A DNA stretch of 64,000 nucleotides, taken from Nakamurella flavida. GTDB lineage: Bacteria; Actinomycetota; Actinomycetes; Mycobacteriales; Nakamurellaceae. The DNA lies in NCBI RefSeq assembly GCF_030811475.1, contig NZ_JAUSQV010000001.1, positions 3,359,001 through 3,423,000 of the forward strand, read 5' to 3'. Positions 1 to 64,000 of the stretch are shown piece by piece. Within the stretch, counting starts at the first letter, position 1. Each line of letters begins with the position of its first letter. The notes beneath the pieces are model-generated. The model was not told the origin of the DNA, searched no databases, and worked only from the letters and a program-made list of their open reading frames with translations. The position numbers and the translations under genes are program-made.

Positions 1-46
1 GCGGCCGGATCGGTGCGTGCGGTGGCAGGATGGGAGGGTGAGCTCA

Positions 47-370
47 GTGGAGATCCCCGAGGTGATGGTTCCGGACCTGCCCGACGACGCCAGGCTGCTC
101 GACGTGCGCGAGGACGACGAGTGGGCAGCCGGGCACGCTCCCGGCGCCACGCACATCCCGATGACCGAGTTGGCCGGTCGGCTCGACGAGGTCCCCGAGG
201 GCGACCCGCTGTACGTGATCTGCCGTTCCGGTGGCCGTTCCGCGCGGGTGACCGCGTACCTGAACGGGCAGGGCTGGGACGCGGTCAACGTGGCCGGCGG
301 GATGGGCGTGTGGGCGGCGTCCGGTCGACCGCTCGTCGCCGAGGGCGATGCCACCCCCGAAGTGATCTGA
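47..370 (+). CDS. Rhodanese-like domain protein
   Basis: This 107-residue protein is a single rhodanese domain, a fold that carries sulfur as a persulfide on one cysteine. The active-site loop CRSGGRS is present with Cys59 as the acceptor, and the conserved LDVRE segment (residues 18-22) is intact. I chose the GTG at 47 because GGGAGGG at 32-38 lies eight bases upstream. In-frame GTG codons at 17 and 38 would add only ten or three residues. It has no signal peptide, so it is cytoplasmic. A stand-alone rhodanese can serve thiosulfate transfer or tRNA/cofactor sulfuration, and the neighbours do not say which. Confidence 0.9.
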   Translation: MEIPEVMVPDLPDDARLLDVREDDEWAAGHAPGATHIPMTELAGRLDEVPEGDPLYVICRSGGRSARVTAYLNGQGWDAVNVAGGMGVWAASGRPLVAEGDATPEVI

Positions 371-381
371 CCGGTAGCTCC

Positions 382-1479
382 ATGACGTCTCCGCAGGGAC
401 GCCCGGGCGGCGGTCACCTCGAGCCGGGCCGCTGTCCGCGGTGCGGGTGGGGGCACCCCGCCGGGCCGACGACCTGCCTGAACTGTGGAACACCGCTGCC
501 CCGGCTCCGCTGGGTCGCCCACCCCCCGCCGCTCCGCGAGTCGGCGCCCCGGCCGGCAGCACGACGACGGCGCTACAGCGGGCCGCCCGGCTACGGTCCC
601 TACCCACCGCGGTGGGGTTTCCCGGCCGCGGTCTGGGTGCCCGCCCCGGGAGAGGCTGCGCCCGCCGCCCCGTCCGTCCGGCGACTGCGGTTCGCCGCCG
701 TTATGGCGGTGACCACCGCCGTTCTCGCCGTGATCGCCGCCGGCGCCGAGGCCTGGCGGTTCGCCCTGCTGCTCGCCGGCCGGACCCAGGTGCTGTCCGG
801 TTCGGTCGTCCGGGTGAACGACGCCCTGGTCACCTCGGCCGGCCTGGTGCTGCTGGTCGCCGCGGTCGCCACCGCCGTGGCCGCCGTCCCCGTCCTGGTC
901 CGGCTGCACGGCGACGCCGCCCGGCGGTCCGGTCGACTCCCGTCACGACGCCCCGGCGAAGTGGCCGGGTGGCTGTTAGCTCCCGTCGCCAATCTCTACG
1001 GGGCCGGGGTGATCGTCGGCGAGATCGATGCTCGACTCATCGTGCGGGCGGCCGATCCGGAGCCACCCGGCGGTGCCCGCCCGTCCCGCCTGGTGTCGGT
1101 CTGGTGGGCCGCGTGGGTGCTGAACGGCGTTCTCGTCCTCGCCGCGCTCGTCCGTGGCTCCGCGGGCAGCCTCCAGGCCGTCGCCGACACGGTGGAGCTG
1201 CACGTCGCGGTGGACCTGACCGCCGCCCTGGTCGCCGGACTCGGCGCCGCCGTGCTCGGCCGCTTCGCCCGACTGCTCACTCCGGCCGGCCCGCCCCATC
1301 CCGGATGGCGCGTCGCGGATCCGGCGCCGACCCGCGCCGCGGCCGTCACGGCCGGCTCGCCGCGGGTCGCACCTCCAGCGATCGTCCACCCGTCCGTCGA
1401 CCACCCCGTCGGCGAGGGCGGTCCGGCGGGCCCACGGCCCGGACCCGTCCCCGCTGTCGGTGCACCCGGGGCCCCCTGA
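382..1479 (+). CDS. Zinc-ribbon membrane protein, DUF4328-like
   Basis: A 365-residue protein with a short N-terminal zinc ribbon (Cys18, Cys21, Cys32, Cys35), then a proline- and arginine-rich stretch and about four membrane segments between residues 105 and 300. The segment pairs around an amphipathic loop resemble DUF4328, an actinobacterial membrane family without an assigned function. The tail after residue 310 is low in complexity (Pro, Ala, Gly). The ATG at 382 starts 11 bases after the rhodanese stop, so the two may be co-transcribed. The 3' end overlaps slightly with longer readings of the next gene, but not with its preferred start at 1502. Function is unknown. Confidence 0.7.
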   Translation: MTSPQGRPGGGHLEPGRCPRCGWGHPAGPTTCLNCGTPLPRLRWVAHPPPLRESAPRPAARRRRYSGPPGYGPYPPRWGFPAAVWVPAPGEAAPAAPSVRRLRFAAVMAVTTAVLAVIAAGAEAWRFALLLAGRTQVLSGSVVRVNDALVTSAGLVLLVAAVATAVAAVPVLVRLHGDAARRSGRLPSRRPGEVAGWLLAPVANLYGAGVIVGEIDARLIVRAADPEPPGGARPSRLVSVWWAAWVLNGVLVLAALVRGSAGSLQAVADTVELHVAVDLTAALVAGLGAAVLGRFARLLTPAGPPHPGWRVADPAPTRAAAVTAGSPRVAPPAIVHPSVDHPVGEGGPAGPRPGPVPAVGAPGAP

Positions 1480-1488
1480 GCGGTCCGT

Positions 1489-1494
1489 TACCGT
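1489..1494 (+). promoter_or_regulatory. -10 hexamer for the SEC-C gene (leaderless)
   Basis: TACCGT ends seven bases before the GTG at 1502, the spacing expected when transcription starts on the start codon itself. It lies just after the preceding stop codon, so the SEC-C gene has its own promoter. Confidence 0.5.
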
Positions 1495-1501
1495 GGGGCA
1501 G

Positions 1502-2494
1502 GTGTCCAAGAAGACTGCGCGCCGTGCGGCCGCCTCCCCGGCGGGTTCCGCCACCCTGACGGCCGAGAGCCCCCGTCGTCCCTGTCCCTGCGGGTCCGGC
1601 CGCCGGTACAAGGCCTGCCACGGCGGGTCCGATCCGGCCGATCTCATCGTGTCCCGTCCGTTCGCCGGCCTGGCCGCCGAGACCGAGCTGATCGCCCTGC
1701 GCGAGTTCGTGCCGTCCGCGACCGCCCCGCTCACCCTGCGGGCCGCCGCGGCGTCGGCTGATGACGCCGCCGCGCCGGACGGTGCCGGCACGCTTCCCAC
1801 GCCGTCGGTCACCCTGGCCACCGTGCTGCCCGGTGCTGCCGCCGCCCTCACCCGCTCGGACGGTTCGGTGCTGCTGGGTCTGCAGGTGCAGACCCACTCC
1901 GGCGACCTGGCCCGTGACCTCGCCACCGCCCTGGAATGGGCGCTGGCCGCCGAGCCGTCGTCCGTCCTGGCCGTGGTCGGCCGGGCCACCCTCGGACCGC
2001 GGTGGGCCGATCTGGTGGTGGACGAGCCGTTGCAGGTCACCGTGCACGAGGACTTCGGCTGGTGGCTGGAGAGCGATCCGGAGCCCGGCAGCGAGGTGGC
2101 CGCGTCGCTCGAGCGGGCCAACGGCGCCGTGATGCCGAGCGCCAAGATCGCCGACCTCCCCGGCGCGTACTGGGTGGACACCGGCGACAAGGCGCATCTG
2201 CGCTGGGTCCGGCCCGAGGACGAGCAGACCCTGATGGCGGCACTGGCCCGGGTGGCCGCCGCCGGCGAGCTCGACCTGGGCGAGGGCACCCGGTACGTCG
2301 GGTCGTTCCGCGCCCACGGCTGCCTGGTCCCGGTGTGGGACCTCGACCGAGACGCGCACCCGTCGGAGTGGACCGAGCCGGTCCGCGCCTTCGCGGCACG
2401 CCTGGAGGTCGCCCTCGCCTCGGACGAACCGCTCACCGACGCCCAGCGGCGGGCCCGCGACGGCATCCTCGGGCGGCAGTTCACGCTGCGCTGA
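1502..2494 (+). CDS. SEC-C motif protein, DUF5926 family
   Basis: A 330-residue protein. An N-terminal basic segment is followed by a SEC-C zinc-binding motif, CPCGSGRRYKACH, with Cys28, Cys30, Cys39 and His40. The rest has no predicted membrane segment and matches the actinobacterial DUF5926 type as I know it. The SEC-C motif is also found at the C-terminus of SecA, where it binds zinc and contacts SecB or the ribosome, but this protein has no SecA ATPase domain. The start at 1502 is supported by a -10 hexamer seven bases upstream. An upstream GTG at 1460 would overlap the previous gene. Function is unknown. Confidence 0.8.
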   Translation: MSKKTARRAAASPAGSATLTAESPRRPCPCGSGRRYKACHGGSDPADLIVSRPFAGLAAETELIALREFVPSATAPLTLRAAAASADDAAAPDGAGTLPTPSVTLATVLPGAAAALTRSDGSVLLGLQVQTHSGDLARDLATALEWALAAEPSSVLAVVGRATLGPRWADLVVDEPLQVTVHEDFGWWLESDPEPGSEVAASLERANGAVMPSAKIADLPGAYWVDTGDKAHLRWVRPEDEQTLMAALARVAAAGELDLGEGTRYVGSFRAHGCLVPVWDLDRDAHPSEWTEPVRAFAARLEVALASDEPLTDAQRRARDGILGRQFTLR

Positions 2495-2541
2495 TCGGTC
2501 ACCGGTCCGGGCGCGGGTCGGTCGGTCCGGGGGTGTCGCTC

Positions 2542-2547
2542 TAGGCT
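2542..2547 (+). promoter_or_regulatory. -10 hexamer for the DUF4432 gene (leaderless)
   Basis: TAGGCT ends seven bases before the ATG at 2555. The GAGG between them could also act as a weak ribosome binding site, so leaderless initiation is likely but not certain. Confidence 0.5.
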
Positions 2548-2554
2548 CCCGAGG

Positions 2555-3574
2555 ATGACCGACCCCGCCGGCTGGACCGCCGCCCATCTCGCCGACCGCG
2601 TCACGGACCTGCGTCAGGTCGCCCGCGCCGACGAGTACACCCTGGCCGACGGCGGCCGGCGGATCCGGCTGAGCGCCGCACGGGGATTCGACGTCGAGAT
2701 CCTGCCGGACCGCGGGTTCGACCTCGGTGCAGTCGCCTACGACGGGGTGCCGCTGGGGTTCTGCACCCCGGCGATCCGCACCCCGGCCGTGCCGGACGGA
2801 TCCGACGAGCAGTTCGCCCGCCGGTTCGGCGCCGGCCTGCTCACCACCTGCGGGCTGGACAGCTACGGACTGCCCACGCAGGACGCCGGTCAGCACCTCC
2901 CGCAGCACGGTCGCGCCGCCGACCTGTCCGCCCACGAGGTGGCGGTGCGGACGGAATGGGTGGACGGGGCCTACCGGCTCACCGCGTCCGGCCGGATGCG
3001 CCAGTGGCGGCTGGTGGGCGAGGACCTCGACTGGCGGCGCACCGTCTCGATCGACCTCGGTGGTGACACGCTCGTCATCACCGATGCGGTGACCAACCAG
3101 GGGCGCACCCGGTGGCCGCACATGATGCTGTACCACCTCAACCTCGGCTTTCCGATGCTCGACGGGACGAGCACCATCGAGGTCTCCCGGCCGGGGCCGC
3201 CGGAGGAGCCGACACCGCGCGACGAGACCGCCCGCGGCGGCCTGGGCACCTGGTCGCGGTTCCCGGAGCCGCTGCCCGGCGAGCCCGAGCAGGTGTTCCG
3301 GCACGACCTGCCCACCGACCGCCCCGGCGAGGTCACCGTCACCACCCCGTCCATCGGCCGCGCCCTGACCGTGCAGGTCGACCCGGCCCAGTTGCCGTAC
3401 GTGTTCCAGTGGCGCTCCGCCCGGGCCGGTCTCTACGCCCTGGGCATCGAACCGGGCAACGTGCCGACCATGGACGGCCGCGCGGTCGCCCGCGCCGCGG
3501 GAGTGCTGCCGTACCTGGAGCCGGGGGAGCGGGCCGACTACCGGGTCGGGGTCCGGATCACCCCGGCGGGCTGA
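2555..3574 (+). CDS. Aldose epimerase-fold protein, DUF4432 family
   Basis: A 339-residue cytoplasmic protein that looks like the galactose-mutarotase superfamily, DUF4432 branch. Sequence features include a conserved N-terminal ILPDRGFDLG segment (about residues 49-58), the MMLYHLNLGFPM segment near residue 190 whose histidine is a likely sugar-binding residue, and an FQWRSAR segment near 285. DUF4432 proteins bind or epimerise sugars or sugar phosphates, and the true substrate is unknown. It stands alone: the next gene is convergent, ten bases away. Confidence 0.8.
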   Translation: MTDPAGWTAAHLADRVTDLRQVARADEYTLADGGRRIRLSAARGFDVEILPDRGFDLGAVAYDGVPLGFCTPAIRTPAVPDGSDEQFARRFGAGLLTTCGLDSYGLPTQDAGQHLPQHGRAADLSAHEVAVRTEWVDGAYRLTASGRMRQWRLVGEDLDWRRTVSIDLGGDTLVITDAVTNQGRTRWPHMMLYHLNLGFPMLDGTSTIEVSRPGPPEEPTPRDETARGGLGTWSRFPEPLPGEPEQVFRHDLPTDRPGEVTVTTPSIGRALTVQVDPAQLPYVFQWRSARAGLYALGIEPGNVPTMDGRAVARAAGVLPYLEPGERADYRVGVRITPAG

Positions 3575-3584
3575 GCGGGCGCGA

Positions 3585-4382
3585 TCACGGCAGCCAGCTG
3601 ACGTGGTTCTTCAGCAGCGCGTACCCGACGAACGAGACCACGTCGAGCAGGGTGTGCGCGATGACCAGCGGCCAGATGCGGCCCCACCGGCGGTAGGCGT
3701 AGCCGAACACCACGCCCATGATCGCGTTGCCGAGGAAGCCGCCGAACCCCTGGTAGAGGTGGTAGCTGCCGCGCAGCACGGCACTGCTCGCGATGGCCAC
3801 CCAGGGGCGGACGCCCAGCTGGTCCAGGCGGGTCAGCAGGTATCCGACGACGAGGATCTCCTCCAGGAAACCGTTCTCGAAGGCGGTGAAGACGAGTACC
3901 GGGATGCGCCACCAGGTGTCGTCCAGGGTGGTGACCGCGACGGTCAGGTTGATGCCGATGGCCACGGCGACGAGATAGAAGGCCAGACCCGGGATTCCGA
4001 TCGCGGCGGCCAGTCCCACCCCGGCCAGCGCATCCTTCCCCGGGCGGGTGCGGTCCAGGCCGAGCCGGGTCCGCAGGTTCACCCCGGCCCGCCAGAGCAG
4101 GTACAGCCCGAGCCCGCCCCAGGCCACACCGCGGACGACCAGCGCCAGTTGGATGAACAGGTCCAGCAGCGGGACCTCGGCCCGCTGCACCACGATCGAG
4201 ACGCTCTGCTGGGCGAGCGGCTGCTCCTTCTGCAGCGAGTCGATCAGCTGCAGCAGGGCCAGGATCCCGCTGCTGCCCAGGGTGACCAGGAAGACCAGGG
4301 CGATCTCGATGCGGATCGACCGGGCGGTCTCCGGACGCGGGGTCAGCGCCCCGGGCGGCGCGGGGGAGGGTGGGCTCGTCAT
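3585..4382 (-). CDS. CPBP family intramembrane metalloprotease
   Basis: A 265-residue polytopic membrane protein with about seven hydrophobic segments. The C-terminal half carries the Abi/CAAX protease signature: a glutamate pair in FLEEILVVGYLL (near residue 165), the Arg-Gly-x-x-His arrangement in LRGSYHLYQG and a His-Thr pair in VIAHTLLDVV. These are the conserved active-site elements of the CPBP family (CAAX proteases and bacteriocin-processing enzymes). I used the ATG at 4382. A longer in-frame reading back to 4499 would add a proline-rich stretch and overlap the pheA promoter. The substrate is unknown. Confidence 0.88.
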   Translation of the reverse strand: MTSPPSPAPPGALTPRPETARSIRIEIALVFLVTLGSSGILALLQLIDSLQKEQPLAQQSVSIVVQRAEVPLLDLFIQLALVVRGVAWGGLGLYLLWRAGVNLRTRLGLDRTRPGKDALAGVGLAAAIGIPGLAFYLVAVAIGINLTVAVTTLDDTWWRIPVLVFTAFENGFLEEILVVGYLLTRLDQLGVRPWVAIASSAVLRGSYHLYQGFGGFLGNAIMGVVFGYAYRRWGRIWPLVIAHTLLDVVSFVGYALLKNHVSWLP

Positions 4383-4509
4383 GGCGACCACCAGGGTAGG
4401 CGCGGGCCCGTGTGAGCCGGATGGGAACGGCCGGGGCGGTGGGCAGGGCCGGTCCCCTTCCCGCGCCCCCGTCCGAGCGGCGGGCGACAGCGGCGTCACG
4501 GACGCTGAC

Positions 4510-4515
4510 TAGGGT
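4510..4515 (+). promoter_or_regulatory. -10 hexamer for pheA (leaderless)
   Basis: TAGGGT ends seven bases before the GTG start of pheA at 4523. It supports that start over longer in-frame readings. Confidence 0.55.
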
Positions 4516-4522
4516 GGGCCGG

Positions 4523-5458
4523 GTGACGAGCACGGTGCGCTGGGCCTATCTCGGGCCCGAGGGCACCTTCACCGAGCAGGCCGCCTGCGAGCTGGCGTCC
4601 ACCCTCCCCGAGCCTCCCGAGCTGGTCTCCGCCGCCGGTGTCTCGGCCGCTCTGGCCGCCCTGCGATCCGGTGAGGTGGAGGCCGCGTGCGTCCCCCTGG
4701 AGAGCTCCGTCGAGGGCGCCGTCCCCCTCACCCAGGACGAGCTGATCCACGGCGCGCCGTTGATGATCGTGGCTGAGGCCTACGTGCCGGTGACCTTCGA
4801 CCTGCTCGTCCGCGCCGGCACCTCGCTGGACGACGTCCGCACCGTCGGGGCCCATCCGCACGGACTCGCCCAGATCCGGGGGTGGCTCGCCGACCGGCTT
4901 CCCGCGGCACAGACGGTGGTGCACGCGTCGAACGCCGCGGCCGCCGCCGCGGTGGCCGCCGGCGAGCTCGACGCCGCCGCCGCCGCACCCGTCGCGGCCG
5001 ACACCTACGGACTGATCGCCGCGGCCCGGGACATCGGTGACGTGCGTGACGCGGTCACCCGGTTCGTGCTGCTGCGGCGCCCCGGGCCGCCGCCCGCCCC
5101 GACCGGCAACGACCGCACGTCGATGATGCTGTCCGTCGACAACGAACCCGGAGCCCTGCTGGCCGTACTCAGCGAATTCGCCACCCGCGGCGTCAACCTC
5201 ACGCGGCTGGAGTCCCGTCCCACCCGGAACGGCCTGGGGGACTACGTGTTCCTGGTCGACGCCGAGGGGCACATCGCCGATCCGGCGCTGGCCGACGTGG
5301 CCGCCGCGCTCACCCGCCGCGGTGCCCTCCCGCGCCTGCTGGGTTCCTATGCCCGCCGCTCCGGGGCCGCGGCCCCCGCGGCGCGCTACGCCACGGACTC
5401 CGCCTACGCCGCTGCCGCCCGCACGGTGGCGCAGTGGCAGAACGGAGCCTGGTCATGA
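4523..5458 (+). CDS. pheA: Prephenate dehydratase
   Basis: Converts prephenate to phenylpyruvate, the committed step of phenylalanine synthesis in the cytoplasm. The 311-residue protein starts with YLGPEGTF (residues 9-16) and has the catalytic Thr-Arg-Phe motif in AVTRFVLL near residue 177. From about 200 to 285 it has an ACT regulatory domain with the NEPGALL (near 205-211) and ESRP (near 229-232) motifs that bind phenylalanine for feedback inhibition. There is no chorismate mutase domain, so it is the monofunctional type usual in Actinobacteria. The stop codon overlaps the start of the next gene by four bases (ATGA), so translation of the two is coupled. Confidence 0.96.
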   Translation: MTSTVRWAYLGPEGTFTEQAACELASTLPEPPELVSAAGVSAALAALRSGEVEAACVPLESSVEGAVPLTQDELIHGAPLMIVAEAYVPVTFDLLVRAGTSLDDVRTVGAHPHGLAQIRGWLADRLPAAQTVVHASNAAAAAAVAAGELDAAAAAPVAADTYGLIAAARDIGDVRDAVTRFVLLRRPGPPPAPTGNDRTSMMLSVDNEPGALLAVLSEFATRGVNLTRLESRPTRNGLGDYVFLVDAEGHIADPALADVAAALTRRGALPRLLGSYARRSGAAAPAARYATDSAYAAAARTVAQWQNGAWS

Positions 5459-6132
5459 CCCGCCTGCTGCTCATCCGGCACGGCCAGACGCCGGGCAACG
5501 TCGCCGGTCAGCTCGACACCGAGGTCCCCGGCCCGCCGCTCACCGAGCTGGGCGTCGAGCAGGCCGAGGCCGTCGCGGAGGTCCTGGGCCGCGAGCTGAT
5601 CACCTCGCTCCATGCGTCCTCCCAGCTGCGGGCCCAGCAGACGGCCGCGCCGCTGGCCCGGGTCCACGGTCTGCCGGTGCTCGTCGACGACGACCTGCGG
5701 GAGGTCTCCGCCGGCGACTGGGTCATGCGCAGCGACGACGAGGCCGTGCAGGGTTATCTCGACGTGCTGCACACCTGGATGACCGGCGACCACGAGCGGC
5801 GCATGCCCGGCGGCCCCAGCGGGACCGAGTTCCTGGCCCGGTACGACGCCGCGGTGCGTCGGGTGACCGCGGGGACGGCACCGGGGGACACGGTCGCCGT
5901 GGTCAGCCACGGCGCGGCGATCCGGGTGTGGGCCACGGTGCGTGGACTCAACGTGGACGCCGACTTCGGCATCCGGAACCGGTTGCCCAACACCGGGGTG
6001 GTCGCCCTGGAGGCCGACCCGGCCGGCGGCTGGATGATCGACACCTGGCTCGGGCAGCCGCTCGGCGGCCCGGCGGTGGACGACCCGGACGGCGAGGGCC
6101 CGGCGGGCGAACCGTCCACCGACCCGTTCTGA
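5455..6132 (+). CDS. Histidine phosphatase family protein
   Basis: A 225-residue member of the phosphoglycerate-mutase/acid-phosphatase superfamily. The catalytic RHG triad (Arg8, His9, Gly10) is in LLLIRHGQTPGN, and the second histidine is in VVSHGAA near residue 151. The ATG at 5455 overlaps the pheA stop as ATGA, so it forms an operon with pheA and is probably translationally coupled. The C-terminal 30 residues are acidic and proline-rich, probably disordered. Pairing of a histidine phosphatase with pheA is common in actinomycetes, but the substrate cannot be told from sequence. A small-molecule phosphatase is more likely than a glycolytic mutase. Confidence 0.92.
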   Translation: MTRLLLIRHGQTPGNVAGQLDTEVPGPPLTELGVEQAEAVAEVLGRELITSLHASSQLRAQQTAAPLARVHGLPVLVDDDLREVSAGDWVMRSDDEAVQGYLDVLHTWMTGDHERRMPGGPSGTEFLARYDAAVRRVTAGTAPGDTVAVVSHGAAIRVWATVRGLNVDADFGIRNRLPNTGVVALEADPAGGWMIDTWLGQPLGGPAVDDPDGEGPAGEPSTDPF

Positions 6133-6152
6133 GGGCCCCTCACACCGGGAAC

Positions 6153-6304
6153 GGACGCGCCCCCGATCTGCGGACGCACCCCCGATCTGCGGACGCGCCC
6201 CCGTTGCGTGAACGCGCCTGCGATCAGAGGACGCGCTCCCGTTGTGTGAACGCGCCTGCGATCTGCGGACGCGCCCCCGTTGCGTGAACGCGCCTGCGAT
6301 CAGA
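6153..6304. repeat. Eight head-to-tail 19-bp repeats
   Basis: Eight consecutive units of exactly 19 bp fill 152 bp of a 237-bp intergenic space. The first is GGACGCGCCCCCGATCTGC. Units alternate between a form beginning GGACGCG and ending in CCGTTGCGT and a form GAACGCGCCTGCGATCAGA. The order is A, A, B, C, B', C', B, C, where units 3 and 7 are identical and units 4 and 8 are identical. Because 19 is not a multiple of three, the array does not encode a repeated peptide. There are no spacers, so it is not CRISPR. It lies between two convergent genes. Confidence 0.9.
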
Positions 6305-6369
6305 GGGTCGAACGACAAGTCCGGGCGCGTGTGATCCTGCCGCCCGGACGGCCCCGACCGGGGGACCCG

Positions 6370-7326
6370 TCAGTCCAGTTCGGCGGCCCAGGGCGGGTTC
6401 GCCCCGGCGCGTGAGCAGTTGATCGCCGAGACGCGCGAGGCGAAGGTGAGCGCGGCGGTCAGGCCTTCGAGGTCCAGCCGATCGAGCCGCCCGCCCAGGT
6501 GCCCGTTCTCGGCCAGGTGGTGCAGCAGCCCGCCCTGGAACGAGTCGCCGGCGCCGACCGTGTCGACCAGGGTGGTCGGGGCGATGGGCACCCGCACCTG
6601 TTCCCCGCGCAGCGAGGCCACCGCGCCCTCGGCCCCCAGGCTGACGATGGCCAGCACGACCCCCTGCTGGTGCAGGTGGTCGAGGCAGCGTTCCGGTGTC
6701 CAGCCCGGCCAGAGCAGCTCCAGGTCGTCCTCGGACAGCCGCACCAGGTCGGCCAGGCCCACCCACCGGTCGATGTTCTGCCGGTAGTCCTCGACCGGGA
6801 CGAGCAGCGGCCGCAGGTTGGGGTCCACCGAGGTGGTCATCCGCTCCCGCGCCCGGCCCAGCAGGTCCTCGATGGCGCGTCCCGAGGGCTGCAGGGCCAG
6901 GGCCAGCGATCCGGTGTGCACGGCCACCGGGGCGCCGGTGCCGGCCGGGAAGGGGCCGTCGACGACGGGGGCCAGGGTCTCCGGCGTCCACGCCCAGTCG
7001 GCGGTGCCCTCCACGTAGAACTCGTAGGACGCCGCACCCGAGGCGTCCAGGCGGGCGATCGCCAGGGAGGCCGCCTCGGTCGCGGTCTCCGCCGCGGACA
7101 GGTCGACCTTCGACTCCTCCAGCTTGGCCCGGCACAGCGCGCCGAGGGCGCCGCCGGAGATGCGCGCGCCGAACCGGGCGTGGGTGCCCAGCCGGGACAG
7201 GGCCGTCGCGGTGTTCGCCGGCCCGCCGCCCGGGTGGACGGTCAGCCGCGCCACCCCGTCGGAGATCCCGTCGGCGGGCAGGACGGCATCGGCGATGATC
7301 TCCCCGATGACGGCGATCGTCGGCAT
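6370..7326 (-). CDS. PfkB family carbohydrate kinase, probably fructokinase
   Basis: A 318-residue ribokinase-fold sugar kinase. The N-terminal glycine-rich sugar-binding motif HPGGGPANTA is near residue 31, and the C-terminal catalytic and anion-hole motif DTVGAGDSFQGG is near residues 252-263, with Asp as the general base. The overall pattern (VIGEIIAD start, NPP near the end) is closest to bacterial fructokinases, but the sugar is inferred only from family resemblance. GAGGAG lies just upstream of the ATG at 7326. It is a single gene, convergent with the phosphatase across the 19-bp repeat array, and no sugar transporter lies beside it. Confidence 0.88.
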   Translation of the reverse strand: MPTIAVIGEIIADAVLPADGISDGVARLTVHPGGGPANTATALSRLGTHARFGARISGGALGALCRAKLEESKVDLSAAETATEAASLAIARLDASGAASYEFYVEGTADWAWTPETLAPVVDGPFPAGTGAPVAVHTGSLALALQPSGRAIEDLLGRARERMTTSVDPNLRPLLVPVEDYRQNIDRWVGLADLVRLSEDDLELLWPGWTPERCLDHLHQQGVVLAIVSLGAEGAVASLRGEQVRVPIAPTTLVDTVGAGDSFQGGLLHHLAENGHLGGRLDRLDLEGLTAALTFASRVSAINCSRAGANPPWAAELD

Positions 7327-7494
7327 GGTTCTCCTCAACAGGTGGGGCGCATCCGGTGTCGTGTCTGGCCGGACCACGGCGGCACGGGTCCGGGACGAGC
7401 CGGCCCGCACCTCGTGGTCCGGTCCGCGGAGCGTAGTGGGGTCGGGGGTGGTCCCGCCGGGCGGCCGGTCCGGGACCGGCCGCGCCTGCCGGGG

Positions 7495-7842
7495 TCAGCC
7501 CCAGCCGAGTTCGTCCAGCCGGTCGTCGTCGATGCCGAAGTGGTGGGCGATCTCGTGGATGACCGTGGTCGCCACCTGCTCGCGGGCGGCCTCCGGGTCG
7601 GCCGCGTGGGCCAGGATCGGGGTGCGGTAGATGGTGATGGTGTCCGGCAGGTACCCCGAGTACGACGAGGTCCGTTCGGTCAGGGCCACCCCGTGGTAGA
7701 GCCCGTACAGGTTCTCGGTGGGGTGGTGGTCCTCGACCAGGACGACCACGTTGTCCATGGTGGCGGTGAAGCGGTCGGGGATGAGGTCCAGTGCCTCGGA
7801 GACCAGGACGTCGAACTCGGCGCGGGTCATGCTGACAGCCAT
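7495..7842 (-). CDS. Metallopeptidase family protein (zincin-like)
   Basis: A 115-residue minimal zincin-like protein. The extended zinc motif HExxHxxGxxD is present as HEIAHHFGIDD (His96, Glu97, His100, Gly103, Asp106), giving a complete metal site and catalytic glutamate. This family (actinobacterial acetone-carboxylase-like or TTHA0227-like zincins) is widespread and poorly characterised. It has no signal peptide. I take the ATG at 7842 because CACTAT lies six bases upstream. An ATG at 7830 is the alternative and would remove four residues. It is divergent from serS with about 80 bp between. Confidence 0.85.
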   Translation of the reverse strand: MAVSMTRAEFDVLVSEALDLIPDRFTATMDNVVVLVEDHHPTENLYGLYHGVALTERTSSYSGYLPDTITIYRTPILAHAADPEAAREQVATTVIHEIAHHFGIDDDRLDELGWG

Positions 7843-7911
7843 GCATCCATAGTGCCGGGCGCGCGGTGCCCGGCGGGTGAACGGCCGCCCGGAGCGCCCG
7901 CCGGCCGGGGT

Positions 7912-7917
7912 TAGAGT
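7912..7917 (+). promoter_or_regulatory. -10 hexamer for serS (leaderless)
   Basis: TAGAGT ends seven bases before the GTG at 7925. I see no T-box leader, and there is no room for one if the transcript is leaderless. Confidence 0.55.
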
Positions 7918-7924
7918 CTGGGCC

Positions 7925-9187
7925 GTGATCGACCTGCGCATCGTCCGGACCGACCCGGAGGCCGTGCGGGCCTCCCAGCAGGCCCGCGGGGCCGACCCCG
8001 CCGTGGTGGACCGGCTGGTGAGCGCCGACGCGGACCGGCGGTCGGCGGTGTCCGCCGCCGATGCCCTGCGCGCCGAGCACAAGGCGTTCGGCCGCACCAT
8101 CGGCAAGGCCGCCCCGGCCGACCGCCCCGCTCTGCTGGCCCGCGGCAAGGAGATGTCGGTCGCCGTCCGGGAGGCGGAGGCCGCCGAGACCGCCGCCGAG
8201 GCCGAACTGGCCGCCGCGCACCGCATCGTCCCCAACATCGTGGCCGGCGGCCCGGCCGGCGGTGAGCAGGACTTCGAGGTCATCCGGCACGTCGGCGAGG
8301 TCCCGACGATGGACTTCACCCCCCGCGACCACCTCGATCTCGGCGAGGCGCTGGGCGCGATCGACACCGAACGTGGGGCGAAGGTCTCCGGCGCGCGCTT
8401 CTACTTCCTGCGCGGCGTGGGTGCGCAGCTGCAGTGGGCGATGCTCAACCTGGCCGTGGCCAAGGCCGTCGCGCACGGCTTCATCCCGATGATCCCGCCG
8501 GTGCTGGTCAAGCCCGAGTCGATGGAGGGCACCGGGTTCCTCGGGGAGCACGCCGACGAGGTGTACCGCTTGGCCGCCGACGACCTGTACCTGGTCGGCA
8601 CCTCCGAGGTGCCGCTCGCGGCCTACCACTCCGACGAGATCCTCGACCTGGCCGCCGACCCGCAGCGGTACGTCGCCTGGTCCTCCTGCTTCCGGCGGGA
8701 GGCCGGCTCCTACGGCAAGGACACCCGCGGCATCATCCGGGTGCACCAGTTCGACAAGGTCGAGATGTTCTCCTACTGCAAGCCGGAGGACGCCGCCGCC
8801 GAGCACCTGCGGCTGTTGTCCTTCGAGGAAGAGATGCTCGCCGCCGTCGAGGTGCCCTACCGCGTCATCGACGTCGCCGCCGGCGATCTCGGCACCTCCG
8901 CCGCCCGCAAGTACGACTGCGAGGCGTGGGTACCCACCCAGCAGGCCTACCGCGAGCTGACCTCGACCTCGAACTGCACGACGTTCCAGGCCCGCCGCCT
9001 CAACGTCCGGTACCGCGACGAGGACGGCAAGCCGCAGACCGCGGCCACCCTCAACGGCACCCTGGCCACCACCCGGTGGCTGGTGGCCATCCTGGAGAAC
9101 CACCAGCTCCCGGACGGGTCCGTCCGCGTCCCCGAGGCGCTCCGCCCCGGACTCGGCGGCCGCGAGGTGCTCGAGCCCGTGCGCTGA
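7925..9187 (+). CDS. serS: Seryl-tRNA synthetase
   Basis: Charges tRNA-Ser (and tRNA-Sec if present) with serine using ATP. The 420-residue protein has the two-part family layout: an N-terminal coiled-coil arm (about residues 30-100, rich in Ala, Glu and Arg) that holds the tRNA long variable arm, then a class II catalytic domain. Motif 2 is seen as [14 protein letters not shown] near residue 255, and motif 3 as [18 protein letters not shown] near 377. Serine-binding TSEVPL precedes motif 2. The start is the GTG at 7925, supported by the -10 hexamer. The window's only tRNA, Ser(TGA), would be a substrate. Confidence 0.97.
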
Positions 9188-9193
9188 CCGGCG

Positions 9194-9754
9194 CTACTGC
9201 GCCGACGGCTTCACGGGCGGCAGAGCCGACGGCTTCACGGGCGGCAGAGCCGACCAGGGGAACGTGATCCACCTGTCCGTCTCCCGCCAGGAGAAATCGG
9301 GCTGCACGATGGTCCTGGGCTTGGTGTAGAGCACGGCCGACCGGGCTTCGGCGCCGTGGCCGCGGACCAGATCCATCACCAGGGCCAGGGTGCGCCCGGA
9401 GTCGGCCACGTCGTCGACGACGAGCAGGCGCTTGCCGACGATGGCGTTCGTGTCCAGCAACGGCTCGAGCACGATCGGATCCGGCAGGGTCGTCTCGATG
9501 TCGGTGTAGAACTCCACGTTCAGCGTGCCCGCCGCCTTCAGGCCCAGGGCGTAGGACAGCGCCCCGGCCGGGACGAGCCCGCCCCGGGCGATGGCCAGCA
9601 CGATCTCCGCGTCGAACCCGCTGTCGGCGACCTGGTGGGCGAGTTCGCGGGAGGCCTCACCGAACTGGCCCCACCCCAGCACCTCCCGGACGGGTGCGGT
9701 CGCGGCGGTCACCGCGGCGTCGTCGGTCACGGGGGTCTCGGGTCGGTCTGCCAT
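9194..9754 (-). CDS. Phosphoribosyltransferase (purine salvage type)
   Basis: A 186-residue type I phosphoribosyltransferase. The PRPP-binding loop VVDDVADSGRT (residues 112-122) is complete. The small size and the LARGGLVPAG-like segment near residue 54 resemble hypoxanthine/xanthine or xanthine-guanine phosphoribosyltransferases. Its place beside purine permeases and uricase supports a purine base as substrate, but this is inference. The C-terminus is odd: the last 18 residues are a direct repeat of LPPVKPSA, made by a 24-nt duplication in the DNA. The start at 9754 has TAGATT six bases upstream. It converges on serS with six bases between stops. Confidence 0.87.
   Translation of the reverse strand: MADRPETPVTDDAAVTAATAPVREVLGWGQFGEASRELAHQVADSGFDAEIVLAIARGGLVPAGALSYALGLKAAGTLNVEFYTDIETTLPDPIVLEPLLDTNAIVGKRLLVVDDVADSGRTLALVMDLVRGHGAEARSAVLYTKPRTIVQPDFSWRETDRWITFPWSALPPVKPSALPPVKPSAQ
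9201..9248. repeat. Two 24-bp direct repeats at the 3' end of the phosphoribosyltransferase
   Basis: Two perfect 24-bp copies, plus six bases of a third, lie inside the coding end of the phosphoribosyltransferase gene. Each copy encodes eight residues (LPPVKPSA) because the unit length is a multiple of three. This is a recent tandem duplication that lengthens the tail without changing the frame. Confidence 0.85.
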
Positions 9755-9760
9755 CCGGGA

Positions 9761-9766
9761 AATCTA
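9761..9766 (-). promoter_or_regulatory. -10 hexamer for the phosphoribosyltransferase (leaderless)
   Basis: On the minus strand TAGATT ends six bases before the ATG at 9754. No Shine-Dalgarno sequence is visible. Confidence 0.5.
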
Positions 9767-9819
9767 ACCGGTGCACACCCGCCCGGTTCCCGGCCCCGAG
9801 TGGGCAGGCGGTGAGCAGA

Positions 9820-9863
9820 TATATCCGCACGGTCATCACGGCGCAACAGTCCGGTCCTAGCCT
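9820..9863 (+). promoter_or_regulatory. Putative promoter/operator of the NCS1 permease
   Basis: TATATCCGC (9820-9828) is also present upstream of the NCS2 permease at 14243. It is followed by GTCAT, six bases, GCAAC (9832-9847), which resembles one half of a GlnR box, and by a possible -10 TAGCCT at 9858-9863. The functional assignment is tentative. Confidence 0.3.
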
Positions 9864-9902
9864 TCCCTCGTTGGAGTGACCAGCGGACCCGGAGGCACAA
9901 CG

Positions 9903-11423
9903 ATGACCGACACCCTTGCACCGCAGGGAGGTGCCGCCCCCGACGCCGATCACCCGGCCGGGGTGGGCCTCATCAAGCCCGGGTACGACCCCAGGCTGAC
10001 CAACGAGGATCTCGCGCCGTTGAAGAAGCAGAACTGGAAGGCGTACAACTTCTTCGCCTTCTGGATGTCCGACGTGCACAGCGTCGGCGGCTACGTCTTC
10101 GCCGGCAGCCTGTTCGCCCTGGGTCTGGCCGCCTGGCAGGTGCTGGTCGCGCTGCTCGTCGGCATCGGCATCGTCTACCTGCTCTGCAATCTGGTCGCCC
10201 GACCCAGCCAGGCCATCGGCGCCCCCTACCCGGTCGCCTGCCGGGTGCCCTTCGGTGTGCTCGGGGCCAACATCCCGGCCATCATCCGTGGGCTGATCGC
10301 GGTGGCCTGGTACGGCATCCAGACCTACCTGGCCTCGGCGTCCCTGGTCATCCTGGCCATCAGCGTGTGGCCGAACCTCGCCCCCTACGGCGACAAGGCC
10401 GCCTACGGGTTCGCCGGCCTGTCGCTGCTCGGCTGGATCGGGTTCGCGATCATGTGGGTCGCCCAGGCGCTGGTGTTCTGGCGCGGCATGGAGGCCATCC
10501 GCAAGTTCATCGACTTCTGCGGCCCCGCCGTCTACGTCGTCATGTTCCTGCTCTGCGGATACCTGGTGGTCAAGGCCGGCTGGTCGAACATCGATTTCAA
10601 CCTCGCCGAGGACGGCATCACGCTGACCGGCTGGGCCATCGTGCCGGTGATCATCTCCGCGATCGCGCTGGTCGTCTCCTACTTCTCCGGCCCGATGCTC
10701 AACTACGGCGACTTCTCGCGCTACGGCAAGAGTTTCGCCGCGGTCAAGAAGGGCAACTTCCTCGGCCTGCCGGTCAACTTCCTGGTGTTCTCGGTCATCG
10801 TGGTGGTCACCGCCGCGGCGACCCGGCCGGTCTACGGCGAGCTCATCATCGACCCGGTCGAGACGGTCGGCCGCCTGGGCAACACCTTCGCCATCGTGCT
10901 GGGTGCGTTGACGTTCATGATCGCCACCGTCGGCATCAACATCGTGGCCAACTTCGTCTCGCCGGCCTTCGACTTCTCCAACGTCGCCCCGCAGCGGATC
11001 AGCTGGCGGATGGGCGGCATGATCGCGGCCGTCGGTTCCGTCCTGCTCACCCCGTGGAACCTGTTCAACTCGCCCACCACGATGCACTACACGCTGGACA
11101 TCCTCGGTGCGTTCATCGGGCCGCTGTACGGGGTGCTCATCGCCGACTACTACCTGGTCCGCAAGCGCCAGGTGATCGTCGACGACCTGTACACGATGAG
11201 CGAGAAGGGGGCGTACTTCTACACGAAGGGCTACAACCCGATCGCCATCGTCGCCACCGCGGTCGGCGCCGTGGTGGCCCTGCTGCTCGTCTTCCTGGGC
11301 ACCGCCTACTGGGCGACGTTCAGCTGGTTCCTCGGGGCGGCACTGGGCTTCGTCATCCACGTGGTGCTGAGCCGCCGCGTGAAGCCCACGTCGCCGGCCG
11401 ATGCGGAGGTCGTCACCCTCTGA
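9903..11423 (+). CDS. NCS1 family nucleobase/allantoin permease
   Basis: A 506-residue membrane transporter of the nucleobase:cation symporter-1 family with about 12 hydrophobic segments. Family marks include a tryptophan-rich start (QNWKAYNFFAFWMSD, near residues 37-51), the GAPYPV segment near 108 and NYGDFSRYGKS near 266. Members import cytosine, uracil, hydantoin, allantoin or purines. The exact substrate cannot be read from sequence, but adjacency to uraD, uraH and uricase favours a purine or allantoin. GGAGG lies upstream of the ATG at 9903. A perfect hairpin 38 bases after the stop probably ends this transcript, so the permease may be a separate unit from the GntR-uraD genes. Confidence 0.92.
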   Translation: MTDTLAPQGGAAPDADHPAGVGLIKPGYDPRLTNEDLAPLKKQNWKAYNFFAFWMSDVHSVGGYVFAGSLFALGLAAWQVLVALLVGIGIVYLLCNLVARPSQAIGAPYPVACRVPFGVLGANIPAIIRGLIAVAWYGIQTYLASASLVILAISVWPNLAPYGDKAAYGFAGLSLLGWIGFAIMWVAQALVFWRGMEAIRKFIDFCGPAVYVVMFLLCGYLVVKAGWSNIDFNLAEDGITLTGWAIVPVIISAIALVVSYFSGPMLNYGDFSRYGKSFAAVKKGNFLGLPVNFLVFSVIVVVTAAATRPVYGELIIDPVETVGRLGNTFAIVLGALTFMIATVGINIVANFVSPAFDFSNVAPQRISWRMGGMIAAVGSVLLTPWNLFNSPTTMHYTLDILGAFIGPLYGVLIADYYLVRKRQVIVDDLYTMSEKGAYFYTKGYNPIAIVATAVGAVVALLLVFLGTAYWATFSWFLGAALGFVIHVVLSRRVKPTSPADAEVVTL

Positions 11424-11460
11424 GCCGCGCCCCGGCCCGCCGCCCGTCCAGGACGCCCAC

Positions 11461-11489
11461 GCTGCCCGCCGGTTCACCCGGCGGGCAGC
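11461..11489 (+). terminator. Hairpin after the NCS1 permease
   Basis: A perfect 12-bp stem (11461-11472 with 11478-11489) closes a five-base loop TTCAC. There is no U-tract, as is usual in high-GC actinomycetes, so it is a terminator by structure and position only. Confidence 0.6.
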
Positions 11490-11560
11490 CCCGGGTGCGG
11501 ACCGGCCCCGACGGGACGATCATGGGCGGGCGCGGCACCGGGCGGCGGGGGAGGATCACC

Positions 11561-12853
11561 GTGGTCGCTGCACCCCGACGATCCGCGTTGCTGGCCCTGC
11601 TCGCCCCGGAGCACCCCGGCGGCTCGCAGCAGGCCATCCTGGCCGAGCTGCGGCGGGTGATCCTGTCCGGGGACGTACCGCCGGGCACGCCCATCCCGCT
11701 CGACGAGGTGGCCGAACAGTTCGGTGTCAGCCGCATCCCGGTGCGCGAGGCGCTCAAGACGCTGGTCGGGGAGAGCCTGGTCGACCACCGCCCCCGGTCC
11801 GGCTACGCCGTCGCCCGGTTGACCCGGGCGGAGTTCGCCGAGCTGTACCTGGTGCGTGGGGTGCTGGAGTCCGCCGCGCTGGCCGCTGCCGTGGGCCGGG
11901 CCGGGCCCGCCGACGACGCCGCAGCGCAGGCGGCGCTGCGGGCGATGGACCGGGCCATCGGTGCGGACGACGTGCGGTCCTACCACCGGGAGAGCCGGGT
12001 GTTCCACCTGGCGCTGATCCGGCCCGCACACATGCTTCGGCTGCAGACCATGCTCGAATCCGCGTGGAACATGACCGAACCGTTCCGGCCGATGACCCTG
12101 CTCTCCGGGGCGCAGCGCACCCACCTGCACGCCGAGCACGCGGAGATGTTCACCGCGTTCGTGGCCCGGGACCGGGCGGCCCTGCTGGAGATCTCCGGAC
12201 GGCACATGCAGGGGCTGGAGACGGTGCTGGCCGATCTGCCCGACGACACCGGTCCGTTCGACCGCCCGCCGGACAGCAAGCCCGCACCTGGGATGCTGGC
12301 CGGGCCGCCCCACCCCGACCCCACCCCGGAGGACGACCCCATGAGCGCCCCGACCCCGCCCGTGATGAGCCTGGCCGAGTTCAACTCCGCCGACCCCGCG
12401 ACCGTTCGCGAGCTGCTCACCGCCTGCCTGGACGTGCCGAGCTGGGTGGACGCCGTCGCCGCCGGACGGCCCTACCCCGATCGCGTCGCGTTGGACGCCT
12501 CGGCCACCGGGCGGACCGCCCTGATCACCTGGGAGGAGGCGGCCGCCGCCCTGGCCCGCCACCCCCGGATCGGCGAGCGCGCCGGCGGGTCCGGTGTCGA
12601 CGCCGCCTGGTCGGGGAATGAGCAGTCCGGCGTGCAGGCCGGCCAGATCGACGACCTCGCCGCCGGGAACGCCGCCTACGAGGAGCGGTTCGGGCACATC
12701 TTCCTGATCTCGGCGGCCGGGCGCAGCGGGGACGAGATCCTGACCGCCCTCCGGGAACGCCTGACCCACACCCCCGAGGAGGAACGGGACGTCGTCCTGG
12801 GTGAGCTCGGCCAGATCGGGGCGCTGCGGCTGGACAAGGCGGTCGGGGCGTGA
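11561..12853 (+). CDS. GntR regulator fused in frame to OHCU decarboxylase (UraD)
   Basis: One uninterrupted 430-codon reading frame. Residues 25-85 form a GntR winged helix (GVSRIPVREALKTL near 58-71), and residues 95-235 an FCD effector-binding domain with the usual histidine- and arginine-bearing helices. Then comes a proline-rich linker (about 237-260) and, from residue 261, a complete UraD. No stop codon separates the two. GTG at 11561 is preceded by GGGGGAGG. Either this is a real regulator-enzyme fusion, or the regulator lacks its own stop and UraD is also made from the internal ATG at 12341, which has its own GGAGG. FadR/FCD-type GntR proteins usually sense small carboxylates, and here a urate-pathway intermediate is a plausible ligand. 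Confidence 0.8.
   Translation: MVAAPRRSALLALLAPEHPGGSQQAILAELRRVILSGDVPPGTPIPLDEVAEQFGVSRIPVREALKTLVGESLVDHRPRSGYAVARLTRAEFAELYLVRGVLESAALAAAVGRAGPADDAAAQAALRAMDRAIGADDVRSYHRESRVFHLALIRPAHMLRLQTMLESAWNMTEPFRPMTLLSGAQRTHLHAEHAEMFTAFVARDRAALLEISGRHMQGLETVLADLPDDTGPFDRPPDSKPAPGMLAGPPHPDPTPEDDPMSAPTPPVMSLAEFNSADPATVRELLTACLDVPSWVDAVAAGRPYPDRVALDASATGRTALITWEEAAAALARHPRIGERAGGSGVDAAWSGNEQSGVQAGQIDDLAAGNAAYEERFGHIFLISAAGRSGDEILTALRERLTHTPEEERDVVLGELGQIGALRLDKAVGA
12328..12343 (+). promoter_or_regulatory. Internal ribosome binding site and ATG for UraD
   Basis: GGAGG at 12328-12332 lies eight bases before the in-frame ATG at 12341, inside the fused frame. This is ideal Shine-Dalgarno spacing and suggests separate translation of UraD. 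Confidence 0.65.
12341..12853 (+). CDS. uraD: 2-oxo-4-hydroxy-4-carboxy-5-ureidoimidazoline decarboxylase
   Basis: Decarboxylates OHCU to S-allantoin, the third step of urate oxidation. The 170-residue region is the full length of the family. The catalytic His is in LARHPRIGE (His74 in this numbering), and the second key residue is the Glu in GNEQSGVQ (Glu94). The NAAYEERFG segment and the following IFLISAAGRS are also conserved. It is in frame with the preceding GntR regulator, with no stop between, but has its own GGAGG and ATG. The uraH gene starts inside its stop codon (GTGA), so uraD and uraH are translationally coupled. Confidence 0.9.
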   Translation: MSAPTPPVMSLAEFNSADPATVRELLTACLDVPSWVDAVAAGRPYPDRVALDASATGRTALITWEEAAAALARHPRIGERAGGSGVDAAWSGNEQSGVQAGQIDDLAAGNAAYEERFGHIFLISAAGRSGDEILTALRERLTHTPEEERDVVLGELGQIGALRLDKAVGA

Positions 12854-13200
12854 GCGGCACCGTGGAGCGGCTGTCCACCCACGTGCTGGACACCGTCCGG
12901 GGCCGGCCGGCCGCGGGGATCCCCGCCGTGCTGGAGGGCGTCGGTCCGGACGGATCGGTCCGGGTGCTCGGCCACGGCAGCACCGACACCGACGGCCGGG
13001 TCGGCCGGCTGAACCGGGACCCGCTGCCGGCGGGGGAGTACCGCATCGTGCTGTCCACCGGCGGGTACTTCGCCGCCGAGCACGGCAGCGTCTTCTTCCC
13101 GACGATCGCCGTCCAGGTCTTGCTCGACGGCGCCCGGGAGCACTACCACGTGCCCGTCCTGGTCAGCACGTACTCGTACTCCACCTACCTGGGCAGCTGA
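12850..13200 (+). CDS. uraH: Hydroxyisourate hydrolase
   Basis: Hydrolyses 5-hydroxyisourate, the product of uricase, to OHCU. The 116-residue transthyretin-fold protein has the N-terminal LSTHVLDT motif (His11), the conserved Arg50 in TDTDGRVGRL and the HYHVPVLVS segment with His98 and His100. These supply the catalytic residues of the family. The C-terminal tetrapeptide is YLGS instead of the usual YRGS, so a leucine replaces the conserved arginine. The GTG start overlaps the uraD stop by four bases. Together with uraD and uricase it converts urate to S-allantoin. Confidence 0.94.
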   Translation: MSGTVERLSTHVLDTVRGRPAAGIPAVLEGVGPDGSVRVLGHGSTDTDGRVGRLNRDPLPAGEYRIVLSTGGYFAAEHGSVFFPTIAVQVLLDGAREHYHVPVLVSTYSYSTYLGS

Positions 13201-13326
13201 CCGAGCGGGGCAGCGGATCGTTCCGAGCGCTGACGCCCCGGACACCCGCCCGACACACGGCTGCGGCACCATGCGGCACAGGTCGTCGGGACGGGCCCGG
13301 CCGATCACGAACGCGGGAGGCGCGCC

Positions 13327-14220
13327 ATGGGCATCGTCCTGGGACCGAACCAGTACGGCAAGGCCGAGGTGCGCATGGTGCACGTCGACCGGAGCACCCC
13401 GGTGCACGTGATCACCGACGTCAACGTCACCAGTCAGCTCATCGGGGACTTCTCGTCCACCTTCGCCACGGGTGACAACAGCGCGATCATCGCCACGGAC
13501 ACCCAGAAGAACACCGTCTACGCCCTGGCCCGCACCGGCGGCTTCAGCACCGTCGAGGAGTTCGCGCTGCGCCTGGCCCGGCACTTCGTCGGCCCCTACC
13601 CGCAGGTCACCGGCGCGCGGATGGAGATCGAGCAGTACGGGTGGGACCGCATCCACACCCCCGACGGTGCCCACGACCACTCCTTCGTCCGCGGGTCCGC
13701 CGAGGTGCGGACGGCGCTGGTCATGAAGGACGGCGACGACGAGCAGGTGATCTCCGGGGTGGCCGGCCTGGTCGTCCTGAAGAGCACCGGCAGCGAGTTC
13801 TGGGGCTTCCCGGACGTCCCGTACACCTCGCTGGTCGAGACCACCGACCGCATCATGGCCACCTCGGTCACCGCCCGCTGGCGGTACACCGGTGTCGACG
13901 TCGACTGGGACGCCGCCTTCACCGCGATCCGCGCGGTCATGCTGGAGAAGTTCGCGACCGTGCACAGCCTGTCCCTGCAGCAGACGCTCTTCGCGATGGG
14001 CGAGGCCGTGCTGACCGCGCACCCCGAGGTCGCCGAGATCCGGTTGTCCATGCCGAACAAGCACCACTTCCTGGTCGACCTGGAGAAGTGGGGCCTGGAC
14101 AACCCGAACATGGTCTTCTACGCCGCCGACCGCCCGTACGGCCTCATCGAGGCGTCCGTGCTCCGGGACGACGCGCCGCCGGCCCCGACCGCCTGGGACG
14201 GCGTGGCCGGCTTCGTCTGA
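13327..14220 (+). CDS. pucL: Urate oxidase (factor-independent urate hydroxylase)
   Basis: Oxidises urate to 5-hydroxyisourate with O2, without cofactor. The 297-residue protein has two T-fold halves. The catalytic Lys12 is in NQYGKAEVR, its partner Thr57 is in ATDTQKNTVYA, and the C-terminal SMPNKHHFLVDL segment (near residues 239-250) supplies the histidine of the catalytic triad. GGGAGG lies just upstream of the ATG. A 126-bp gap separates it from uraH. I see no clear -10 hexamer there, so read-through from uraDH is likely. No peroxisomal-type tail is expected or present. Confidence 0.96.
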   Translation: MGIVLGPNQYGKAEVRMVHVDRSTPVHVITDVNVTSQLIGDFSSTFATGDNSAIIATDTQKNTVYALARTGGFSTVEEFALRLARHFVGPYPQVTGARMEIEQYGWDRIHTPDGAHDHSFVRGSAEVRTALVMKDGDDEQVISGVAGLVVLKSTGSEFWGFPDVPYTSLVETTDRIMATSVTARWRYTGVDVDWDAAFTAIRAVMLEKFATVHSLSLQQTLFAMGEAVLTAHPEVAEIRLSMPNKHHFLVDLEKWGLDNPNMVFYAADRPYGLIEASVLRDDAPPAPTAWDGVAGFV

Positions 14221-14242
14221 TCCGTCCGTCCCCCGCGCCCGG

Positions 14243-14340
14243 TATATCCGCTGCTTAACGCGTCCTTCACCCGGCGGGGTCGGCACCGGCAACATCCGGG
14301 CGGGACCGTCCTGACCCGGAGGGGGCGGACCGACCGCCCC
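14243..14340 (+). promoter_or_regulatory. Leader of the NCS2 permease with shared motif and hairpin
   Basis: TATATCCGC at 14243-14251 repeats the motif upstream of the NCS1 permease. It is followed by TTAAC, six bases, TTCAC (14255-14270), similar to GTTAC-n6-TTCAC upstream of the ABC operon at 22439. A small perfect hairpin (14322-14340, 7-bp stem, 5-base loop) lies in the leader. Regulation by a nitrogen or urate sensor is a guess. Confidence 0.3.
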
Positions 14341-14361
14341 GGTCGGGTCGAGGGGGTCGTC

Positions 14362-15789
14362 ATGGGATTCAGGCGCAGGATGGGCGCGGACGGCAGGCCG
14401 CTGGAGTCCGTCGACGAGCTGCCCGGCTGGCGGCAGCTCATCCCGCTCGGCCTGCAGCACGTCCTGGCCATGTACGCCGGGGCCGTGGCCGTTCCCCTGG
14501 TCGTCGGCGGGGCGCTGATCGCCGCCGGCAAGCTGAACCCGGACGACCTCGGCTACCTGGTCACCGCCGACCTGTTCGTCGCGGGCATCGCCACCCTGAT
14601 CCAGTCCATCGGGTTCAAGTGGTTCGGCGTGCGGCTCCCGCTCATGCAGGGCTGCACCTTTGCGGCGGTGGCGCCGATGATCGTCATCGGGTCCACCTAC
14701 GGCGTGGCCGCCATCTACGGGTCGGTCATTGCCTCGGGCGTGTTCATGATGCTGATGGCCCCGCTGTTCGCCAGGCTCGTGCGCTTCTTCCCGCCGCTGG
14801 TGACGGGCACCGTCATCCTCATCATCGGCCTGTCGCTGATGGGCGTGGCCGCGAACTGGGCCGCCGGCGGCATCGTGACCGAGGACGGGGCCGAACCGGC
14901 CGGTGTCGCACTGGCCGCCGGGGTCCTGCTGTTCATCGTGCTCATCGAACGGTTCGGTCCGCCCGTGCTGGCCCGCATCTCCATCCTGCTGGGCATCGTG
15001 GTGGGCACCCTGGTCGCCATCCCCTTCGGCCAGGCGCACTGGACCAAGGTGGGCTCGGCCGACTGGGTCGGCGTCACCACCCCGTTCCACTTCGGCTTCC
15101 CGATCTTCGAGGTCTCCGCCATCGTCTCGATGTGCATCGTTGCGCTGGTGATCATGACCGAGACCACCGGCGACATCCTGGCCATCGGCGAGATCGTGGA
15201 CGTGCGGATCGACGGCGGCCGGCTGGCCGACGGCCTGCGCGCGGACGGCCTGTCCACCGTGCTCGGCGGGGTGTTCAACACCTTCCCGTACACCGCGTTC
15301 GCCCAGAACGTCGGCCTGGTCTCGATCACCGGGGTGCGCAGCCGGTTCGTCGCGACGTTCGCCGGCGGCGTCCTGCTGATCCTCGGGCTCACCCCCAAGA
15401 TGGGCGCGCTCGTCGAGGGCATCCCGCAGCCGGTGCTCGGTGGCGCCGGCATCGCCCTGTTCGGCATGGTCGCGGCCAGCGGGGTGCGCACGTTGTCCAC
15501 CGTGAAGTTCAACAACCGCAACATCCTGGTGGTGGCGATCGCGCTGGGTATCGCCATGATCCCGGTCGTCCGCGACGACTTCTACAACGCCTTCCCGACC
15601 TGGTTCAAGACGATCTTCCACTCCGGCATCAGCGCCGGCGCCATCGTCGCGATCCTGCTCAACCTGCTGCTGAACTCCGACAAGCAGCGCAAGCAGCTCG
15701 AGAACGAACCGCTCGCGGCCTACGACGCCGTGCGGGAATCCCCCCAGGTGGAGCCACGGGGCGAGGCCGCACGCATGCCGCAGCACTGA
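14362..15789 (+). CDS. NCS2 family purine permease (uric acid/xanthine)
   Basis: A 475-residue nucleobase-ascorbate transporter (NAT/NCS2) with about 14 hydrophobic segments. The family signature Q-N-x-G-x4-T-G is seen as QNVGLVSITGVRSR (about residues 314-327), and the substrate-binding glutamate lies in ETTGD near 266. The placement right after uricase and the ETTGD type suggest a proton symporter for urate or xanthine. Uracil permeases of the same family are the alternative. GGAGG is not obvious at the ATG at 14362. A strong hairpin follows the stop. Confidence 0.93.
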   Translation: MGFRRRMGADGRPLESVDELPGWRQLIPLGLQHVLAMYAGAVAVPLVVGGALIAAGKLNPDDLGYLVTADLFVAGIATLIQSIGFKWFGVRLPLMQGCTFAAVAPMIVIGSTYGVAAIYGSVIASGVFMMLMAPLFARLVRFFPPLVTGTVILIIGLSLMGVAANWAAGGIVTEDGAEPAGVALAAGVLLFIVLIERFGPPVLARISILLGIVVGTLVAIPFGQAHWTKVGSADWVGVTTPFHFGFPIFEVSAIVSMCIVALVIMTETTGDILAIGEIVDVRIDGGRLADGLRADGLSTVLGGVFNTFPYTAFAQNVGLVSITGVRSRFVATFAGGVLLILGLTPKMGALVEGIPQPVLGGAGIALFGMVAASGVRTLSTVKFNNRNILVVAIALGIAMIPVVRDDFYNAFPTWFKTIFHSGISAGAIVAILLNLLLNSDKQRKQLENEPLAAYDAVRESPQVEPRGEAARMPQH

Positions 15790-15797
15790 CCCGGGTC

Positions 15798-15823
15798 GGT
15801 CCGGGTCGACACCGACCCGGACC
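15798..15823. terminator. Bidirectional hairpin between NCS2 permease and VOC gene
   Basis: A perfect 11-bp stem (15798-15808 with 15813-15823) closes the tetraloop ACAC, between the convergent permease and VOC genes. It probably terminates both transcripts. Confidence 0.65.
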
Positions 15824-15838
15824 GGCTCGTCCTGCCGG

Positions 15839-16216
15839 TCAGCCCCGGCCGGACAGCACGCAGAACTCGTTGCCCTCCGGATCGGCCAGCACCGTCCACG
15901 ACGGGTCGCCCTGGCCGACGTCCACCCGGCGGGCGCCCAGTTCCAGCAGCCGGGCGACCTCGGCGGCCTGGTCGTCCGGCCGGAAGTCCAGGTGCAGCCG
16001 GTTCTTCACCGTCTTGCCCTCGGGTACGCGGATGAACAGCAGGCCGGGCAGCTGGTCCGGAGCCGGGCGGATCTCGCAGAGGTCCTCCGGATCGTCGGCG
16101 CCGGCGGTGTCGGCCGGATCGGTCACGTCGACCCAGCCCAGTGCGGTGGCCCACCACCGGGCGAGGCCGACCGGGTCACGGGCGTCGATGTTCACCTGTT
16201 CCAGGATCAGCGGCAT
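15839..16216 (-). CDS. VOC family protein (glyoxalase-like domain)
   Basis: A 125-residue single-domain vicinal-oxygen-chelate protein. The two βαβββ halves are recognisable: ILEQVNIDARDPVGLARWW at the start, and a second half with KNRLHLDFRP and the terminal DPEGNEFCVL motif, whose Glu is a usual metal ligand. Glyoxalase, dioxygenase and resistance enzymes share this fold, and this short actinobacterial form has no known substrate. The start at 16216 has TACGAT six bases upstream on the minus strand. Confidence 0.88.
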   Translation of the reverse strand: MPLILEQVNIDARDPVGLARWWATALGWVDVTDPADTAGADDPEDLCEIRPAPDQLPGLLFIRVPEGKTVKNRLHLDFRPDDQAAEVARLLELGARRVDVGQGDPSWTVLADPEGNEFCVLSGRG

Positions 16217-16222
16217 GGCGGC

Positions 16223-16228
16223 ATCGTA
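16223..16228 (-). promoter_or_regulatory. -10 hexamer for the VOC gene (leaderless)
   Basis: TACGAT on the minus strand ends six bases before the ATG at 16216, with no ribosome binding site between. Confidence 0.5.
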
Positions 16229-16328
16229 GGAAGTCGCCGGTAGGACGGGAAGGGAATTCCGGCCGGGCGTCATCTGGCGGTAACCCGGCTCGCGCAGACT
16301 GCCCGGGCAGTGCGGGAGGCGATGCCCT

Positions 16329-16334
16329 AGCGTG
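16329..16334 (+). promoter_or_regulatory. Possible -10 hexamer for the urease operon
   Basis: TAGCGT lies about 85 bases before ureA in the divergent VOC-urease intergenic region. It fits the TAnnnT pattern seen elsewhere in the window. I found no clear -35 element. Confidence 0.35.
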
Positions 16335-16419
16335 CTGCTGACGTGATCGGCCGCGGTGCCCTCCGGGGACGGCGGCGCAGGCCCGGACGCGCCGGGTCGT
16401 GGGCGAGAAGAGGCGGCAC

Positions 16420-16722
16420 GTGCACCTGACCCCGTCGGACACCGAGAAGCTGTTGCTCTCCGTGGCGGGCATGGTCGCCCGCGACCGCCTCGACCGCGGT
16501 GTGAAGCTGAACTACCCGGAAACCGTTGCCCTGCTGACCACCTGGGTCATCGAGCGGGCGCGGGACGGCCGCACGGTCGCCGATCTGATGGAGGCCGGTC
16601 GCGAGGTGCTGACCCGCGAGCAGGTGATGGACGGGGTCGCCGAGATGCTCCCCGACGTCCAGGTGGAGGCCACCTTCCCCGACGGTCGCAAGCTCGTCAC
16701 CATCCACCACCCGATCGCCTGA
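16420..16722 (+). CDS. ureA: Urease subunit gamma
   Basis: The 100-residue smallest structural subunit of nickel urease, which hydrolyses urea to ammonia and carbamate. The GTG start gives the canonical opening [13 protein letters not shown], and the ending [16 protein letters not shown] is also typical. A start at 16399 would add seven basic residues and is less likely. AGAGG lies a few bases upstream of the GTG. UreA, UreB and UreC are separate polypeptides here, as in most bacteria. Confidence 0.96.
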
Positions 16723-16732
16723 GAGGCCGGAC

Positions 16733-17083
16733 ATGGCAGGCACTTCCGCCCAGGGACCGGGCGCCGTCCGCGTCGCCGAGGGCACCATCGAGCTGAACGC
16801 CGGGCGCACCGCCGCCGAGCGCATCGAGCTCACCATCACCAACACCGGCGACCGCCCCGTGCAGATCGGCTCGCACCTGCACCTGCCGGACGCCAACACC
16901 GCGCTGGACTTCGACCGCGACGCCGCGCACGGCTTCCGCCTCGACATCCCCTCGGGCACCTCCCGCCGGTTCGAGCCGGGTGCCTCCCGGACCATCGACG
17001 CGGTGGCTCTGCAGGGGGCCCGCCGGGTACCCGGCGGACAGCTGAAGACCGCCGAGCAGATCGACCTGGACGGAGCCTCCTGA
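16733..17083 (+). CDS. ureB: Urease subunit beta
   Basis: A 116-residue structural subunit of urease. The family segments [42 protein letters not shown] and ARRVPGGQ are all present. The gene starts ten bases after ureA with GAGAGG upstream, and its stop overlaps the ureC start by one base (TGATG), which couples their translation. Confidence 0.96.
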
Positions 17084-18786
17084 TGGTGCAGATCTCCCGG
17101 GCCGAGTACGCGGCCCTCTACGGCCCCACCGTCGGCGACCAGGTCCGCCTGGGCGACACCGATCTGTGGATCGAGATCGAGCAGGACCTCACCGCGGGCG
17201 GTGAGGAGGCCGTGTTCGGCGGCGGCAAGTCCATCCGCGAGTCCATGGCGCAGGGCGAGACCTCCCGCGCCGACGGCGCGCTGGACACCGTCATCACCAA
17301 TGCGATCGTGCTCGACCACTGGGGCATCGTCCGCGCCGACGTCGGGATCCGGGACGGCCGGATCGTCGCGCTCGGCCGTTCCGGCAACCCGGACATCGCC
17401 GACGGCGTGCACCCCGATCTGGTCATCGGACCGGGCACCGATGTCATCTCCGGCGAGGGCAAGATCCTCACCGCGGGCGGCATCGACACCCACGTGCACC
17501 TGATCTCCCCGTCGCAGATCGTCGAGGCGCTGGCCACCGGGCTGACCACGTTGGGCGGCGGTGGCACCGGGCCGAGCGAGGGCACCAAGGCCACCACCGT
17601 CACCCCGGGGGCCTGGCACCTGCGGCAGATCCACCGGTCCATCGACCCGTACCCGATCAACCTGCTGCTGCTCGGCAAGGGCAACACCACCTCGGTGGCG
17701 GGCCTGGCCGAGCAGGCGTTGGCCGGCGCGGGCGGGTTCAAGGTGCACGAGGACTGGGGTTCCACCCCGGCCGCGGTCGACGCGGCGCTGCGTGCGGCCG
17801 ACGACTGGGGCCTGCAGGTCGCCCTGCACTCGGACTCGCTGAACGAGGCCGGCTACGTCGCCTCCACCATCGACGCCATCGCCGGACGTTCCATCAGCGC
17901 GTTCCACGTGGAGGGGGCCGGCGGCGGGCACGCGCCGGACATCCTCACGCTGGCCGGCCTGGCCCACGTCATCCCCGGGTCGACCAATCCGACGCTGCCG
18001 CACACCGTCAACACGGTGGACGAGCACCTGGACATGCTGATGGTGTGCCACCACCTGAACCCGGCGGTCCCCGAGGATCTGGCGTTCGCCGAGTCCCGCA
18101 TCCGGGCGACGACCATCGCGGCCGAGGACATCCTGCACGACATGGGCGCCATCTCGCTGACCTCCTCCGACGCCCAGGCGATGGGCCGGATCGGTGAGGT
18201 CATCGCCCGGACCTGGCAGGTGGCGCACGTCATGAAGGCACGCCGGGGCGATATCGGCGGCGGGCTGCCGGCGGACAACTTCCGGGCCCGGCGGTACATC
18301 GCCAAGTACACGATCAACCCGGCCATCGCCCACGGCCTGGACGACGAGATCGGGTCGGTGGAGGCCGGCAAGATGGCCGACCTCGTGCTGTGGGAGCCGA
18401 AGTTCTTCGGCATCCGGCCGTCCGTGGTCATCAAGGGCGGCGGCCTGGTCTGGGGCGCGCTCGGTGACCCGAACGCCTCCATCCCCACCCCGCAGCCGGT
18501 GCTGATGCGCCCGGCGCTCACCGCGGACGTGGGCGCCGACCTGTCCGTGTCCTTCGTCGCTCCGCGGGCCCTGGAGGACGGGCTCGCCGACCGGCTCGGG
18601 CTCCGCCGGAAGCTCGTCGGGGTCAAGCCCACCCGCGACGTCGGCAAGGCGCAGATGATCAACAACGACGCGCTGCCCCGCATCGACATCGATCCGGAGA
18701 CGTTCGCGATCGACGTGGACGGCGAACGGGTCGAGCCGGCGCCGGCCTCGGTGCTGCCGCTCGCCCAGCTCTACTCGATGTTCTGA
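17083..18786 (+). CDS. ureC: Urease subunit alpha
   Basis: The 567-residue catalytic subunit carrying the di-nickel centre. All active-site residues are present, at a constant +3 offset from Klebsiella numbering: His137 and His139 (THVHL), carbamylated Lys220 (GGFKVHEDW), His222, His249 (LHSDSLNE), His275 (FHVEG), flap Cys322 and catalytic His323 (MVCHHLN), and Asp363 (SSDAQAMG). The enzyme is therefore predicted to be active once nickel is inserted. Translation is coupled to ureB. Accessory genes ureFGD follow only after two unrelated genes. Confidence 0.98.
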
Positions 18787-18815
18787 CCGGGCCACCGGGC
18801 CCCGGGGGCGTCACC

Positions 18816-18821
18816 TACCCT
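18816..18821 (+). promoter_or_regulatory. -10 hexamer for the PEP-mutase-like gene (leaderless)
   Basis: TACCCT ends seven bases before the GTG at 18829. It indicates a transcript independent of ureABC. Confidence 0.5.
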
Positions 18822-18828
18822 GGGCCCG

Positions 18829-19611
18829 GTGACCGATCTCCAGCGCAACGCCCGCACCCTCCTCGACCTGCACACCGCCCCCGAGATCCTCGTCCTGGCG
18901 AACGTGTGGGACGTCATCTCCGCGACCACCGTGACCGCCGTCCCCGGGGTCACGGCACTGGCCACGGCCAGCCACTCCATCGCCGCCACCTTCGGCTACG
19001 AGGACGGCGAGAACATCCCCCTCGAGCTGCACCTCGACATGGTCGGCCGGATCGTGCGTGCCGTCGACGTCCCCGTGTCGATGGATCTCGAATCCGGTTA
19101 CGGCGATGCCGGCGCCACCGCCGCCAAGGCCATCGAGCTCGGCGTCGTCGGCGGCAATCTTGAGGACCGGATGAAGCCGCTCGACGAGGCCGTGGCCGCC
19201 GTCGAGGCCGTGCTGAAGGCCGGCCGGGACGCCGGTATCGACTTCGTGCTCAACGCGCGGACCGATGCCCTGGTGCTGGCCGACGAGGACGCCGACCGCA
19301 CCGCCCTGCTGGATGAGGTCATCCGCCGTGGGCAGGCCTTCCTGGCCGCCGGCGCGCCCGTCGTCTTCGTGCCCCGCCTCGTCGACCGTGACGAGATCCG
19401 GGTGGTGGCCGATGCTCTCGGGCCCCGCAAGCTCACCCTGATCAGCCCGCCCGGCGCGGCGCTGCCCGCCCGCGAGCTGCAGGAGTTGGGCGTCGCCCGG
19501 GTCTCCACCGGCCCGTTCACCCAGCGCGTCGCGCTCACCGCGCTGCAGGACGCCGCCGCGGACATCGTCGGCGGCGGCGTGCTGCCGGCGAGCACCCGGG
19601 CGCTGAACTGA
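18829..19611 (+). CDS. Isocitrate lyase/PEP mutase superfamily enzyme
   Basis: A 260-residue TIM-barrel protein of the isocitrate lyase/phosphoenolpyruvate mutase superfamily. Visible marks are LVLANVWDV near the start (residues 23-31), ATASHSIAA and the metal-binding MDLESGYGD (Asp86, Glu88). A further acidic motif, GGNLEDR, follows. The catalytic KKCGH of true isocitrate lyase is absent, so it is not the glyoxylate-shunt enzyme. A carboxyvinyl-phosphonate-type or 2-methylisocitrate-like C-C lyase is possible. It sits between ureC and ureF with its own promoter and terminator, so it is probably not part of the urease operon. Confidence 0.88.
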   Translation: MTDLQRNARTLLDLHTAPEILVLANVWDVISATTVTAVPGVTALATASHSIAATFGYEDGENIPLELHLDMVGRIVRAVDVPVSMDLESGYGDAGATAAKAIELGVVGGNLEDRMKPLDEAVAAVEAVLKAGRDAGIDFVLNARTDALVLADEDADRTALLDEVIRRGQAFLAAGAPVVFVPRLVDRDEIRVVADALGPRKLTLISPPGAALPARELQELGVARVSTGPFTQRVALTALQDAAADIVGGGVLPASTRALN

Positions 19612-19616
19612 TCGTC

Positions 19617-19648
19617 GGCCGGCCCCGTCCGTCGTGACGGGGCCGGCC
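19617..19648 (+). terminator. Strong hairpin after the PEP-mutase-like gene
   Basis: A perfect 13-bp G/C stem (19617-19629 with 19636-19648) closes a six-base loop, six bases after the stop codon. Confidence 0.65.
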
Positions 19649-19660
19649 GCATCCGCTCCG

Positions 19661-19666
19661 TACGGT
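19661..19666 (+). promoter_or_regulatory. -10 hexamer for the small zinc-ribbon gene
   Basis: TACGGT ends six bases before the ATG at 19673. GGAGGG also lies between them, so either leaderless or SD-led initiation is possible. Confidence 0.4.
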
Positions 19667-19672
19667 GGAGGG

Positions 19673-19876
19673 ATGTTCTTCCTCTTCGGATTCGGCAGCA
19701 AGCAGCGCGATCTGGGTGCGGGGCAGGTGCGCACCTGTGGGCGCTGCAACAACACCACCCAGTGGTCACGAATCCAGCAGTCCAAGCAGTTCACCGTGTT
19801 CTTCATCCCGCTCGCCCGCTGGGCCAAGCAGACCGTCGAGGTCTGCGGCATCTGCGGCAACGCCGTCCAGGTCTGA
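19673..19876 (+). CDS. Small zinc-ribbon protein
   Basis: A 67-residue protein with two CxxC pairs (Cys22, Cys25 and Cys58, Cys61) that make one zinc ribbon. Between them lies a hydrophobic WSRIQQSKQFTVFFIPL segment. It resembles the zinc_ribbon_15 family of short bacterial proteins with a hydrophobic start (MFFLFGFG) and no assigned role. It lies between the PEP-mutase-like gene and ureF. A link to nickel or urease is not supported by anything beyond location. Confidence 0.75.
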   Translation: MFFLFGFGSKQRDLGAGQVRTCGRCNNTTQWSRIQQSKQFTVFFIPLARWAKQTVEVCGICGNAVQV

Positions 19877-19895
19877 GCCGCGCCGCTGCGCGCCC

Positions 19896-19901
19896 TAGGG
19901 T
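19896..19901 (+). promoter_or_regulatory. -10 hexamer for ureF (leaderless)
   Basis: TAGGGT ends six bases before the GTG start of ureF at 19908. It suggests the accessory genes ureFGD are transcribed separately from ureABC. Confidence 0.5.
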
Positions 19902-19907
19902 GCAGGG

Positions 19908-20654
19908 GTGCCCGCCCCGACCGAGCCGTCGACCCTTCCGGCCCGAACGTCCGCGCCCGCCGAGACGGGCGGCGCGGCCGAGCTGATGATGATGCTGCTG
20001 GCCGACGCGCGTCTGCCGACCGGCGCCCACACCCAGTCCGCCGGGCTGGAACCCGCTCTGCGGGCGGGGATGTCCATGGCCGAGTTGCCCGGGTACCTCA
20101 CCGCACGTCTGCGCACGGTCACCGCGGTCGAGGCCGGCGCCGCCGTGGTCGCCCGTCGCGTCGCCCTGGACGACCCCGATCCCACCGATCTCACGGAGCG
20201 TCTGGCCGCCGTGGACGCGGCCTGGCGGGCACGCACCGTGTCACCGGCGCTGCGCGAGGTCTCCGCCATGTTGGGCCGTGGCTACCTGCGGCTGGTCCGG
20301 CGGGTGTGGCCGACCGACGCGGGGATCTGTGCGGTGGCCGCCCTGACCCGACCGGGCCGGGCGGTCGTACTCGGTGCGGCCGCGGCCGCCGCCGGCCTGT
20401 CCGCGGCGCAGCTCGTGCGGCTGATGGGCTACGAGGACGTGCAGACGGTGAGTGCCGCCGCACTGAAACTGGAGCCCACCGACCCCGTGCTCGCGACGCT
20501 GTGGGTGGTCCGGGCCGCCCCGGAGATCGAGCGTATGGTGAGCGCCCTGTCCGATCTCCGCGAGGTGGCGGAGATCCCCGCACGCGGTGCGCCCCTGCTC
20601 GAGCAGTGGGCCGAAGTCCATGCCCTGTCGACCCAGCGGCTGTTCCGTGCCTGA
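19908..20654 (+). CDS. ureF: Urease accessory protein UreF
   Basis: A 248-residue α-helical chaperone that with UreD/UreH and UreG loads nickel into apo-urease and stimulates the UreG GTPase cycle. Family features are the [22 protein letters not shown] segment (about residues 30-51), with the conserved Pro-Thr-Gly and His-x-Gln-Ser residues, and a C-terminal region ending LSTQRLFRA. The first 20 residues are Pro/Ala-rich and variable. The stop is ten bases before the ureG start. Confidence 0.93.
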
Positions 20655-20664
20655 GAGGCCTGAG

Positions 20665-21642
20665 ATGACCGACATCCACGACCACGTCCACGAGGCCCCC
20701 GTCGCCACCCGGTCCTTCCGGCTCGGTGTGGCCGGCCCGGTGGGCACCGGCAAGTCCTCGCTGATCGCGTTGATCTGCCGCGAGATGAACGGCGAGCTCA
20801 ACCTCGGCGTCATCACCAACGACATCTACACCGACGAGGACGCGCGGTTCCTCAAGTCCGCCGGCGTGCTGGACCCCGAGCGCATCCGCGCGGTGGAGAC
20901 CGGCGCGTGCCCGCACACCGCGATCCGCGACGACGTCACCATGAACCTGCTCGCCGTCGAGGACCTCGAGGCCGACTTCGACCCGCTGGACGTCGTTCTC
21001 GTCGAGTCCGGTGGCGACAACCTGACCGCCACGTTCTCCCCGGCCCTGGTCGACGCGCAGATCTTCGTGCTCGACGTGGCCGGCGGCGGCGACGTGGCGC
21101 GCAAGGGTGGGCCGGGCATCGGCCGGGCAGACCTGTTGGTGGTCAACAAGACCGACCTCGGCCCGTACGTCGGGGTCGACGTGCCGCAGATGGTCGCCGA
21201 CGCCAGCGCCGCCCGCGACGGGCGCCCCGTGCTGGGTCTGTCCCGCCTGGACCGCGACTCCGTCGACCAGCTCACCGCCTGGCTGCGCGGCCTGCTCGCC
21301 GAGTTCCGCGGCGGCTCCCACGTCCCCGTCGACCCGGGCCCGATGGCCCCGCACTTCCACGCCGACGAAGAAGGCGGGGGACATGTGCACAGTCACGCCG
21401 ACGAAGAAGGCGGGGGGCATGTGCACAGTCACGCCGACGAAGAAGGCGGGGGACATGTGCACAGTCACGCCGACGAAGAAGGCGGGCACGCGCACAGTCA
21501 CGACGAGCCCCATACGCACGAGCCCCACACCCACGCCGACGGCACCACCCACCCGGTCGCGGGCGACGAGCCCCCGGCGACGGGCCCGGCGTTCGCCCTG
21601 CGCGACCGCACCCGGCACGCGCACGGTCCCGCTCAGGCGTGA
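20665..21642 (+). CDS. ureG: Urease accessory GTPase UreG with long His-rich tail
   Basis: SIMIBI-class GTPase that delivers nickel to urease. The core (about 15-215) has the P-loop GPVGTGKSS (24-32), TNDIYT, the metal-binding Cys82-Pro83-His84, ESGGDNL and NKTDL. UreG is normally about 200-230 residues and this one is 325. The extra C-terminal hundred residues include three 12-residue repeats, [12 protein letters not shown], and a shorter fourth copy (residues 232-278), with 19 histidines between residues 230 and 298 and two more near the end. The N-terminus also has HDHVH. No ureE is seen, so the tail probably stores or passes nickel. The stop overlaps the ureD start (GTGA). Confidence 0.96.
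21358..21498. repeat. 36-bp tandem repeat coding the UreG histidine tail
   Basis: Three 36-bp units (21358-21393, 21394-21429, 21430-21465) differ by one base and are followed by a 33-bp fourth unit (21466-21498). Each encodes a 12-residue histidine- and acid-rich block. The near identity at DNA level implies recent slippage or unequal recombination, so copy number may vary between strains. Confidence 0.92.
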
Positions 21643-22358
21643 TCGAGGTCGGCGTCCGGGCGGCGCCCGGACGTGCCCGGGTGCACCTGCGCGGTGGGCA
21701 GCTCAGCCCCCGACCGATGCGCGTCACCGACACCGGTGCCTCGGTCGCGCTGGTCGCCACCGGGGCACTGCTGCTCGGCGGTGACCACGTGGATGTCGCG
21801 CTGACGGTGGGCCCGGGAGCCTGGCTCGAGGTGGTGGAGATCGCCGGCACGGTGGCCTACGACGCGGCCGGGGAGGCGTCGTCCTGGACGGTGCGGGCGT
21901 CGGTCGAGGCGGGCGGGACCCTGGTCTGGTCCGGGGAGCCGTTCGTCGTCGCCGACGGGGCGAACACGGTGCGCACCCTGGACATCTCCCTGGCGCAGGG
22001 CGCCACGGCCACCGTGCGCGACGTGCTGGTGCTCGGGCGGACGGGGGAGCGGGGCGGGGCGGTGCGATCGGTGACCCGGGCCGACCTCGCAGGCCATCCG
22101 CTGCTGGCCGAGGACCTCGACCTGGCCGACCCCGTCGACCGCGGCCTGACCGGCGTGCTCGGCGCGGCCCGCGTGCTCGACACCATCGCCGTCCTGGGAC
22201 GACGGCTGGCCGAGGTCCCCGCCGACGCTCCGGCCGACCCCGGTTCCCGCTTCGAGCTGGCCGGGCCGGGCACTCTGCTGCGCAGTGTCCGGTCGGAGAC
22301 GGCCGGCTCGCCGCTCCTGGGCGTCTGGCCCGGTGTGCGCGCCGCGGCACTCAGCTGA
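21639..22358 (+). CDS. ureD: Urease accessory protein UreD
   Basis: A 239-residue member of the UreD (UreH) family, the scaffold that recruits UreF and UreG to apo-urease. β-rich segments such as [39 protein letters not shown] and [16 protein letters not shown] are typical. At 239 residues it is shorter than the usual 260-290. The GTG start lies inside the ureG stop (GTGA), so it is translationally coupled. It is the last urease gene. The next 298 bp are non-coding. Confidence 0.9.
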
Positions 22359-22656
22359 TCGCCCTGCCCGTCCGTCCGACTGCGCACAGTGACGACTGGG
22401 ATGTGGTGAGGTCTCCGACGGCGCCGTGCAACGTGGCTGTTACGTGGGCTTCACGCCACCGGCGCATGCCGTTCCTAGATTCGGACAGTCGGAACACGGG
22501 GTGGGTCGCCCACGCGCGCGGCCCGTCCTGATCGTCCCGCCCAGATCGTCCGAAGAGATCGTCCCGCCCAGATCGACCGAAGAGTTCGTTCCGCCGAGTC
22601 CCACCCGTCCGTCCCCGCCCGGGGCAGGGACGCCCGAAGCCCCAGGAGTCGCCCGC
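22359..22656 (+). promoter_or_regulatory. Control region of the NitT/TauT-type ABC operon
   Basis: A 298-bp non-coding region. It holds a spaced array GCAAC-n6-GTTAC-n6-TTCAC (22428-22454) resembling actinobacterial GlnR boxes, a possible -10 TAGATT at 22476-22481, and a 27-bp direct repeat (22531-22557 and 22558-22584 with a decayed third copy). AGGAG lies before the ATG at 22657. The frame through the repeats stays open, but the Tat signal at 22657 onward shows that translation starts there. Confidence 0.4.
22531..22584. repeat. 27-bp direct repeat in the ABC operon leader
   Basis: Two adjacent 27-bp copies (one mismatch) begin ATCGTCCCGCCCAGATCG, followed by about 14 bases of a diverged third copy. 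They lie between the putative promoter and the start codon and would be in the 5' leader of the transcript. Confidence 0.8.
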
Positions 22657-23832
22657 ATGTCCCCTCGTGACCCGCAGTCCCCGGCGCGTCTGGCCGCCCA
22701 CCTGTCCAGTCGCCGCTCGTTCCTGCGGCTGGCCGGCCTGAGCGCCGCCGGTGTCGGGGCCCTGGCCGCCTGCTCGTCGGGCGGCACCACGGCCACCAGC
22801 AGTGCCTCGTCGGCCGCCTCCTCCGCAGCGAGCAGCGCCGCGTCCTCCGGCGCGACCGCCGCGAGCTCGGCCGCCGGGGCCGTCGCGCCCGGCACCTACG
22901 GCGACATCGCCGTGCAGCTGTCCTGGATCAAGAACATCGAGTTCGCGGGCGAGTTCTTCGCCGATTCGAAGGGCTACTACACCGAGGCCGGCTTCTCGAA
23001 GGTCGACCTGGTCACCGGCCCGGTGGACAGCGCGGACGCCCTGGTCCTGGCGGGCACGGTCGACGTCGGCCTGTCCGCCCCGGACGCGACCGCCCGCTTC
23101 ATCGTCGAGCAGGGCGCGCCCCTGAAGATCATCGGCAGCACCTTCCAGAAGAACCCCTTCTGCATCCTCTCGCTGGAGGAGGGCAAGCCGATCCGGACGC
23201 CGGAGGACCTCAAGGGCAAGACCCTGGGCATCCAGGCCGGCACCAACCAGACGATCTTCGAGGGCTTCCTGAAGGCCAACGGGATCGACCCGTCCGAGCT
23301 CACCCAGACCGTCGTGCAGTACGAGCCCAGCCCGCTGACGGAGAAGACCGTGGACGGGTTCATGGCCTACACGGTCAACGAGCCGTTCATCGTCAAGGCC
23401 CAGGGCTTCACCCCCGTCGTGCTCGCGTTCGCCGACAACGGCCTGCCGCTGACCGCGGAGACGTTCACCGTCCTGCAGGACACCATCGACAGCGACCGCG
23501 AGAAGCTGAAGGCGTTCCTGAAGGCCGAGATCCGCGGCTGGACCGACGCCGTGGCCGATCCGGCCGGCTCGGCCAAGCTGGTCGTCGAGACCTACGGCGC
23601 CGACCTGGGTCTGAACGTCGAGGGGCAGACCGAGCAGGCCACCGCGCAGAACGAACTGGTCGCCAGCGCCGACACCGCGGCCAACGGTCTGTTCACGCTG
23701 ACCGAGGCCCTGCAGGCCCAGATCATCGAGGCGCTCGCCCTCGTCGGCGTCACCATCGACGCCGCCACCCTGTTCGACCTCAGCCTGCTCGACGAGGTCT
23801 ACACCGAGAACCCCGACCTGATCACCGGTTGA
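22657..23832 (+). CDS. ABC transporter substrate-binding lipoprotein (NitT/TauT, NMT1-like)
   Basis: A 391-residue periplasmic-binding-fold lipoprotein. The N-terminus has a twin-arginine motif [10 protein letters not shown] (Arg19-Arg20) and a lipobox LAAC (Cys39), so it is probably exported folded by Tat and lipidated. A Ser/Ala-rich linker (40-75) leads to the binding domain, whose [16 protein letters not shown] opening, [15 protein letters not shown] and [12 protein letters not shown] segments are typical of NMT1/THI5-like proteins. Such proteins bind pyrimidine precursors, taurine, sulfonates, riboflavin or formylated bases. Next to purine and urease genes a nitrogen heterocycle is likely but unproven. 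Confidence 0.92.
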
Positions 23833-23838
23833 CCCCCA

Positions 23839-23870
23839 CCCCGCCGCGGCCGATCCTGGTCGCGGCGGGG
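23839..23870 (+). promoter_or_regulatory. Intercistronic hairpin after the binding-protein gene
   Basis: A 13-bp stem with one G-U pair (23839-23851 with 23858-23870) and a six-base loop follows the binding-protein stop by six bases. In ABC operons such hairpins often raise the binding protein over the membrane parts by partial termination or mRNA protection. Confidence 0.55.
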
Positions 23871-23930
23871 ACGGCCCGGCGCGGACCACCGCACGACCCC
23901 AGAAGACTCGACAGGGAAGAGGCCCGGACG

Positions 23931-24848
23931 ATGCCGGAGACCGAGATCGCCCCGCAGGCAACACGGTTCACCGACGGTGCCCACGGCGCCGGCACCGCTC
24001 CGGCCGGCGCGAACGACACCACGGCGTTGAGCACCACCGACCCGGACGCCCAGCCCTGGGCCGCCACCGGGATCAACATCCAGGGCCTGAGCAAGGTCTT
24101 CACGATGGGCCGCAAGTCCGTGACGGCGCTGACCGACACGCACCTGGGCACCCGCCGGGACTCGTTCCTGTCCCTGCTCGGGCCGTCCGGCTGCGGGAAG
24201 TCCACCATCCTGCGCATCCTGGCCGGCCTGGAGACGCCGACCTCGGGGGCGGCCCTGATCAACGGGCAGTCCACGACGGAGATCCAGCGCAACCACGAGC
24301 TGGGCATCGCCTTCCAGGAAGCCGCCCTGCTGCCGTGGCGGTCGGTCACCAGCAACATCCGGCTGCCGCTGGAGGTCGCCGGCATCCGCCCCGAGCCCGG
24401 CCTGATTGAGGACCTGATCAAGCTGGTCGGGCTGACCGGGTTCGAGGGCGCCAAGCCGGCGCAGCTGTCCGGCGGCATGCGTCAGCGGGTCGCCATCGCG
24501 CGCTGCCTGGTCGTCAAGCCCACCGTCATGCTGCTGGACGAGCCGTTCGGCGCCCTGGACGACATGACCCGCCAGCGGCTGAACGTCGAGCTGCTCCGCA
24601 TCTGGACCGAGAAGCCCGCGACCACCCTGATGGTCACCCACGGGATCAGCGAGGCCGTCTTCCTGTCCGACGTGGTCGCCGTGATGAGCCCCCGGCCCGG
24701 CCGCGTCGCCGAGGTCGTCACCATCGACCTGCCCCGGCCCCGCACCCCCGACCTCATGCGCACCCCCGAGTTCCACGCCTACGTCGACCAGCTGTCGGAG
24801 ATCCTGTTCGGTCGCGGCGCGTCCGGTGGGGCGGCCGGCGATGAGTGA
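23931..24848 (+). CDS. ABC transporter ATP-binding protein (NitT/TauT type)
   Basis: A 305-residue ATPase energising the adjacent importer. It has Walker [10 protein letters not shown] (84-92), a Q-loop in [10 protein letters not shown], signature LSGGMRQR near 180, Walker [14 protein letters not shown] near 200 and the H-loop in VTHGISE. The Leu-Leu-Pro-Trp-Arg after the Q-loop is typical of nitrate/taurine/sulfonate ATPases. The first 50 residues are a variable Thr/Ala-rich extension. The next permease starts eight bases before its stop. Confidence 0.95.
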
Positions 24849-25704
24849 GGCGCGCACCCTCGCGCCCGCACCGGTCACCACCCCGCCGTCCGGACCGGCG
24901 CCCGCGCCGGGTCGGGGGTTCACCGTGCCCGCCTGGGCCGGTGGCCTCGTCGGCGTGGTCGTCATCGTCGGTGTCTGGTGGCTGGCCTCGGCCACCCTGT
25001 GGCAGGCCAGCGGCTCGGTGCCCAGCCCGACCTCGGTCCTCGCGCTGTTCCTGAACGGCGACGAGTGGCAGACCCTCTGGAACAACGCGAAGGGCACCAT
25101 CGGGGCCGCGCTCTGGGGCGCCCTGTGGGGCAACCTGGCCGCCGTCGTGCTGGCCACCGCGGTGCTGCTGATCCCGGTGCTGGAGGGCGTGGTCACCCAG
25201 ATCGCCATCACCACGTACTGCATCCCGCTGGTGGCGATCGGTCCCATCCTGGTCATCGTGGCCGGCCGGGACGCGCCGCAGGGCGCCTCCATCGTGCTGG
25301 CCGCGCTCAGTGTCTTCTTCACCACCGTGGTCGGCTGCCTGCTCGGGTTCCGGGCCGCTCCGCGCGCCAGCATGGATCTGGTCCGGGCCTACGGCGGCTC
25401 GCGATGGGCGCAGCTGCGCAAGGTGCAGATCGTCTCGGCCCTGCCGAACCTGTTCGCCGCGTTGAAGATCTCCGCCCCGGCCGCCTTCCTCGGCGCCGTG
25501 CTCGCCGAGTACCTCGGCAGCGGTGGGGACTCGAGCCTGGGCCGAGCGCTGATCGCGGCGCAGACCCAGTCCGACGCGCCCCGTCTGTGGTACCTGGCCA
25601 TCGCCAGCGGCCTGATCGCCGGAGCCGGCTACGCCGCCGTCGGCCTCGTCGGCCGCTTCGTCACGCCGTGGTCCGGCGGCTCGACCTCCCGGAGCGGCTC
25701 ATGA
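24841..25704 (+). CDS. ABC transporter permease 1 (NitT/TauT type)
   Basis: A 287-residue inner-membrane permease with about six transmembrane segments after a Pro-rich N-terminus. The EAA-type cytoplasmic loop that docks to the ATPase is seen at residues about 180-205 ([19 protein letters not shown]). It overlaps the ATPase gene by eight bases and the second permease by four, so the three are tightly coupled. Because a different second permease follows, the importer pore is probably a heterodimer. Confidence 0.93.
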
Positions 25705-26618
25705 CCACCACCGCGTCCCCCGTCACCACTGGCAGCGCCCCGACCCCGGCGTCGACCCCGGCGGCGGAGTCGACCCGGACGCCGTCGGTGGTCGGCGCCG
25801 CCGCCAAGCGCGCGGGCGTCGCCGTGGTCACCATCGTGGTGTCCCTCGGTGCCCTCTGCCTGCTGTGGATCGGCCTGCTCAAGCTGTTCGACGTCAGCAA
25901 GTTCGTTGGCAAGGGGCCCGGCGACGTGTGGGCGTACCTGTTCAGCGCCAAGCCCGCCGCGGGCATCCGCCCCGCCTCGATGACGGCCGAGATGGCGCGG
26001 TCCGGGGCCTTCGACGCCCTGGGCACCACGCTGCTCGACGCGGCGATCGGCTTCGTCACCGGACTGGTCATCGCCCTGGTCATCGCGGCCGGCTTCGTGC
26101 TGCTCAAGCCGTTCGAGGTCGCGTTCATGCCCATCGCGATGCTGCTGCGGTCCGTCCCGCTGGTGGCCATGGCGCCGGTGCTGCTGCTCATCTTCGGTCA
26201 GGGCAAGCTCGGCATCGCGGCCATCGCGGCCATCGTCGTGCTCTTCCCGGCGTTGGTGAACATCACCCTGGGGCTGCGGTCCGCCTCGCCCCAGTCGCTG
26301 GACGTCATCCGGGTCAACGGTGGATCGCCCCTCACCGCGCTGCTCAAGGTGCGGGTTCCCTCCGCGCTGCCGCAGTTCCTGGCCTCGGTGCGGATCTCGG
26401 TCCCCGGCGCCATCGTGGGCGCGATGCTCGCCGAGTGGCTGTCCGGGTTCGACGGGCTGGGCGGCGTGCTGTCCACGTACAAGGGCCAGGGCAACTACGG
26501 CGGGGTGTGGACGGTCGTCGTCCTCGCCGTCGTCTCGTCGATCGTGCTGTACGCGGTGGCCGCTGTCATCGAGACGGCCGTGCTCGCGGCCTGGGGACCG
26601 GACGCCGGCAAGCGCTGA
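25701..26618 (+). CDS. ABC transporter permease 2 (NitT/TauT type)
   Basis: A 305-residue permease, related to but clearly different from permease 1. It has about six membrane segments and a docking loop DVIRVNGGSPLTALLKVRV near residues 205-223. The N-terminal 35 residues are Thr/Pro/Ala-rich. Its ATG overlaps the previous stop (ATGA). Two non-identical permeases are less usual for this ABC class, which more often has one homodimeric permease. A perfect 14-base palindrome spans its stop codon. Confidence 0.93.
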   Translation: MTTTASPVTTGSAPTPASTPAAESTRTPSVVGAAAKRAGVAVVTIVVSLGALCLLWIGLLKLFDVSKFVGKGPGDVWAYLFSAKPAAGIRPASMTAEMARSGAFDALGTTLLDAAIGFVTGLVIALVIAAGFVLLKPFEVAFMPIAMLLRSVPLVAMAPVLLLIFGQGKLGIAAIAAIVVLFPALVNITLGLRSASPQSLDVIRVNGGSPLTALLKVRVPSALPQFLASVRISVPGAIVGAMLAEWLSGFDGLGGVLSTYKGQGNYGGVWTVVVLAVVSSIVLYAVAAVIETAVLAAWGPDAGKR

Positions 26619-26629
26619 CCCCGGGGTCA
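26616..26629. repeat. Perfect palindrome at the permease 2 stop
   Basis: TGACCCCGGGGTCA spans the stop codon. With no loop it is a poor terminator. It could be a dyad operator or chance in G/C-rich DNA. Confidence 0.3.
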
Positions 26630-26676
26630 GCGCGCGCGGTGGTGCCCCACGACCCGGACCTGGAGACCGCGACACC

Positions 26677-27798
26677 ATGAACGCCGCATCACCCGCCGCC
26701 GCGTCGGCGGAACCCGTGCTGCCCCCGGCGATCACCGGCGGGCGGGAGTGGCGGCGGCGCACCGCCGGGGCCCTCGCGATCGTCGCGGCCCTGCACGTGC
26801 TGGCCTTCGGCGTGCTGTTCGTGGCCGTCCTCCCCGGCGGGTTCACCGTCGGTGACTCGGTCTTCGGGATCGGCCTGGCGCTCACCGCCTACGTGCTCGG
26901 TGTCCGGCACGCCTTCGATGCCGACCACCTGGCCGCCATCGACAACACCACCCGCACCCTGGTCGCCCGGGGTCGGCCGTCGGTCAGCGTCGGGCTGTTC
27001 TTCTCCCTGGGTCACTCCAGCGTGGTCTTCGTGATGGCCGTGCTGGTGGCCGCCGGCGCCTCGGTGGTCAGCACCCTGGTCGACGAGGGGTCCACCGCCC
27101 ACGAGACCCTGGGCGTCATCGGGGTGTCGGTCTCCGGGCTGTTCCTCGTCCTCATCGGCCTGATCAACCTGGTCGCCTTCCTCGGCATCCTGCGGGTGTG
27201 GCGGAAGGCCCGCGGCGGGGAGCTCGACGAGGCCCGACTCGAGGAGGCGCTGGAGTCCCGGGGCCTGCTGACCCGGCTGCTGCGACCGGCGCTGCGGCGC
27301 ATCCGCCGACCGGGCCAGATGTACCCGCTGGGGTTCCTCTTCGGGCTCGGCTTCGACACCGCCACCGAGATCTCCCTGCTCGTGCTGGCCGGCACCGGCG
27401 CGGCGACCGGGCTGCCCTGGTACGCCGTGCTCGTCCTGCCGCTGCTCTTCGCCTCCGGGATGAGCCTGTTCGACACCCTGGACGGCGCCGTCATGCAGGC
27501 CGCCTACCGCTGGTCGGTCATCCGGCCCGTGCGGCGGATCTACGTCAACCTCACCACCACCGGGTTGTCGGTGGCCGTGGCCCTGATCATCGGCCTCATC
27601 GAACTCGTCTCGGTGGTCCACGACCGGGCCGGCCTGACCGACCCGCTCACCACCTGGATCGCCGGGCTCGGGCTGGATCTGGTGGGCTATCTCGTCGTCG
27701 CCGCGTTCCTCGTCGTGTGGGGCGCGTCGGCCGCCTACTGGCGGTTCGGCCGGGTCGAGGAGCGGTGGACGGGCGGGGGTGCCGGGGCGGCCGGCTGA
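26677..27798 (+). CDS. Nickel/cobalt permease, NiCoT (HoxN/NixA) family
   Basis: A 373-residue membrane protein with about eight transmembrane segments. The metal-selectivity motif RHAFDADHLAAIDNTTR (from Arg77) is exact for the NiCoT family, and FFSLGHSSVVF and LGFDTATEI are the other two family signatures. It should import Ni2+ (or Co2+) with high affinity. Its place at the end of the purine-urease block strongly suggests that it feeds urease. It begins 58 bases after permease 2 and may share that transcript. Confidence 0.95.
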   Translation: MNAASPAAASAEPVLPPAITGGREWRRRTAGALAIVAALHVLAFGVLFVAVLPGGFTVGDSVFGIGLALTAYVLGVRHAFDADHLAAIDNTTRTLVARGRPSVSVGLFFSLGHSSVVFVMAVLVAAGASVVSTLVDEGSTAHETLGVIGVSVSGLFLVLIGLINLVAFLGILRVWRKARGGELDEARLEEALESRGLLTRLLRPALRRIRRPGQMYPLGFLFGLGFDTATEISLLVLAGTGAATGLPWYAVLVLPLLFASGMSLFDTLDGAVMQAAYRWSVIRPVRRIYVNLTTTGLSVAVALIIGLIELVSVVHDRAGLTDPLTTWIAGLGLDLVGYLVVAAFLVVWGASAAYWRFGRVEERWTGGGAGAAG

Positions 27799-27853
27799 CC
27801 CGCGGAGGCACGGCCGGCACCGGCCGGTCGGACCCATGGCGGACAATGGGGCG

Positions 27854-28690
27854 GTGAGCACCGCCCCCGCACGTCCGACCCCGTCACCGGGCGGCCTGAC
27901 CGCCCCGCCCCGGATGATCGCCACCGATCTCGACGGCACCCTCCTGGACGCCGACGGCCGGGTGTCCCGCCGCAACGCCGACGCCCTGCGCCGGGCGGAG
28001 GAGGCCGGGGTGCGGGTCGTCGTCGCCACCGGCCGCCCGATCTGGTGGCTGCAGCCCGTGCTGGACACCGGCTTCACCGGCACCGCCGTCTGCCTGAACG
28101 GGGCCGTGGTCTTCGACGTCGGCCGCCGCGACATCGTCGGCACCTCCCCGTTGACCACCACGGTGATGACCGACTTCGTCCGCGCCCTGGACGCGCGAAC
28201 GGGCCGCACCGCGCTGGCCGTCGAGCGCCTCGGGGTGGATGCAGGATCGTGCTGGGCCGAGCGCAGCTACGACCACCCGTGGGGTGATGCGGAGTTCCAG
28301 CTCACCGACCGCGACGACCTGCTCTCCGAACCGGCGGCCAAGCTGCTGATCCGGTTGGGGCACGACTCCCGGGCCCTCGCCGTCGCCGCCCGCGAGGTTG
28401 CCGGGGACGACGTGCACGTCACCTACTCCTCCGACGACGGACTGATCGAGGTGGCCGCGGCCGGTGTCAACAAGGGCGCCACCCTGTCCCGGCTGGCCGG
28501 GCAGTGGGGGATCAGCGCGGCCGAGACGATCGTGTTCGGGGACATGCCCAACGACCTGGAGATGCTGGCCTGGGCCGCCCACGGGGTGGCCATGGGCAAC
28601 GCGCATCCGGACGTGCACGCCGTGGCCGACGAGGTCGCGCCGGAGCACCACGAGGACGGCGTCGCGCAGGTGCTCGAACGCTGGTTCTGA
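27854..28690 (+). CDS. HAD family hydrolase (Cof type)
   Basis: A 278-residue haloacid-dehalogenase superfamily phosphatase of the Cof/IIB cap class. Motif I DLDGTLL has Asp25 and Asp27, motif II is the Thr in VVATGRP, the motif III lysine is in VNKGATL, and motif IV is GDMPNDLEML near residue 229. These give a complete phosphatase site for small phosphorylated metabolites. The GTG at 27854 has GACAAT six bases upstream. An ATG at 27836 is an alternative start. Confidence 0.9.
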   Translation: MSTAPARPTPSPGGLTAPPRMIATDLDGTLLDADGRVSRRNADALRRAEEAGVRVVVATGRPIWWLQPVLDTGFTGTAVCLNGAVVFDVGRRDIVGTSPLTTTVMTDFVRALDARTGRTALAVERLGVDAGSCWAERSYDHPWGDAEFQLTDRDDLLSEPAAKLLIRLGHDSRALAVAAREVAGDDVHVTYSSDDGLIEVAAAGVNKGATLSRLAGQWGISAAETIVFGDMPNDLEMLAWAAHGVAMGNAHPDVHAVADEVAPEHHEDGVAQVLERWF

Positions 28691-28739
28691 GCGCGGCGCA
28701 GCCGGGCGCGGCCGGCGACGGCGGGGCACACTGGCCGAC

Positions 28740-28988
28740 ATGACGATCCCGCAGAGTCCGAATCCGGACGTCCCCGGCCCGCTGCCCACCCCCGGCCTGC
28801 CGACGCCGGGCACCGATCCGGTGACGCCGGGTCCGGCCCAGCCCGGTCCGGCTCCGGACCCGGTCGGGCCGCCCGTGCCGCTGCCGCCCGCCGAGCCGCA
28901 CCCGCTGGAGCCGGCCCCGGGCACCTTCCCGGACCCGACCGGGCCCGAGCCCGACCCGACGGCTCCGGGTCCGCTGACCGCGCTCTGA
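28740..28988 (+). CDS. Short proline-rich protein
   Basis: An 82-residue reading frame in which about 40% of residues are proline, with Gly, Pro and Thr making short runs such as PDPTGPEPDPTAPGP. It has no cysteine, no signal peptide and no recognised domain. It looks intrinsically disordered. Support for it as a gene is the CACACT hexamer seven bases before the ATG and its position filling the gap between the HAD gene and a hairpin. I cannot assign a function, and it may not be translated. Confidence 0.45.
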   Translation: MTIPQSPNPDVPGPLPTPGLPTPGTDPVTPGPAQPGPAPDPVGPPVPLPPAEPHPLEPAPGTFPDPTGPEPDPTAPGPLTAL

Positions 28989-28998
28989 CCGTCGCCGC

Positions 28999-29034
28999 CG
29001 TCCGCGCTCCGAGCCGTCGGCCGGGGCGCGGACG
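28999..29034. terminator. Hairpin between convergent genes
   Basis: A 9-bp perfect stem (28999-29007 with 29026-29034) and an 18-base loop lie between the proline-rich gene and the convergent aminotransferase. The long loop makes it weak. Confidence 0.35.
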
Positions 29035-29056
29035 CTCGGGTGGGGTCAGACGGACG

Positions 29057-30478
29057 TCACAGCCGGTTCCACGCGTCGGTGAGCACGGTCCGCAGGATGC
29101 CGGCCATCTCGTCGAACTCGGCCGGACCGCAGATGAGCGGCGGGGCGAACTGCACCACCGGGTCGCCGCGGTCGTCGGCGCGGCAGTAGAGCCCGTGCTC
29201 GTAGAGGCCCTTGGCGACCATGCCCTTGAGCACCCGCTCGTTCTCGGCCTTGCTGAACGATTCCCGGGTGCCCTGGTCCTTGACCAGTTCGATCGAGAAG
29301 AAGTAGCCGTCCCCGCGCACGTCGCCGACGATGGGGATGTCCCGCAGCCCGTCCAGGGTGGCGCGCAGCACGTTCTCGTTGCGGGACACGTTGCCCAGCA
29401 GGTCGTCCCGCTCGAAGAGGTCCAGGTTGGCCAGACCGACCGCGCAGGACACCGGGTGCCCGCCGAAGGTGTAACCGTGCGGGAAGACCGTGGTGCCGGT
29501 GCGGAACGGCTCGAAGATGCGGTCGGAGACGATGGCCGCGCCCAGCGGCGAGTAGCCGGAGGTCAGACCCTTCGCGCTGGTGATGATGTCGGGGAGGTAG
29601 CCGTACTTGTCCGCCCCGAACAGCGTGCCCAGCCGGCCGTAGGCGCAGATCACCTCGTCGGACACGAGCAGCACGTCGTGCCGGTCGCAGATCTCGCGCA
29701 GCGTCTCGAAGTACCCGGGCGGCGGCGGGATGCTGCCGCCCGCGTTCTGCACGGGTTCGACGAACACCGCGGCCACCGAATCCGGGCCCTCCATGAGGAT
29801 CGCCTCCTCGATCCGGCCGGCGGCCCACCGGCCGAACGCCTTCTCGTCGTCGGCGAGATGCTCGGGGGCTCGGTAGAAGTTCGTGTTCGGCACGTGCACG
29901 GCCCCGGGCACGAGGGGCTCGAACGCCTGCTTGAAGCCGGGGACGGCGGTGAGGGCCAGCGCTCCCTGGGTGGTGCCGTGGTAGGCGACCGTGCGGGTGA
30001 TGACCTTGTACTTGCCGGGCTTCCCGGTCAGCCGGAAGTACTGCTTGGCCAACTTCCAGGCCGTCTCCACCGCCTCGGCGCCGCCCGAGGTGAAGAACAC
30101 CCTGTTCAGGTCGCCGGGAGCGGCGGCCGCGAGCCGTTCGGCCAGCTCGACGGCGGGCGGGGTGGCGTAGGACCAGATGGGGAAGAACGGCAGCTTCCGC
30201 ATCTGCGTGGTCGCCGCCTGCACGAGCTCCTCGCGGCCGTAACCGGCCTGCACGACGAAGAGTCCGGAGAGCGCGTCGAGGTACCGCTTGCCGTTCGAGT
30301 CCCAGATGTACGCGCCGTCGCCCCGCTCGATGGTGGGGACCGGAGCGTGCTCGTAGGTGCCCATCCGGGTGAAATGCATCCACAGGTGCTCGGCGGCCCG
30401 GCTGCCGATCTCGGCGGCCCCGGCCGGCTCCCCGACCAGGCTGGACAGGTCGTGCAGATCGGTCGTCGGCGTGCTCAT
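29057..30478 (-). CDS. Class III (omega) aminotransferase, PLP-dependent
   Basis: A 473-residue class III aminotransferase. The PLP-lysine lies in TSAKGLTSGYSPLGA near residue 303, preceded by VSDEVICAYGRLG, which carries the cofactor-binding aspartate. The phosphate-cup segment FFTSGGAEAVETAWKLA is near 127. The pattern (AYHGTTQGALALT and a long C-terminal FAPPLI) resembles putrescine/polyamine or β-alanine-pyruvate transaminases. A nearby amine-oxidase-like FAD enzyme and an agmatinase suggest polyamine or guanidino-amine catabolism. The amino donor is inferred. Confidence 0.92.
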   Translation of the reverse strand: MSTPTTDLHDLSSLVGEPAGAAEIGSRAAEHLWMHFTRMGTYEHAPVPTIERGDGAYIWDSNGKRYLDALSGLFVVQAGYGREELVQAATTQMRKLPFFPIWSYATPPAVELAERLAAAAPGDLNRVFFTSGGAEAVETAWKLAKQYFRLTGKPGKYKVITRTVAYHGTTQGALALTAVPGFKQAFEPLVPGAVHVPNTNFYRAPEHLADDEKAFGRWAAGRIEEAILMEGPDSVAAVFVEPVQNAGGSIPPPPGYFETLREICDRHDVLLVSDEVICAYGRLGTLFGADKYGYLPDIITSAKGLTSGYSPLGAAIVSDRIFEPFRTGTTVFPHGYTFGGHPVSCAVGLANLDLFERDDLLGNVSRNENVLRATLDGLRDIPIVGDVRGDGYFFSIELVKDQGTRESFSKAENERVLKGMVAKGLYEHGLYCRADDRGDPVVQFAPPLICGPAEFDEMAGILRTVLTDAWNRL

Positions 30479-30552
30479 CGCGGCCCCCTGGAGTGCGCTG
30501 GATCAGGATGCGGCCAGCATGGCACGCCCCCGGGTCGGTGGGCCGGGGGCGG

Positions 30553-31188
30553 TCAGGACCGCCGCGACCGGGCCCGGGAGATCAGGGCGGCCGGGACCTC
30601 CTGGAAGAACATCAGGGCGAACAACCACTCCGCGGTGGACGCGTCGAACCAGGACACCGCGATCACCAGCAGGGGGACGGCGAGGATGGTCAGGGCCCGG
30701 ACGCGGTTGCGGGCCCAGGACTCGTCGTCGAACCCGGTGAGCACCCCGGCCCGGCGGGCCGCCACCGACATCATCTGCAGGCCGAGCGAGGACAGCACCA
30801 GGTTCGCCGCGAAGAGCGTGACGGCCACCGGGTTGTCGCTGTTGTCGGTCAGCAGGTTGGCCGTGGACGGCAGCACCACGATGGCGCCCAGGTAGAGGAA
30901 GTTCCACCAGGCCACCGCGGCGGGGATGGCGGAGAAGTGCGGCAGCACCCGACGGTGCACCATCCACAGCTGCGCGATGAGCCAGAACGAGAACAGGAAC
31001 GTGACGTACTCCCGACCGTTCAGCACCAGTGCGGCCCACAACTGCTGGGGTGAGCCGCCCACCGTGGGCACGGTGAGGGTCAGCGCGAGCACCGTGAGGG
31101 CGATGGCCACCACGCCGTCGGACAGGGCACCGATCCGGTCGGTGTCGCCGCCCTCGTCGTTCTCGCGCAGGACCGGTCGAAGTCGCAT
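30553..31188 (-). CDS. TMEM175 family potassium channel-like protein (DUF1211)
   Basis: A 211-residue membrane protein of about six segments. The DUF1211/TMEM175 mark is the first-helix SDGVVAIALTVLAL (residues 23-36). The equivalent FSD motif lines the ion pore of bacterial TMEM175 K+ channels. Here the residue before Ser-Asp is Leu rather than the usual Phe (ALSDG). As in other bacterial members, one domain is present and the channel should be a tetramer. On the minus strand GACACT lies seven bases before the ATG. Confidence 0.85.
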   Translation of the reverse strand: MRLRPVLRENDEGGDTDRIGALSDGVVAIALTVLALTLTVPTVGGSPQQLWAALVLNGREYVTFLFSFWLIAQLWMVHRRVLPHFSAIPAAVAWWNFLYLGAIVVLPSTANLLTDNSDNPVAVTLFAANLVLSSLGLQMMSVAARRAGVLTGFDDESWARNRVRALTILAVPLLVIAVSWFDASTAEWLFALMFFQEVPAALISRARSRRS

Positions 31189-31303
31189 GCCCGGCAGTGT
31201 CGGGGAGCGTCGGGGGTGCCGGCGCCCCGACACGCCCGGGTGACCCACGACGCCCCCCGGCCGGGACCTTGCCGTCCCACCCGGCCAGCGGTCACCATGG
31301 GTC

Positions 31304-32761
31304 ATGACTCCCCGGCCCTTTCCCGCCGGCGCGTCGGTCTCCGCCCCACCGGGTCGAAGACCGAGTGCCCCGGCCGCCGCCTCGCTCCGTGACGCCCAAC
31401 CGCTCTGCTGGTGGCTCGACGACGTCGACGCCCCCGATCCCCGCCCCCCGCTCGCCGGGACGGCCCGGGCCGATCTGGTCGTCGTCGGGGGTGGGTACTC
31501 GGGCCTGTGGACGGCGCTGCTCGCCAAGCAGGCCGACCCGTCGCGCGACGTGGTGGTGCTCGAGGGGGAACGGCTGGGTTGGGCGGCGTCCGGCCGCAAC
31601 GGGGGTTTCTGCACCGCCTCGCTCACCCACGGCCAGGCCAACGGGATGGAGTGGTACCCGGCCGACATGCCCCGGCTGGAGCGGTTGGGCCGGGACAACC
31701 TGGCCGGGATCGTCCGGACCATCGAGGACTTCGCGATCGACTGCAAGCTCGAGCGCAACGGCGAGATGAAGATCGCCACCGAGCCCTACCAGGTCGAGGA
31801 CCTCCGCGTCGACTACGAGCGGATGCTCGATTTCGGCGACGACGCCGTCCTGCTGGACCGGGACGCCACCCGCGCCCAGGTGTCCTCCCCGACGTACCGG
31901 GCCGGACTGTGGAGCAAGGACAACACCGTGCTGGTCGACCCGGCCCGGCTGGTCTGGGGGCTGGCCGACGCGTGCGCGTCGCTCGGGGTGCGGATCTTCG
32001 AGGACAGTCACGTCGACACGTTGACCCCGCAGGGTCCGGGCATGCTGTTGACGACCGCCCACGGCAGCATCCTGGCCGACCGGGTCGCGTTGGCCACCAA
32101 TGCCTTTCCGCCGTTGCTCAAGCGCATCCGGCCCTACGTCGTCCCGGTCTACGACTACGCGATGGTCACCGAGCCGCTCACCGCGGCCCAGCTGGAGTCC
32201 ATCGGCTGGAAGGACCGGCAGGGGCTGTCCGACGCCGGCAACCAGTTCCACTACTACCGGCTCACCGAGGAGAACACGATCCTGTGGGGCGGCTACGACG
32301 TCGTCTACCACTACGGCAGCCGCATCGACCCGTCCCTGGACCAGCGCCCGGCCACCTTCCAGACCCTGGCCGAGCACTTCTTCCAGACCTTCCCGCAGCT
32401 CGAGGGGTTGCGATTCAGCCACACCTGGGGCGGGGTCATCGACACCTGCTCCCGCTTCTTCCCGTTCTTCGGCTCGGCCTTCGGCGGCCGGGTCGCCTAC
32501 GCGGTCGGCTACACCGGACTGGGGGTGGGCTCGTCGCGGTTCGGGGCGCAGGTGATGCTCGACCTGCTGTCGGGTGCGCGCACCGAGCTGACGAGCATGC
32601 GAACCATCCGGGAGAAGCCGGTGCCCTTCCCGCCCGAGCCGCTGCGGTCCGGGGTGATCAACCTGACCAAGTGGTCGGTGGCCCGGGCGGACGCGAACGA
32701 GGGTCAGCGCAATCTGTGGCTGCGCACGCTGGACCGGTTCGGGCTCGGCTTCGATTCCTGA
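31304..32761 (+). CDS. FAD-dependent amine oxidoreductase (DAO family)
   Basis: A 485-residue flavoprotein of the D-amino-acid oxidase superfamily. After a 45-residue Pro-rich N-terminus comes the dinucleotide-binding VVVGGGYSGLWTA (59-71), then EGERLGWAASGRNGGF, and the C-terminal FAD contact YTGLGVGSSRFGA. The second motif is characteristic of γ-glutamylputrescine oxidase and related amine oxidases. The enzyme probably deaminates an amine and makes H2O2. With the divergent aminotransferase region and the downstream ureohydrolase it fits polyamine breakdown. I see no glutamylputrescine synthetase in this window. Confidence 0.9.
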   Translation: MTPRPFPAGASVSAPPGRRPSAPAAASLRDAQPLCWWLDDVDAPDPRPPLAGTARADLVVVGGGYSGLWTALLAKQADPSRDVVVLEGERLGWAASGRNGGFCTASLTHGQANGMEWYPADMPRLERLGRDNLAGIVRTIEDFAIDCKLERNGEMKIATEPYQVEDLRVDYERMLDFGDDAVLLDRDATRAQVSSPTYRAGLWSKDNTVLVDPARLVWGLADACASLGVRIFEDSHVDTLTPQGPGMLLTTAHGSILADRVALATNAFPPLLKRIRPYVVPVYDYAMVTEPLTAAQLESIGWKDRQGLSDAGNQFHYYRLTEENTILWGGYDVVYHYGSRIDPSLDQRPATFQTLAEHFFQTFPQLEGLRFSHTWGGVIDTCSRFFPFFGSAFGGRVAYAVGYTGLGVGSSRFGAQVMLDLLSGARTELTSMRTIREKPVPFPPEPLRSGVINLTKWSVARADANEGQRNLWLRTLDRFGLGFDS

Positions 32762-32774
32762 GCCACCGGACCGG

Positions 32775-33419
32775 TCACGCGGCGGCCAGGTGGAAGGTGC
32801 TCGCGAACCGGTCGAGCAGTTCCCCCCGTCCGTGCAGCACCTCGACCACCCCGGTGGCGATCGCGCGGTCCGGGGCGAGCTCGCCGGAGATCAGTCGGCG
32901 GATGCCCGGACCTGCGGCGAACGTCAGATCGGCCGGTCCGTCCCCGCGGGTCACCGCCAGAGCGGCCCCGTCCACCCGGACGAGCAGCTCGGCGGGGCCG
33001 AGCCGGGTCGCGTAGACGGTGGCCGGCAGGTCCGCCGCCACCAGGGGGCGGAATGCCGTCCGCAGGGCCATCGTCATCGAGTCGGGCGTGATGATCTGCT
33101 CGTCCCGCGGGTCGCCCATCGCCTTGAACCCCCACGCGCCCAGCGCCAGCACCACGGGCTCGAGCTCGCGGCCGTAGGGGGTCAGCTCGTAGACGATGAC
33201 GCGGGAACGCGGTGCGCGACGCAGGATGCCGGCGTCCTGCAACTCCTTGAGCCGCGCGGCCAGGATGTTGGTCGGGATGCGGGGGAGCCCTGCGGCGAGC
33301 TCGGAATACCGGCGTGGGCCGACGAGCAGGTCACGGACGAGCAGCAGGGCCCAGCGCTCGCCGATCAGCTCCAGGGCCCGGGTGATCCCGCAGTACTGCC
33401 CGTACTCGCGAGCGGCCAC
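32775..33419 (-). CDS. HxlR family regulator with C-terminal SCP2-like domain
   Basis: A 214-residue regulator. Residues 1-110 are a MarR/HxlR-type winged helix (GITRALELIGERWALLLVRDL, then GLPRIPTNILAARLKELQDAGIL). Most HxlR proteins stop near 110-150. This one adds a domain (about 115-214) resembling the sterol-carrier SCP2 fold, seen in some actinobacterial HxlR proteins, which may bind a hydrophobic ligand. A cysteine in QYCGITR near the start matches the redox-sensing Cys of HxlR regulators. The GTG lies five bases after the VOC stop, so VOC and regulator form one operon. Confidence 0.87.
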   Translation of the reverse strand: MAAREYGQYCGITRALELIGERWALLLVRDLLVGPRRYSELAAGLPRIPTNILAARLKELQDAGILRRAPRSRVIVYELTPYGRELEPVVLALGAWGFKAMGDPRDEQIITPDSMTMALRTAFRPLVAADLPATVYATRLGPAELLVRVDGAALAVTRGDGPADLTFAAGPGIRRLISGELAPDRAIATGVVEVLHGRGELLDRFASTFHLAAA

Positions 33420-33423
33420 GCAG

Positions 33424-33858
33424 TCAGGCCTGCTGCTCGGCGAAGGCCGCCGGCCCCTGGTCGGCGGCGACCGGGTCCATCCACCCGAAGTCGACGACGT
33501 TGCCGTCGGGGTCGGTGAGCCCCCGCTGGTACATGAAGCCGAAGTCCTGGGCCGGGGCCGGCTCCGCACCGCCCGCGGCGAGCCCGGCCGACACCGCCTC
33601 GTCGACCGCTTCCCGGCTGTCCAGGAAGATCGCCGTGGAGGACGAGGGACTCACCGCGGGGTCGCCGATGGGCAGCACCGACATGGACTGGAAGAACTCC
33701 CGCACCGAGATCATGAAGTAGCTGTGGTCCTTCTCCACGACGACACAGGCCGAGTTGTGGTCGGTGAACAGCGGATTGATGCTGAACCCGAGCGCCGTGT
33801 AGAACGCCTTCGCGCGCTCCAGATCGGTCACCGGCAGGTTGACGAACATCGAGATCAT
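33424..33858 (-). CDS. VOC family protein
   Basis: A 144-residue glyoxalase/dioxygenase-fold protein. MFVNLPVTDLERAKAFYTALGF and FMYQRGLTDPDGNVVDFGWMDP are typical of the two halves, with one metal-binding pair in the second (Asp-Pro-Asp-Gly-Asn). This short PhnB/extradiol-like form is often found with HxlR or MarR regulators that sense electrophiles or quinones. It is transcribed upstream of the HxlR gene and is probably controlled by it through the palindrome at 33900. The substrate is unknown. Confidence 0.9.
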   Translation of the reverse strand: MISMFVNLPVTDLERAKAFYTALGFSINPLFTDHNSACVVVEKDHSYFMISVREFFQSMSVLPIGDPAVSPSSSTAIFLDSREAVDEAVSAGLAAGGAEPAPAQDFGFMYQRGLTDPDGNVVDFGWMDPVAADQGPAAFAEQQA

Positions 33859-33899
33859 CGCGGTCTCCTTCTAGGTCGGCCCGGAGTGGGATGCGCTGA

Positions 33900-33918
33900 C
33901 ACTTGCAATAAACAAGTG
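33900..33918. promoter_or_regulatory. Palindromic operator, probably for the HxlR regulator
   Basis: CACTTGCAATAAACAAGTG is a perfect 6-bp inverted repeat with a seven-base A/T-rich centre, in the promoter region of the VOC-HxlR operon and 41 bases before its start. It stands out in the G/C-rich surroundings. HxlR-family proteins bind such ACTT/AAGT dyads as dimers. It could also influence the divergent agmatinase gene. Confidence 0.65.
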
Positions 33919-34031
33919 CCGCGTCAAGAGTCGGGTCCGGCCTCGCCGGCGCCGATTGGGTTCCGTTGGGCCGCGCTGGCAAGCTGGGTCGGCGGCGGCT
34001 GGTCGATCGAGCGGCCCGCGAGAGGAACAGC

Positions 34032-35135
34032 ATGGCGCGCTACGGCGTGATGTTCGGTCCCGATGTCACCTTCACCGGAGTTCCCCGATGCGACCTGGGG
34101 GATCCGACCTCCTACGCGGACGCGGCAGCGGTGATCCTCGGGGCCCCCTACGACTCCGGCACCTCCTACCGGTCCGGGGCGCGGATGGGCCCGCTGGCCC
34201 TGCGCACCTGCGACTACTCCGAGCACACCGGATCACGGCCGCACCTGGCCCTGCGGGTGGACCCGTTGCTCGACCTCGGCGTGGTGGACGCCGGTGACGT
34301 CGAGATGGCCCCGACCGAGACGCCCCGCTCGTTGCGTGCGCTGCAGGACGCGGTCCAGGTGCTCGCCGCGGCCGGCAAGATCCCGGTCGTGCTGGGGGGT
34401 GACCACACCATCGCCATGGCCGACATCACCGGCCTGGCCGAGCATTTCGGGTACGGGCGGATCGCGGTCATCCACTTCGACGCGCACGCCGACACCGGGG
34501 ACATCCAGTTCGGTTCGCTGGTCGGCCACGGCCTGCCGATGCGGCGGGTGATCGAGAGCGGCGCCGTGCGAGGGGATCGTTTCCTGCAGATCGGCCTGCG
34601 CGGCTACTGGCCCGAACCGCCCGAGCTCGCCTGGATGGAGGAGCAGGGCATGCGCGGCTACGAGATGGCCGAGATCCGCCGCCGCGGCCTGGACGAGGTC
34701 CTCGGCGAGGCGATCGCCTCGGCCGGGCAGGACACCGACGGGGTGTTCCTGTCCGTCGACATCGACGTGGTCGACCCGGGAATGGCCCCGGGAACCGGCA
34801 CGCCCGAGCCGGGTGGGTTCACCGGGCGCGAACTGCTGGACGCGGTGCGCCGGATCGGGCGGGAGAGCAACCTGGTCGGGTTGGAGATCGTCGAGGTCGC
34901 CCCGCCGTACGACGTCTCGGACGTCACCGCGATCCTCGGCAACCGGGTCGTGCTGGAGACGCTCGCCGGTATCGCCCGACGCCGGGCCGACGCGGCGGCC
35001 GGAACCGTCTGGGACGAGGCGACCCCCATGCTGCAGGGCCGCATCCAGGAGGTCGCCGCCGCGGTGGCCGCCGGGACGGTCTCGTCGGCGGTGCTGGATC
35101 CGGACGGCGACCACCAGGAGACCCGGGCGCTGTGA
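34032..35135 (+). CDS. speB: Agmatinase-type ureohydrolase
   Basis: Hydrolyses the guanidino group of agmatine (or a related compound) to putrescine and urea. The 367-residue protein of the arginase/ureohydrolase family has all manganese ligands: His125 in GGDHT, the HFDAHAD cluster (His148, Asp150, His152, Asp154) and Asp243/Asp245 in SVDIDVVDP, followed by GTGTPEPGG. GAGAGG precedes the ATG. At 367 residues it is longer than E. coli SpeB (about 306), so guanidinobutyrase or another guanidino hydrolase is possible. The urea made would feed the urease block. Confidence 0.9.
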   Translation: MARYGVMFGPDVTFTGVPRCDLGDPTSYADAAAVILGAPYDSGTSYRSGARMGPLALRTCDYSEHTGSRPHLALRVDPLLDLGVVDAGDVEMAPTETPRSLRALQDAVQVLAAAGKIPVVLGGDHTIAMADITGLAEHFGYGRIAVIHFDAHADTGDIQFGSLVGHGLPMRRVIESGAVRGDRFLQIGLRGYWPEPPELAWMEEQGMRGYEMAEIRRRGLDEVLGEAIASAGQDTDGVFLSVDIDVVDPGMAPGTGTPEPGGFTGRELLDAVRRIGRESNLVGLEIVEVAPPYDVSDVTAILGNRVVLETLAGIARRRADAAAGTVWDEATPMLQGRIQEVAAAVAAGTVSSAVLDPDGDHQETRAL

Positions 35136-35147
35136 CGGTCCCGGGCG

Positions 35148-36023
35148 CTACAGCGACGACAGCCGGCTGATCAGGAAGGCCAGCACGGTGGCGTTGAAGA
35201 AGAACGCCAGGCACGAGTGCAGCAGGACAGACCAGCGCATGCCCCGTTCGGTGACCAGCACGTCGGTGGCGCCGAACGACGTGCCGATGGCGTAGGCGAA
35301 GTACACGAAGTCCAGCTGCCGGGGGGTGGGGCGCGTGCTCGGCGGACGGGCCGGGTTCGGGGTGGCCACCGGCCACTCCAGCCCCCCGCCCAGCCGGGCG
35401 TACACGTTCCGGTAGTGCCGGGCGTGGCCGGCGTGCAGCAGCATCCAGGACAGCACCACGGTCAACACCCCGACCGCCGTGATCACCTCGGCGTTCTCCG
35501 GGTCCGGGTCGGACGCGGCCACGGTCAGCGCCGAGTAGAGCCCGATCAGCGCGGCGGTGACGGAGAACAGCAGGTCGAAGCGGAGCCGCTGGCGCAGCAC
35601 GGCGCGGTCGAGGGGCGTGGGTCGGCGCTGGCGCCGGACGACGACCAGGCCCACCGTCAGGTAGACCATCGCCACCAGGTCGAACAGCAGGAGCAGTTCG
35701 ACGTCCTCGATGTCCCACTCGGTGAACAGGCCGAACAGGCCGATGCCGATGAGGGTCAGCTCGGCGAGCCGGGTGAAGCCCTCGCCGGCCACCCTGGCGA
35801 CTCGCCGGCTGACGGTGCTTGCCGTGCCCGGCGTGGGTGCCGTGACGGTCCCTGGCACCCGGTCCGCCTCGGTCGGCGGAGGGGCCTGGACGCCTGTGCC
35901 CGGCCCCGCCTCCGGGGCGGCTGTCTCCAGGATGGCTGTCTCCGTGCATGACGGTTGCGCTGCCGGCCCTCCCGGCCCGACGGCGCTGCTGCTCGGGATC
36001 GCGCGGTCGTCCGGGCTGGTCAC
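35148..36023 (-). CDS. DUF1345 family membrane protein
   Basis: A 291-residue protein with a 75-residue Pro/Ala/Thr-rich cytoplasmic N-terminus and about five to six membrane segments. DUF1345 features are the conserved LLHAGHARHYRNVY segment and the C-terminal DFVYFAYAIGTSFGATDV. The function of the family is not known. The GTG start is at 36023, with CACACT six bases upstream on the minus strand. Confidence 0.85.
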   Translation of the reverse strand: MTSPDDRAIPSSSAVGPGGPAAQPSCTETAILETAAPEAGPGTGVQAPPPTEADRVPGTVTAPTPGTASTVSRRVARVAGEGFTRLAELTLIGIGLFGLFTEWDIEDVELLLLFDLVAMVYLTVGLVVVRRQRRPTPLDRAVLRQRLRFDLLFSVTAALIGLYSALTVAASDPDPENAEVITAVGVLTVVLSWMLLHAGHARHYRNVYARLGGGLEWPVATPNPARPPSTRPTPRQLDFVYFAYAIGTSFGATDVLVTERGMRWSVLLHSCLAFFFNATVLAFLISRLSSL

Positions 36024-36092
36024 CGGGTCAGTGTGACACCGCGTGACGTACCGCCCCGGTCAGCTCGGCGCCGGGTCACCGGCGGCGAGTGG

Positions 36093-36629
36093 TCAGAGAT
36101 ACTGGCCGGTCCCGCCGCCGAGAGCGCTGCCGCCCTGGTCGCCGGAGCCACCGCCGGGCGGGAGGCCGCGGCGCATCTGCTCGAGCTGGGCCCGGGCGGC
36201 CATCTGCTGGGCGAACAACGCTGTCTGCAGGCCGTGGAAGACGCCCTCCAGCCAGCCGACCAGTTGCGCCTGCGCGATGCGCAGTTCGCTGTCCGACGGG
36301 GTCGAATCCTCCGAGAAGGGCAGCGACAGCCGTTCCAGCTCCTCGCGGAGCTCGGGGGCCAGTCCGTCCTCCAGCTCCTGCACCGACTGCTGGTGGATGT
36401 GCTTGAGCCGGGCGCGGCTGGCCTCGTCCAGGGGCGCCGACCGCACCTCCTCCAGCAGTTGCTTGATCATGGTGCCGATCCGCATGACCTTGGCCGGCTC
36501 ACCGATGAGGGCGCCCGGCCCGCCGTCCGGGGTGCCGTCGGGCTGGCCGTGGGCGGGGATCTCGGCCACTCCCACGGGCTGGCCGTCCTGGCCCACCACG
36601 ACGACCCGTTGGCTGGTCGGTTCGCTCAC
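36093..36629 (-). CDS. bpa: Bacterial proteasome activator (Bpa/PafE)
   Basis: A 178-residue ring-forming activator of the actinobacterial 20S proteasome, which opens the gate for ATP-independent protein degradation. The helical core (about 45-150) is rich in Leu/Glu. The protein ends exactly in GQYL, the C-terminal motif that inserts into the proteasome α-subunit pockets. A flexible Gly-rich stretch precedes the motif. This protein is restricted to Actinobacteria and supports the taxonomic reading of the window. The proteasome genes themselves are not in the window. Confidence 0.94.
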   Translation of the reverse strand: MSEPTSQRVVVVGQDGQPVGVAEIPAHGQPDGTPDGGPGALIGEPAKVMRIGTMIKQLLEEVRSAPLDEASRARLKHIHQQSVQELEDGLAPELREELERLSLPFSEDSTPSDSELRIAQAQLVGWLEGVFHGLQTALFAQQMAARAQLEQMRRGLPPGGGSGDQGGSALGGGTGQYL

Positions 36630-36738
36630 TGCTGTCTCCTCGGTGTTCCGGTGTCGGTGCTGGGTCGGGTGTCGGGTGGGGCGTTCGACGTCAGGGTGTC
36701 GGACGGATCGTCCGTCGGCGGTGTGGCAGCGGGCGCCG

Positions 36739-37737
36739 TCACGGCATGCGCAGCAGGACCTTGCCGACGTGTCCGCCCTCGGCGACCCGCTGGTGCGCGG
36801 CCTGGGCGTCGGCGGCGTCGAACACCGAGTCCACGACGGGCCGCACGCTGCCGTCCGCGATCAGCGGCCACAGATGGCGGGTGACGGCGTCGACGATGTC
36901 GCCCTTGGACCCCGTCCCGGTGACCGGGCGGGACCGCAGGGCGGTGGCGGCGATCCGGCCGCGCTTGGCCAGCAGGGCCCCGAGGTCGAGTTCGGCGGTG
37001 CGGCCGCCCTGCATGCCGATGACCACGATGGTGCCGCCGTCGGCCAGCGCGGACACGTTGCGGGACAGGTACTTCGCCCCGACGACGTCGAGGATCAGGT
37101 CCGCGCCGCGGCCCTGGGTGGCGGCGCGCAACGCCTCGACGAAGTCCTCGTCGCGGTAGTTGATCCCGATCTCGGCGCCCAGCTCCCGGCAGGCCTCCAG
37201 TGAGGTGGCGCGGGAGGCGGTGACCGCGACGACGGCGCCGAGGGCCCGTCCGACCTGGATCGCCATCGTGCCGATGCCCGACGAGCCGCCGTGCACGAGC
37301 AGGGTCTGGCCGTCGCGCAGGCCGCCCAGCATGACCAGGTTCGACCAGACCGTGCAGGCCACCTCGGGCAGTGCGGCCGAGTGCAGAAGGTCGACGCCGG
37401 TGGGCAGCGGCAGCAGCTGGGCGGCCGGGACCGCGACCCGCTGGGCGTACCCGCCGCCGGCCAGCAGTGCGCAGACGTCCTGGCCGATCTCCCAGCCGGT
37501 GACGTCCGTGCCGATCTCGACGATGCGGCCCGAACACTCCAGCCCGAGGATGTCCGAGGCGCCCGGCGGCGGTGGGTACTGCCCCTGCGCCTGCATCAGA
37601 TCGGCCCGGTTGACCGCCGACGCGGTCACCTCCAGCAGCACCTCGCCCGGCCCGATCGCCGGGTCCGGCACGTCCTGCCAGGACAACGTCGGGTTCTGCC
37701 CGTCCTGCGACGGGGCGGTCACCACCACGGCCTTCAT
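36739..37737 (-). CDS. Quinone oxidoreductase, NAD(P)H-dependent (PIG3-like MDR)
   Basis: A 332-residue zinc-free medium-chain dehydrogenase/reductase. The PIG3-type signature segments are ASAVNRADLMQAQGQYPPPPG (near residues 39-59), LGLECSGRIVEIG, and the NADPH-binding LLVHGGSSGIGTMAIQ with GGSSGIG in place of the usual AxxGxxG. It reduces quinones one or two electrons at a time, consistent with a detoxification role. TAGCCT lies seven bases before the ATG on the minus strand. The gene precedes bpa on the same strand, 109 bases away. Confidence 0.92.
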   Translation of the reverse strand: MKAVVVTAPSQDGQNPTLSWQDVPDPAIGPGEVLLEVTASAVNRADLMQAQGQYPPPPGASDILGLECSGRIVEIGTDVTGWEIGQDVCALLAGGGYAQRVAVPAAQLLPLPTGVDLLHSAALPEVACTVWSNLVMLGGLRDGQTLLVHGGSSGIGTMAIQVGRALGAVVAVTASRATSLEACRELGAEIGINYRDEDFVEALRAATQGRGADLILDVVGAKYLSRNVSALADGGTIVVIGMQGGRTAELDLGALLAKRGRIAATALRSRPVTGTGSKGDIVDAVTRHLWPLIADGSVRPVVDSVFDAADAQAAHQRVAEGGHVGKVLLRMP

Positions 37738-37744
37738 GGGCCCC

Positions 37745-37750
37745 AGGCTA
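37745..37750 (-). promoter_or_regulatory. -10 hexamer for the quinone oxidoreductase (leaderless)
   Basis: TAGCCT on the minus strand ends seven bases before the ATG at 37737. Confidence 0.5.
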
Positions 37751-37836
37751 GCCCGGCCGACCGACGGCTCCCGGCGACGCCGGTGGTGGCCAGGTCGGCC
37801 GGGGCGGCGGTGGACGGGTCGGCGTCCGCACCGCCG

Positions 37837-37842
37837 TAGGGT
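37837..37842 (+). promoter_or_regulatory. -10 hexamer for the EamA transporter (leaderless)
   Basis: TAGGGT ends six bases before the GTG at 37849. With the previous entry it makes a divergent leaderless promoter pair 87 bases apart. Confidence 0.5.
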
Positions 37843-37848
37843 GCCCGA

Positions 37849-38727
37849 GTGCCTCGATCTCGTCCTACGGGGGCGATCCCCGCGCCGGTGCTCTTCCTGG
37901 TCTCCGGGTTCACCCAGTACTACGGGGCGGCGCTGGCCATCGGGCTGTTCGCCGTCATCCCGGCCGTCTCCGTGGCCTGGTGGCGGCTGGCCGTGTCGGC
38001 GTTGGTACTGCTGGCCTGGCGCCGTCCGTGGCGGTTGGGCTGGTCGCGGCGGGAGCTGGCCGGTTCCGCGGTCTTCGGCATCGTGCTGGCCACCATGAAC
38101 GTCTCATTCTACCTGGCGTTGTCGCACCTGCCGCTGGGCACGGCGGTCGCACTGGAGTTCCTCGGCCCGGTGGGCGTCGCGGCCATGACCGGGCGGCACT
38201 GGCGGGAGCGGTTGGGGATCGTGCTGGCCGCGTCCGGGGTGGTGCTGCTCGCCGGGGTCAGCCTGGAGACCGGCTCGGGGACGGGCACCCTCATCGGGCT
38301 GGCCGCGATCGCCGTCTCCGCGATCACCTGGGCCGGCTACATCGTGCTGGGTCGACGCATCGCCGGTGTCCGCAACGGGGTCGACTCGCTCGCGGTGGGC
38401 ATGACGGCCGGCGCGATCGTCTGGTCGCCCCTGGTGGTGTTCGGCTGGGACGGCGTACGGGCCGATCCGCGGCGGCTGCTGGTGTTGCTGGGCATCGCCC
38501 TGCTGTCCTCGGTCGTGCCCTACGTGCTCGAACAGCTCGTGCTGCGGCGGACGGCCGCGGCGCGTTTCGCCATCCTGCTGGCCCTGCTCCCGGTGACCGC
38601 CGCCATCACCGGAGCATTCGCGCTGCAGCAGATCCCGTCCGCCGCCGAGGTGGTCGGCATCGCGGCCATCTGCGGGGCGATCGTGCTCTCCGGGCGCGGC
38701 TCCCGGCCGGACCCCGCCCTGCCCTGA
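37849..38727 (+). CDS. EamA family transporter (DMT superfamily)
   Basis: A 292-residue membrane protein with about ten short hydrophobic segments, the two-repeat EamA layout. The RhtA/RarD-like form is seen in LPLGTAVALEFLGPVGVA and SAITWAGYIVLGRRIA. Such proteins usually export threonine, homoserine or other small metabolites. The substrate here is unknown. It converges on the zinc metallopeptidase gene with a small hairpin between. Confidence 0.9.
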   Translation: MPRSRPTGAIPAPVLFLVSGFTQYYGAALAIGLFAVIPAVSVAWWRLAVSALVLLAWRRPWRLGWSRRELAGSAVFGIVLATMNVSFYLALSHLPLGTAVALEFLGPVGVAAMTGRHWRERLGIVLAASGVVLLAGVSLETGSGTGTLIGLAAIAVSAITWAGYIVLGRRIAGVRNGVDSLAVGMTAGAIVWSPLVVFGWDGVRADPRRLLVLLGIALLSSVVPYVLEQLVLRRTAAARFAILLALLPVTAAITGAFALQQIPSAAEVVGIAAICGAIVLSGRGSRPDPALP

Positions 38728-38730
38728 CCC

Positions 38731-38753
38731 GAGCCGTCCCCGGGAGTCGGCTC
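38731..38753. terminator. Short hairpin between convergent EamA and metallopeptidase genes
   Basis: GAGCCG and CGGCTC (38731-38736 and 38748-38753) pair around an 11-base G/C-rich loop. It is small but sits exactly between two convergent stops. Confidence 0.35.
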
Positions 38754-39744
38754 AGCCCAGGTCGGCGGTGTCGAAGGTGTTGCAGGCGGCCGGGTCCCCG
38801 CTCTGCAGGCCGGTGGTCAGCCACTTCTGCCGCTGCTCGGCGCTGCCGTGGCTGAACCGGGACGTGTCGACCTGGCCGCCGTTGCGGCCCATGATCGAGT
38901 CGTCGCCGATCTTGCCGGCGGTCTCCACCCCGGCGGCGATGTCGGCGTCGGTGATCTCGGTGATGAGCACCTCGCCGTCCGCACCCGGCACGGTGGTGGC
39001 GTGGTCGGCCCAGGTGCCGGCGTAGCAGTCGGCCTGCAGTTCCAGTCGCACCGAGCCCGAGTCGGGTCCGGTGGCCTGGCCGACCTGGTCGGAGGTGCCG
39101 AGCAGGTTCTGCACGTGGTGCCCGTACTCGTGCGCCAGGACGTAGGCCTGGGTGAATGCCGCGTCGTTGGCGCCGAACTGGGTGCGCAGGTCGTCCCAGA
39201 ACGTCAGGTCGACGTAGACCGTGGTGTCGGCCGGGCAGTAGAACGGCCCCATCCCCGACGACCCGGTGCCACAGCCGGTCTGCGTCTGGCCGCGGTAGAA
39301 GACGGTGTCGGCCTCGCGGTAGGTGGTGCCCGAGGCGGCCAGGGCGTCGGCCCAGTAGGCCTGCACGGAGTTGATGACGGCCACCGCCGCGCAGGCGTCG
39401 TTGGTGTTCGCGTCGGCGCCCGTGCGGCACTCCTGGTCGAGGGTGGCGTTGTCCGCCGTCTGGCCCTGACCGACGGCGCCGAGCCCGTTGCTGAGCAGCC
39501 CGCCGAGACCACCGCCCGAGGTGTCCGTGGTGCTGCCGCCCCCGGACCCGCCGAACACGTTGAACAGCACGATCACCACGATGACGATCAGACCGATGCC
39601 GCCGCCGCCGGCGGCCAGACCGCCCTTGCCGCGGGGGAGACGGACACCGCCGCCGCCGAAGCCACCACCACCACCACCACCACCGTTGCCGCGGCGGTCC
39701 TGCACCTGGGAGGTGTCCAGTCGTGCGCGTTCGTTGAACTTCAT
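38752..39744 (-). CDS. Neutral zinc metallopeptidase (YpfJ family)
   Basis: A 330-residue protein with one N-terminal membrane helix (residues 49-63), so it is membrane-anchored with the catalytic domain outside. The zinc site HEYGHH (His205-His210) and a downstream LELQADCYAG, which supplies the third ligand, are typical of the family. Two glycine runs flank the start. The first is encoded by a (CCA)7 microsatellite (39662-39682 on the plus strand) that may vary in length. Cysteines at 106, 118, 158 and 170 suggest disulfides. Physiological substrates are unknown. Confidence 0.91.
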   Translation of the reverse strand: MKFNERARLDTSQVQDRRGNGGGGGGGGFGGGGVRLPRGKGGLAAGGGGIGLIVIVVIVLFNVFGGSGGGSTTDTSGGGLGGLLSNGLGAVGQGQTADNATLDQECRTGADANTNDACAAVAVINSVQAYWADALAASGTTYREADTVFYRGQTQTGCGTGSSGMGPFYCPADTTVYVDLTFWDDLRTQFGANDAAFTQAYVLAHEYGHHVQNLLGTSDQVGQATGPDSGSVRLELQADCYAGTWADHATTVPGADGEVLITEITDADIAAGVETAGKIGDDSIMGRNGGQVDTSRFSHGSAEQRQKWLTTGLQSGDPAACNTFDTADLG

Positions 39745-39866
39745 GGATTCCCTCGTTCGCCGGTGCGCGGGCCGCGCGGACGAACCACTCTAGGCATGTC
39801 GACCGGCATCGTCGTCGTGCCTCGTCCTGCCGGATCGCACGAGGGTGCCCGTTGTGCCCCGGCTGT

Positions 39867-39872
39867 TACTGT
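39867..39872 (+). promoter_or_regulatory. -10 hexamer for the TetR regulator (leaderless)
   Basis: TACTGT ends six bases before the GTG at 39879. Confidence 0.5.
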
Positions 39873-39878
39873 GCGTCC

Positions 39879-40493
39879 GTGAAGGTCACGGACCGTGCTG
39901 GGCTGCGGGCGCGCAAGAAGGATGCGACCCGCCGTGCCCTGACCGCGGCGGCCGCCGATCTGGCCCTCACCCTCGGGTACGCCCAGTTCACCGTCCTGGA
40001 CGTCACCGAGCGGGTGGGTGTCTCCCGACGGACGTTCTCCAACTACTTCGCGGGCAAGGCCGAATGCCTGGCCGCCCACGGCGAGGGCTGGGCCGACGAC
40101 CTCCTCGATCTGGTCCGGGCCGCCCCCGCCGACACGGACCTCGCGGACCTGCTGCGCCGGGTGCTCGGGGCGCTGGCCATCCGGCTGGCCGAGGGCGGCG
40201 ACGACTACATCGTGCTGATTGAGACCGAACCCGAGCTCCAGGCGGCCGCCCGGGCCAGCGACGAGGTCCTCGTCGGGATGATCAGCGCGGGGGTGGCGGA
40301 GCGGCTGGAGCGTCCCGCCGACGACCTGCGCCTGCTCCTACTGGCCGAGTTCGCCCTGCTGGCCGTCCATCTCTGCGTGCGGCGCTGGGTGATGGCCGGC
40401 CGGGCCGGCGGTGTCGACGCCCTGTCCGATCAGCTGGACCAGGCGTTCTCCCTGCTCGACCTCCACACCCTCACCGCACCGTCCGTGCGCTGA
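39879..40493 (+). CDS. TetR family transcriptional regulator
   Basis: A 204-residue regulator. The helix-turn-helix (about 35-60) reads FTVLDVTERVGVSRRTFSNYFAGKAE, close to the standard TetR recognition helix. The C-terminal ligand-binding half is helical and ends in LLDLHTL. TetR proteins generally repress an adjacent transporter or their own gene. Here the nearest candidate is the LysE exporter 150 bases downstream on the same strand. I see no clear operator palindrome. Confidence 0.9.
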   Translation: MKVTDRAGLRARKKDATRRALTAAAADLALTLGYAQFTVLDVTERVGVSRRTFSNYFAGKAECLAAHGEGWADDLLDLVRAAPADTDLADLLRRVLGALAIRLAEGGDDYIVLIETEPELQAAARASDEVLVGMISAGVAERLERPADDLRLLLLAEFALLAVHLCVRRWVMAGRAGGVDALSDQLDQAFSLLDLHTLTAPSVR

Positions 40494-40644
40494 GATGCCT
40501 GTCCCCGACGGGGTGAGGCGGCGGCCGCGCAGACTCCGCCACGGGGCCGCCGTCGTCGTGACCTGTCGGGTCGGCCCATGAGCTAGCGTCTCCGCCAGGT
40601 GTGCGCGCGGTCCGTGCCGCGGCCTGCGAGCGTGGGAGTCAGCG

Positions 40645-41283
40645 ATGGTGCCTCTGCCCAATGCGGTGGCGTTCGCGTTCGCCGCCGTCGTCCTCATCGT
40701 CATCCCTGGCCCCAGCGTGTTGTTCACCATCGGCCGCTCGCTGGCGTACGGGCGGCGCGGTGGGTTGTTGTCGGTGCTCGGGAACGCCATCGGGACGTTG
40801 CCGGCGACGGTGTTGACGGCTGTGGGGCTCGGTCGACTGATCGCCGAGTCCGTCGCGCTGTTCATCGCGGTGAAGATCGTCGGGGCGCTCTACCTGGTGT
40901 ATCTCGGTGTCCAGGCCATCCGCCACCGTCACGGCCGGACGGGGTTGCCGTCGGGTGCGGCGCGGGTGCCCAGCAGTGGTCGACAGCTCTGGCAGGGCAT
41001 CGTCGTGGGCGCGACCAACCCCAAGACGCTCGTGTTCTTCGTCGCGGTCCTGCCCCAGTTCGTCAGCCGCGACGCCGGTTCGGTGCCCGTGCAGCTTGCG
41101 GTCCTCGGCTGCCTGTTCGCCGCGATCGCCCTGTGCTGCGACAGCGTGTGGGCACTGATCGCAGGGACGGCCCGCGGGTGGTTCGGGCGTGACCCGCGCC
41201 GTCTGTCGCAGATGACCGCGGGCGGCGGCGTCATGATGGTCGGCCTCGGCGGGGTCCTGGTGGCCACCGGTAGCAACCACTGA
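40645..41283 (+). CDS. LysE family translocator
   Basis: A 212-residue exporter of the LysE/RhtB superfamily with six hydrophobic segments. The N-terminal PGPSVLFTIGRSLAYGRRGG (residues 21-40) is the family signature, and NPKTLVFFVAVLPQF near 125 is a second conserved block. Members export amino acids such as lysine, threonine or homoserine. TAGCGT at 40575-40580 is a possible -10. The leader would be about 60 bases. Confidence 0.92.
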   Translation: MVPLPNAVAFAFAAVVLIVIPGPSVLFTIGRSLAYGRRGGLLSVLGNAIGTLPATVLTAVGLGRLIAESVALFIAVKIVGALYLVYLGVQAIRHRHGRTGLPSGAARVPSSGRQLWQGIVVGATNPKTLVFFVAVLPQFVSRDAGSVPVQLAVLGCLFAAIALCCDSVWALIAGTARGWFGRDPRRLSQMTAGGGVMMVGLGGVLVATGSNH

Positions 41284-41375
41284 CGGCGCGGTTATTGCGG
41301 CTCACCCGCTCCATCGCATCCGCGTCTCCCGGACGTCCCTGCTCGTTCCGGGGCGCGCTGCTCGCGGCCGGCCGT

Positions 41376-41412
41376 GAGCACCGCTCCCTCCGCTGAGCAA
41401 CGCCTGGTGCTC
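41376..41412. other. Inverted repeat in the LysE-DUF1365 convergent gap
   Basis: GAGCACC (41376-41382) and GGTGCTC (41406-41412) are perfect 7-bp arms around a 23-base loop in a 168-bp gap that has no gene. It may form a weak terminator for either convergent gene. Confidence 0.3.
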
Positions 41413-41451
41413 GGAGCAACGCGGGCCCGGCTTCCCCCCGGAGCTCACCCC

Positions 41452-42285
41452 TCAGCGGCCCCGCTCGTCCGCCGTGGCGTCGGCGGGGCGGGGCTGCACG
41501 GGGATGCGGCGGAGCCAGATGCGGATGCCCTGCCAGCGGATGAGTGCGCTGGTCCGCAGGGTGGACAGCGGGCGGAGCAGCGCAGTGGCGAGCTGGCGGC
41601 CCGCCGTGGCGGGGGAGCCGGCGCCGGTGAGGGTGGCGACGAACAGGGGTCGGCCGTCCTGCTCGAGGGTGACGGCCACGCTGAGCCGGTCACCGGGCAC
41701 CGGTACCCGCATGCGGTAGCGCCCGCCGGAGGGCAGGAAGGGCGAGACGTAGAACTGTTTGTCGACCTCGTCCCGGCCGGTCGCGTCCGGACGCAGCACG
41801 TACACGTGCCGCCCGCCGTAGGTGTTGTGCACCTCGGCGAGCACGGCCACGGTCTCCCCGCCGCGCAGGCAGTAGAAGACGGACAGCGGGTTGAACACGT
41901 GCCCGAGGATGCGCGGGCCGGTGAGCAGCAGGATGGTGTCCGCAGCCATCCCGTGCTCGGCGAGCAGGGCGCGGGCGTTGCCGGCCAGGGTCGGCCCGGT
42001 GCCGAGGTGGTCCGCGGCCAGGAACCGGGCGAACGGGGCCAGCGGGCGTGGTGGCACCGGCGGAGCGTCCACATCGATGAGCCAGCTGGTCGTGGCGTAT
42101 GCGAACCGTCGCCGGGTGGCGCCCGGCGCCTCGGCGAACCGCTGGTGCACCGTGCGGGCCCGGTAGATCATCGCCGTCCGACCCACCCGTGATCGTGGCC
42201 CGCCCACCGGCTCGCGCACGGGCAGTGCTGCCGGCTCCGCCTCCGGCAGCGCCGCCCCACCGGCCCGGGAAACGAGCAGGCTCAC
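41452..42285 (-). CDS. DUF1365 family protein
   Basis: A 277-residue protein of the DUF1365 family. The recognisable blocks are MIYRARTVHQRF (after a 38-residue lead), HVFNPLSVFYCL, HNTYGGRHVYVL and DKQFYVSPFLP. DUF1365 genes usually accompany an FAD amine-oxidase-like enzyme and a cyclopropane-fatty-acid-synthase-like methyltransferase, in operons linked to modified or furan fatty acids and photo-oxidative stress. Here the FAD partner is directly upstream with a GTGA overlap, but no methyltransferase is adjacent. The biochemical role of DUF1365 itself is not settled. Confidence 0.9.
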   Translation of the reverse strand: MSLLVSRAGGAALPEAEPAALPVREPVGGPRSRVGRTAMIYRARTVHQRFAEAPGATRRRFAYATTSWLIDVDAPPVPPRPLAPFARFLAADHLGTGPTLAGNARALLAEHGMAADTILLLTGPRILGHVFNPLSVFYCLRGGETVAVLAEVHNTYGGRHVYVLRPDATGRDEVDKQFYVSPFLPSGGRYRMRVPVPGDRLSVAVTLEQDGRPLFVATLTGAGSPATAGRQLATALLRPLSTLRTSALIRWQGIRIWLRRIPVQPRPADATADERGR

Positions 42286-43562
42286 CAGGTCACCCCGTGG
42301 GCGGCGGCCGCCCGCACCCCCGACGCGCATCCGTCCTCGTGGAACCCCCAGCCCTGCCACGCCCCGGCGAACGCCGTCCGTTCGGTGTTGATCGACGGCA
42401 CCAGCTGCTGGGCGGCCACCGACTCCCGGGTGTAGGTGGGGTGGGCGTAGGTCATCCGGTCGATGACGGTGGCCGGGTCGATGGTGCCGGGGTCGTTCAG
42501 GGTGACGAGGTAGTCGCGACGATCGTCCACCCGCTGCAACCGGTTCAGGTGATAGGTGACCTTGACCGCGCGGTCGTCGGAGGCGCAGGAATCCATCTGG
42601 TAGTTCCACGACGCCCGGGCGCCCGAGGCGAGGGGGAGCAGCCGGGAGTCGGTGTGCAGCACCGTGTCCGAGGTCGTGTACTCGAATGCGCCCAGCACCT
42701 GCTTCTCCTCGGCGGTGGCGTCACCGAGCAGGGCCAGGGCCTGGTCGGGGTGGGTGGCCACCACGATGCGGTCGACCTCGTGCACCCGGTCGGCGTCGTC
42801 CCACACGCTGACGCCGTCGGCGTGCCGGAGGACCGCGCGGACCGGGGTGGACGTCCGCACCGCGGTCAGTCGGGCGGCGACCGCGTCGACGTAGGTGCGC
42901 GATCCGCCGACGACGGTGCGCCACTGGGGGGAGCCGGTGACGGCGAGCATGCCGTGGTGCTCGAGGAAGGCGAACAGGTAGCGCGCGGGGTAGGCGCGGG
43001 CGCCGTCGAAACCGCACGACCAGACGCAGGACACCACCGGCAGCAGGAAGTGGTGGGCGAAGTACTCGGAGTACCCGCCGCGATCGATGAACTCACCGAG
43101 GGTCGTCAGCTCGCCGGTGTCCGGTCGGGCCAGCTCGGCACGGGCCTCGCGATGGAACCGCTTGACCTGGCCGAGCAGGGAGAGATAACGGGGCCGCAGC
43201 AGGGCGCTCGGTTGGGCGAACAGGCCCCGGACGCCCCGAGCGCCGGCGTACTCCAGTCCGCAGCCGTCGCAGCGGACGCTCATCGACATCTCGGAGTCCT
43301 GGGTGGCGACGCCGAGCTCGGCGAACAGCCGGATCAGGTGGGGATAGGTGCGTTCGTTGTGGACCAGGAAGCCGGTGTCCAGGCGGGCGACGCCGCCGTC
43401 GGAGGTGGTGACGTCGTGGGTGTGCGCGTGTCCGCCCAGCCGGTCGTCGGCCTCGAACAGGTGCACGTCGTAGTCGCGTTCCAGCAGGTGGGCGGCGGTC
43501 AACCCGGCCACACCACTGCCGATGACCGCGACGGTCGGGCGGGTGGTTCCGGTGGATGCCAT
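42282..43562 (-). CDS. FAD-dependent NAD(P)-binding oxidoreductase (DUF1365 partner)
   Basis: A 426-residue flavoprotein with the amine-oxidase/phytoene-desaturase fold. It has a Rossmann motif VAVIGSGVAGLTAAHLLE (residues 10-27), an FEADDRLGGHAHTHDV block and a C-terminal INTERTAFAGAWQGWGFHEDG that closes the FAD site. A CDGCG motif near residue 100 could bind a metal or form a disulfide. The exact set of motifs matches the oxidoreductase that travels with DUF1365 and lipid methyltransferases. AGGAG lies eight bases before the ATG. A lipid desaturation or oxidation role is inferred from that association. Confidence 0.9.
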   Translation of the reverse strand: MASTGTTRPTVAVIGSGVAGLTAAHLLERDYDVHLFEADDRLGGHAHTHDVTTSDGGVARLDTGFLVHNERTYPHLIRLFAELGVATQDSEMSMSVRCDGCGLEYAGARGVRGLFAQPSALLRPRYLSLLGQVKRFHREARAELARPDTGELTTLGEFIDRGGYSEYFAHHFLLPVVSCVWSCGFDGARAYPARYLFAFLEHHGMLAVTGSPQWRTVVGGSRTYVDAVAARLTAVRTSTPVRAVLRHADGVSVWDDADRVHEVDRIVVATHPDQALALLGDATAEEKQVLGAFEYTTSDTVLHTDSRLLPLASGARASWNYQMDSCASDDRAVKVTYHLNRLQRVDDRRDYLVTLNDPGTIDPATVIDRMTYAHPTYTRESVAAQQLVPSINTERTAFAGAWQGWGFHEDGCASGVRAAAAHGVTW

Positions 43563-43703
43563 GCGGATGCTCCTGTCCGTCCCCGGCCGGGGTGGTCGGT
43601 GGTGCGTGCGTCATCGGCCATTCGGGGACCGGGGGTGTGCAGATGGGTCATGGTGGCAGCGTCGGGGTGTTTCGCCCGTGATGTGCGGGGGAAGGAGCAG
43701 CCG

Positions 43704-43721
43704 CCGGCAGGGGCCTGCCGG
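43704..43721. promoter_or_regulatory. Perfect dyad in the divergent promoter region
   Basis: CCGGCAGG and CCTGCCGG form 8-bp perfect arms with a two-base centre, in the 228-bp gap between the divergent FAD oxidoreductase and class II aldolase genes. TACCGT at 43745-43750 is a possible -10 for the aldolase. Operator function is a guess. Confidence 0.35.
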
Positions 43722-43790
43722 TCCCGGGGTGTGAACGCTCGCGGTACCGTGCGGCTCCTGCCGCCGACGCCGTGCCCCGGAGGGATCCCG

Positions 43791-44567
43791 ATGACCGCGA
43801 TCTATGCGCCCGAACTCGTCACCGCCGAACTGATCGAGCTGACCCGCTCCCTCGGCCGTCCCGAACGCGATCTGGTGATCCTGGCCGAGGGCAACACCTC
43901 CCAGTTGCTGCCGGACGGCCGCCTGGCGGTCAAGGCCTCCGGGGTGCACATGGCCGCGGCCACGGCGGAGGACTTCGTGGTCGTCGAGGTCGAGGAGCTG
44001 CAGGCGCTGATCACCGATCCGGCCAGCACCCAGGCCGATCTCACCGCCGCGCTGGACGCCGGGGAGATCGCCGGCAAGCGGCGGCGAGGATCCATCGAGG
44101 CGCTCGTCCACGTTGCCGTGCAAGCGGTCTCGCCCATCGCCTTCGTCGGGCACACCCACCCCACCGCGATCGTCGGGCTGCTCAGCTCGGTGCACGCGGA
44201 GACGGCGTTCGACCGGCACGTCTACTCCGACGAGGCCGTGGTCATCGGGCAGCCGCTGTTCGTGCCGTACGCCCAGCCCGGCATCGACCTCGGCCGGGTG
44301 TTCCACCGGACCCTGGTGCAGCGCGTCGAGGAGACCGGGGAGCTGCCGGCGCTGATCCTGCTCGGCAACCACGGCATCGTGGTCACGGCGCCGACGGTCG
44401 GTGGGGTGGACGGCATCTCGGCCATGGCCGTGAAGGGCGCGCAGGTCCGCACGGCGGCCTACTCCGTCGGCGGCGTCGCTCCGCTCACCGCCGAGGCGGT
44501 GGCGAAGTACGTGGCCCGCGACGACATCGCCGAGCGCCGGGGCAACGCCGCCGCCGGGCAGTACTGA
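43791..44567 (+). CDS. Class II aldolase/adducin family protein
   Basis: A 258-residue zinc-dependent aldolase-fold protein of the fuculose-1-phosphate aldolase/ribulose-5-phosphate epimerase superfamily. The zinc ligands are His121 and His123 (GHTHP) and His194 (GNHGIV). The N-terminal EGNTSQLLPDGRLAVKASG is the usual phosphate-binding loop. Sugar-phosphate substrates are typical, but the exact one is unknown and no sugar genes are beside it. GGAGGG lies six bases before the ATG. Confidence 0.9.
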   Translation: MTAIYAPELVTAELIELTRSLGRPERDLVILAEGNTSQLLPDGRLAVKASGVHMAAATAEDFVVVEVEELQALITDPASTQADLTAALDAGEIAGKRRRGSIEALVHVAVQAVSPIAFVGHTHPTAIVGLLSSVHAETAFDRHVYSDEAVVIGQPLFVPYAQPGIDLGRVFHRTLVQRVEETGELPALILLGNHGIVVTAPTVGGVDGISAMAVKGAQVRTAAYSVGGVAPLTAEAVAKYVARDDIAERRGNAAAGQY

Positions 44568-44579
44568 GCGAGCGCGACG

Positions 44580-46322
44580 TCAGCGGCGCAGGACGCGGGA
44601 CTCCCACGGCTGCAGGGTGAGCCCGGCGCCGGCATCCACCGGGTGGGTGCCGAGCAGCAGTTCGGCTCGGGCCCAGTCGGCGGCGTCCGGGATGTCGACG
44701 GTCGCCGGTGATCCGGAGAAGTTGCCGACGACGAGCAGGGTGACGTCGTCGAGTCGACGGGTGAACGCGTAGACGGTCGGGTCGTCCGGCAGCAGCATGG
44801 TGAAGTCGCCGTGCACGACCGCCGGGACCGAGTGCCGCAGATCGGCCAGCGCCCGGTAGTGGTGGAACACCGAGTCGGGATCGGCCAGCGCGGCGGCCGC
44901 GTTGATCTCGGTGGTGTTGGGGTTGACCGGGGCCCACGGGGTGCCGGTGGTGAACCCGCCGTGGGGGGAGTCGTCCCACTGCATCGGGGTGCGGGCGTTG
45001 TCCCGGCTCATCACCCGGAGCGCGGCGAGGACGTCGTCGCCGTTCGCGCCGAGGGCGGTGGCCGCGGCGTAGTGGTTCACCGACTCGATGTCCAGGAAGG
45101 CGCCCGGGCCGTCGAACGGGGCGTTGGTCATGCCCAGTTCCTCGCCCTGGTAGACGTACGGCGTGCCGCGGTGCAGGTGCAGGACCGCGCCCAGGGTCTT
45201 GGCCGAGGCCACCCGGAACTCACCGTCGTCGCCGAACCGGGAGACCGCACGCGGCTGGTCGTGGTTGTTCCAGTAGAGGCTGTTCCAGCCGCGGTCGGCC
45301 AGCCCGTCCTGCCAGCGCCCGAAGCTCCGCTTGAGGGCGAGCAGGTCCCGGGGCAGCACGTCCCACTTGGTGGCGCCCTGGTCGAGCCCGACGTGCTCGA
45401 ACTGGAAGACCATGTCGACCTCGGCCCGCTCGGGGTCGGTGAAGAGTGCGGCTTCCTCGACGGTCACCCCCGGCATCTCGCCGACGGTGAGCACCGCGTC
45501 CCGGCCGGCGAACACCTGCTCGTGCATCTCGTGCAGGAATTCGTGGATGCGCGGGCCACAGGTGTACGAGGCCGTGCCGTCACCCAGGCCGTCCCCGGTG
45601 GGCCGGCCGTCGGGCAGCGCCGTGTCCTTGGAGATGAGGTTGATGACGTCCATCCGGAAGCCGTCGACGCCGCGGTCCAGCCACCAGCGCATCATCGCGT
45701 AGACGGCCTCCCGGACCTGAAGGTTCTCCCAGTTCAGGTCGGGCTGCTTGCGGGAGAACAGGTGCAGGTAGTACTCCCCGGAGGCCTCGTCGAACTCCCA
45801 GGCCGGTCCGCTGAAGAAGGACGACCAGTTGTTCGGCTCGGCGCCGGGGGTCCCGGGCTCGAACCCCTCCCGGGCCGGACGCCACCAGTACCAGTCCCGT
45901 TTCGGGTCGCCGGTGTTCGAGCGGGACGCGGTGAACCACGGGTGCTCGTCGGAGGTGTGGTTGACGACCAGGTCCATGACCAGTCGGATGCCACGGTCGT
46001 GGGCGGCGGCCAGCAGCTCGTCGAACTGCTCGAGGGTGCCGAACAACGGCTCGATGTCCTGGTAGTCGCTGATGTCGTACCCGTTGTCGTCCTGCGGTGA
46101 CGGGTACACCGGGGACAGCCACAGCACGTCGATGCCGAGCTGCGCGAGGTGGTCGAGCTTGGCGATGATCCCGCCGAGGTCACCGATCCCGTCGCCGTCG
46201 GAGTCGGCGAAGCTGCGCGGGTAGATCTGGTAGACCACGGCCGACTTCCACCAGCCGGGCCCGCTGAGCGGGGCCCGGCCGGTGGTGTCGGTGGTGCTCG
46301 CCGGGGCTGGGGAAGTGGACAC
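44580..46322 (-). CDS. Alpha-glucosidase, GH13 family
   Basis: A 580-residue TIM-barrel hydrolase of glycoside hydrolase family 13. The conserved regions are MDLVVNHTSDEHPWF, GFRMDVINLI with the nucleophile Asp near residue 222, TVGEMPG with the acid/base Glu near 281, and NNHDQPR with the third Asp near 351. The QPDLNWEN segment is typical of oligo-1,6-glucosidase and α-glucosidase rather than amylase. It has no signal peptide and acts in the cytoplasm on short α-glucosides. No sugar transporter is adjacent. Confidence 0.94.
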   Translation of the reverse strand: MSTSPAPASTTDTTGRAPLSGPGWWKSAVVYQIYPRSFADSDGDGIGDLGGIIAKLDHLAQLGIDVLWLSPVYPSPQDDNGYDISDYQDIEPLFGTLEQFDELLAAAHDRGIRLVMDLVVNHTSDEHPWFTASRSNTGDPKRDWYWWRPAREGFEPGTPGAEPNNWSSFFSGPAWEFDEASGEYYLHLFSRKQPDLNWENLQVREAVYAMMRWWLDRGVDGFRMDVINLISKDTALPDGRPTGDGLGDGTASYTCGPRIHEFLHEMHEQVFAGRDAVLTVGEMPGVTVEEAALFTDPERAEVDMVFQFEHVGLDQGATKWDVLPRDLLALKRSFGRWQDGLADRGWNSLYWNNHDQPRAVSRFGDDGEFRVASAKTLGAVLHLHRGTPYVYQGEELGMTNAPFDGPGAFLDIESVNHYAAATALGANGDDVLAALRVMSRDNARTPMQWDDSPHGGFTTGTPWAPVNPNTTEINAAAALADPDSVFHHYRALADLRHSVPAVVHGDFTMLLPDDPTVYAFTRRLDDVTLLVVGNFSGSPATVDIPDAADWARAELLLGTHPVDAGAGLTLQPWESRVLRR

Positions 46323-46354
46323 GGGAATCCCTTCAGGCCCCGGAGGGGCGTCGA

Positions 46355-46786
46355 TCAGGCCTGGACGATGACGGCGTAGGAGCCGATGCCGACGAGCCGG
46401 TCGCCCGGGATGCTCTCGGCGTCCAGCACCAGCGAGGTGATGACCCCGGTGGTCCCGTCGAACTCCACGTCACGGACGGAGCCGCGGCCCAGGCCCGTGG
46501 TGTCCAGGACGCGCTTCTTGAGCAGCACCTTGTTCTTGCCGCTGAGCGCGGTGACCTGGGCGTCGGGCACGACGAGGGTGTCGGCCTGCGTGACGGTGAC
46601 CGCGTCCGCGCCGAAGCCCTTGATGCTCGACCACGGGAGGATGTTCCCGTCGCCCGGGGTCTTGCTCAGGCCCAGCGCGATGATCCGGTGCTCGGCCGGA
46701 TCCACCACGAACTCGGCGACCTTGCCGACGGTCTCGGCGCTGTCGGTGGCGACCACCTTGTGGCTCTTCGTGTCGGAGAACAACAT
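46355..46786 (-). CDS. PRC-barrel domain protein 1
   Basis: A 143-residue protein containing a PRC-barrel β-domain in each half (AETVGKVAEFVVDPAEHRIIAL and a second at GLGRGSVRDVEFDGTTGVITSL). PRC barrels are small protein- or RNA-interaction folds found in the photosynthetic reaction centre H subunit and RimM. The ATG at 46786 overlaps the previous stop by one base. It is the last of a three-gene operon. The function is unknown. Confidence 0.85.
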   Translation of the reverse strand: MLFSDTKSHKVVATDSAETVGKVAEFVVDPAEHRIIALGLSKTPGDGNILPWSSIKGFGADAVTVTQADTLVVPDAQVTALSGKNKVLLKKRVLDTTGLGRGSVRDVEFDGTTGVITSLVLDAESIPGDRLVGIGSYAVIVQA

Positions 46787-47373
46787 CACTGCCCCTTGAT
46801 CCGTGCTCGGAAGTCTTCCACCGCTGCGCCGAACCCGGCCAGGTCGTCCCGGACGAAGTCCCGGGCCGCGGCCGGCACGATCAGGTGCTCGCCGGAGGCG
46901 GCCAGGGTGTCCGGCAGCGGGATGAGCAGTCGGTTCTTGCCGCGGCCCAGGCTCTCGGCCGGGTCGATCTCGTAGCCGACGACATCGGCCTGTTCGGACT
47001 TGCTGACCTCGATGATCACGTCGACGACGGTGCCCAGCGCCGTGCCGTCGTCGGTGAGCACCTGGGATCCCAGCACGTCGCCGCCGCCGGGGGCCGCGCC
47101 GGAGGCCACCGCGGACTCCAGCATCGCGTCGGTGGGGACCAGGCTGGACTCGTCGGCGATGATCACCGCGTCGGGGCCCAGTCCGACGACCGACGACCAG
47201 GCGATGGCCGTCTTGAGGGGGCCGGCGAACAGCCCGCGCCCGGCCAGGGTGAAGCCCTCGACGTGGCCGCCGTTGGCGCCGTAGACGACGTCCTTGATCT
47301 GGGCGACGTCCTCACCGCCGTAGGTGACGACGGGCTTCTTGGTGATCTCGCTGGAGCGGAGCAGCACGCTCAT
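46786..47373 (-). CDS. PRC-barrel domain protein 2
   Basis: A 195-residue protein with two PRC-barrel-like halves, GGEDVAQIKDVVYGANGGHVEGF (residues 19-41) and GTALGTVVDVIIEVSKSEQADVVGYEI (about 110-136). It is larger than its partner and shares the repeating pattern of a conserved Gly-x-V-x-D turn. Its ATG overlaps the small membrane protein gene by four bases, and its stop overlaps the next PRC gene by one. The tight packing suggests a complex, possibly a stress or cell-surface system. Confidence 0.87.
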   Translation of the reverse strand: MSVLLRSSEITKKPVVTYGGEDVAQIKDVVYGANGGHVEGFTLAGRGLFAGPLKTAIAWSSVVGLGPDAVIIADESSLVPTDAMLESAVASGAAPGGGDVLGSQVLTDDGTALGTVVDVIIEVSKSEQADVVGYEIDPAESLGRGKNRLLIPLPDTLAASGEHLIVPAAARDFVRDDLAGFGAAVEDFRARIKGQ

Positions 47374-47516
47374 CGGCCGGATCCCTTGCCCTTACGGCGC
47401 GAGCGGTCGTTGATGATCACACCGCCGGACTTCCGCTTGGCCTGCAGGGCGATGAAGGCCCCTACCGCGATGACCACGATCACCACCACGATGATCAACC
47501 ACACCCACCAGTCCAT
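47370..47516 (-). CDS. Small membrane protein with basic tail
   Basis: A 48-residue protein: MDWWVW, one transmembrane segment of about 22 residues made mainly of Ile and Val, then a strongly basic tail (RKSGGVIINDRSRRKGKGSGR). GAGG lies a few bases before the ATG at 47516. Its stop overlaps the PRC-barrel 2 start as ATGA, so it is the first gene of a coupled three-gene operon. A single-pass anchor for the two PRC proteins is a reasonable guess. Confidence 0.7.
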   Translation of the reverse strand: MDWWVWLIIVVVIVVIAVGAFIALQAKRKSGGVIINDRSRRKGKGSGR

Positions 47517-47648
47517 GGCTACCTCGTTCTCAGGATCGCGCTGCGCGAAGTATCGCCCGACGTGCCCGGAATGGGCGCCGGATCTGCAGCGAACTGTAAC
47601 CGCGATCGGGGCCTGCGTACCTGGCGGGAGGGGGTCGGGCCGTCGACC

Positions 47649-47654
47649 TATCCT
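47649..47654 (+). promoter_or_regulatory. -10 hexamer for peptidase E (leaderless)
   Basis: TATCCT ends seven bases before the ATG at 47662. No Shine-Dalgarno sequence is present. Confidence 0.55.
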
Positions 47655-47661
47655 CGGCGAC

Positions 47662-48405
47662 ATGGCAGCCGACACTCCCACGATCCTGGCCACCTCGATC
47701 GGGCTCGATTCCCGGGGACGCGACCGCTACGACGCGGACGCCGGCCCGGTGTTCGACCTGGCCGCCGATCTGTCCGGCGCCACCGGGACTCCGAAGGTGT
47801 GTTTCGTGGGCACGGCCACCGGGGACGACGCCGCGGTGATCACCACGATGTACTCCGCGTTGTCCGCCCGGTTCCGGCCCTCGCATCTCGAGGTCTTCTC
47901 GATGCCCAACGTGGACGACGTGCGCGGGCACCTGCTGGCGCAGGACGTGGTCTGGGTCGGCGGCGGCTCGGTCGCCAACCTGCTGGCGCTGTGGCGGCTG
48001 CACGGGTGGGACGAGCACCTGCGCGCGGCGTGGGAGGCCGGGGTGGTGCTCGGTGGGGTGTCCGCCGGCTCGCTGTGCTGGCACCTGGGCGGCACCACCG
48101 ATTCGTTCGGCCCGACCCTGCGCCCGGTGACGAACGGGCTGGGGTTCCTGCCGTTCTCCAACGGGGTGCACTACGACTCAGAGCGCCAGCGTCGCCCGCT
48201 CTACCACTCGCTCATCGCCGACGGCACCCTCGCCGACGGGTACGCCACCGACGACGGCGTGGGGCTGGTCTACCGGGGGACGGAGATGGTCGAGGCGGTC
48301 GCGGACCGGCCGAACTGCGCGGCCTACCGGGTGGTCCGCGAGGTGGACGCCGACGGCATCGGCACCGCCCGGGAGACCGTGATCGAGCCGCGTCGCCTGC
48401 GCTGA
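47662..48405 (+). CDS. Peptidase E (S51 family)
   Basis: A 247-residue cytoplasmic serine peptidase of the class-I glutamine-amidotransferase fold, related to aspartyl dipeptidase E and cyanophycinase. The nucleophile elbow GVSAGSLCW has Ser134, and VWVGGGSVANLL (residues 94-105) is the second signature. The FSNGVHYDSE segment supplies the conserved histidine near residue 170. It cleaves Asp-Xaa dipeptides in other bacteria. The gene is followed 26 bases later by tRNA-Ser. Confidence 0.88.
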   Translation: MAADTPTILATSIGLDSRGRDRYDADAGPVFDLAADLSGATGTPKVCFVGTATGDDAAVITTMYSALSARFRPSHLEVFSMPNVDDVRGHLLAQDVVWVGGGSVANLLALWRLHGWDEHLRAAWEAGVVLGGVSAGSLCWHLGGTTDSFGPTLRPVTNGLGFLPFSNGVHYDSERQRRPLYHSLIADGTLADGYATDDGVGLVYRGTEMVEAVADRPNCAAYRVVREVDADGIGTARETVIEPRRLR

Positions 48406-48430
48406 GCCCCGGGTTAGGCTTCGTGCTGTT

Positions 48431-48516
48431 GGAGGCGTGTCCGAGTGGCCGAAGGAAGCCGCCTTGAAAGCGGCCAGGTGTCAAAAGCCTCGGGGGTTCG
48501 AATCCCTCCGCCTCCG
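48431..48516 (+). tRNA. tRNA-Ser (anticodon TGA)
   Basis: An 86-base type II tRNA. The acceptor stem GGAGGCG pairs with CGCCTCC, with G as discriminator at 48516. The anticodon stem GCCGC/GCGGC closes the loop CTTGAAA with TGA at 48465-48467, reading UCN codons. The long variable arm and T-loop TTCGAAT are as expected for serine. CCA is not encoded. No integrase or duplicated 3' end marks an element here. Confidence 0.97.
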
Positions 48517-48541
48517 CTGAGTTCGATCGTGTCGGTGTCCC

Positions 48542-49615
48542 TCATGCCCAGGCGGTGAACTGGGGCCCGAGGGTGTCCAGCCAGGCCGCCGGATGGGTGG
48601 CCTCGGTGGCTTCTCCGGGCCGGGTGAACGCCTCCGCCACGGCGGCGAGCAACGCGCCCGCGGTGCGCTCCCGGGTGTAGCGCTCCAGGACCCATTCCCG
48701 GTTCGCCGCCCGGACCCCGGCCAGCTCACCGGACCGGGCCAGCAGGTCGAACACCGTGTCCCGCAGCAGGAGTGGTCGTTGTTCGGGGATGCGCCACGCC
48801 CCGGGGGCGTCGAACAACTCGTGCCCGCCGCCCCCGTCGTAACCGGCGACCAGGCACCCCGCGGCCAGCGCCTCGGCGACCGGCAGCCCGAAGCTCTCGC
48901 TGTGGCCCAGGGCGAGGAACACCGTCGCGGTGCCGAGGGTGCGGGCCACGTCCGCCCGCGGCAGATCGACCATCTCGACCAGGTCCACCCCGGCGGAGCG
49001 GGGGTCGTTGCGCAGCAGCAGGCGGAGCAGCGATGCCTCGCGGGGGCGCTTGCGGGGGAACCAGCAGACCCGCAGCCGATCAGCGGGTAGGGGGGTGAAG
49101 GTGTCCCCGTCCACGATGTTCGGGACCAGGGCGACGGGTAGGTGCGGCAGGGCTGCGGCGAGCACGTCCCGGCTCTCCGCAGTCACCGCCCACATCGCGG
49201 GCGGCCGGACCCAGCCGGGGAAATCGTCCCCGGGGACGCCGGCGGCGAACGTGTAGAAGTGGTTCTGGTCGAAGATCACCGTGCGGGCGCCGGGAGCCGG
49301 ATCGAGGCCCTGGACGGTCGGGGTTTCCGGGACCACCAGCAGGTCGTCCGCCCCGACGGGCACCCGATCGCCGAACAGCACCGGCACGTCGGCGTCGAAC
49401 CAGCCGGGCCGCTCGGCGCCGTCGGGCAGCCACAGCCAGGCCTGCTCCCCGGCCGCCCGCAGCAGCTGCACGTGCTGGGTGAGGACGTGCACGCCTCCGC
49501 TGTGCTGCCGGGTGGCGAAGCCTGCGTAGAGGATGCGGCGGGTGGACGCAGCGGTCGGCGGGGGCACGTGGCGACCGTAGCTGGGCGGGTCTTCATGCGA
49601 CCTGGGTGGAGTCAT
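48542..49615 (-). CDS. Glycosyltransferase (GT-B type)
   Basis: A 357-residue GT-B fold glycosyltransferase. The C-terminal nucleotide-sugar site has LGHSESFGLPVAEALAAG (near residue 234), the usual Ser-Glu-x-Phe-Gly-x-Pro motif of GT4-like enzymes with the EAL glutamate. The N-terminal half has ILYAGFATRQHSGGVHVL, a plausible acceptor-binding start. It probably glycosylates a cell-envelope polymer. It converges on the tRNA and is separated by 75 bases from the polyol operon, so it is not part of it. Confidence 0.85.
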   Translation of the reverse strand: MTPPRSHEDPPSYGRHVPPPTAASTRRILYAGFATRQHSGGVHVLTQHVQLLRAAGEQAWLWLPDGAERPGWFDADVPVLFGDRVPVGADDLLVVPETPTVQGLDPAPGARTVIFDQNHFYTFAAGVPGDDFPGWVRPPAMWAVTAESRDVLAAALPHLPVALVPNIVDGDTFTPLPADRLRVCWFPRKRPREASLLRLLLRNDPRSAGVDLVEMVDLPRADVARTLGTATVFLALGHSESFGLPVAEALAAGCLVAGYDGGGGHELFDAPGAWRIPEQRPLLLRDTVFDLLARSGELAGVRAANREWVLERYTRERTAGALLAAVAEAFTRPGEATEATHPAAWLDTLGPQFTAWA

Positions 49616-49690
49616 GGCGGGTCGTCGAGCCTGCTGCCCCTATAGCGCGGGGCCGGCCGTCCCTTCCAGGACCGCGGCGCCGCCGCCACC

Positions 49691-51199
49691 TCACGAGCGC
49701 TCGAGCTCCGCCAACTCGGCCTCGACCGCAGCCCGTACGCCGACACGGTGCATGGTCCTCAACACCCGCGTGAAGCGGTCGGTGAACTCCGCGCACTTCC
49801 CCAGCTCGCCGAACATCGGGTTGCCGCTGATCAGCGCGAGGGGGTCGGCCTGCGATCTGCGTGCGCGCGCCGAGAGGTCGTCGGCTCTGGCGTCGGTCAG
49901 TGAAATGGGACGACCGGAGTCGTCGATGCCTTCCCAGGCGCGGGCCCAGCAGGCCACCACCACCGTCGCGGCGCCGAACGAACGGCCGGCGGCCACGAGG
50001 TCCCGGATGACCGGCACCACGAAGGTGGGCAAGGTCGTGGAGGACTGCATCGTCAACCGCTCGATGCTGTCGCTGATGGCCGGGTTGGCGAAGCGTTCGA
50101 TCACCGCGGCGGAGTACGCCCGCAGGTCGGCGCCAGGTGGAGCGGGCATGCTCGCCGCCCCCTCGTGCAGCAGGTAGTGACCCAACAGCCGTCGGACGGT
50201 GGGATCGGCGGACGCGCCGGCCCCGTCGGCGTGACCCAGCAGCAGCCCGAGGTAGGAGATCGTCTGGTGACCGGCGTTCACCAGCCGCATCTTCATCTGC
50301 TCGTAGGGGCGCACGTCCTCGACCAGTTGCACGCCGACCCGCTCCCACGCCGGGCGTCCCTGGGGGAAGTGGTCCTCGACCACCCACTGCCGGAAGGGCT
50401 CGCACACCACGGGCCAGCTGTCGTGAAGACCGGTGGCCTCGGCCACGGCCTCGAGGTCGGCCGGGGCGGTGCGCGGGGTGATGCGGTCGACCATGGCGTT
50501 GGGGAAGGCGACGTCCTCGGCGACGTGGGCGGCCAGGTCGGGGTCCTGTGCCTGGGTGAAGGCGAGCAGGGTGCGCCGGGCGACGTCGCCGTTGGCGTGC
50601 ACGTTGTCGCACGACAGGACCGTGAACGGCGGCACCCCCGCCGAGCGGCGGCGGCGCAAGGCCTCGGCCAGGAAGCCGAAAGCACTGCGCGGGGTGCGGG
50701 CGTCCGCGATGTCGTGTTGCAGGACGTCGTCGGAGAGATCGACGGACCCGGTGGCCGGGTCGTAGCAGTAGCCGCCCTCGGTGATGGTGAGCGAGACGAT
50801 GCGCACGGCGGGATCGGCCATGCGCGCCAACACTTTCTCGCTCTCATCCGGGGCGAACAGGTACTCGACCACCGACCCGACCACGCGGCAGCGCTGCCCG
50901 TCCGCGCCCCGTTCGGCCACGACGAACAGCCTGTCCTGGGCGCGCATCATCTCGGCCATGGCGGCGTCCTGCCGGAGCAGATTGACCCCGCAGATGCCGT
51001 AGGCCCGGGCGCCGTCGTCGACGGCCAACAGGTCGTCGAGGTAGACCGCCTGGTGGGCGCGGTGGAAGCCACCGAACCCGATGTGGACCACCCCCGGGCT
51101 GACCAGGTCGCGGTCGTAGCCGGGTCGTTGTGTGTCCTGACTGGCCGACGAGGCGGTGGACGTGTTCAGCCGCGGCCGGGTGGGTGTGATGGGGGACAT
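49691..51199 (-). CDS. Mannitol dehydrogenase family protein
   Basis: A 502-residue NAD(P)-dependent polyol dehydrogenase of the long-chain family that includes mannitol 2-dehydrogenase and fructuronate reductase. The Rossmann start VVHIGFGGFHRAHQAVYLDDL (residues 37-57) is typical. The catalytic lysine and the MRLVNAGHQTISYLG segment (about residues 300-314), with its Asn and His, are also recognised. GAGGTG precedes the ATG at 51199. It is the last gene of the operon. It would oxidise a hexitol or pentitol to a ketose. The polyol is unknown. Confidence 0.92.
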   Translation of the reverse strand: MSPITPTRPRLNTSTASSASQDTQRPGYDRDLVSPGVVHIGFGGFHRAHQAVYLDDLLAVDDGARAYGICGVNLLRQDAAMAEMMRAQDRLFVVAERGADGQRCRVVGSVVEYLFAPDESEKVLARMADPAVRIVSLTITEGGYCYDPATGSVDLSDDVLQHDIADARTPRSAFGFLAEALRRRRSAGVPPFTVLSCDNVHANGDVARRTLLAFTQAQDPDLAAHVAEDVAFPNAMVDRITPRTAPADLEAVAEATGLHDSWPVVCEPFRQWVVEDHFPQGRPAWERVGVQLVEDVRPYEQMKMRLVNAGHQTISYLGLLLGHADGAGASADPTVRRLLGHYLLHEGAASMPAPPGADLRAYSAAVIERFANPAISDSIERLTMQSSTTLPTFVVPVIRDLVAAGRSFGAATVVVACWARAWEGIDDSGRPISLTDARADDLSARARRSQADPLALISGNPMFGELGKCAEFTDRFTRVLRTMHRVGVRAAVEAELAELERS

Positions 51200-51219
51200 G
51201 GTCACCTCGGGTCCTGTGG

Positions 51220-52128
51220 TCAGCTGTCGGCGGGTATGCCGCCGACGCGGGTGGCGCACTCGGCGGCGGCGGCGGTGGCCCCGGCCACGCATTGGGCGAT
51301 GGGCAGTCCGCGCGCCAGGGCAGCGGCGTAGGCGCCGTGGAAGACGTCCCCGCACCCGGTGGTGTCCTTGACCTGGACGGGGGGAACCGACTGGTGCTGT
51401 ATGCGGTCCAGGACACCGGTCCCGAGGGCGGTGCCGTCGTCCGCAGAGACGAAGTAGGCGCCGCGGTCCCCGCAGGTGATGACCACCGCGCACCGGTCCG
51501 CCCGCCAGAGCGCCGCGATGGCTCGGGCGGGGCTGTTCGTGCCGGTCCACTGGACGGCGAAACTCTCCGGGAGCACCAGGTGATCGCTGAGGTCGACCAG
51601 CAGTTCGGTCTCCGGGTGGTGCACCTTCTCCAGGTCGAGCACCACGCCGCGGCCGGCCTCCCGCGCCGCTCGGGCGGCCCGGACGCCGGCGGGCACCGCG
51701 TAGCCGTCGAGCAGGAGCACCTTGGCGTGGCGGACCAGCTCCAGATCCAGGTCGTCGGGGAGGCCGATGGGTGCGTCGTCGTCGACGGCGATGAACCGCC
51801 GGCCATCGGGATCCACCAGGATGGTGGCGCGTATACCCGGCTGGCCGGGGGCGGTACGGGCCAGGTCCAGGCGCACCCCGTTGTGCCGGAGGCACTGCCA
51901 CAGGCCGGGCTCGACGTCCCGCGCCGGGAGGTGCCCCACGAACGCGGTCGTGGCGCCGCCTCTGGCGGCAGCGACCATCGCGGTCGCGACGTTGCCGCCG
52001 TAGCGCTCCTGTTCCAGCAGCACGCGCCCCTTGCTGTCACCGAGGGGGGCGTCGACCAACAGGATCCGGTCCACCGAGGCGGCGCCTCCGCCGATGACGT
52101 CCAGTTCGTCGTATGCGCTCAGCGACAC
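51220..52128 (-). CDS. PfkB family carbohydrate kinase
   Basis: A 302-residue ribokinase-fold kinase. The substrate-side GGNVATAMVAAAR is near residue 45, and the catalytic DTTGCGDVFHGAYA near residues 257-270 has Asp as base. The DTTGxGDVFHG form resembles ketose kinases such as YihV-type and ketohexokinase-like members more than ribokinase. It probably phosphorylates the ketose made by the neighbouring dehydrogenases, giving the substrate for the class II aldolase. The GTG at 52128 lies inside the SDR coding end, overlapping by ten bases. Confidence 0.9.
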   Translation of the reverse strand: MSLSAYDELDVIGGGAASVDRILLVDAPLGDSKGRVLLEQERYGGNVATAMVAAARGGATTAFVGHLPARDVEPGLWQCLRHNGVRLDLARTAPGQPGIRATILVDPDGRRFIAVDDDAPIGLPDDLDLELVRHAKVLLLDGYAVPAGVRAARAAREAGRGVVLDLEKVHHPETELLVDLSDHLVLPESFAVQWTGTNSPARAIAALWRADRCAVVITCGDRGAYFVSADDGTALGTGVLDRIQHQSVPPVQVKDTTGCGDVFHGAYAAALARGLPIAQCVAGATAAAAECATRVGGIPADS

Positions 52129-52844
52129 GTGTAGCCACCGTCGATCGGCAGGGTGATGCCGGTGATCATCGCGGCGCCGTCGCTGAGCAGGAAGGTGATG
52201 GGGGCTGCCACCTCGTCAGGGGTGGCCCAGCGGCCCAGCGGCATCGCACGCAGGACCGGTTCGGCGACCTCGGGCTGACTCCAGTGCCCCTCGGCGATGG
52301 GTGTCATGACCACGGTGGGGTTGACGCTGTTGACGCGGATGCCGTGTTTGCCCAGCTCGAGTGCGCTCACGCGGGTGATGCTGTCCAGAGCTGCCTTGGA
52401 CGCGGCGTAGGAGATGTGACCGTCGAAGGCCACGAGGCCGGCCTGGCTGGAGACGTTGACGATGGCGCCGCCGCGGCCGCCGCGGATCATGGAACGTGAT
52501 GCGTACTTCGTCGCCGTGAGCGCACCGCGGGTGTTGACGCGGATGACCTTGTCGAAGACGTCGAGGTCGGTGTCCATCGGGGTGGCGATCTCGCCGCCGA
52601 AGCCGGCGCAGTTCACCAGGCCCCACAGATCCAGATCCGCGATGGCATCGCGGACGCTGTCCTCGGAGTCCAGCTCAAACACCAGGGGTCGAGCGCCGGT
52701 CTCCTCGGCCAGGGCCGCCAGGGCTTGCTCGGAGCGGCCCGCGGCGACCACGGCGGCCCCGGCGGAGACGAGGTGGCGCACTGTGGCGCCGCCGATGCCG
52801 CCGCTCGCACCGGTCACGAGAATGGAGCGGCCGTTGAAGTCCAT
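52119..52844 (-). CDS. SDR family oxidoreductase, L-xylulose reductase-like
   Basis: A 241-residue short-chain dehydrogenase. The cofactor motif TGASGGIG (residues 11-18), NCAG (near 78) and the catalytic SYAASKAAL (Tyr-x3-Lys near 145) are complete. The IRVNSVNPTVVMTPIAEG segment and overall length are close to dicarbonyl/L-xylulose reductase (DCXR), so a xylulose/xylitol or similar polyol-ketose reaction is likely. It sits between the ABC importer and the kinase in the operon. Confidence 0.9.
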   Translation of the reverse strand: MDFNGRSILVTGASGGIGGATVRHLVSAGAAVVAAGRSEQALAALAEETGARPLVFELDSEDSVRDAIADLDLWGLVNCAGFGGEIATPMDTDLDVFDKVIRVNTRGALTATKYASRSMIRGGRGGAIVNVSSQAGLVAFDGHISYAASKAALDSITRVSALELGKHGIRVNSVNPTVVMTPIAEGHWSQPEVAEPVLRAMPLGRWATPDEVAAPITFLLSDGAAMITGITLPIDGGYTCR

Positions 52845-52956
52845 GGTTGTTCCTTCCTGCCACCACGATGAGTGTGTGGAGGTGCGAATACTGCTGGGAG
52901 GGGGAGAAGGGGACCGGAGTCGGGCTGACGTGCGGCCGCAGAGCCGCGCAGGGGGC

Positions 52957-53859
52957 TTACTTGACCGCCCCGGCCAGGCCGTTGACCAGGTATCTCTGCA
53001 CGGCGACGAAGACCGCGACCACCGGCACGGAGATGAGCACCAGCACGGCGAAGAGTGCGCCTGGCTGGCTGAGGAAGATTCCGCGGTAGGCCAGCGGGAC
53101 CAGGGTCAGGGGTTTGATGTCGTTGTTGCCCAGGGTCACCAGTGGCAGCAGGAAGTCGTTCCACGACATCATCACCTGCCAGATCACCACGACCGCGAGA
53201 GCGGGTTTGGCCAGCGGGAAGTACTGCCGCCAGAAGATCTGCCAGACGTTGGCCCCGTCGACGTGCGCGGCCTCGAAGATCTCGATGGGGATCGCCAGGT
53301 AGGCGGTCCTGATGATGATGATGGCGAACGGCAGACCCAGCGCGGAGTAGACCAGCACCAGGCCCACCAGGGAGTCGTAGAGCCCCATGGCCTGGAGGAT
53401 CTTGAACACGGCCACCACGATGCCGGACATGGGCAGCACCAGGCCCAGGATCAGGACGGCGAACAGCAGTGCCTTGAGCGGCACCCTCAGCCGGGCCAGT
53501 GCGAAGGCCGCCATCGAGCCGACCACGACGACGATCACGACGGACGGGACGGTGATGAGCAGGCTGTTGAGCAGGTGCTTGAGCAACGGGTTCTGCTGCC
53601 AGACCAGGACGTAGTTGGACAGTGACGGAGCTTCGGGCAGCAGGCCGAGCGCCGTGGTGGACGGGTTGGACGCCGGCATGAGGGACAAGCCGATCGTCAT
53701 GATCACCGGCACCATCCACAGCAGGGCCATCGGCACCAGCAGGGCATGCACCCAGCGCGAGGGGCCGCTGCGGCGCGTCCGTCGTCGCTGCGCGGGGCCG
53801 GCGTTCTCACTTCGCGGTGGGTTGATCGGGCGGGCGGCGGGGTCCTGCACCGAGCTCAT
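52957..53859 (-). CDS. Carbohydrate ABC transporter permease (MalG-like)
   Basis: A 300-residue permease with six membrane segments after a basic, Pro/Arg-rich N-terminus. The EAA loop EIFEAAHVDGANVWQIFWRQ (about residues 200-219) is the MalG-type ATPase-docking motif. The ATG overlaps the upstream permease stop (ATGA). The operon contains no ATPase gene, so a shared MsiK-like ATPase elsewhere must power the importer, as is normal in actinomycetes. Confidence 0.94.
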   Translation of the reverse strand: MSSVQDPAARPINPPRSENAGPAQRRRTRRSGPSRWVHALLVPMALLWMVPVIMTIGLSLMPASNPSTTALGLLPEAPSLSNYVLVWQQNPLLKHLLNSLLITVPSVVIVVVVGSMAAFALARLRVPLKALLFAVLILGLVLPMSGIVVAVFKILQAMGLYDSLVGLVLVYSALGLPFAIIIIRTAYLAIPIEIFEAAHVDGANVWQIFWRQYFPLAKPALAVVVIWQVMMSWNDFLLPLVTLGNNDIKPLTLVPLAYRGIFLSQPGALFAVLVLISVPVVAVFVAVQRYLVNGLAGAVK

Positions 53860-54746
53860 CGCTTGTCTCCTGTCACGAAGCCGGAACCGAACACCCGGAC
53901 CATCCCCAACGAGCTGGCCACGGCGATGATGATCAGGACGACGCTGATGGACGAGGCGTAGCCGACACTCTGGAGCTGGAAGGCCTGCAGGAAGCCGTAG
54001 GTGGGCAGCATCTGGCTGGAGTTGTTGGGCCCGCCCTGGGTGAGGACGTAGACCAACTCGAAAGTCTTGAGAGAGCCGATGATGCCGAGCAACAGCAACG
54101 ACAGGTGCGTCGTCCGGAGCAGGGGGAAGATGATGCGGGTCACGGTCTGGAGCCCGCTGGCGCCGTCGATCTTGGCCGCTTCCAACACGCTGGTGTCCAC
54201 CAGCTGCAGCCCGGCGAGGTAGAAGAGCATCGAGAAGCCGGTCCACATCCAGATGTTCACGGCGATGACCGCGAAGATGGCCGTGTGGGGGTCGGAGAGC
54301 CAGTCGGTGGAAATCCCCGTGAGCCCGAGCGCGCGGGTGGCTGCCGTGATGACACCGCTGGACGGGTCGAGGATCCGCTGCCAGACGATCCCGACCACCA
54401 CGGGCGAGAGCACCGCGGGGATGAAGAACAGGGCCCGGTAGACCGAGCTGCCTCGCAGCGTGGAGTTCAGGGCCATCGCCAGCAGGAAGCCGATCACCGC
54501 CTGCGGCACGATGGTCAGGGGGATCCAGTACGCCGAGTTGCGCAGGGCGGTCAGGAAGATCGGATCCTGCAGCAGCTTGACGAAATTGCCCAGCCCCACG
54601 AAGGTGCCGGCGTTGACTCCGTCCCAGTCCAGCAGGCTCGCCTGGACGTTGTAGATGATGGGGTAGAGCACGAAGACGAGGAACAGCACGAGGGCCGGGA
54701 GCAAAAATCCCAGGCCCGGCAGTCCCTGCCGCAGTCGGTGAAGCAT
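53856..54746 (-). CDS. Carbohydrate ABC transporter permease (MalF-like)
   Basis: A 296-residue permease with six membrane segments. The EAA loop VLEAAKIDGASGLQTVTRII lies near residues 200-219, and a YPIIYNVQASLLDW block near the start is typical of sugar ABC permeases. GAGGGAG lies upstream of the ATG at 54746. It forms a heterodimer with the MalG-like partner. Confidence 0.94.
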   Translation of the reverse strand: MLHRLRQGLPGLGFLLPALVLFLVFVLYPIIYNVQASLLDWDGVNAGTFVGLGNFVKLLQDPIFLTALRNSAYWIPLTIVPQAVIGFLLAMALNSTLRGSSVYRALFFIPAVLSPVVVGIVWQRILDPSSGVITAATRALGLTGISTDWLSDPHTAIFAVIAVNIWMWTGFSMLFYLAGLQLVDTSVLEAAKIDGASGLQTVTRIIFPLLRTTHLSLLLLGIIGSLKTFELVYVLTQGGPNNSSQMLPTYGFLQAFQLQSVGYASSISVVLIIIAVASSLGMVRVFGSGFVTGDKR

Positions 54747-54816
54747 GCTGGCTCCCTCTCGGGGTGGCCGTGCCCCGGCGATGCCGGGGCACGGCCTCAC
54801 AGTGGTCAGGGCGCGG

Positions 54817-56157
54817 TCAGGACAGGGAATCCTGGACGGCCTGAACCGAAGCGGCGGCATCCTGGGGCGTCTGCGAGCCGGTGGCGACCGCAGCCAGTGC
54901 GTCGGCGACGGCCTGGTCGATCTTCGGGTCGTCGAAGTACCGCGAGTACTTCACCTCGGGCAGCCACTGGTTGGCCAGTTGGTCCCACATCTGCTTCTGC
55001 TTGTCGCTGGTGAAGTTCGTGGGATTCAGGCCTGTGACGGCGGGAATGTCGTTCATGGTGTCGACGAGCTTCTGCGCGCCGCCGCCGGCGATCCAGTCCG
55101 TCAGCACCTTGCAGGCGAGGTCGGGGTTGGCACTGTTCTTGGAGATGCCCATGGCCAGGTCGATGCCACCCACCAACTGCGACTCCGCCGCCCCACCGGG
55201 GATGGTCGGGAAGAGGAAGGGTTCGTAACCCGACATGCCGACCGACAGCGGAGGGATCTGCGACTGATCCTTCGTGGGGTCGGACTGCTGGATCCACCAG
55301 GCACCGAGGGGGATCATGGCCGCCTTGCCGGCCTCGAACTGATTGGCGCCGGAGGGGTAGGCGTCCAGACCGATGGCGCCCTGCTGGGCGATGCCCTCGG
55401 TGAACAGCTTGCCCCAGTAGTCGATGGCCTCGACGATCTTCGCGTCGGTCCACTTGACCTCCCCGCCCTCGGCCTGCTGGACGATGCCGGGAGAGATGTT
55501 GTTGGCGATCTGCATGAAGACCACGTTGCGCAGCCAGCTGTCCTTGGCCGGCAACAGGAACGGCGCCGCCTGGTCATCAGCGGCAGCGAGCTTGTCGACG
55601 GTGGGCTTGAGCTCGTCCCAGGTCTTGGGGACCGTCGCCCCCGCTTTGTCGAAGATCTCGGTGTTGGCCCACATATTGACGGTCTGGGTGAGGACCGGTA
55701 GTGCGTAGTAATTCTCGTCGCCCTCAGGGTTACCGGCCCGCGCCTGGTCCAGTCCCACCGGGTAGAACTTGTCCTCCCAGTCCGCGCCCCAGGTCTTCAC
55801 CGCGCAGTCGTTGAGCGGCGTGAGGTTCGAGCGGTACTGCTGTGTCAGGGCGCCGGGCTGCAGGCCGACCAGATCGGGCATGGTGCCGGAGCTGGCGCGG
55901 GTCTGCAGGTCGACGATGTACTCGGGGTAGTTGAAGATCGTCGCGTCGATCGTCGAACCCGGGTTGGCGTCCTCGAAGGCCTTGACCATGGCGGCTGTGG
56001 TCTGGTCGACGGGGCTCCACGACCGGAATGTCACGGTGTTGCTGGCCCCGCTGCTCGTGGCGGCCGTGCTCGGCGAGGAGGAACCCGCGCACGCGGTCAG
56101 GCTCAGGGCGCTGACTGCGGCCAGAACGGTCAGGGTGAACGATTTCGAGTGATTCAT
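54817..56157 (-). CDS. Sugar ABC transporter substrate-binding lipoprotein
   Basis: A 446-residue extracellular solute-binding protein (family 1, MalE-like). The signal peptide ends in a lipobox LTAC (Cys23), so it is a membrane-anchored lipoprotein, followed by a Ser/Thr linker. The binding domain begins VTFRSWSPVDQTTAAMVKAFED (near residue 41). Family 1 proteins bind oligosaccharides or polyols. Considering the downstream enzymes, a polyol or ketose is likely. A 66-bp gap with aldolase upstream suggests read-through. Confidence 0.93.
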   Translation of the reverse strand: MNHSKSFTLTVLAAVSALSLTACAGSSSPSTAATSSGASNTVTFRSWSPVDQTTAAMVKAFEDANPGSTIDATIFNYPEYIVDLQTRASSGTMPDLVGLQPGALTQQYRSNLTPLNDCAVKTWGADWEDKFYPVGLDQARAGNPEGDENYYALPVLTQTVNMWANTEIFDKAGATVPKTWDELKPTVDKLAAADDQAAPFLLPAKDSWLRNVVFMQIANNISPGIVQQAEGGEVKWTDAKIVEAIDYWGKLFTEGIAQQGAIGLDAYPSGANQFEAGKAAMIPLGAWWIQQSDPTKDQSQIPPLSVGMSGYEPFLFPTIPGGAAESQLVGGIDLAMGISKNSANPDLACKVLTDWIAGGGAQKLVDTMNDIPAVTGLNPTNFTSDKQKQMWDQLANQWLPEVKYSRYFDDPKIDQAVADALAAVATGSQTPQDAAASVQAVQDSLS

Positions 56158-56222
56158 GATCCTCAGACTCCATTGTGTGAAGGGACCGGCCAGGACGGGC
56201 GCAGCGTGTGCTGCGCGGTGCA

Positions 56223-57107
56223 TCAGGACAAGGCGGAGGCCAACTGCTGGAAGTGGGCAGCGGCACCCTCGGCGCCGAGCAGGCGGATCTTGTGGGCCGC
56301 GACGTCCTGAAGTGCCTGGCTGCAGGCGGGGACGATCGCGTGCGGCTCGCGGAGGCCCTTGTCCTGCAGGACCTCGCGCATCGTGTCGTAGTAGCGGCTC
56401 TTGATGTCGCTGGAGATGTTCACCTTGGCGACGCCGTGCGCGACGGCCTGGCTGATCTCCGCGTCGGGGTTGTCCGAGCCGCCGTGCAGGACGAGGGGCA
56501 CGTCCACCCGCTGGGCGATCTTCTCCAGCAGGTCGATACGCAGTGCGGCGCGCAGAGTGGCCGGGTACAGGCCGTGTCGGGTGCCGATGGCCACCGCCAG
56601 GCTGTCGACCCCCGTGGCCTGCACGAAGTGGGCCGCCATGTCCGGGTCGGTGTAGATGATGTCGTCACTGCCGGCTTCCGCGTAGCCGTCCGTTGCGCCG
56701 ATGGTACCGAGCTCGGCTTCCACCGAGATGCCCGCGGCATGAGCCAACCGGGTCACCTCCTGGGTGACGCGGATGTTCTCCTCGAACGGTTCGTGGGAGG
56801 CGTCGATCATCACCGAGGTGAAGCCCGTCCGGATCGCGTTGGCCACCTCCTCGTACGTGGCGCCGTGGTCCAGGTGGACGGCAACCGGGACCGGTGCCTT
56901 GTGGGCCTTGGCCACCACGGCGGCCACGAACTCCTCACCCACCAGGGCGACTTCCAGGGGGTGGATGGCGATCATGATGGGGGCGCTCAGAGCGGTGCTG
57001 ACCTCGAAAACGGCGTTGAGCATGCCGTAGTCGCTCATGTTGAAGGCTGGGACGGCGAAATGGTGTCGACGCCCGGTCGAGAGGATCTCAGCGCCGGTGG
57101 TGAGCAT
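56223..57107 (-). CDS. Class II ketose-bisphosphate aldolase
   Basis: A 294-residue zinc-dependent aldolase of the fructose-/tagatose-bisphosphate family. The metal and substrate motifs are VHLDHG (near residue 80), AIGTRHGLYP (near 180), LHGGSDN (near 209) and the C-terminal VNISSDIK (near 233). It cleaves a ketose 1,6-bisphosphate or ketose 1-phosphate to dihydroxyacetone phosphate. The GatY/KbaY type is as likely as FbaA. AGGAGG lies ten bases before the ATG at 57107. As the first gene after the DeoR regulator it opens the catabolic operon. Confidence 0.91.
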   Translation of the reverse strand: MLTTGAEILSTGRRHHFAVPAFNMSDYGMLNAVFEVSTALSAPIMIAIHPLEVALVGEEFVAAVVAKAHKAPVPVAVHLDHGATYEEVANAIRTGFTSVMIDASHEPFEENIRVTQEVTRLAHAAGISVEAELGTIGATDGYAEAGSDDIIYTDPDMAAHFVQATGVDSLAVAIGTRHGLYPATLRAALRIDLLEKIAQRVDVPLVLHGGSDNPDAEISQAVAHGVAKVNISSDIKSRYYDTMREVLQDKGLREPHAIVPACSQALQDVAAHKIRLLGAEGAAAHFQQLASALS

Positions 57108-57300
57108 GGTGGTGGTGCCTCCTGAGGCAGGAAGAGGGCATGGGGCAATAGCGCCGGGACTCGGCCCTGGGCCGACGGCGTCGCAGTTGCTACGGGCGGT
57201 GCAGGTTCTTTCACCAGCGGAGCGAACCGAACAGCGGGACCTACGCGTCGCTTCACAGGTCGACGCCTTGGTGGCTACGGCGGGCTGGGCCAGCCGTCTC

Positions 57301-57330
57301 AGCCTAAGTGCAAAGAATCGAAAGGGACAA
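57301..57330 (-). promoter_or_regulatory. Promoter of the polyol operon
   Basis: On the minus strand TTGTCC (57325-57330) and TAGGCT (57301-57306) are separated by 18 bases, a reasonable sigma-70-type promoter for the aldolase-to-dehydrogenase operon. It is inside a 265-bp gap. Upstream (57330-57370) the DNA is unusually A/T-rich with repeated CTTTC/TTTTC blocks, a likely DeoR operator. Confidence 0.45.
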
Positions 57331-57372
57331 GGCCTCAGAACCTTCCGGATTTCATCAGAAAAGAGAAAGGTC

Positions 57373-58149
57373 TCAAGCGATGACGAGCGTGACGCCCAGG
57401 TCCTGCACTCGCCTGCGGTCTTCGGTCGACAGGCCCGAGTCGGTGATGACCACGTCGACGTCACGCAGTGCGAGTGCCTTCACCTCACCGCTGCTGTGCC
57501 ACTTCGTCGAGTCGGCCAGGAGGACCACCTGGCGAGCCATCTTCGCGAAGCGATGCTTGACCTGGGCCAGGTCCAGGGAGATGTCGATGACGTCCAGTTC
57601 GTCGTCGATGCCGCGGGCACCGAGGAACACCTTGTGAACGGGCAGGTCACTCAGGCCCATCTCGGGCACGGATCCCACCGTCTCCAGCAAGGTGGGGTGG
57701 AGTCGGCCGCCGAGGACGAACACCTCGACGCCTTCGACGTCCATCAACGTCTGTGCGATGTTGAGTCCAGGGGTCAGCACGGTGAGCTTGTCCACCGGGG
57801 GGAGGAGCTGCGCCAGGTGGTGGGTGGTCGTGCCGGCATCGAAGATCACTGTCTCGTCACCCACGACCATCTCGGCGGCTGCCACCGCGATGCGCCGCTT
57901 CTCCTCCCGTTGCTGTGTCATGCGCGCGCTGAAAGCCGTGAGGGCGCCGGCGTCGTCGAGGGACGTCATGGCGCCGCCATGCGTCCGCACCAGGCGGCCT
58001 CTGCGTTCCAGCACGATGAGGTCATTGCGGATCGTCACTTCGCTGACCCCCAGGCGCGAGGAGATGTGCGATGTTCGGACCTGCCCGAAGCGGTACAGCT
58101 GCTCGAGAATCTTCGTCCGGCGCTCTTCGGCGAGCTCGCGGTTCAGCAT
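57373..58149 (-). CDS. DeoR/GlpR family transcriptional regulator
   Basis: A 258-residue regulator. The N-terminal winged helix has RRTKILEQLYRFGQVRTSHISSRLGVSEVTIRNDLIVLERRG (residues 10-51), the DeoR recognition helix. The C-terminal sugar-phosphate-sensing domain has DAGTTTHHLAQLL (near 105) and the LADSTKWHSSG block (near 213), typical of DeoR proteins that bind phosphorylated sugars. It is transcribed just ahead of the polyol operon and probably represses it until a ketose phosphate appears. Confidence 0.93.
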   Translation of the reverse strand: MLNRELAEERRTKILEQLYRFGQVRTSHISSRLGVSEVTIRNDLIVLERRGRLVRTHGGAMTSLDDAGALTAFSARMTQQREEKRRIAVAAAEMVVGDETVIFDAGTTTHHLAQLLPPVDKLTVLTPGLNIAQTLMDVEGVEVFVLGGRLHPTLLETVGSVPEMGLSDLPVHKVFLGARGIDDELDVIDISLDLAQVKHRFAKMARQVVLLADSTKWHSSGEVKALALRDVDVVITDSGLSTEDRRRVQDLGVTLVIA

Positions 58150-58631
58150 TGAGGTCCCTTCGTCTCGCTCAGCCCTCCGGTCATGGAGGTTCGCACGATC
58201 ACCCTGGTGGCGTGCACGTCCAGAAGTGACACTCGGGTTACACCACACGGCCGAGGCCCGATGGCGGTCGAACGGAGCCGCGATTCTGGGGCCATCCTGG
58301 TGATCGCCTCTACCGAACGAGTCTGCCCACCCCCACCCTGGAAGACCTCAGGGGCAGGCTCCCGCATCGACGGACCTCGAGGCCCCGGGGCTCGGAGGGC
58401 CGGCTCGGCCCTTCTCACGGATGGAAGGGGCATGCCCACTCCGTGATCCGCGTGGGCAGGCAGAGACGTGCTCGCGGCTGGATGTGGCACGAGGGTGGTC
58501 AGCGCCCTCGGTGCATCGCACCGGTCCCTCGATGGCTTGCACACGGGAGGCAGTCCCCATCCTCTCGTGCCCCAGACCGATCGATCGCCACCTCGGCCGA
58601 GTTCACTGGGCAGGACACCTAGGCTGCGCCG
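58150..58631. other. 482-bp gap without a convincing gene
   Basis: It lies between the divergent DeoR regulator and the TauE gene. An 87-codon open frame at 58183-58446 has no ribosome binding site, no promoter hexamer and no family resemblance, so I leave it out. TGCCCAC and GTGGGCA (58433-58458) form a 7-bp inverted repeat with a 12-base loop. The last 12 bases hold the TauE -10 hexamer. Composition is more mixed than in the flanking genes. Confidence 0.6.
58620..58625 (+). promoter_or_regulatory. -10 hexamer for the TauE gene (leaderless)
   Basis: TAGGCT ends six bases before the GTG at 58632. The intact promoter suggests that the frameshifted gene is recent or the shift is reversible. 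Confidence 0.5.
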
Positions 58632-59409
58632 GTGCCCTGGTACGAGATCGTGCTCATCGCGCTGGCCGGGGTCGGCGCCGGGACCATCAACACCATCGTC
58701 GGGTCCGGCACGCTGATCACGTTCCCGACCCTGCTGGCATTCGGGTACCCGCCGATCACCGCGACCATGTCGAACTCGGTGGGTCTGGTCACCGGCGGCC
58801 TGTCCGGGACGTGGGGGGTACCGGCGGGAGCTGCGCGGGCAGGGTCGGCGCCTGCGCTGGCAGATCCCCGCCTCGTTCCTCGGGGCGCTGACCGGCGCCT
58901 GGCTGCTGCTGCACCTGCCCGCCGCGGCTTTCGAGCGGGTGGTCCCCGTCCTGCTCATCCTGGCGCTGGTGCTGGTGGTCGCGCAGCCATGGATCCAGGG
59001 CCGGGTGCGGGCCCGGGCCGAGCGGTCGGGGCGCGACGTGCGGCTGCTCAGCCGCGGCCGGCTGGCCGCGCTGGCGGTGGCCACCTACGCGGTCGGGGTG
59101 TACGGCGGCTACTTCGCCGCCGCCCAGGGCATCCTGCTCGTCGGGCTGATGGGGGTGCTGCTGCCGGAGACGATGCAGCGGATGAACGCGGCGAAGAATC
59201 TGCTGTCGCTGATGGTCAACCTGGTCGCCGCCATCACCTACACGATCGTCGCCTTCGACCGGATCAGCTGGGCGGCAGCCGGTCTCATCGCCGCCGGCTC
59301 GCTGGTCGGTGGGTTCGTCGGGGCGAAGGTGGGCCGGCGGCTTCCGCCCGCCGTGCTGCGCGGGTTGATCGTGGTGCTGGGCCTGGTCGCGCTCTGGCGG
59401 TTGTTCTGA
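58632..59409 (+). pseudogene. TauE/SafE family permease, frameshifted in a G6 run
   Basis: The first 61 codons encode the start of a TauE/SafE (DUF81) anion exporter: VGAGTINTIVGSGTLITFPTLL and TMSNSVGLVTGGLSG. At the run of six G at 58813-58818 the frame ceases to make sense, and the rest (LLLHLPAAAFERVVPVLLILALV and so on to VVLGLVALWRLF) continues in the +1 frame to 59409. Removing one G gives an intact 258-residue, eight-helix protein, exactly the family length. It is a real inactivation, a phase-variable tract or a sequencing error. The family exports sulfite, sulfonates or organic anions. Confidence 0.85.
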
Positions 59410-59416
59410 GCCGGAT

Positions 59417-60202
59417 TCAGCTGAGCTCGGCGGCCAGTGCGGCCCCCGCGGCGGCCAGCAGGGGAACGGCTCGTTCGATCAGCTCCGGGGTCATCCGGCC
59501 GGCCGGACCGGACACCGACACGGCCAGCCGTCCGGGGGCGCCTGGGACGGCGACGGCCACGCACCGCACCCCCACCTCCTGCTCGCCCTCGTCCACCGCG
59601 TACCCGTGCTGCGCCGCCCAGTCCAGGGCGGCGTCGAAGGCGTCGGGGTCGGTCAGCGTGTTCTCCGTGTACCCGGGCATCCCGTTGCGCCGCAGGATCT
59701 CCCGGACGTCCGCCCGGGGCATGCGGGCCATGATGGCCTTCCCGACGGCGGTGCAGTGCGGCAGCACCTGCCGGCCGACCTCGGTGAACATCCGCACCGA
59801 GTGACGGGACGGGACCTGGGCGACGTAGACGATACGTCCGGCGTCCAGCGACGCGAGGTTGGCCGTCTCGCCGAGCTCGTCGACCAGCGCGGCCAGATGC
59901 AGCCGGGCCAGGGACCCGAGCATACCGGTGGCGTTCTCGGCCAGCAGCAGCACCTTCGGCCCCAGGCTGTACCGCCGGGAGGCTTCCTGCCGCACGTAGC
60001 CCAGGTCGACCAGGGTGCGGGTCAGCCGGTGGATGGTGGGCAGCGGCAGCCCGGAGTCGGCGGCCAGGGCGGACAGGCCCACCCCGCCGTCCTGCCCGGC
60101 CAGCGCTTCGAGGATGGCGAAGGCCCGTTCGATGGACTGCACGCCGCCGGTCCGGGCCTTCCCGGTCGAGCCGTCCTCGCGGTCCCCGCCCGTGCTCGTC
60201 AT
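59417..60202 (-). CDS. IclR family transcriptional regulator
   Basis: A 261-residue regulator. The N-terminal winged helix has SIERAFAILEALAGQDGGVGLSALAADSGLPLPTIHRLTRTL (from residue 24). The C-terminal GAF-like effector domain has GKAIMARMP near 153 and ends in AGAALAAEL. IclR proteins control glyoxylate, allantoin or aromatic catabolism. It is divergent from malate synthase, so AllR-like control by glyoxylate is likely. AAGGAGG lies upstream of the ATG. Confidence 0.93.
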   Translation of the reverse strand: MTSTGGDREDGSTGKARTGGVQSIERAFAILEALAGQDGGVGLSALAADSGLPLPTIHRLTRTLVDLGYVRQEASRRYSLGPKVLLLAENATGMLGSLARLHLAALVDELGETANLASLDAGRIVYVAQVPSRHSVRMFTEVGRQVLPHCTAVGKAIMARMPRADVREILRRNGMPGYTENTLTDPDAFDAALDWAAQHGYAVDEGEQEVGVRCVAVAVPGAPGRLAVSVSGPAGRMTPELIERAVPLLAAAGAALAAELS

Positions 60203-60256
60203 GACCCCTCCTTGACTCCGGCAGTCCCATCCACAAGAATCCACATTACAGAAGAT

Positions 60257-60277
60257 AACTTCCGCATGGTGAAAGTA
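60257..60277. promoter_or_regulatory. Dyad operator in the IclR-malate synthase region
   Basis: TAACTTCCGCATGGTGAAAGTAA (60256-60278) is an imperfect palindrome (7 of 10 arm positions match), set in an A/T-rich patch between the divergent genes. It overlaps the nested dyad GAAG-ATAA-CTTC. IclR proteins bind such dyads of about 15-20 bp. It is the best operator candidate here. Confidence 0.5.
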
Positions 60278-60311
60278 ACCTGCGGACGGAGCGGTCGACG
60301 AGAGGCGCGAC

Positions 60312-61919
<1,608 letters not shown>

Positions 61920-61923
61920 CGCC

Positions 61924-63162
61924 GTGACCGACCCGCTCGCGGACCGGCTCGACGCCCACCTGGCCCAGGCGGACGCGGATCTCACCCGCCGCTATCCCGG
62001 GGATCGCGGGGTTCGTCAGCCGGTGCACACCGTGTACGTCCCGGCCGATCGCTTCGACGCCGGGACCGTGCCGGCGTGGGGCGAGCGCGCCCTCGCGGCC
62101 CTGGCCGAGCACGGCGACACGGCCGACACCTTCGCCGCCGCCACCGGGCTGGACCCGCAGTGGGTGCACGCCGGGTACGACCGGGTGCTGGCCAAGCTCG
62201 CGGTCGAGCCGATCGAGGATCTGCGGATCGACTTCGAGGACGGCTACGGCCCCCGCCCGGACGCCGAGGAGGACGCGGCCGTGGTCGCCGCCGCCGCGGC
62301 CCTGCGACAGGCCGTGGACGCCGGGACCGCGCCGCCGTTCGTCGGGATCCGGTTCAAGAGCTTCGAGCAGCCGACTCGACGGCGCGGGCTGCGCACCCTG
62401 CGGCTGTTCCTGGCCGGCCTGGGTGCGCTGCCGGCCGGTTTCGTCCTCACCCTGCCCAAGGTGACCTCGGTCGAGCAGGTCGAGGCGATGGTGCTGGCCT
62501 GCGAGGCGCTGGAGACCGAACTGGGCTTGGCGGCCGGCGCCCTACGGTTCGAGATCCAGGTGGAGACCCCGCAGGCCGTGCTCGGCGCCGACGGCCGGGC
62601 CGCCATCGCCCCGATGATCCACGCGGGCGCCGGGCGGGTCACCGGACTGCACTACGGCACGTACGACTACTCGGCCTCGCTGGGCATCTCTGCGCAGGAC
62701 CAGAGCATGGAGCACCCGGCCGCCGACCACGCCAAGGCCGTCATGCAGCTCGCCGCATCCGGCACGGGCGTGCACCTGTCCGACGGCTCGACCAACATCG
62801 TCCCGGTCGGTGACGCCGACGCGGTCCGGGCGGCGTGGGCGTTGCACGCCCGGCTGGTCGGCCGCTCGTTGCACCGCGGCTACTACCAGGGCTGGGATCT
62901 GCACCCGGCCCAGCTGCCCACCCGGTACGCGGCCACCTACGCCTTCTACCTGGCCGGGATCCCGCAGGCCTGCGTGCGATTGCGGGCCTACGTCGAGCGG
63001 CAGGAGTCCGGGTTCATGGACGAGCCGGCCACCGCGGTGGCCCTGGCCGGGTTCCTCGTCCGCGCCCTGGAGTGCGGGGCCGTGGACGCCGACGAGATCA
63101 CCGAGCGCACCGGTCTGCACCGCAGCACCCTGGACGTCCTCGCCCGCCGTGTCGCGGTCTGA
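61924..63162 (+). CDS. CitE/HpcH-like aldolase-lyase family protein (DUF6986)
   Basis: A 412-residue protein of the HpcH/HpaI aldolase and citrate-lyase β superfamily, in the branch annotated DUF6986. Features: IEDLRIDFEDGYGPRPDAEED (acidic metal-binding stretch near residues 99-119), RFKSFEQPTRRRGLRTL, LPKVTS, and RFEIQVETPQAVLG, whose Glu should bind Mg2+. The protein is longer than CitE (about 300). The GTG lies five bases after malate synthase stops. The pairing suggests it acts on malyl-CoA- or citramalyl-type C-C bonds in glyoxylate metabolism. This is not proven. Confidence 0.82.
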   Translation: MTDPLADRLDAHLAQADADLTRRYPGDRGVRQPVHTVYVPADRFDAGTVPAWGERALAALAEHGDTADTFAAATGLDPQWVHAGYDRVLAKLAVEPIEDLRIDFEDGYGPRPDAEEDAAVVAAAAALRQAVDAGTAPPFVGIRFKSFEQPTRRRGLRTLRLFLAGLGALPAGFVLTLPKVTSVEQVEAMVLACEALETELGLAAGALRFEIQVETPQAVLGADGRAAIAPMIHAGAGRVTGLHYGTYDYSASLGISAQDQSMEHPAADHAKAVMQLAASGTGVHLSDGSTNIVPVGDADAVRAAWALHARLVGRSLHRGYYQGWDLHPAQLPTRYAATYAFYLAGIPQACVRLRAYVERQESGFMDEPATAVALAGFLVRALECGAVDADEITERTGLHRSTLDVLARRVAV

Positions 63163-63204
63163 CCGGGCGGCGGCGAGGTCGGCCGCGCACGACAGGATGA
63201 CCCC

Positions 63205-64000
63205 ATGACGCTCGTGCTCATCGCGCCCGACAAGTTCAAGGGGTCGCTGCCGGCCGCCGGGGTGGCTGCCGCGGTGGCCCTGGGGCTGGCCGACGCCCGG
63301 CCCGACGTGCGGACCCGGCAGGTGCCGGTGGCCGACGGCGGGGACGGCACCATCGAGGCCGCCCTGGCCGCGGGGTACCGCTGGGTGCCGGTTCGGGCGG
63401 CCGGCCCGACCGGGGACCCGGTGGACACCGGATACGCCCGGCGCGGATCGTCCGCGGTGCTGGAACTGGCCACCGTGTCCGGCTTGGCCCAGCTGCCCGG
63501 CGGCACCCTCGCCCCGATGACGGCGTCGAGCCGCGGATTCGGCGAGCTGATCGCCGCCGCGCTGGACGCGGGGTGCACCGACCTCGTGCTGGGCATCGGC
63601 GGCAGCGCCTGCACCGACGGCGGCGCCGGCATGATCGCCGCGCTCGGTGCCCGGTTGACCGGCCCGGACGGTCGGGTTCTCGCCGATGGTGGTGGTCCGC
63701 TGGCCGACCTCGCCGCCGTGGATCTCACCGCGCTGCACCCCGGCCTTGCTGCGGCGACCGTCACCGTCGCCTCCGACGTGGACAACCCGTTGACCGGCCC
63801 GTCCGGGGCGGCCGCGGTGTACGGACCGCAGAAGGGCGCCGCTCCCGCTCAGGTCGCCGAGCTCGACCGGGCGCTGGACCTGCTCGCCGACCGGATCGCC
63901 GCCGCCACGGGTGCGGACCTGCGCACGACGCCCGGAGCAGGCGCCGCGGGCGGGGTCGGCTTCGCCGCGGTCGCGGTGCTGGGTGCCGCTCTCGCGCCCG
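63205..64000 (+). CDS. Glycerate kinase (partial, runs off the window)
   Basis: The first 265 codons of a glycerate 2-kinase. MTLVLIAPDKFKGSLPAAGVA, then VPVADGGDGTIEAALAAG (about residues 41-58) and LGIGGSACTDGGAGM (about 129-143) are the family motifs, and the DVDNPLTGPSGAAAVYGPQKGA stretch (about 191-212) is also typical. The end lies beyond 64000, so the stop is not seen. It would finish glyoxylate use by making phosphoglycerate, after glyoxylate carboligase and tartronate semialdehyde reductase, which are not in view. Confidence 0.93.
   Translation, partial: MTLVLIAPDKFKGSLPAAGVAAAVALGLADARPDVRTRQVPVADGGDGTIEAALAAGYRWVPVRAAGPTGDPVDTGYARRGSSAVLELATVSGLAQLPGGTLAPMTASSRGFGELIAAALDAGCTDLVLGIGGSACTDGGAGMIAALGARLTGPDGRVLADGGGPLADLAAVDLTALHPGLAAATVTVASDVDNPLTGPSGAAAVYGPQKGAAPAQVAELDRALDLLADRIAAATGADLRTTPGAGAAGGVGFAAVAVLGAALAP

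Follow-up and report, generated by a model that had tools for sequence, protein, structure and literature searches.

The UreG protein of Nakamurella flavida carries a long histidine-rich tail at its C-terminus, and this tail is likely to be a nickel-binding or buffering arm that does the job of UreE in a lineage without UreE. The basis for this reading consists of the gene itself, its tail and tandem repeat, the lack of UreE and HypA, the conservation of the tail across the clade, and the association of terminal histidines with the lack of UreE. The tail would bind nickel and hand it over, and the copy number of the repeat would affect how much is held.

The window, that is, the whole stretch of 64,000 nucleotides that was analysed, contains the urease genes in the order ureA, ureB, ureC, PEP-mutase-like gene, ureF, ureG and ureD, followed by an ABC system and the gene of a NicO-type permease.

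16399..16722, + strand, ureA (urease gamma; PF00547)
16733..17083, + strand, ureB (urease beta; PF00699)
17083..18786, + strand, ureC (urease alpha; PF00449 and PF01979)
18829-19611, PEP-mutase-like gene between ureC and ureF (PF13714)
19908..20654, + strand, ureF (PF01730)
20665..21642, + strand, ureG (325 aa, from ATG at 20665 to TGA at 21642; usual core and His-rich C-terminal tail)
21639..22358, + strand, ureD (PF01774; starts with GTG, overlapping the stop codon of ureG)
26434..27798 (start codon tentative), + strand, NicO-type nickel/cobalt permease (PF03824), downstream of the urease genes and in the same direction

The PEP-mutase-like gene (PF13714) was not detected in any of the 83 related stretches searched, and NicO was found within the stretch examined in 27 of 83 relatives. 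The ABC system 3' of ureD has two permease matches besides its ATPase and its substrate-binding protein. The region 12850-15789, upstream of the urease genes, encodes HIUase and uricase along with a xanthine/uracil-family permease, and OHCU decarboxylase is encoded before it. Because of the families of these upstream genes, urease is probably the end of a purine-degradation (purine-to-ammonia) block.

The core of the protein (residues 16-215, 200 residues) is that of a usual UreG, as the earlier note had stated: residues 18-208 match the TIGR00101 ureG model with 237.5 bits, above the curated cut-off of 204.2, and the same residues can be aligned with two solved structures of UreG, 5xkt and 4hi0. 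The P-loop GPVGTGKS is present, and C82, P83 and H84, which we take to be the Cys-Pro-His metal motif of UreG, are invariant in 33 of 33 sequences (alignment A2, which includes 32 of the 80 relatives described below). With a TIGR00101 score over the cut-off, both motifs, and a gene placed among ureA, ureB, ureC, ureF and ureD, the protein can be assigned to UreG. Its N-terminus bears three further histidines, in a stretch of 10 residues, which the earlier note had missed. The features of the tail are as follows.

21310..21639, + strand, coding part of the UreG tail (110 residues after the 200-residue core, with 22 His)
21331..21354, + strand, entry motif DPGPMAPH
21358..21498, + strand, tandem repeat of three 36-bp units and one of 33 bp (12-residue unit peptide)

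Recounting of the tail gave 19 of its 22 histidines within the 70 residues starting with HFHADEE, the same number that had been counted before. Likewise, the repeat had been described as three full units of 36 bp and one of 33 bp, and this holds both in the sequence, where the units are read at 21358-21393, 21394-21429, 21430-21465 and 21466-21498, and in the output of Tandem Repeats Finder (21358-21486, period 36, 3.6 copies, 97% matches). A 21-base piece of the 36-bp unit occurs four times in the window, compared with a mean of 0.00 in 100 shuffles. A scattered mobile repeat was rejected, since a 24-base piece of the unit, with no more than three mismatches, is found at three places in the whole genome, all of them in ureG. 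A second tandem repeat array is present in the window at 6152-6306, with periods 19, 38 and 76.

Within alignment A2, the histidines H230, H232, H242 and H244 are invariant in the 33 sequences. An AlphaFold2 model built from this alignment has a mean pLDDT of 71.9, with a core that is mostly confident. In the tail it places short strands at 230-233 and 239-242, in a block of low confidence (pLDDT about 50-67), while pLDDT falls below 50 at 246-289 and 297-318, so that most of the tail is predicted to be disordered. From this model, the repeat unit may be seen as an acidic, Gly-rich turn flanked by two His-x-His arms, which would give one potential metal site per unit.

The genome that was searched consists of one contig (4,320,333 bp, 100% complete). 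The UreE models PF02814 and PF05194 have no match anywhere in it, the urease locus included, and both match in Corynebacterium glutamicum, which served as the positive control; the missing ureE, for which a whole-genome search had been proposed beforehand, is thus established by these models. With a purpose-made UreE profile, whose positive control worked, there was also no match in the window or in the stretches examined from the 80 relatives and from three congeners. Could another nickel chaperone then supply the metal, with the tail being incidental? HypA and HypB serve urease in Helicobacter pylori, as described in PMC7055735, and HypB was proposed for exceptional genomes by Haas et al. 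(2009, PMC2770081). For N. flavida, supply by HypA/HypB or SlyD is nevertheless highly improbable, as HypA has no match in the genome at E 1, and a search of the genome with UreG as the query, carried to E 10, yielded 17 candidates, none of them a second related GTPase.

The tail is not restricted to N. flavida. The relatives, which are the best 80 of 401 in a scan of named genomes and belong to Cellulosimicrobium, Nakamurella, Kineococcus, Cellulomonas, Kribbella, Microbacterium, Arthrobacter and other genera, all have a His-rich C-terminal tail on UreG, with 5-28 histidines (median 10). The family sample contains 17 genomes, all of the same genus; UreG was found in 11, each time with such a tail (11/11). 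Four pairs of tails, each from a same-genus genome and a Nakamurella record, are identical (L004/L084, L007/L086, L008/L085 and L022/L088). The entry motif DPGPMAPH is present in 79 of the 80 relatives, in 11/11 in the family, and in 21 of the 29 closest UreGs of the class sample. In the congener G006 (L277:8113-18300), the ureF match that scores best is about 8 kb away from ureG, and ureC was not found in its 19-kb stretch.

Because the His-rich tail occurs in all 80 relatives and in all 11 UreG-bearing genomes of the family, the comparison of sequences indicates that the tail is old, and that tandem duplication has lengthened it but did not create it. Consequently, the earlier view of a tail built by slippage stands only in part: it fails for the tail itself and holds for the extra length, which is due to repeat expansion, with about 4 units in the window and 6 in the congener G004, whose unit has nearly the same 36 bp. 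The other nine UreG-bearing genomes of the family have no such 36-bp array, and two of these hold other tandem repeats; copy number varies from one species of the genus to another.

The arrays of the window (21358-21498) and of G004 (L276:10430-10690) have 35 identical bases in common, and these shared bases include codons that are rare in the window's genes (GAA 9%, CAT 5%, GGA 4%). By comparison, the fourfold sites of the two ureG cores agree at 73 of 116 positions (37% differ), and only one of 11 rare window codons of the ureG core is kept in G004. In a BLAST comparison of the two, the array block has 92% identity over 125 bp, compared with 72% for the surrounding ureF-ureD stretch, and G004 is not the sister of the window's sequence in either of the two trees described below. 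One reading of these sequences is that the 36-bp array may have been exchanged between species.

A role of the array at the level of RNA was considered and rejected. The RNA of 21340-21520 folds better than its dinucleotide shuffles (z -4.3, 0/200 as good), but this apparent excess is gone against synonymous recodings of the same peptide (z +0.2), 120 of 200 of which fold equally well or better. The array RNA of G004 folds worse than 200 of 200 synonymous recodings.

Whether the number of units matters is a separate question. Slippage in GC-rich His/Gly/Glu codons may have produced the repeat neutrally, so that units added to the single ancestral one have little effect, and we give this a real though lesser chance. 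The numbers and types of units do vary among relatives, as would be expected from neutral slippage: a tandem repeat score of at least 50 is reached in 23 of 80 tails, and the tail of Kineococcus rubinsiae has an 18-bp unit in 8.7 copies. However, the HxH pairs and the reading frame are kept in each full unit, and G004 has this unit in its array too, rare codons included. It should be noted that neutral slippage would bear on the copy number alone, and that the tail could be functional all the same. It also seems rather unlikely that the tail is a general store or buffer of metals (nickel, cobalt, zinc, copper) without any delivery step, with UreG getting its nickel without a chaperone. The wide variation in tail length and histidine number among the 80 relatives is as for a buffer, and so is the predicted disorder of most of the tail. 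Against this stand the conservation of the DPGPMAPH entry and of four histidines, and the fact that terminal histidines track the lack of UreE, and do not track metal load in any visible way.

This last point comes from a comparison of 394 Actinomycetes genomes. PF02814 has a match in 10 of them, 9 being over the cut-off, and PF05194 in 7, 6 being over the cut-off. UreG copies, counted only at E 1e-40 or stronger, were found in 146 of the 394 genomes (161 copies); 160 of the 161 were scored, the partial second UreG of G310 being left out. A copy was termed UreE-linked if it lies within 4 kb of a UreE match over the cut-off. Two matches below the cut-off are not counted, namely PF02814 in G071 (22.6 bits, on another contig than its ureG) and PF05194 in G187 (21.5 bits, a genome outside the 146 with UreG). 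All 10 UreE-linked UreGs are without histidine in either extension. The other 150 comprise 134 with at least three histidines at one end, 11 with two and 5 with none; that is, 145 of 150 have at least two. In this count, N-terminal starts were set by rule, and four copies of the N-terminal type (L225, L240, L249 and L255), which are among the 145, were moved to inferred TTG starts, without which they have 0-1 terminal histidines. Both kinds of UreG occur together in G055, G246, G267 and G350, and each time the His-free copies are the UreE-linked ones.

The type of UreG changes 8 times on a tree of 186 rows, which includes 16 of the 80 relatives and carries one wrong label (L233 is labelled 'none' through a wrong start and is of the N-terminal type), and 4 times on a tree of 65 of these rows, partly a random draw, which has long branches that meet. 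Judging from these sequences, terminal histidines on UreG go with the lack of a linked UreE, and the pattern is clustered by descent, reflecting a few switches rather than 160 events. The replacement of UreE by the tail is tempered by this clustering, by the 11 UreE-less UreGs with two terminal histidines and the 5 with none, by the finding of NicO in no more than 27 of the 83 related stretches, and by the low confidence of the predicted strands.

The five exceptions, in which both UreE and terminal histidines on UreG are lacking, are those of G285, G296, G347, G402 and the second cluster of G110. UreE was found neither by Pfam in their genomes nor by the purpose-made profile in their stretches of 10.5 to 11 kb. 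In all five, a protein with a His-rich tail, weakly resembling CbiX, is encoded between ureA and ureB.

L268:8737-9618, - strand, His-tailed CbiX-like gene
L269:8757-9944, - strand, His-tailed CbiX-like gene
L270:8843-9859, - strand, His-tailed CbiX-like gene
L271:8541-9572, - strand, His-tailed CbiX-like gene
L272:1204-2244, + strand, His-tailed CbiX-like gene

With PF01903 (CbiX, cut-off 22 bits), one of the five proteins scores 27.0 bits, over the cut-off, two score 17.8 and 18.2, below it, and two have no match; four of them were compared with NCBIfam and reached no cut-off, and a profile of the five gave no significant match to solved structures. Searched against the 394 genomes, this profile (A1) matches strongly, with E values of 2e-116 or below, in these 5 and in no others; there are also two weaker matches near 1e-13 that have no urease genes nearby, and none of the nine genomes with UreE has the gene (0/9). 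In the family of G285, profile A1 matches in 11 of 341 genomes, 8 of which are new. All 13 strong matches of the two profile searches adjoin ureA, and their last 130 residues contain 12-32 histidines. Five of the eight new genomes have a linked ureG without terminal histidines from the first start codon and no UreE in the stretch; one of these five genes has in-frame His codons upstream of its start, with no start codon before them. The other three, in whose stretches neither ureC nor ureG was detected, were left unscored.

The same layout of the CbiX-like gene and the urease genes is seen on the Streptomyces plasmid NBC_01237, and on the Embleya plasmid NBC_00896 the gene is followed by ureB, and neither ureA nor ureG was detected in the stretch; in both plasmid records the region is without gene annotation. 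The His tail of the ureA-linked protein may have been inherited from CbiX and not newly added, because L298, one of the two ordinary CbiX-like matches, has a His-rich tail at its end too. Gene position and composition suggest that the CbiX-like protein may be another carrier of the UreE-type function. Among the titles listed in searches of the literature, none concerns a CbiX-like urease protein, one of the searches being blurred by matches to 'urea'.

Taken as a replacement of UreE, the tail could work as follows. UreG is the GTPase that aids the loading of nickel into urease, here in a lineage without UreE; nickel, perhaps imported by the neighbouring NicO permease, would be held on the tail, in which the conserved DPGPMAPH entry is followed by His-x-His pairs on an acidic, Gly-rich linker. 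From there it would reach the UreG dimer at its Cys-Pro-His site, and go on through UreF/UreD to urease. A single ancestral HADE-GG-HVHS unit would have been multiplied in tandem in N. flavida, which should add binding sites. More generally, nickel storage in the urease assembly of Actinomycetes might be a portable His-rich module found on several carriers, namely UreE, the N-terminus of UreG, its C-terminus (as in the window, where repeats have enlarged it), and an apparently undescribed CbiX-like protein whose gene directly follows ureA, a view for and against which we find the case evenly balanced. If it is true, the CbiX-like carrier would account for clusters in which UreE is missing and UreG is not His-rich, such as those that Haas et al. 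(2009) set apart as exceptions. Nature offers tails with about 4 units, with 6 and with no array, which are suited to testing whether the number of sites matters.

In fact, the arrangement is an enlarged case of a known kind, and the idea was published in 2009. For genomes without ureE, Haas et al. (2009, PMC2770081) reported that in all but two UreG bears a stretch of histidines, at either its N- or its C-terminus, and proposed it as compensation; the two exceptions are B. japonicum USDA 110 and the actinomycete Frankia CcI3. The UreG of N. flavida fits this type in sequence, with no ureE in the genome and 22 histidines in the 110 C-terminal residues. The earlier suggestion that the tail stands in for UreE gains from the genome without UreE, the association of terminal histidines with the lack of a linked UreE over 160 UreGs and the printed precedent; what it loses is its novelty, since the idea was already tabulated in 2009. 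The functional reading is known in kind and probably right, with nickel binding predicted. Among the titles listed for UreG with a tandem repeat, or for UreG and UreE with a His-rich tail, none deals with the present tail. As far as the literature search reaches, the clade-wide C-terminal motif, the six-unit congener and, in the exceptions, the CbiX-like gene with a His tail are new. To the idea of UreG taking over the nickel-storage job of UreE, the tail adds a version that is conserved, C-terminal and easily recognised by its sequence signature, with a repeat that can be counted. The CbiX-like gene, found only where a cluster has neither UreE nor a UreG with terminal histidines, offers a testable answer to the exceptions of 2009.

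Like the UreGs in Table 1 of Haas et al. (PMC2770081), the present protein is extended by a terminal His-rich stretch in the absence of ureE. Unlike the entries of that table, which are mostly N-terminal, with one marked as C-terminus, it has a long C-terminal tail with the DPGPMAPH start and the 36-bp repeat. Ure7 of Cryptococcus and the UreGs of plants and fungi are also UreG homologues with a His region in the absence of UreE (PMC3697809; PMC10100864), but theirs is an N-terminal extension in eukaryotes, whereas the present one is C-terminal, in an actinobacterium, and known from its sequence. According to the commentary PMC3697809, nickel binding and urease activity were lowered or lost when the histidines of Ure7 were mutated. 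The same case is made for eukaryotes in PMC10100864, which calls the feature not known from bacterial UreG; on this statement it is contradicted by the table of PMC2770081 and by the present data. The His-rich C-terminal tail of Klebsiella UreE, as described in PMC7055735, is likewise a disordered His-rich arm on a urease accessory protein, with the nickel binding being that of Klebsiella; it sits on UreE, which has a different fold, whereas here the arm is on the GTPase. Finally, HypB with an N-terminal His stretch is, in PMC2770081, a related GTPase that joins metal insertion with nickel storage, as is proposed here for the tailed UreG, from which it differs in belonging to the hydrogenase pathway and in bearing its stretch at the N-terminus.
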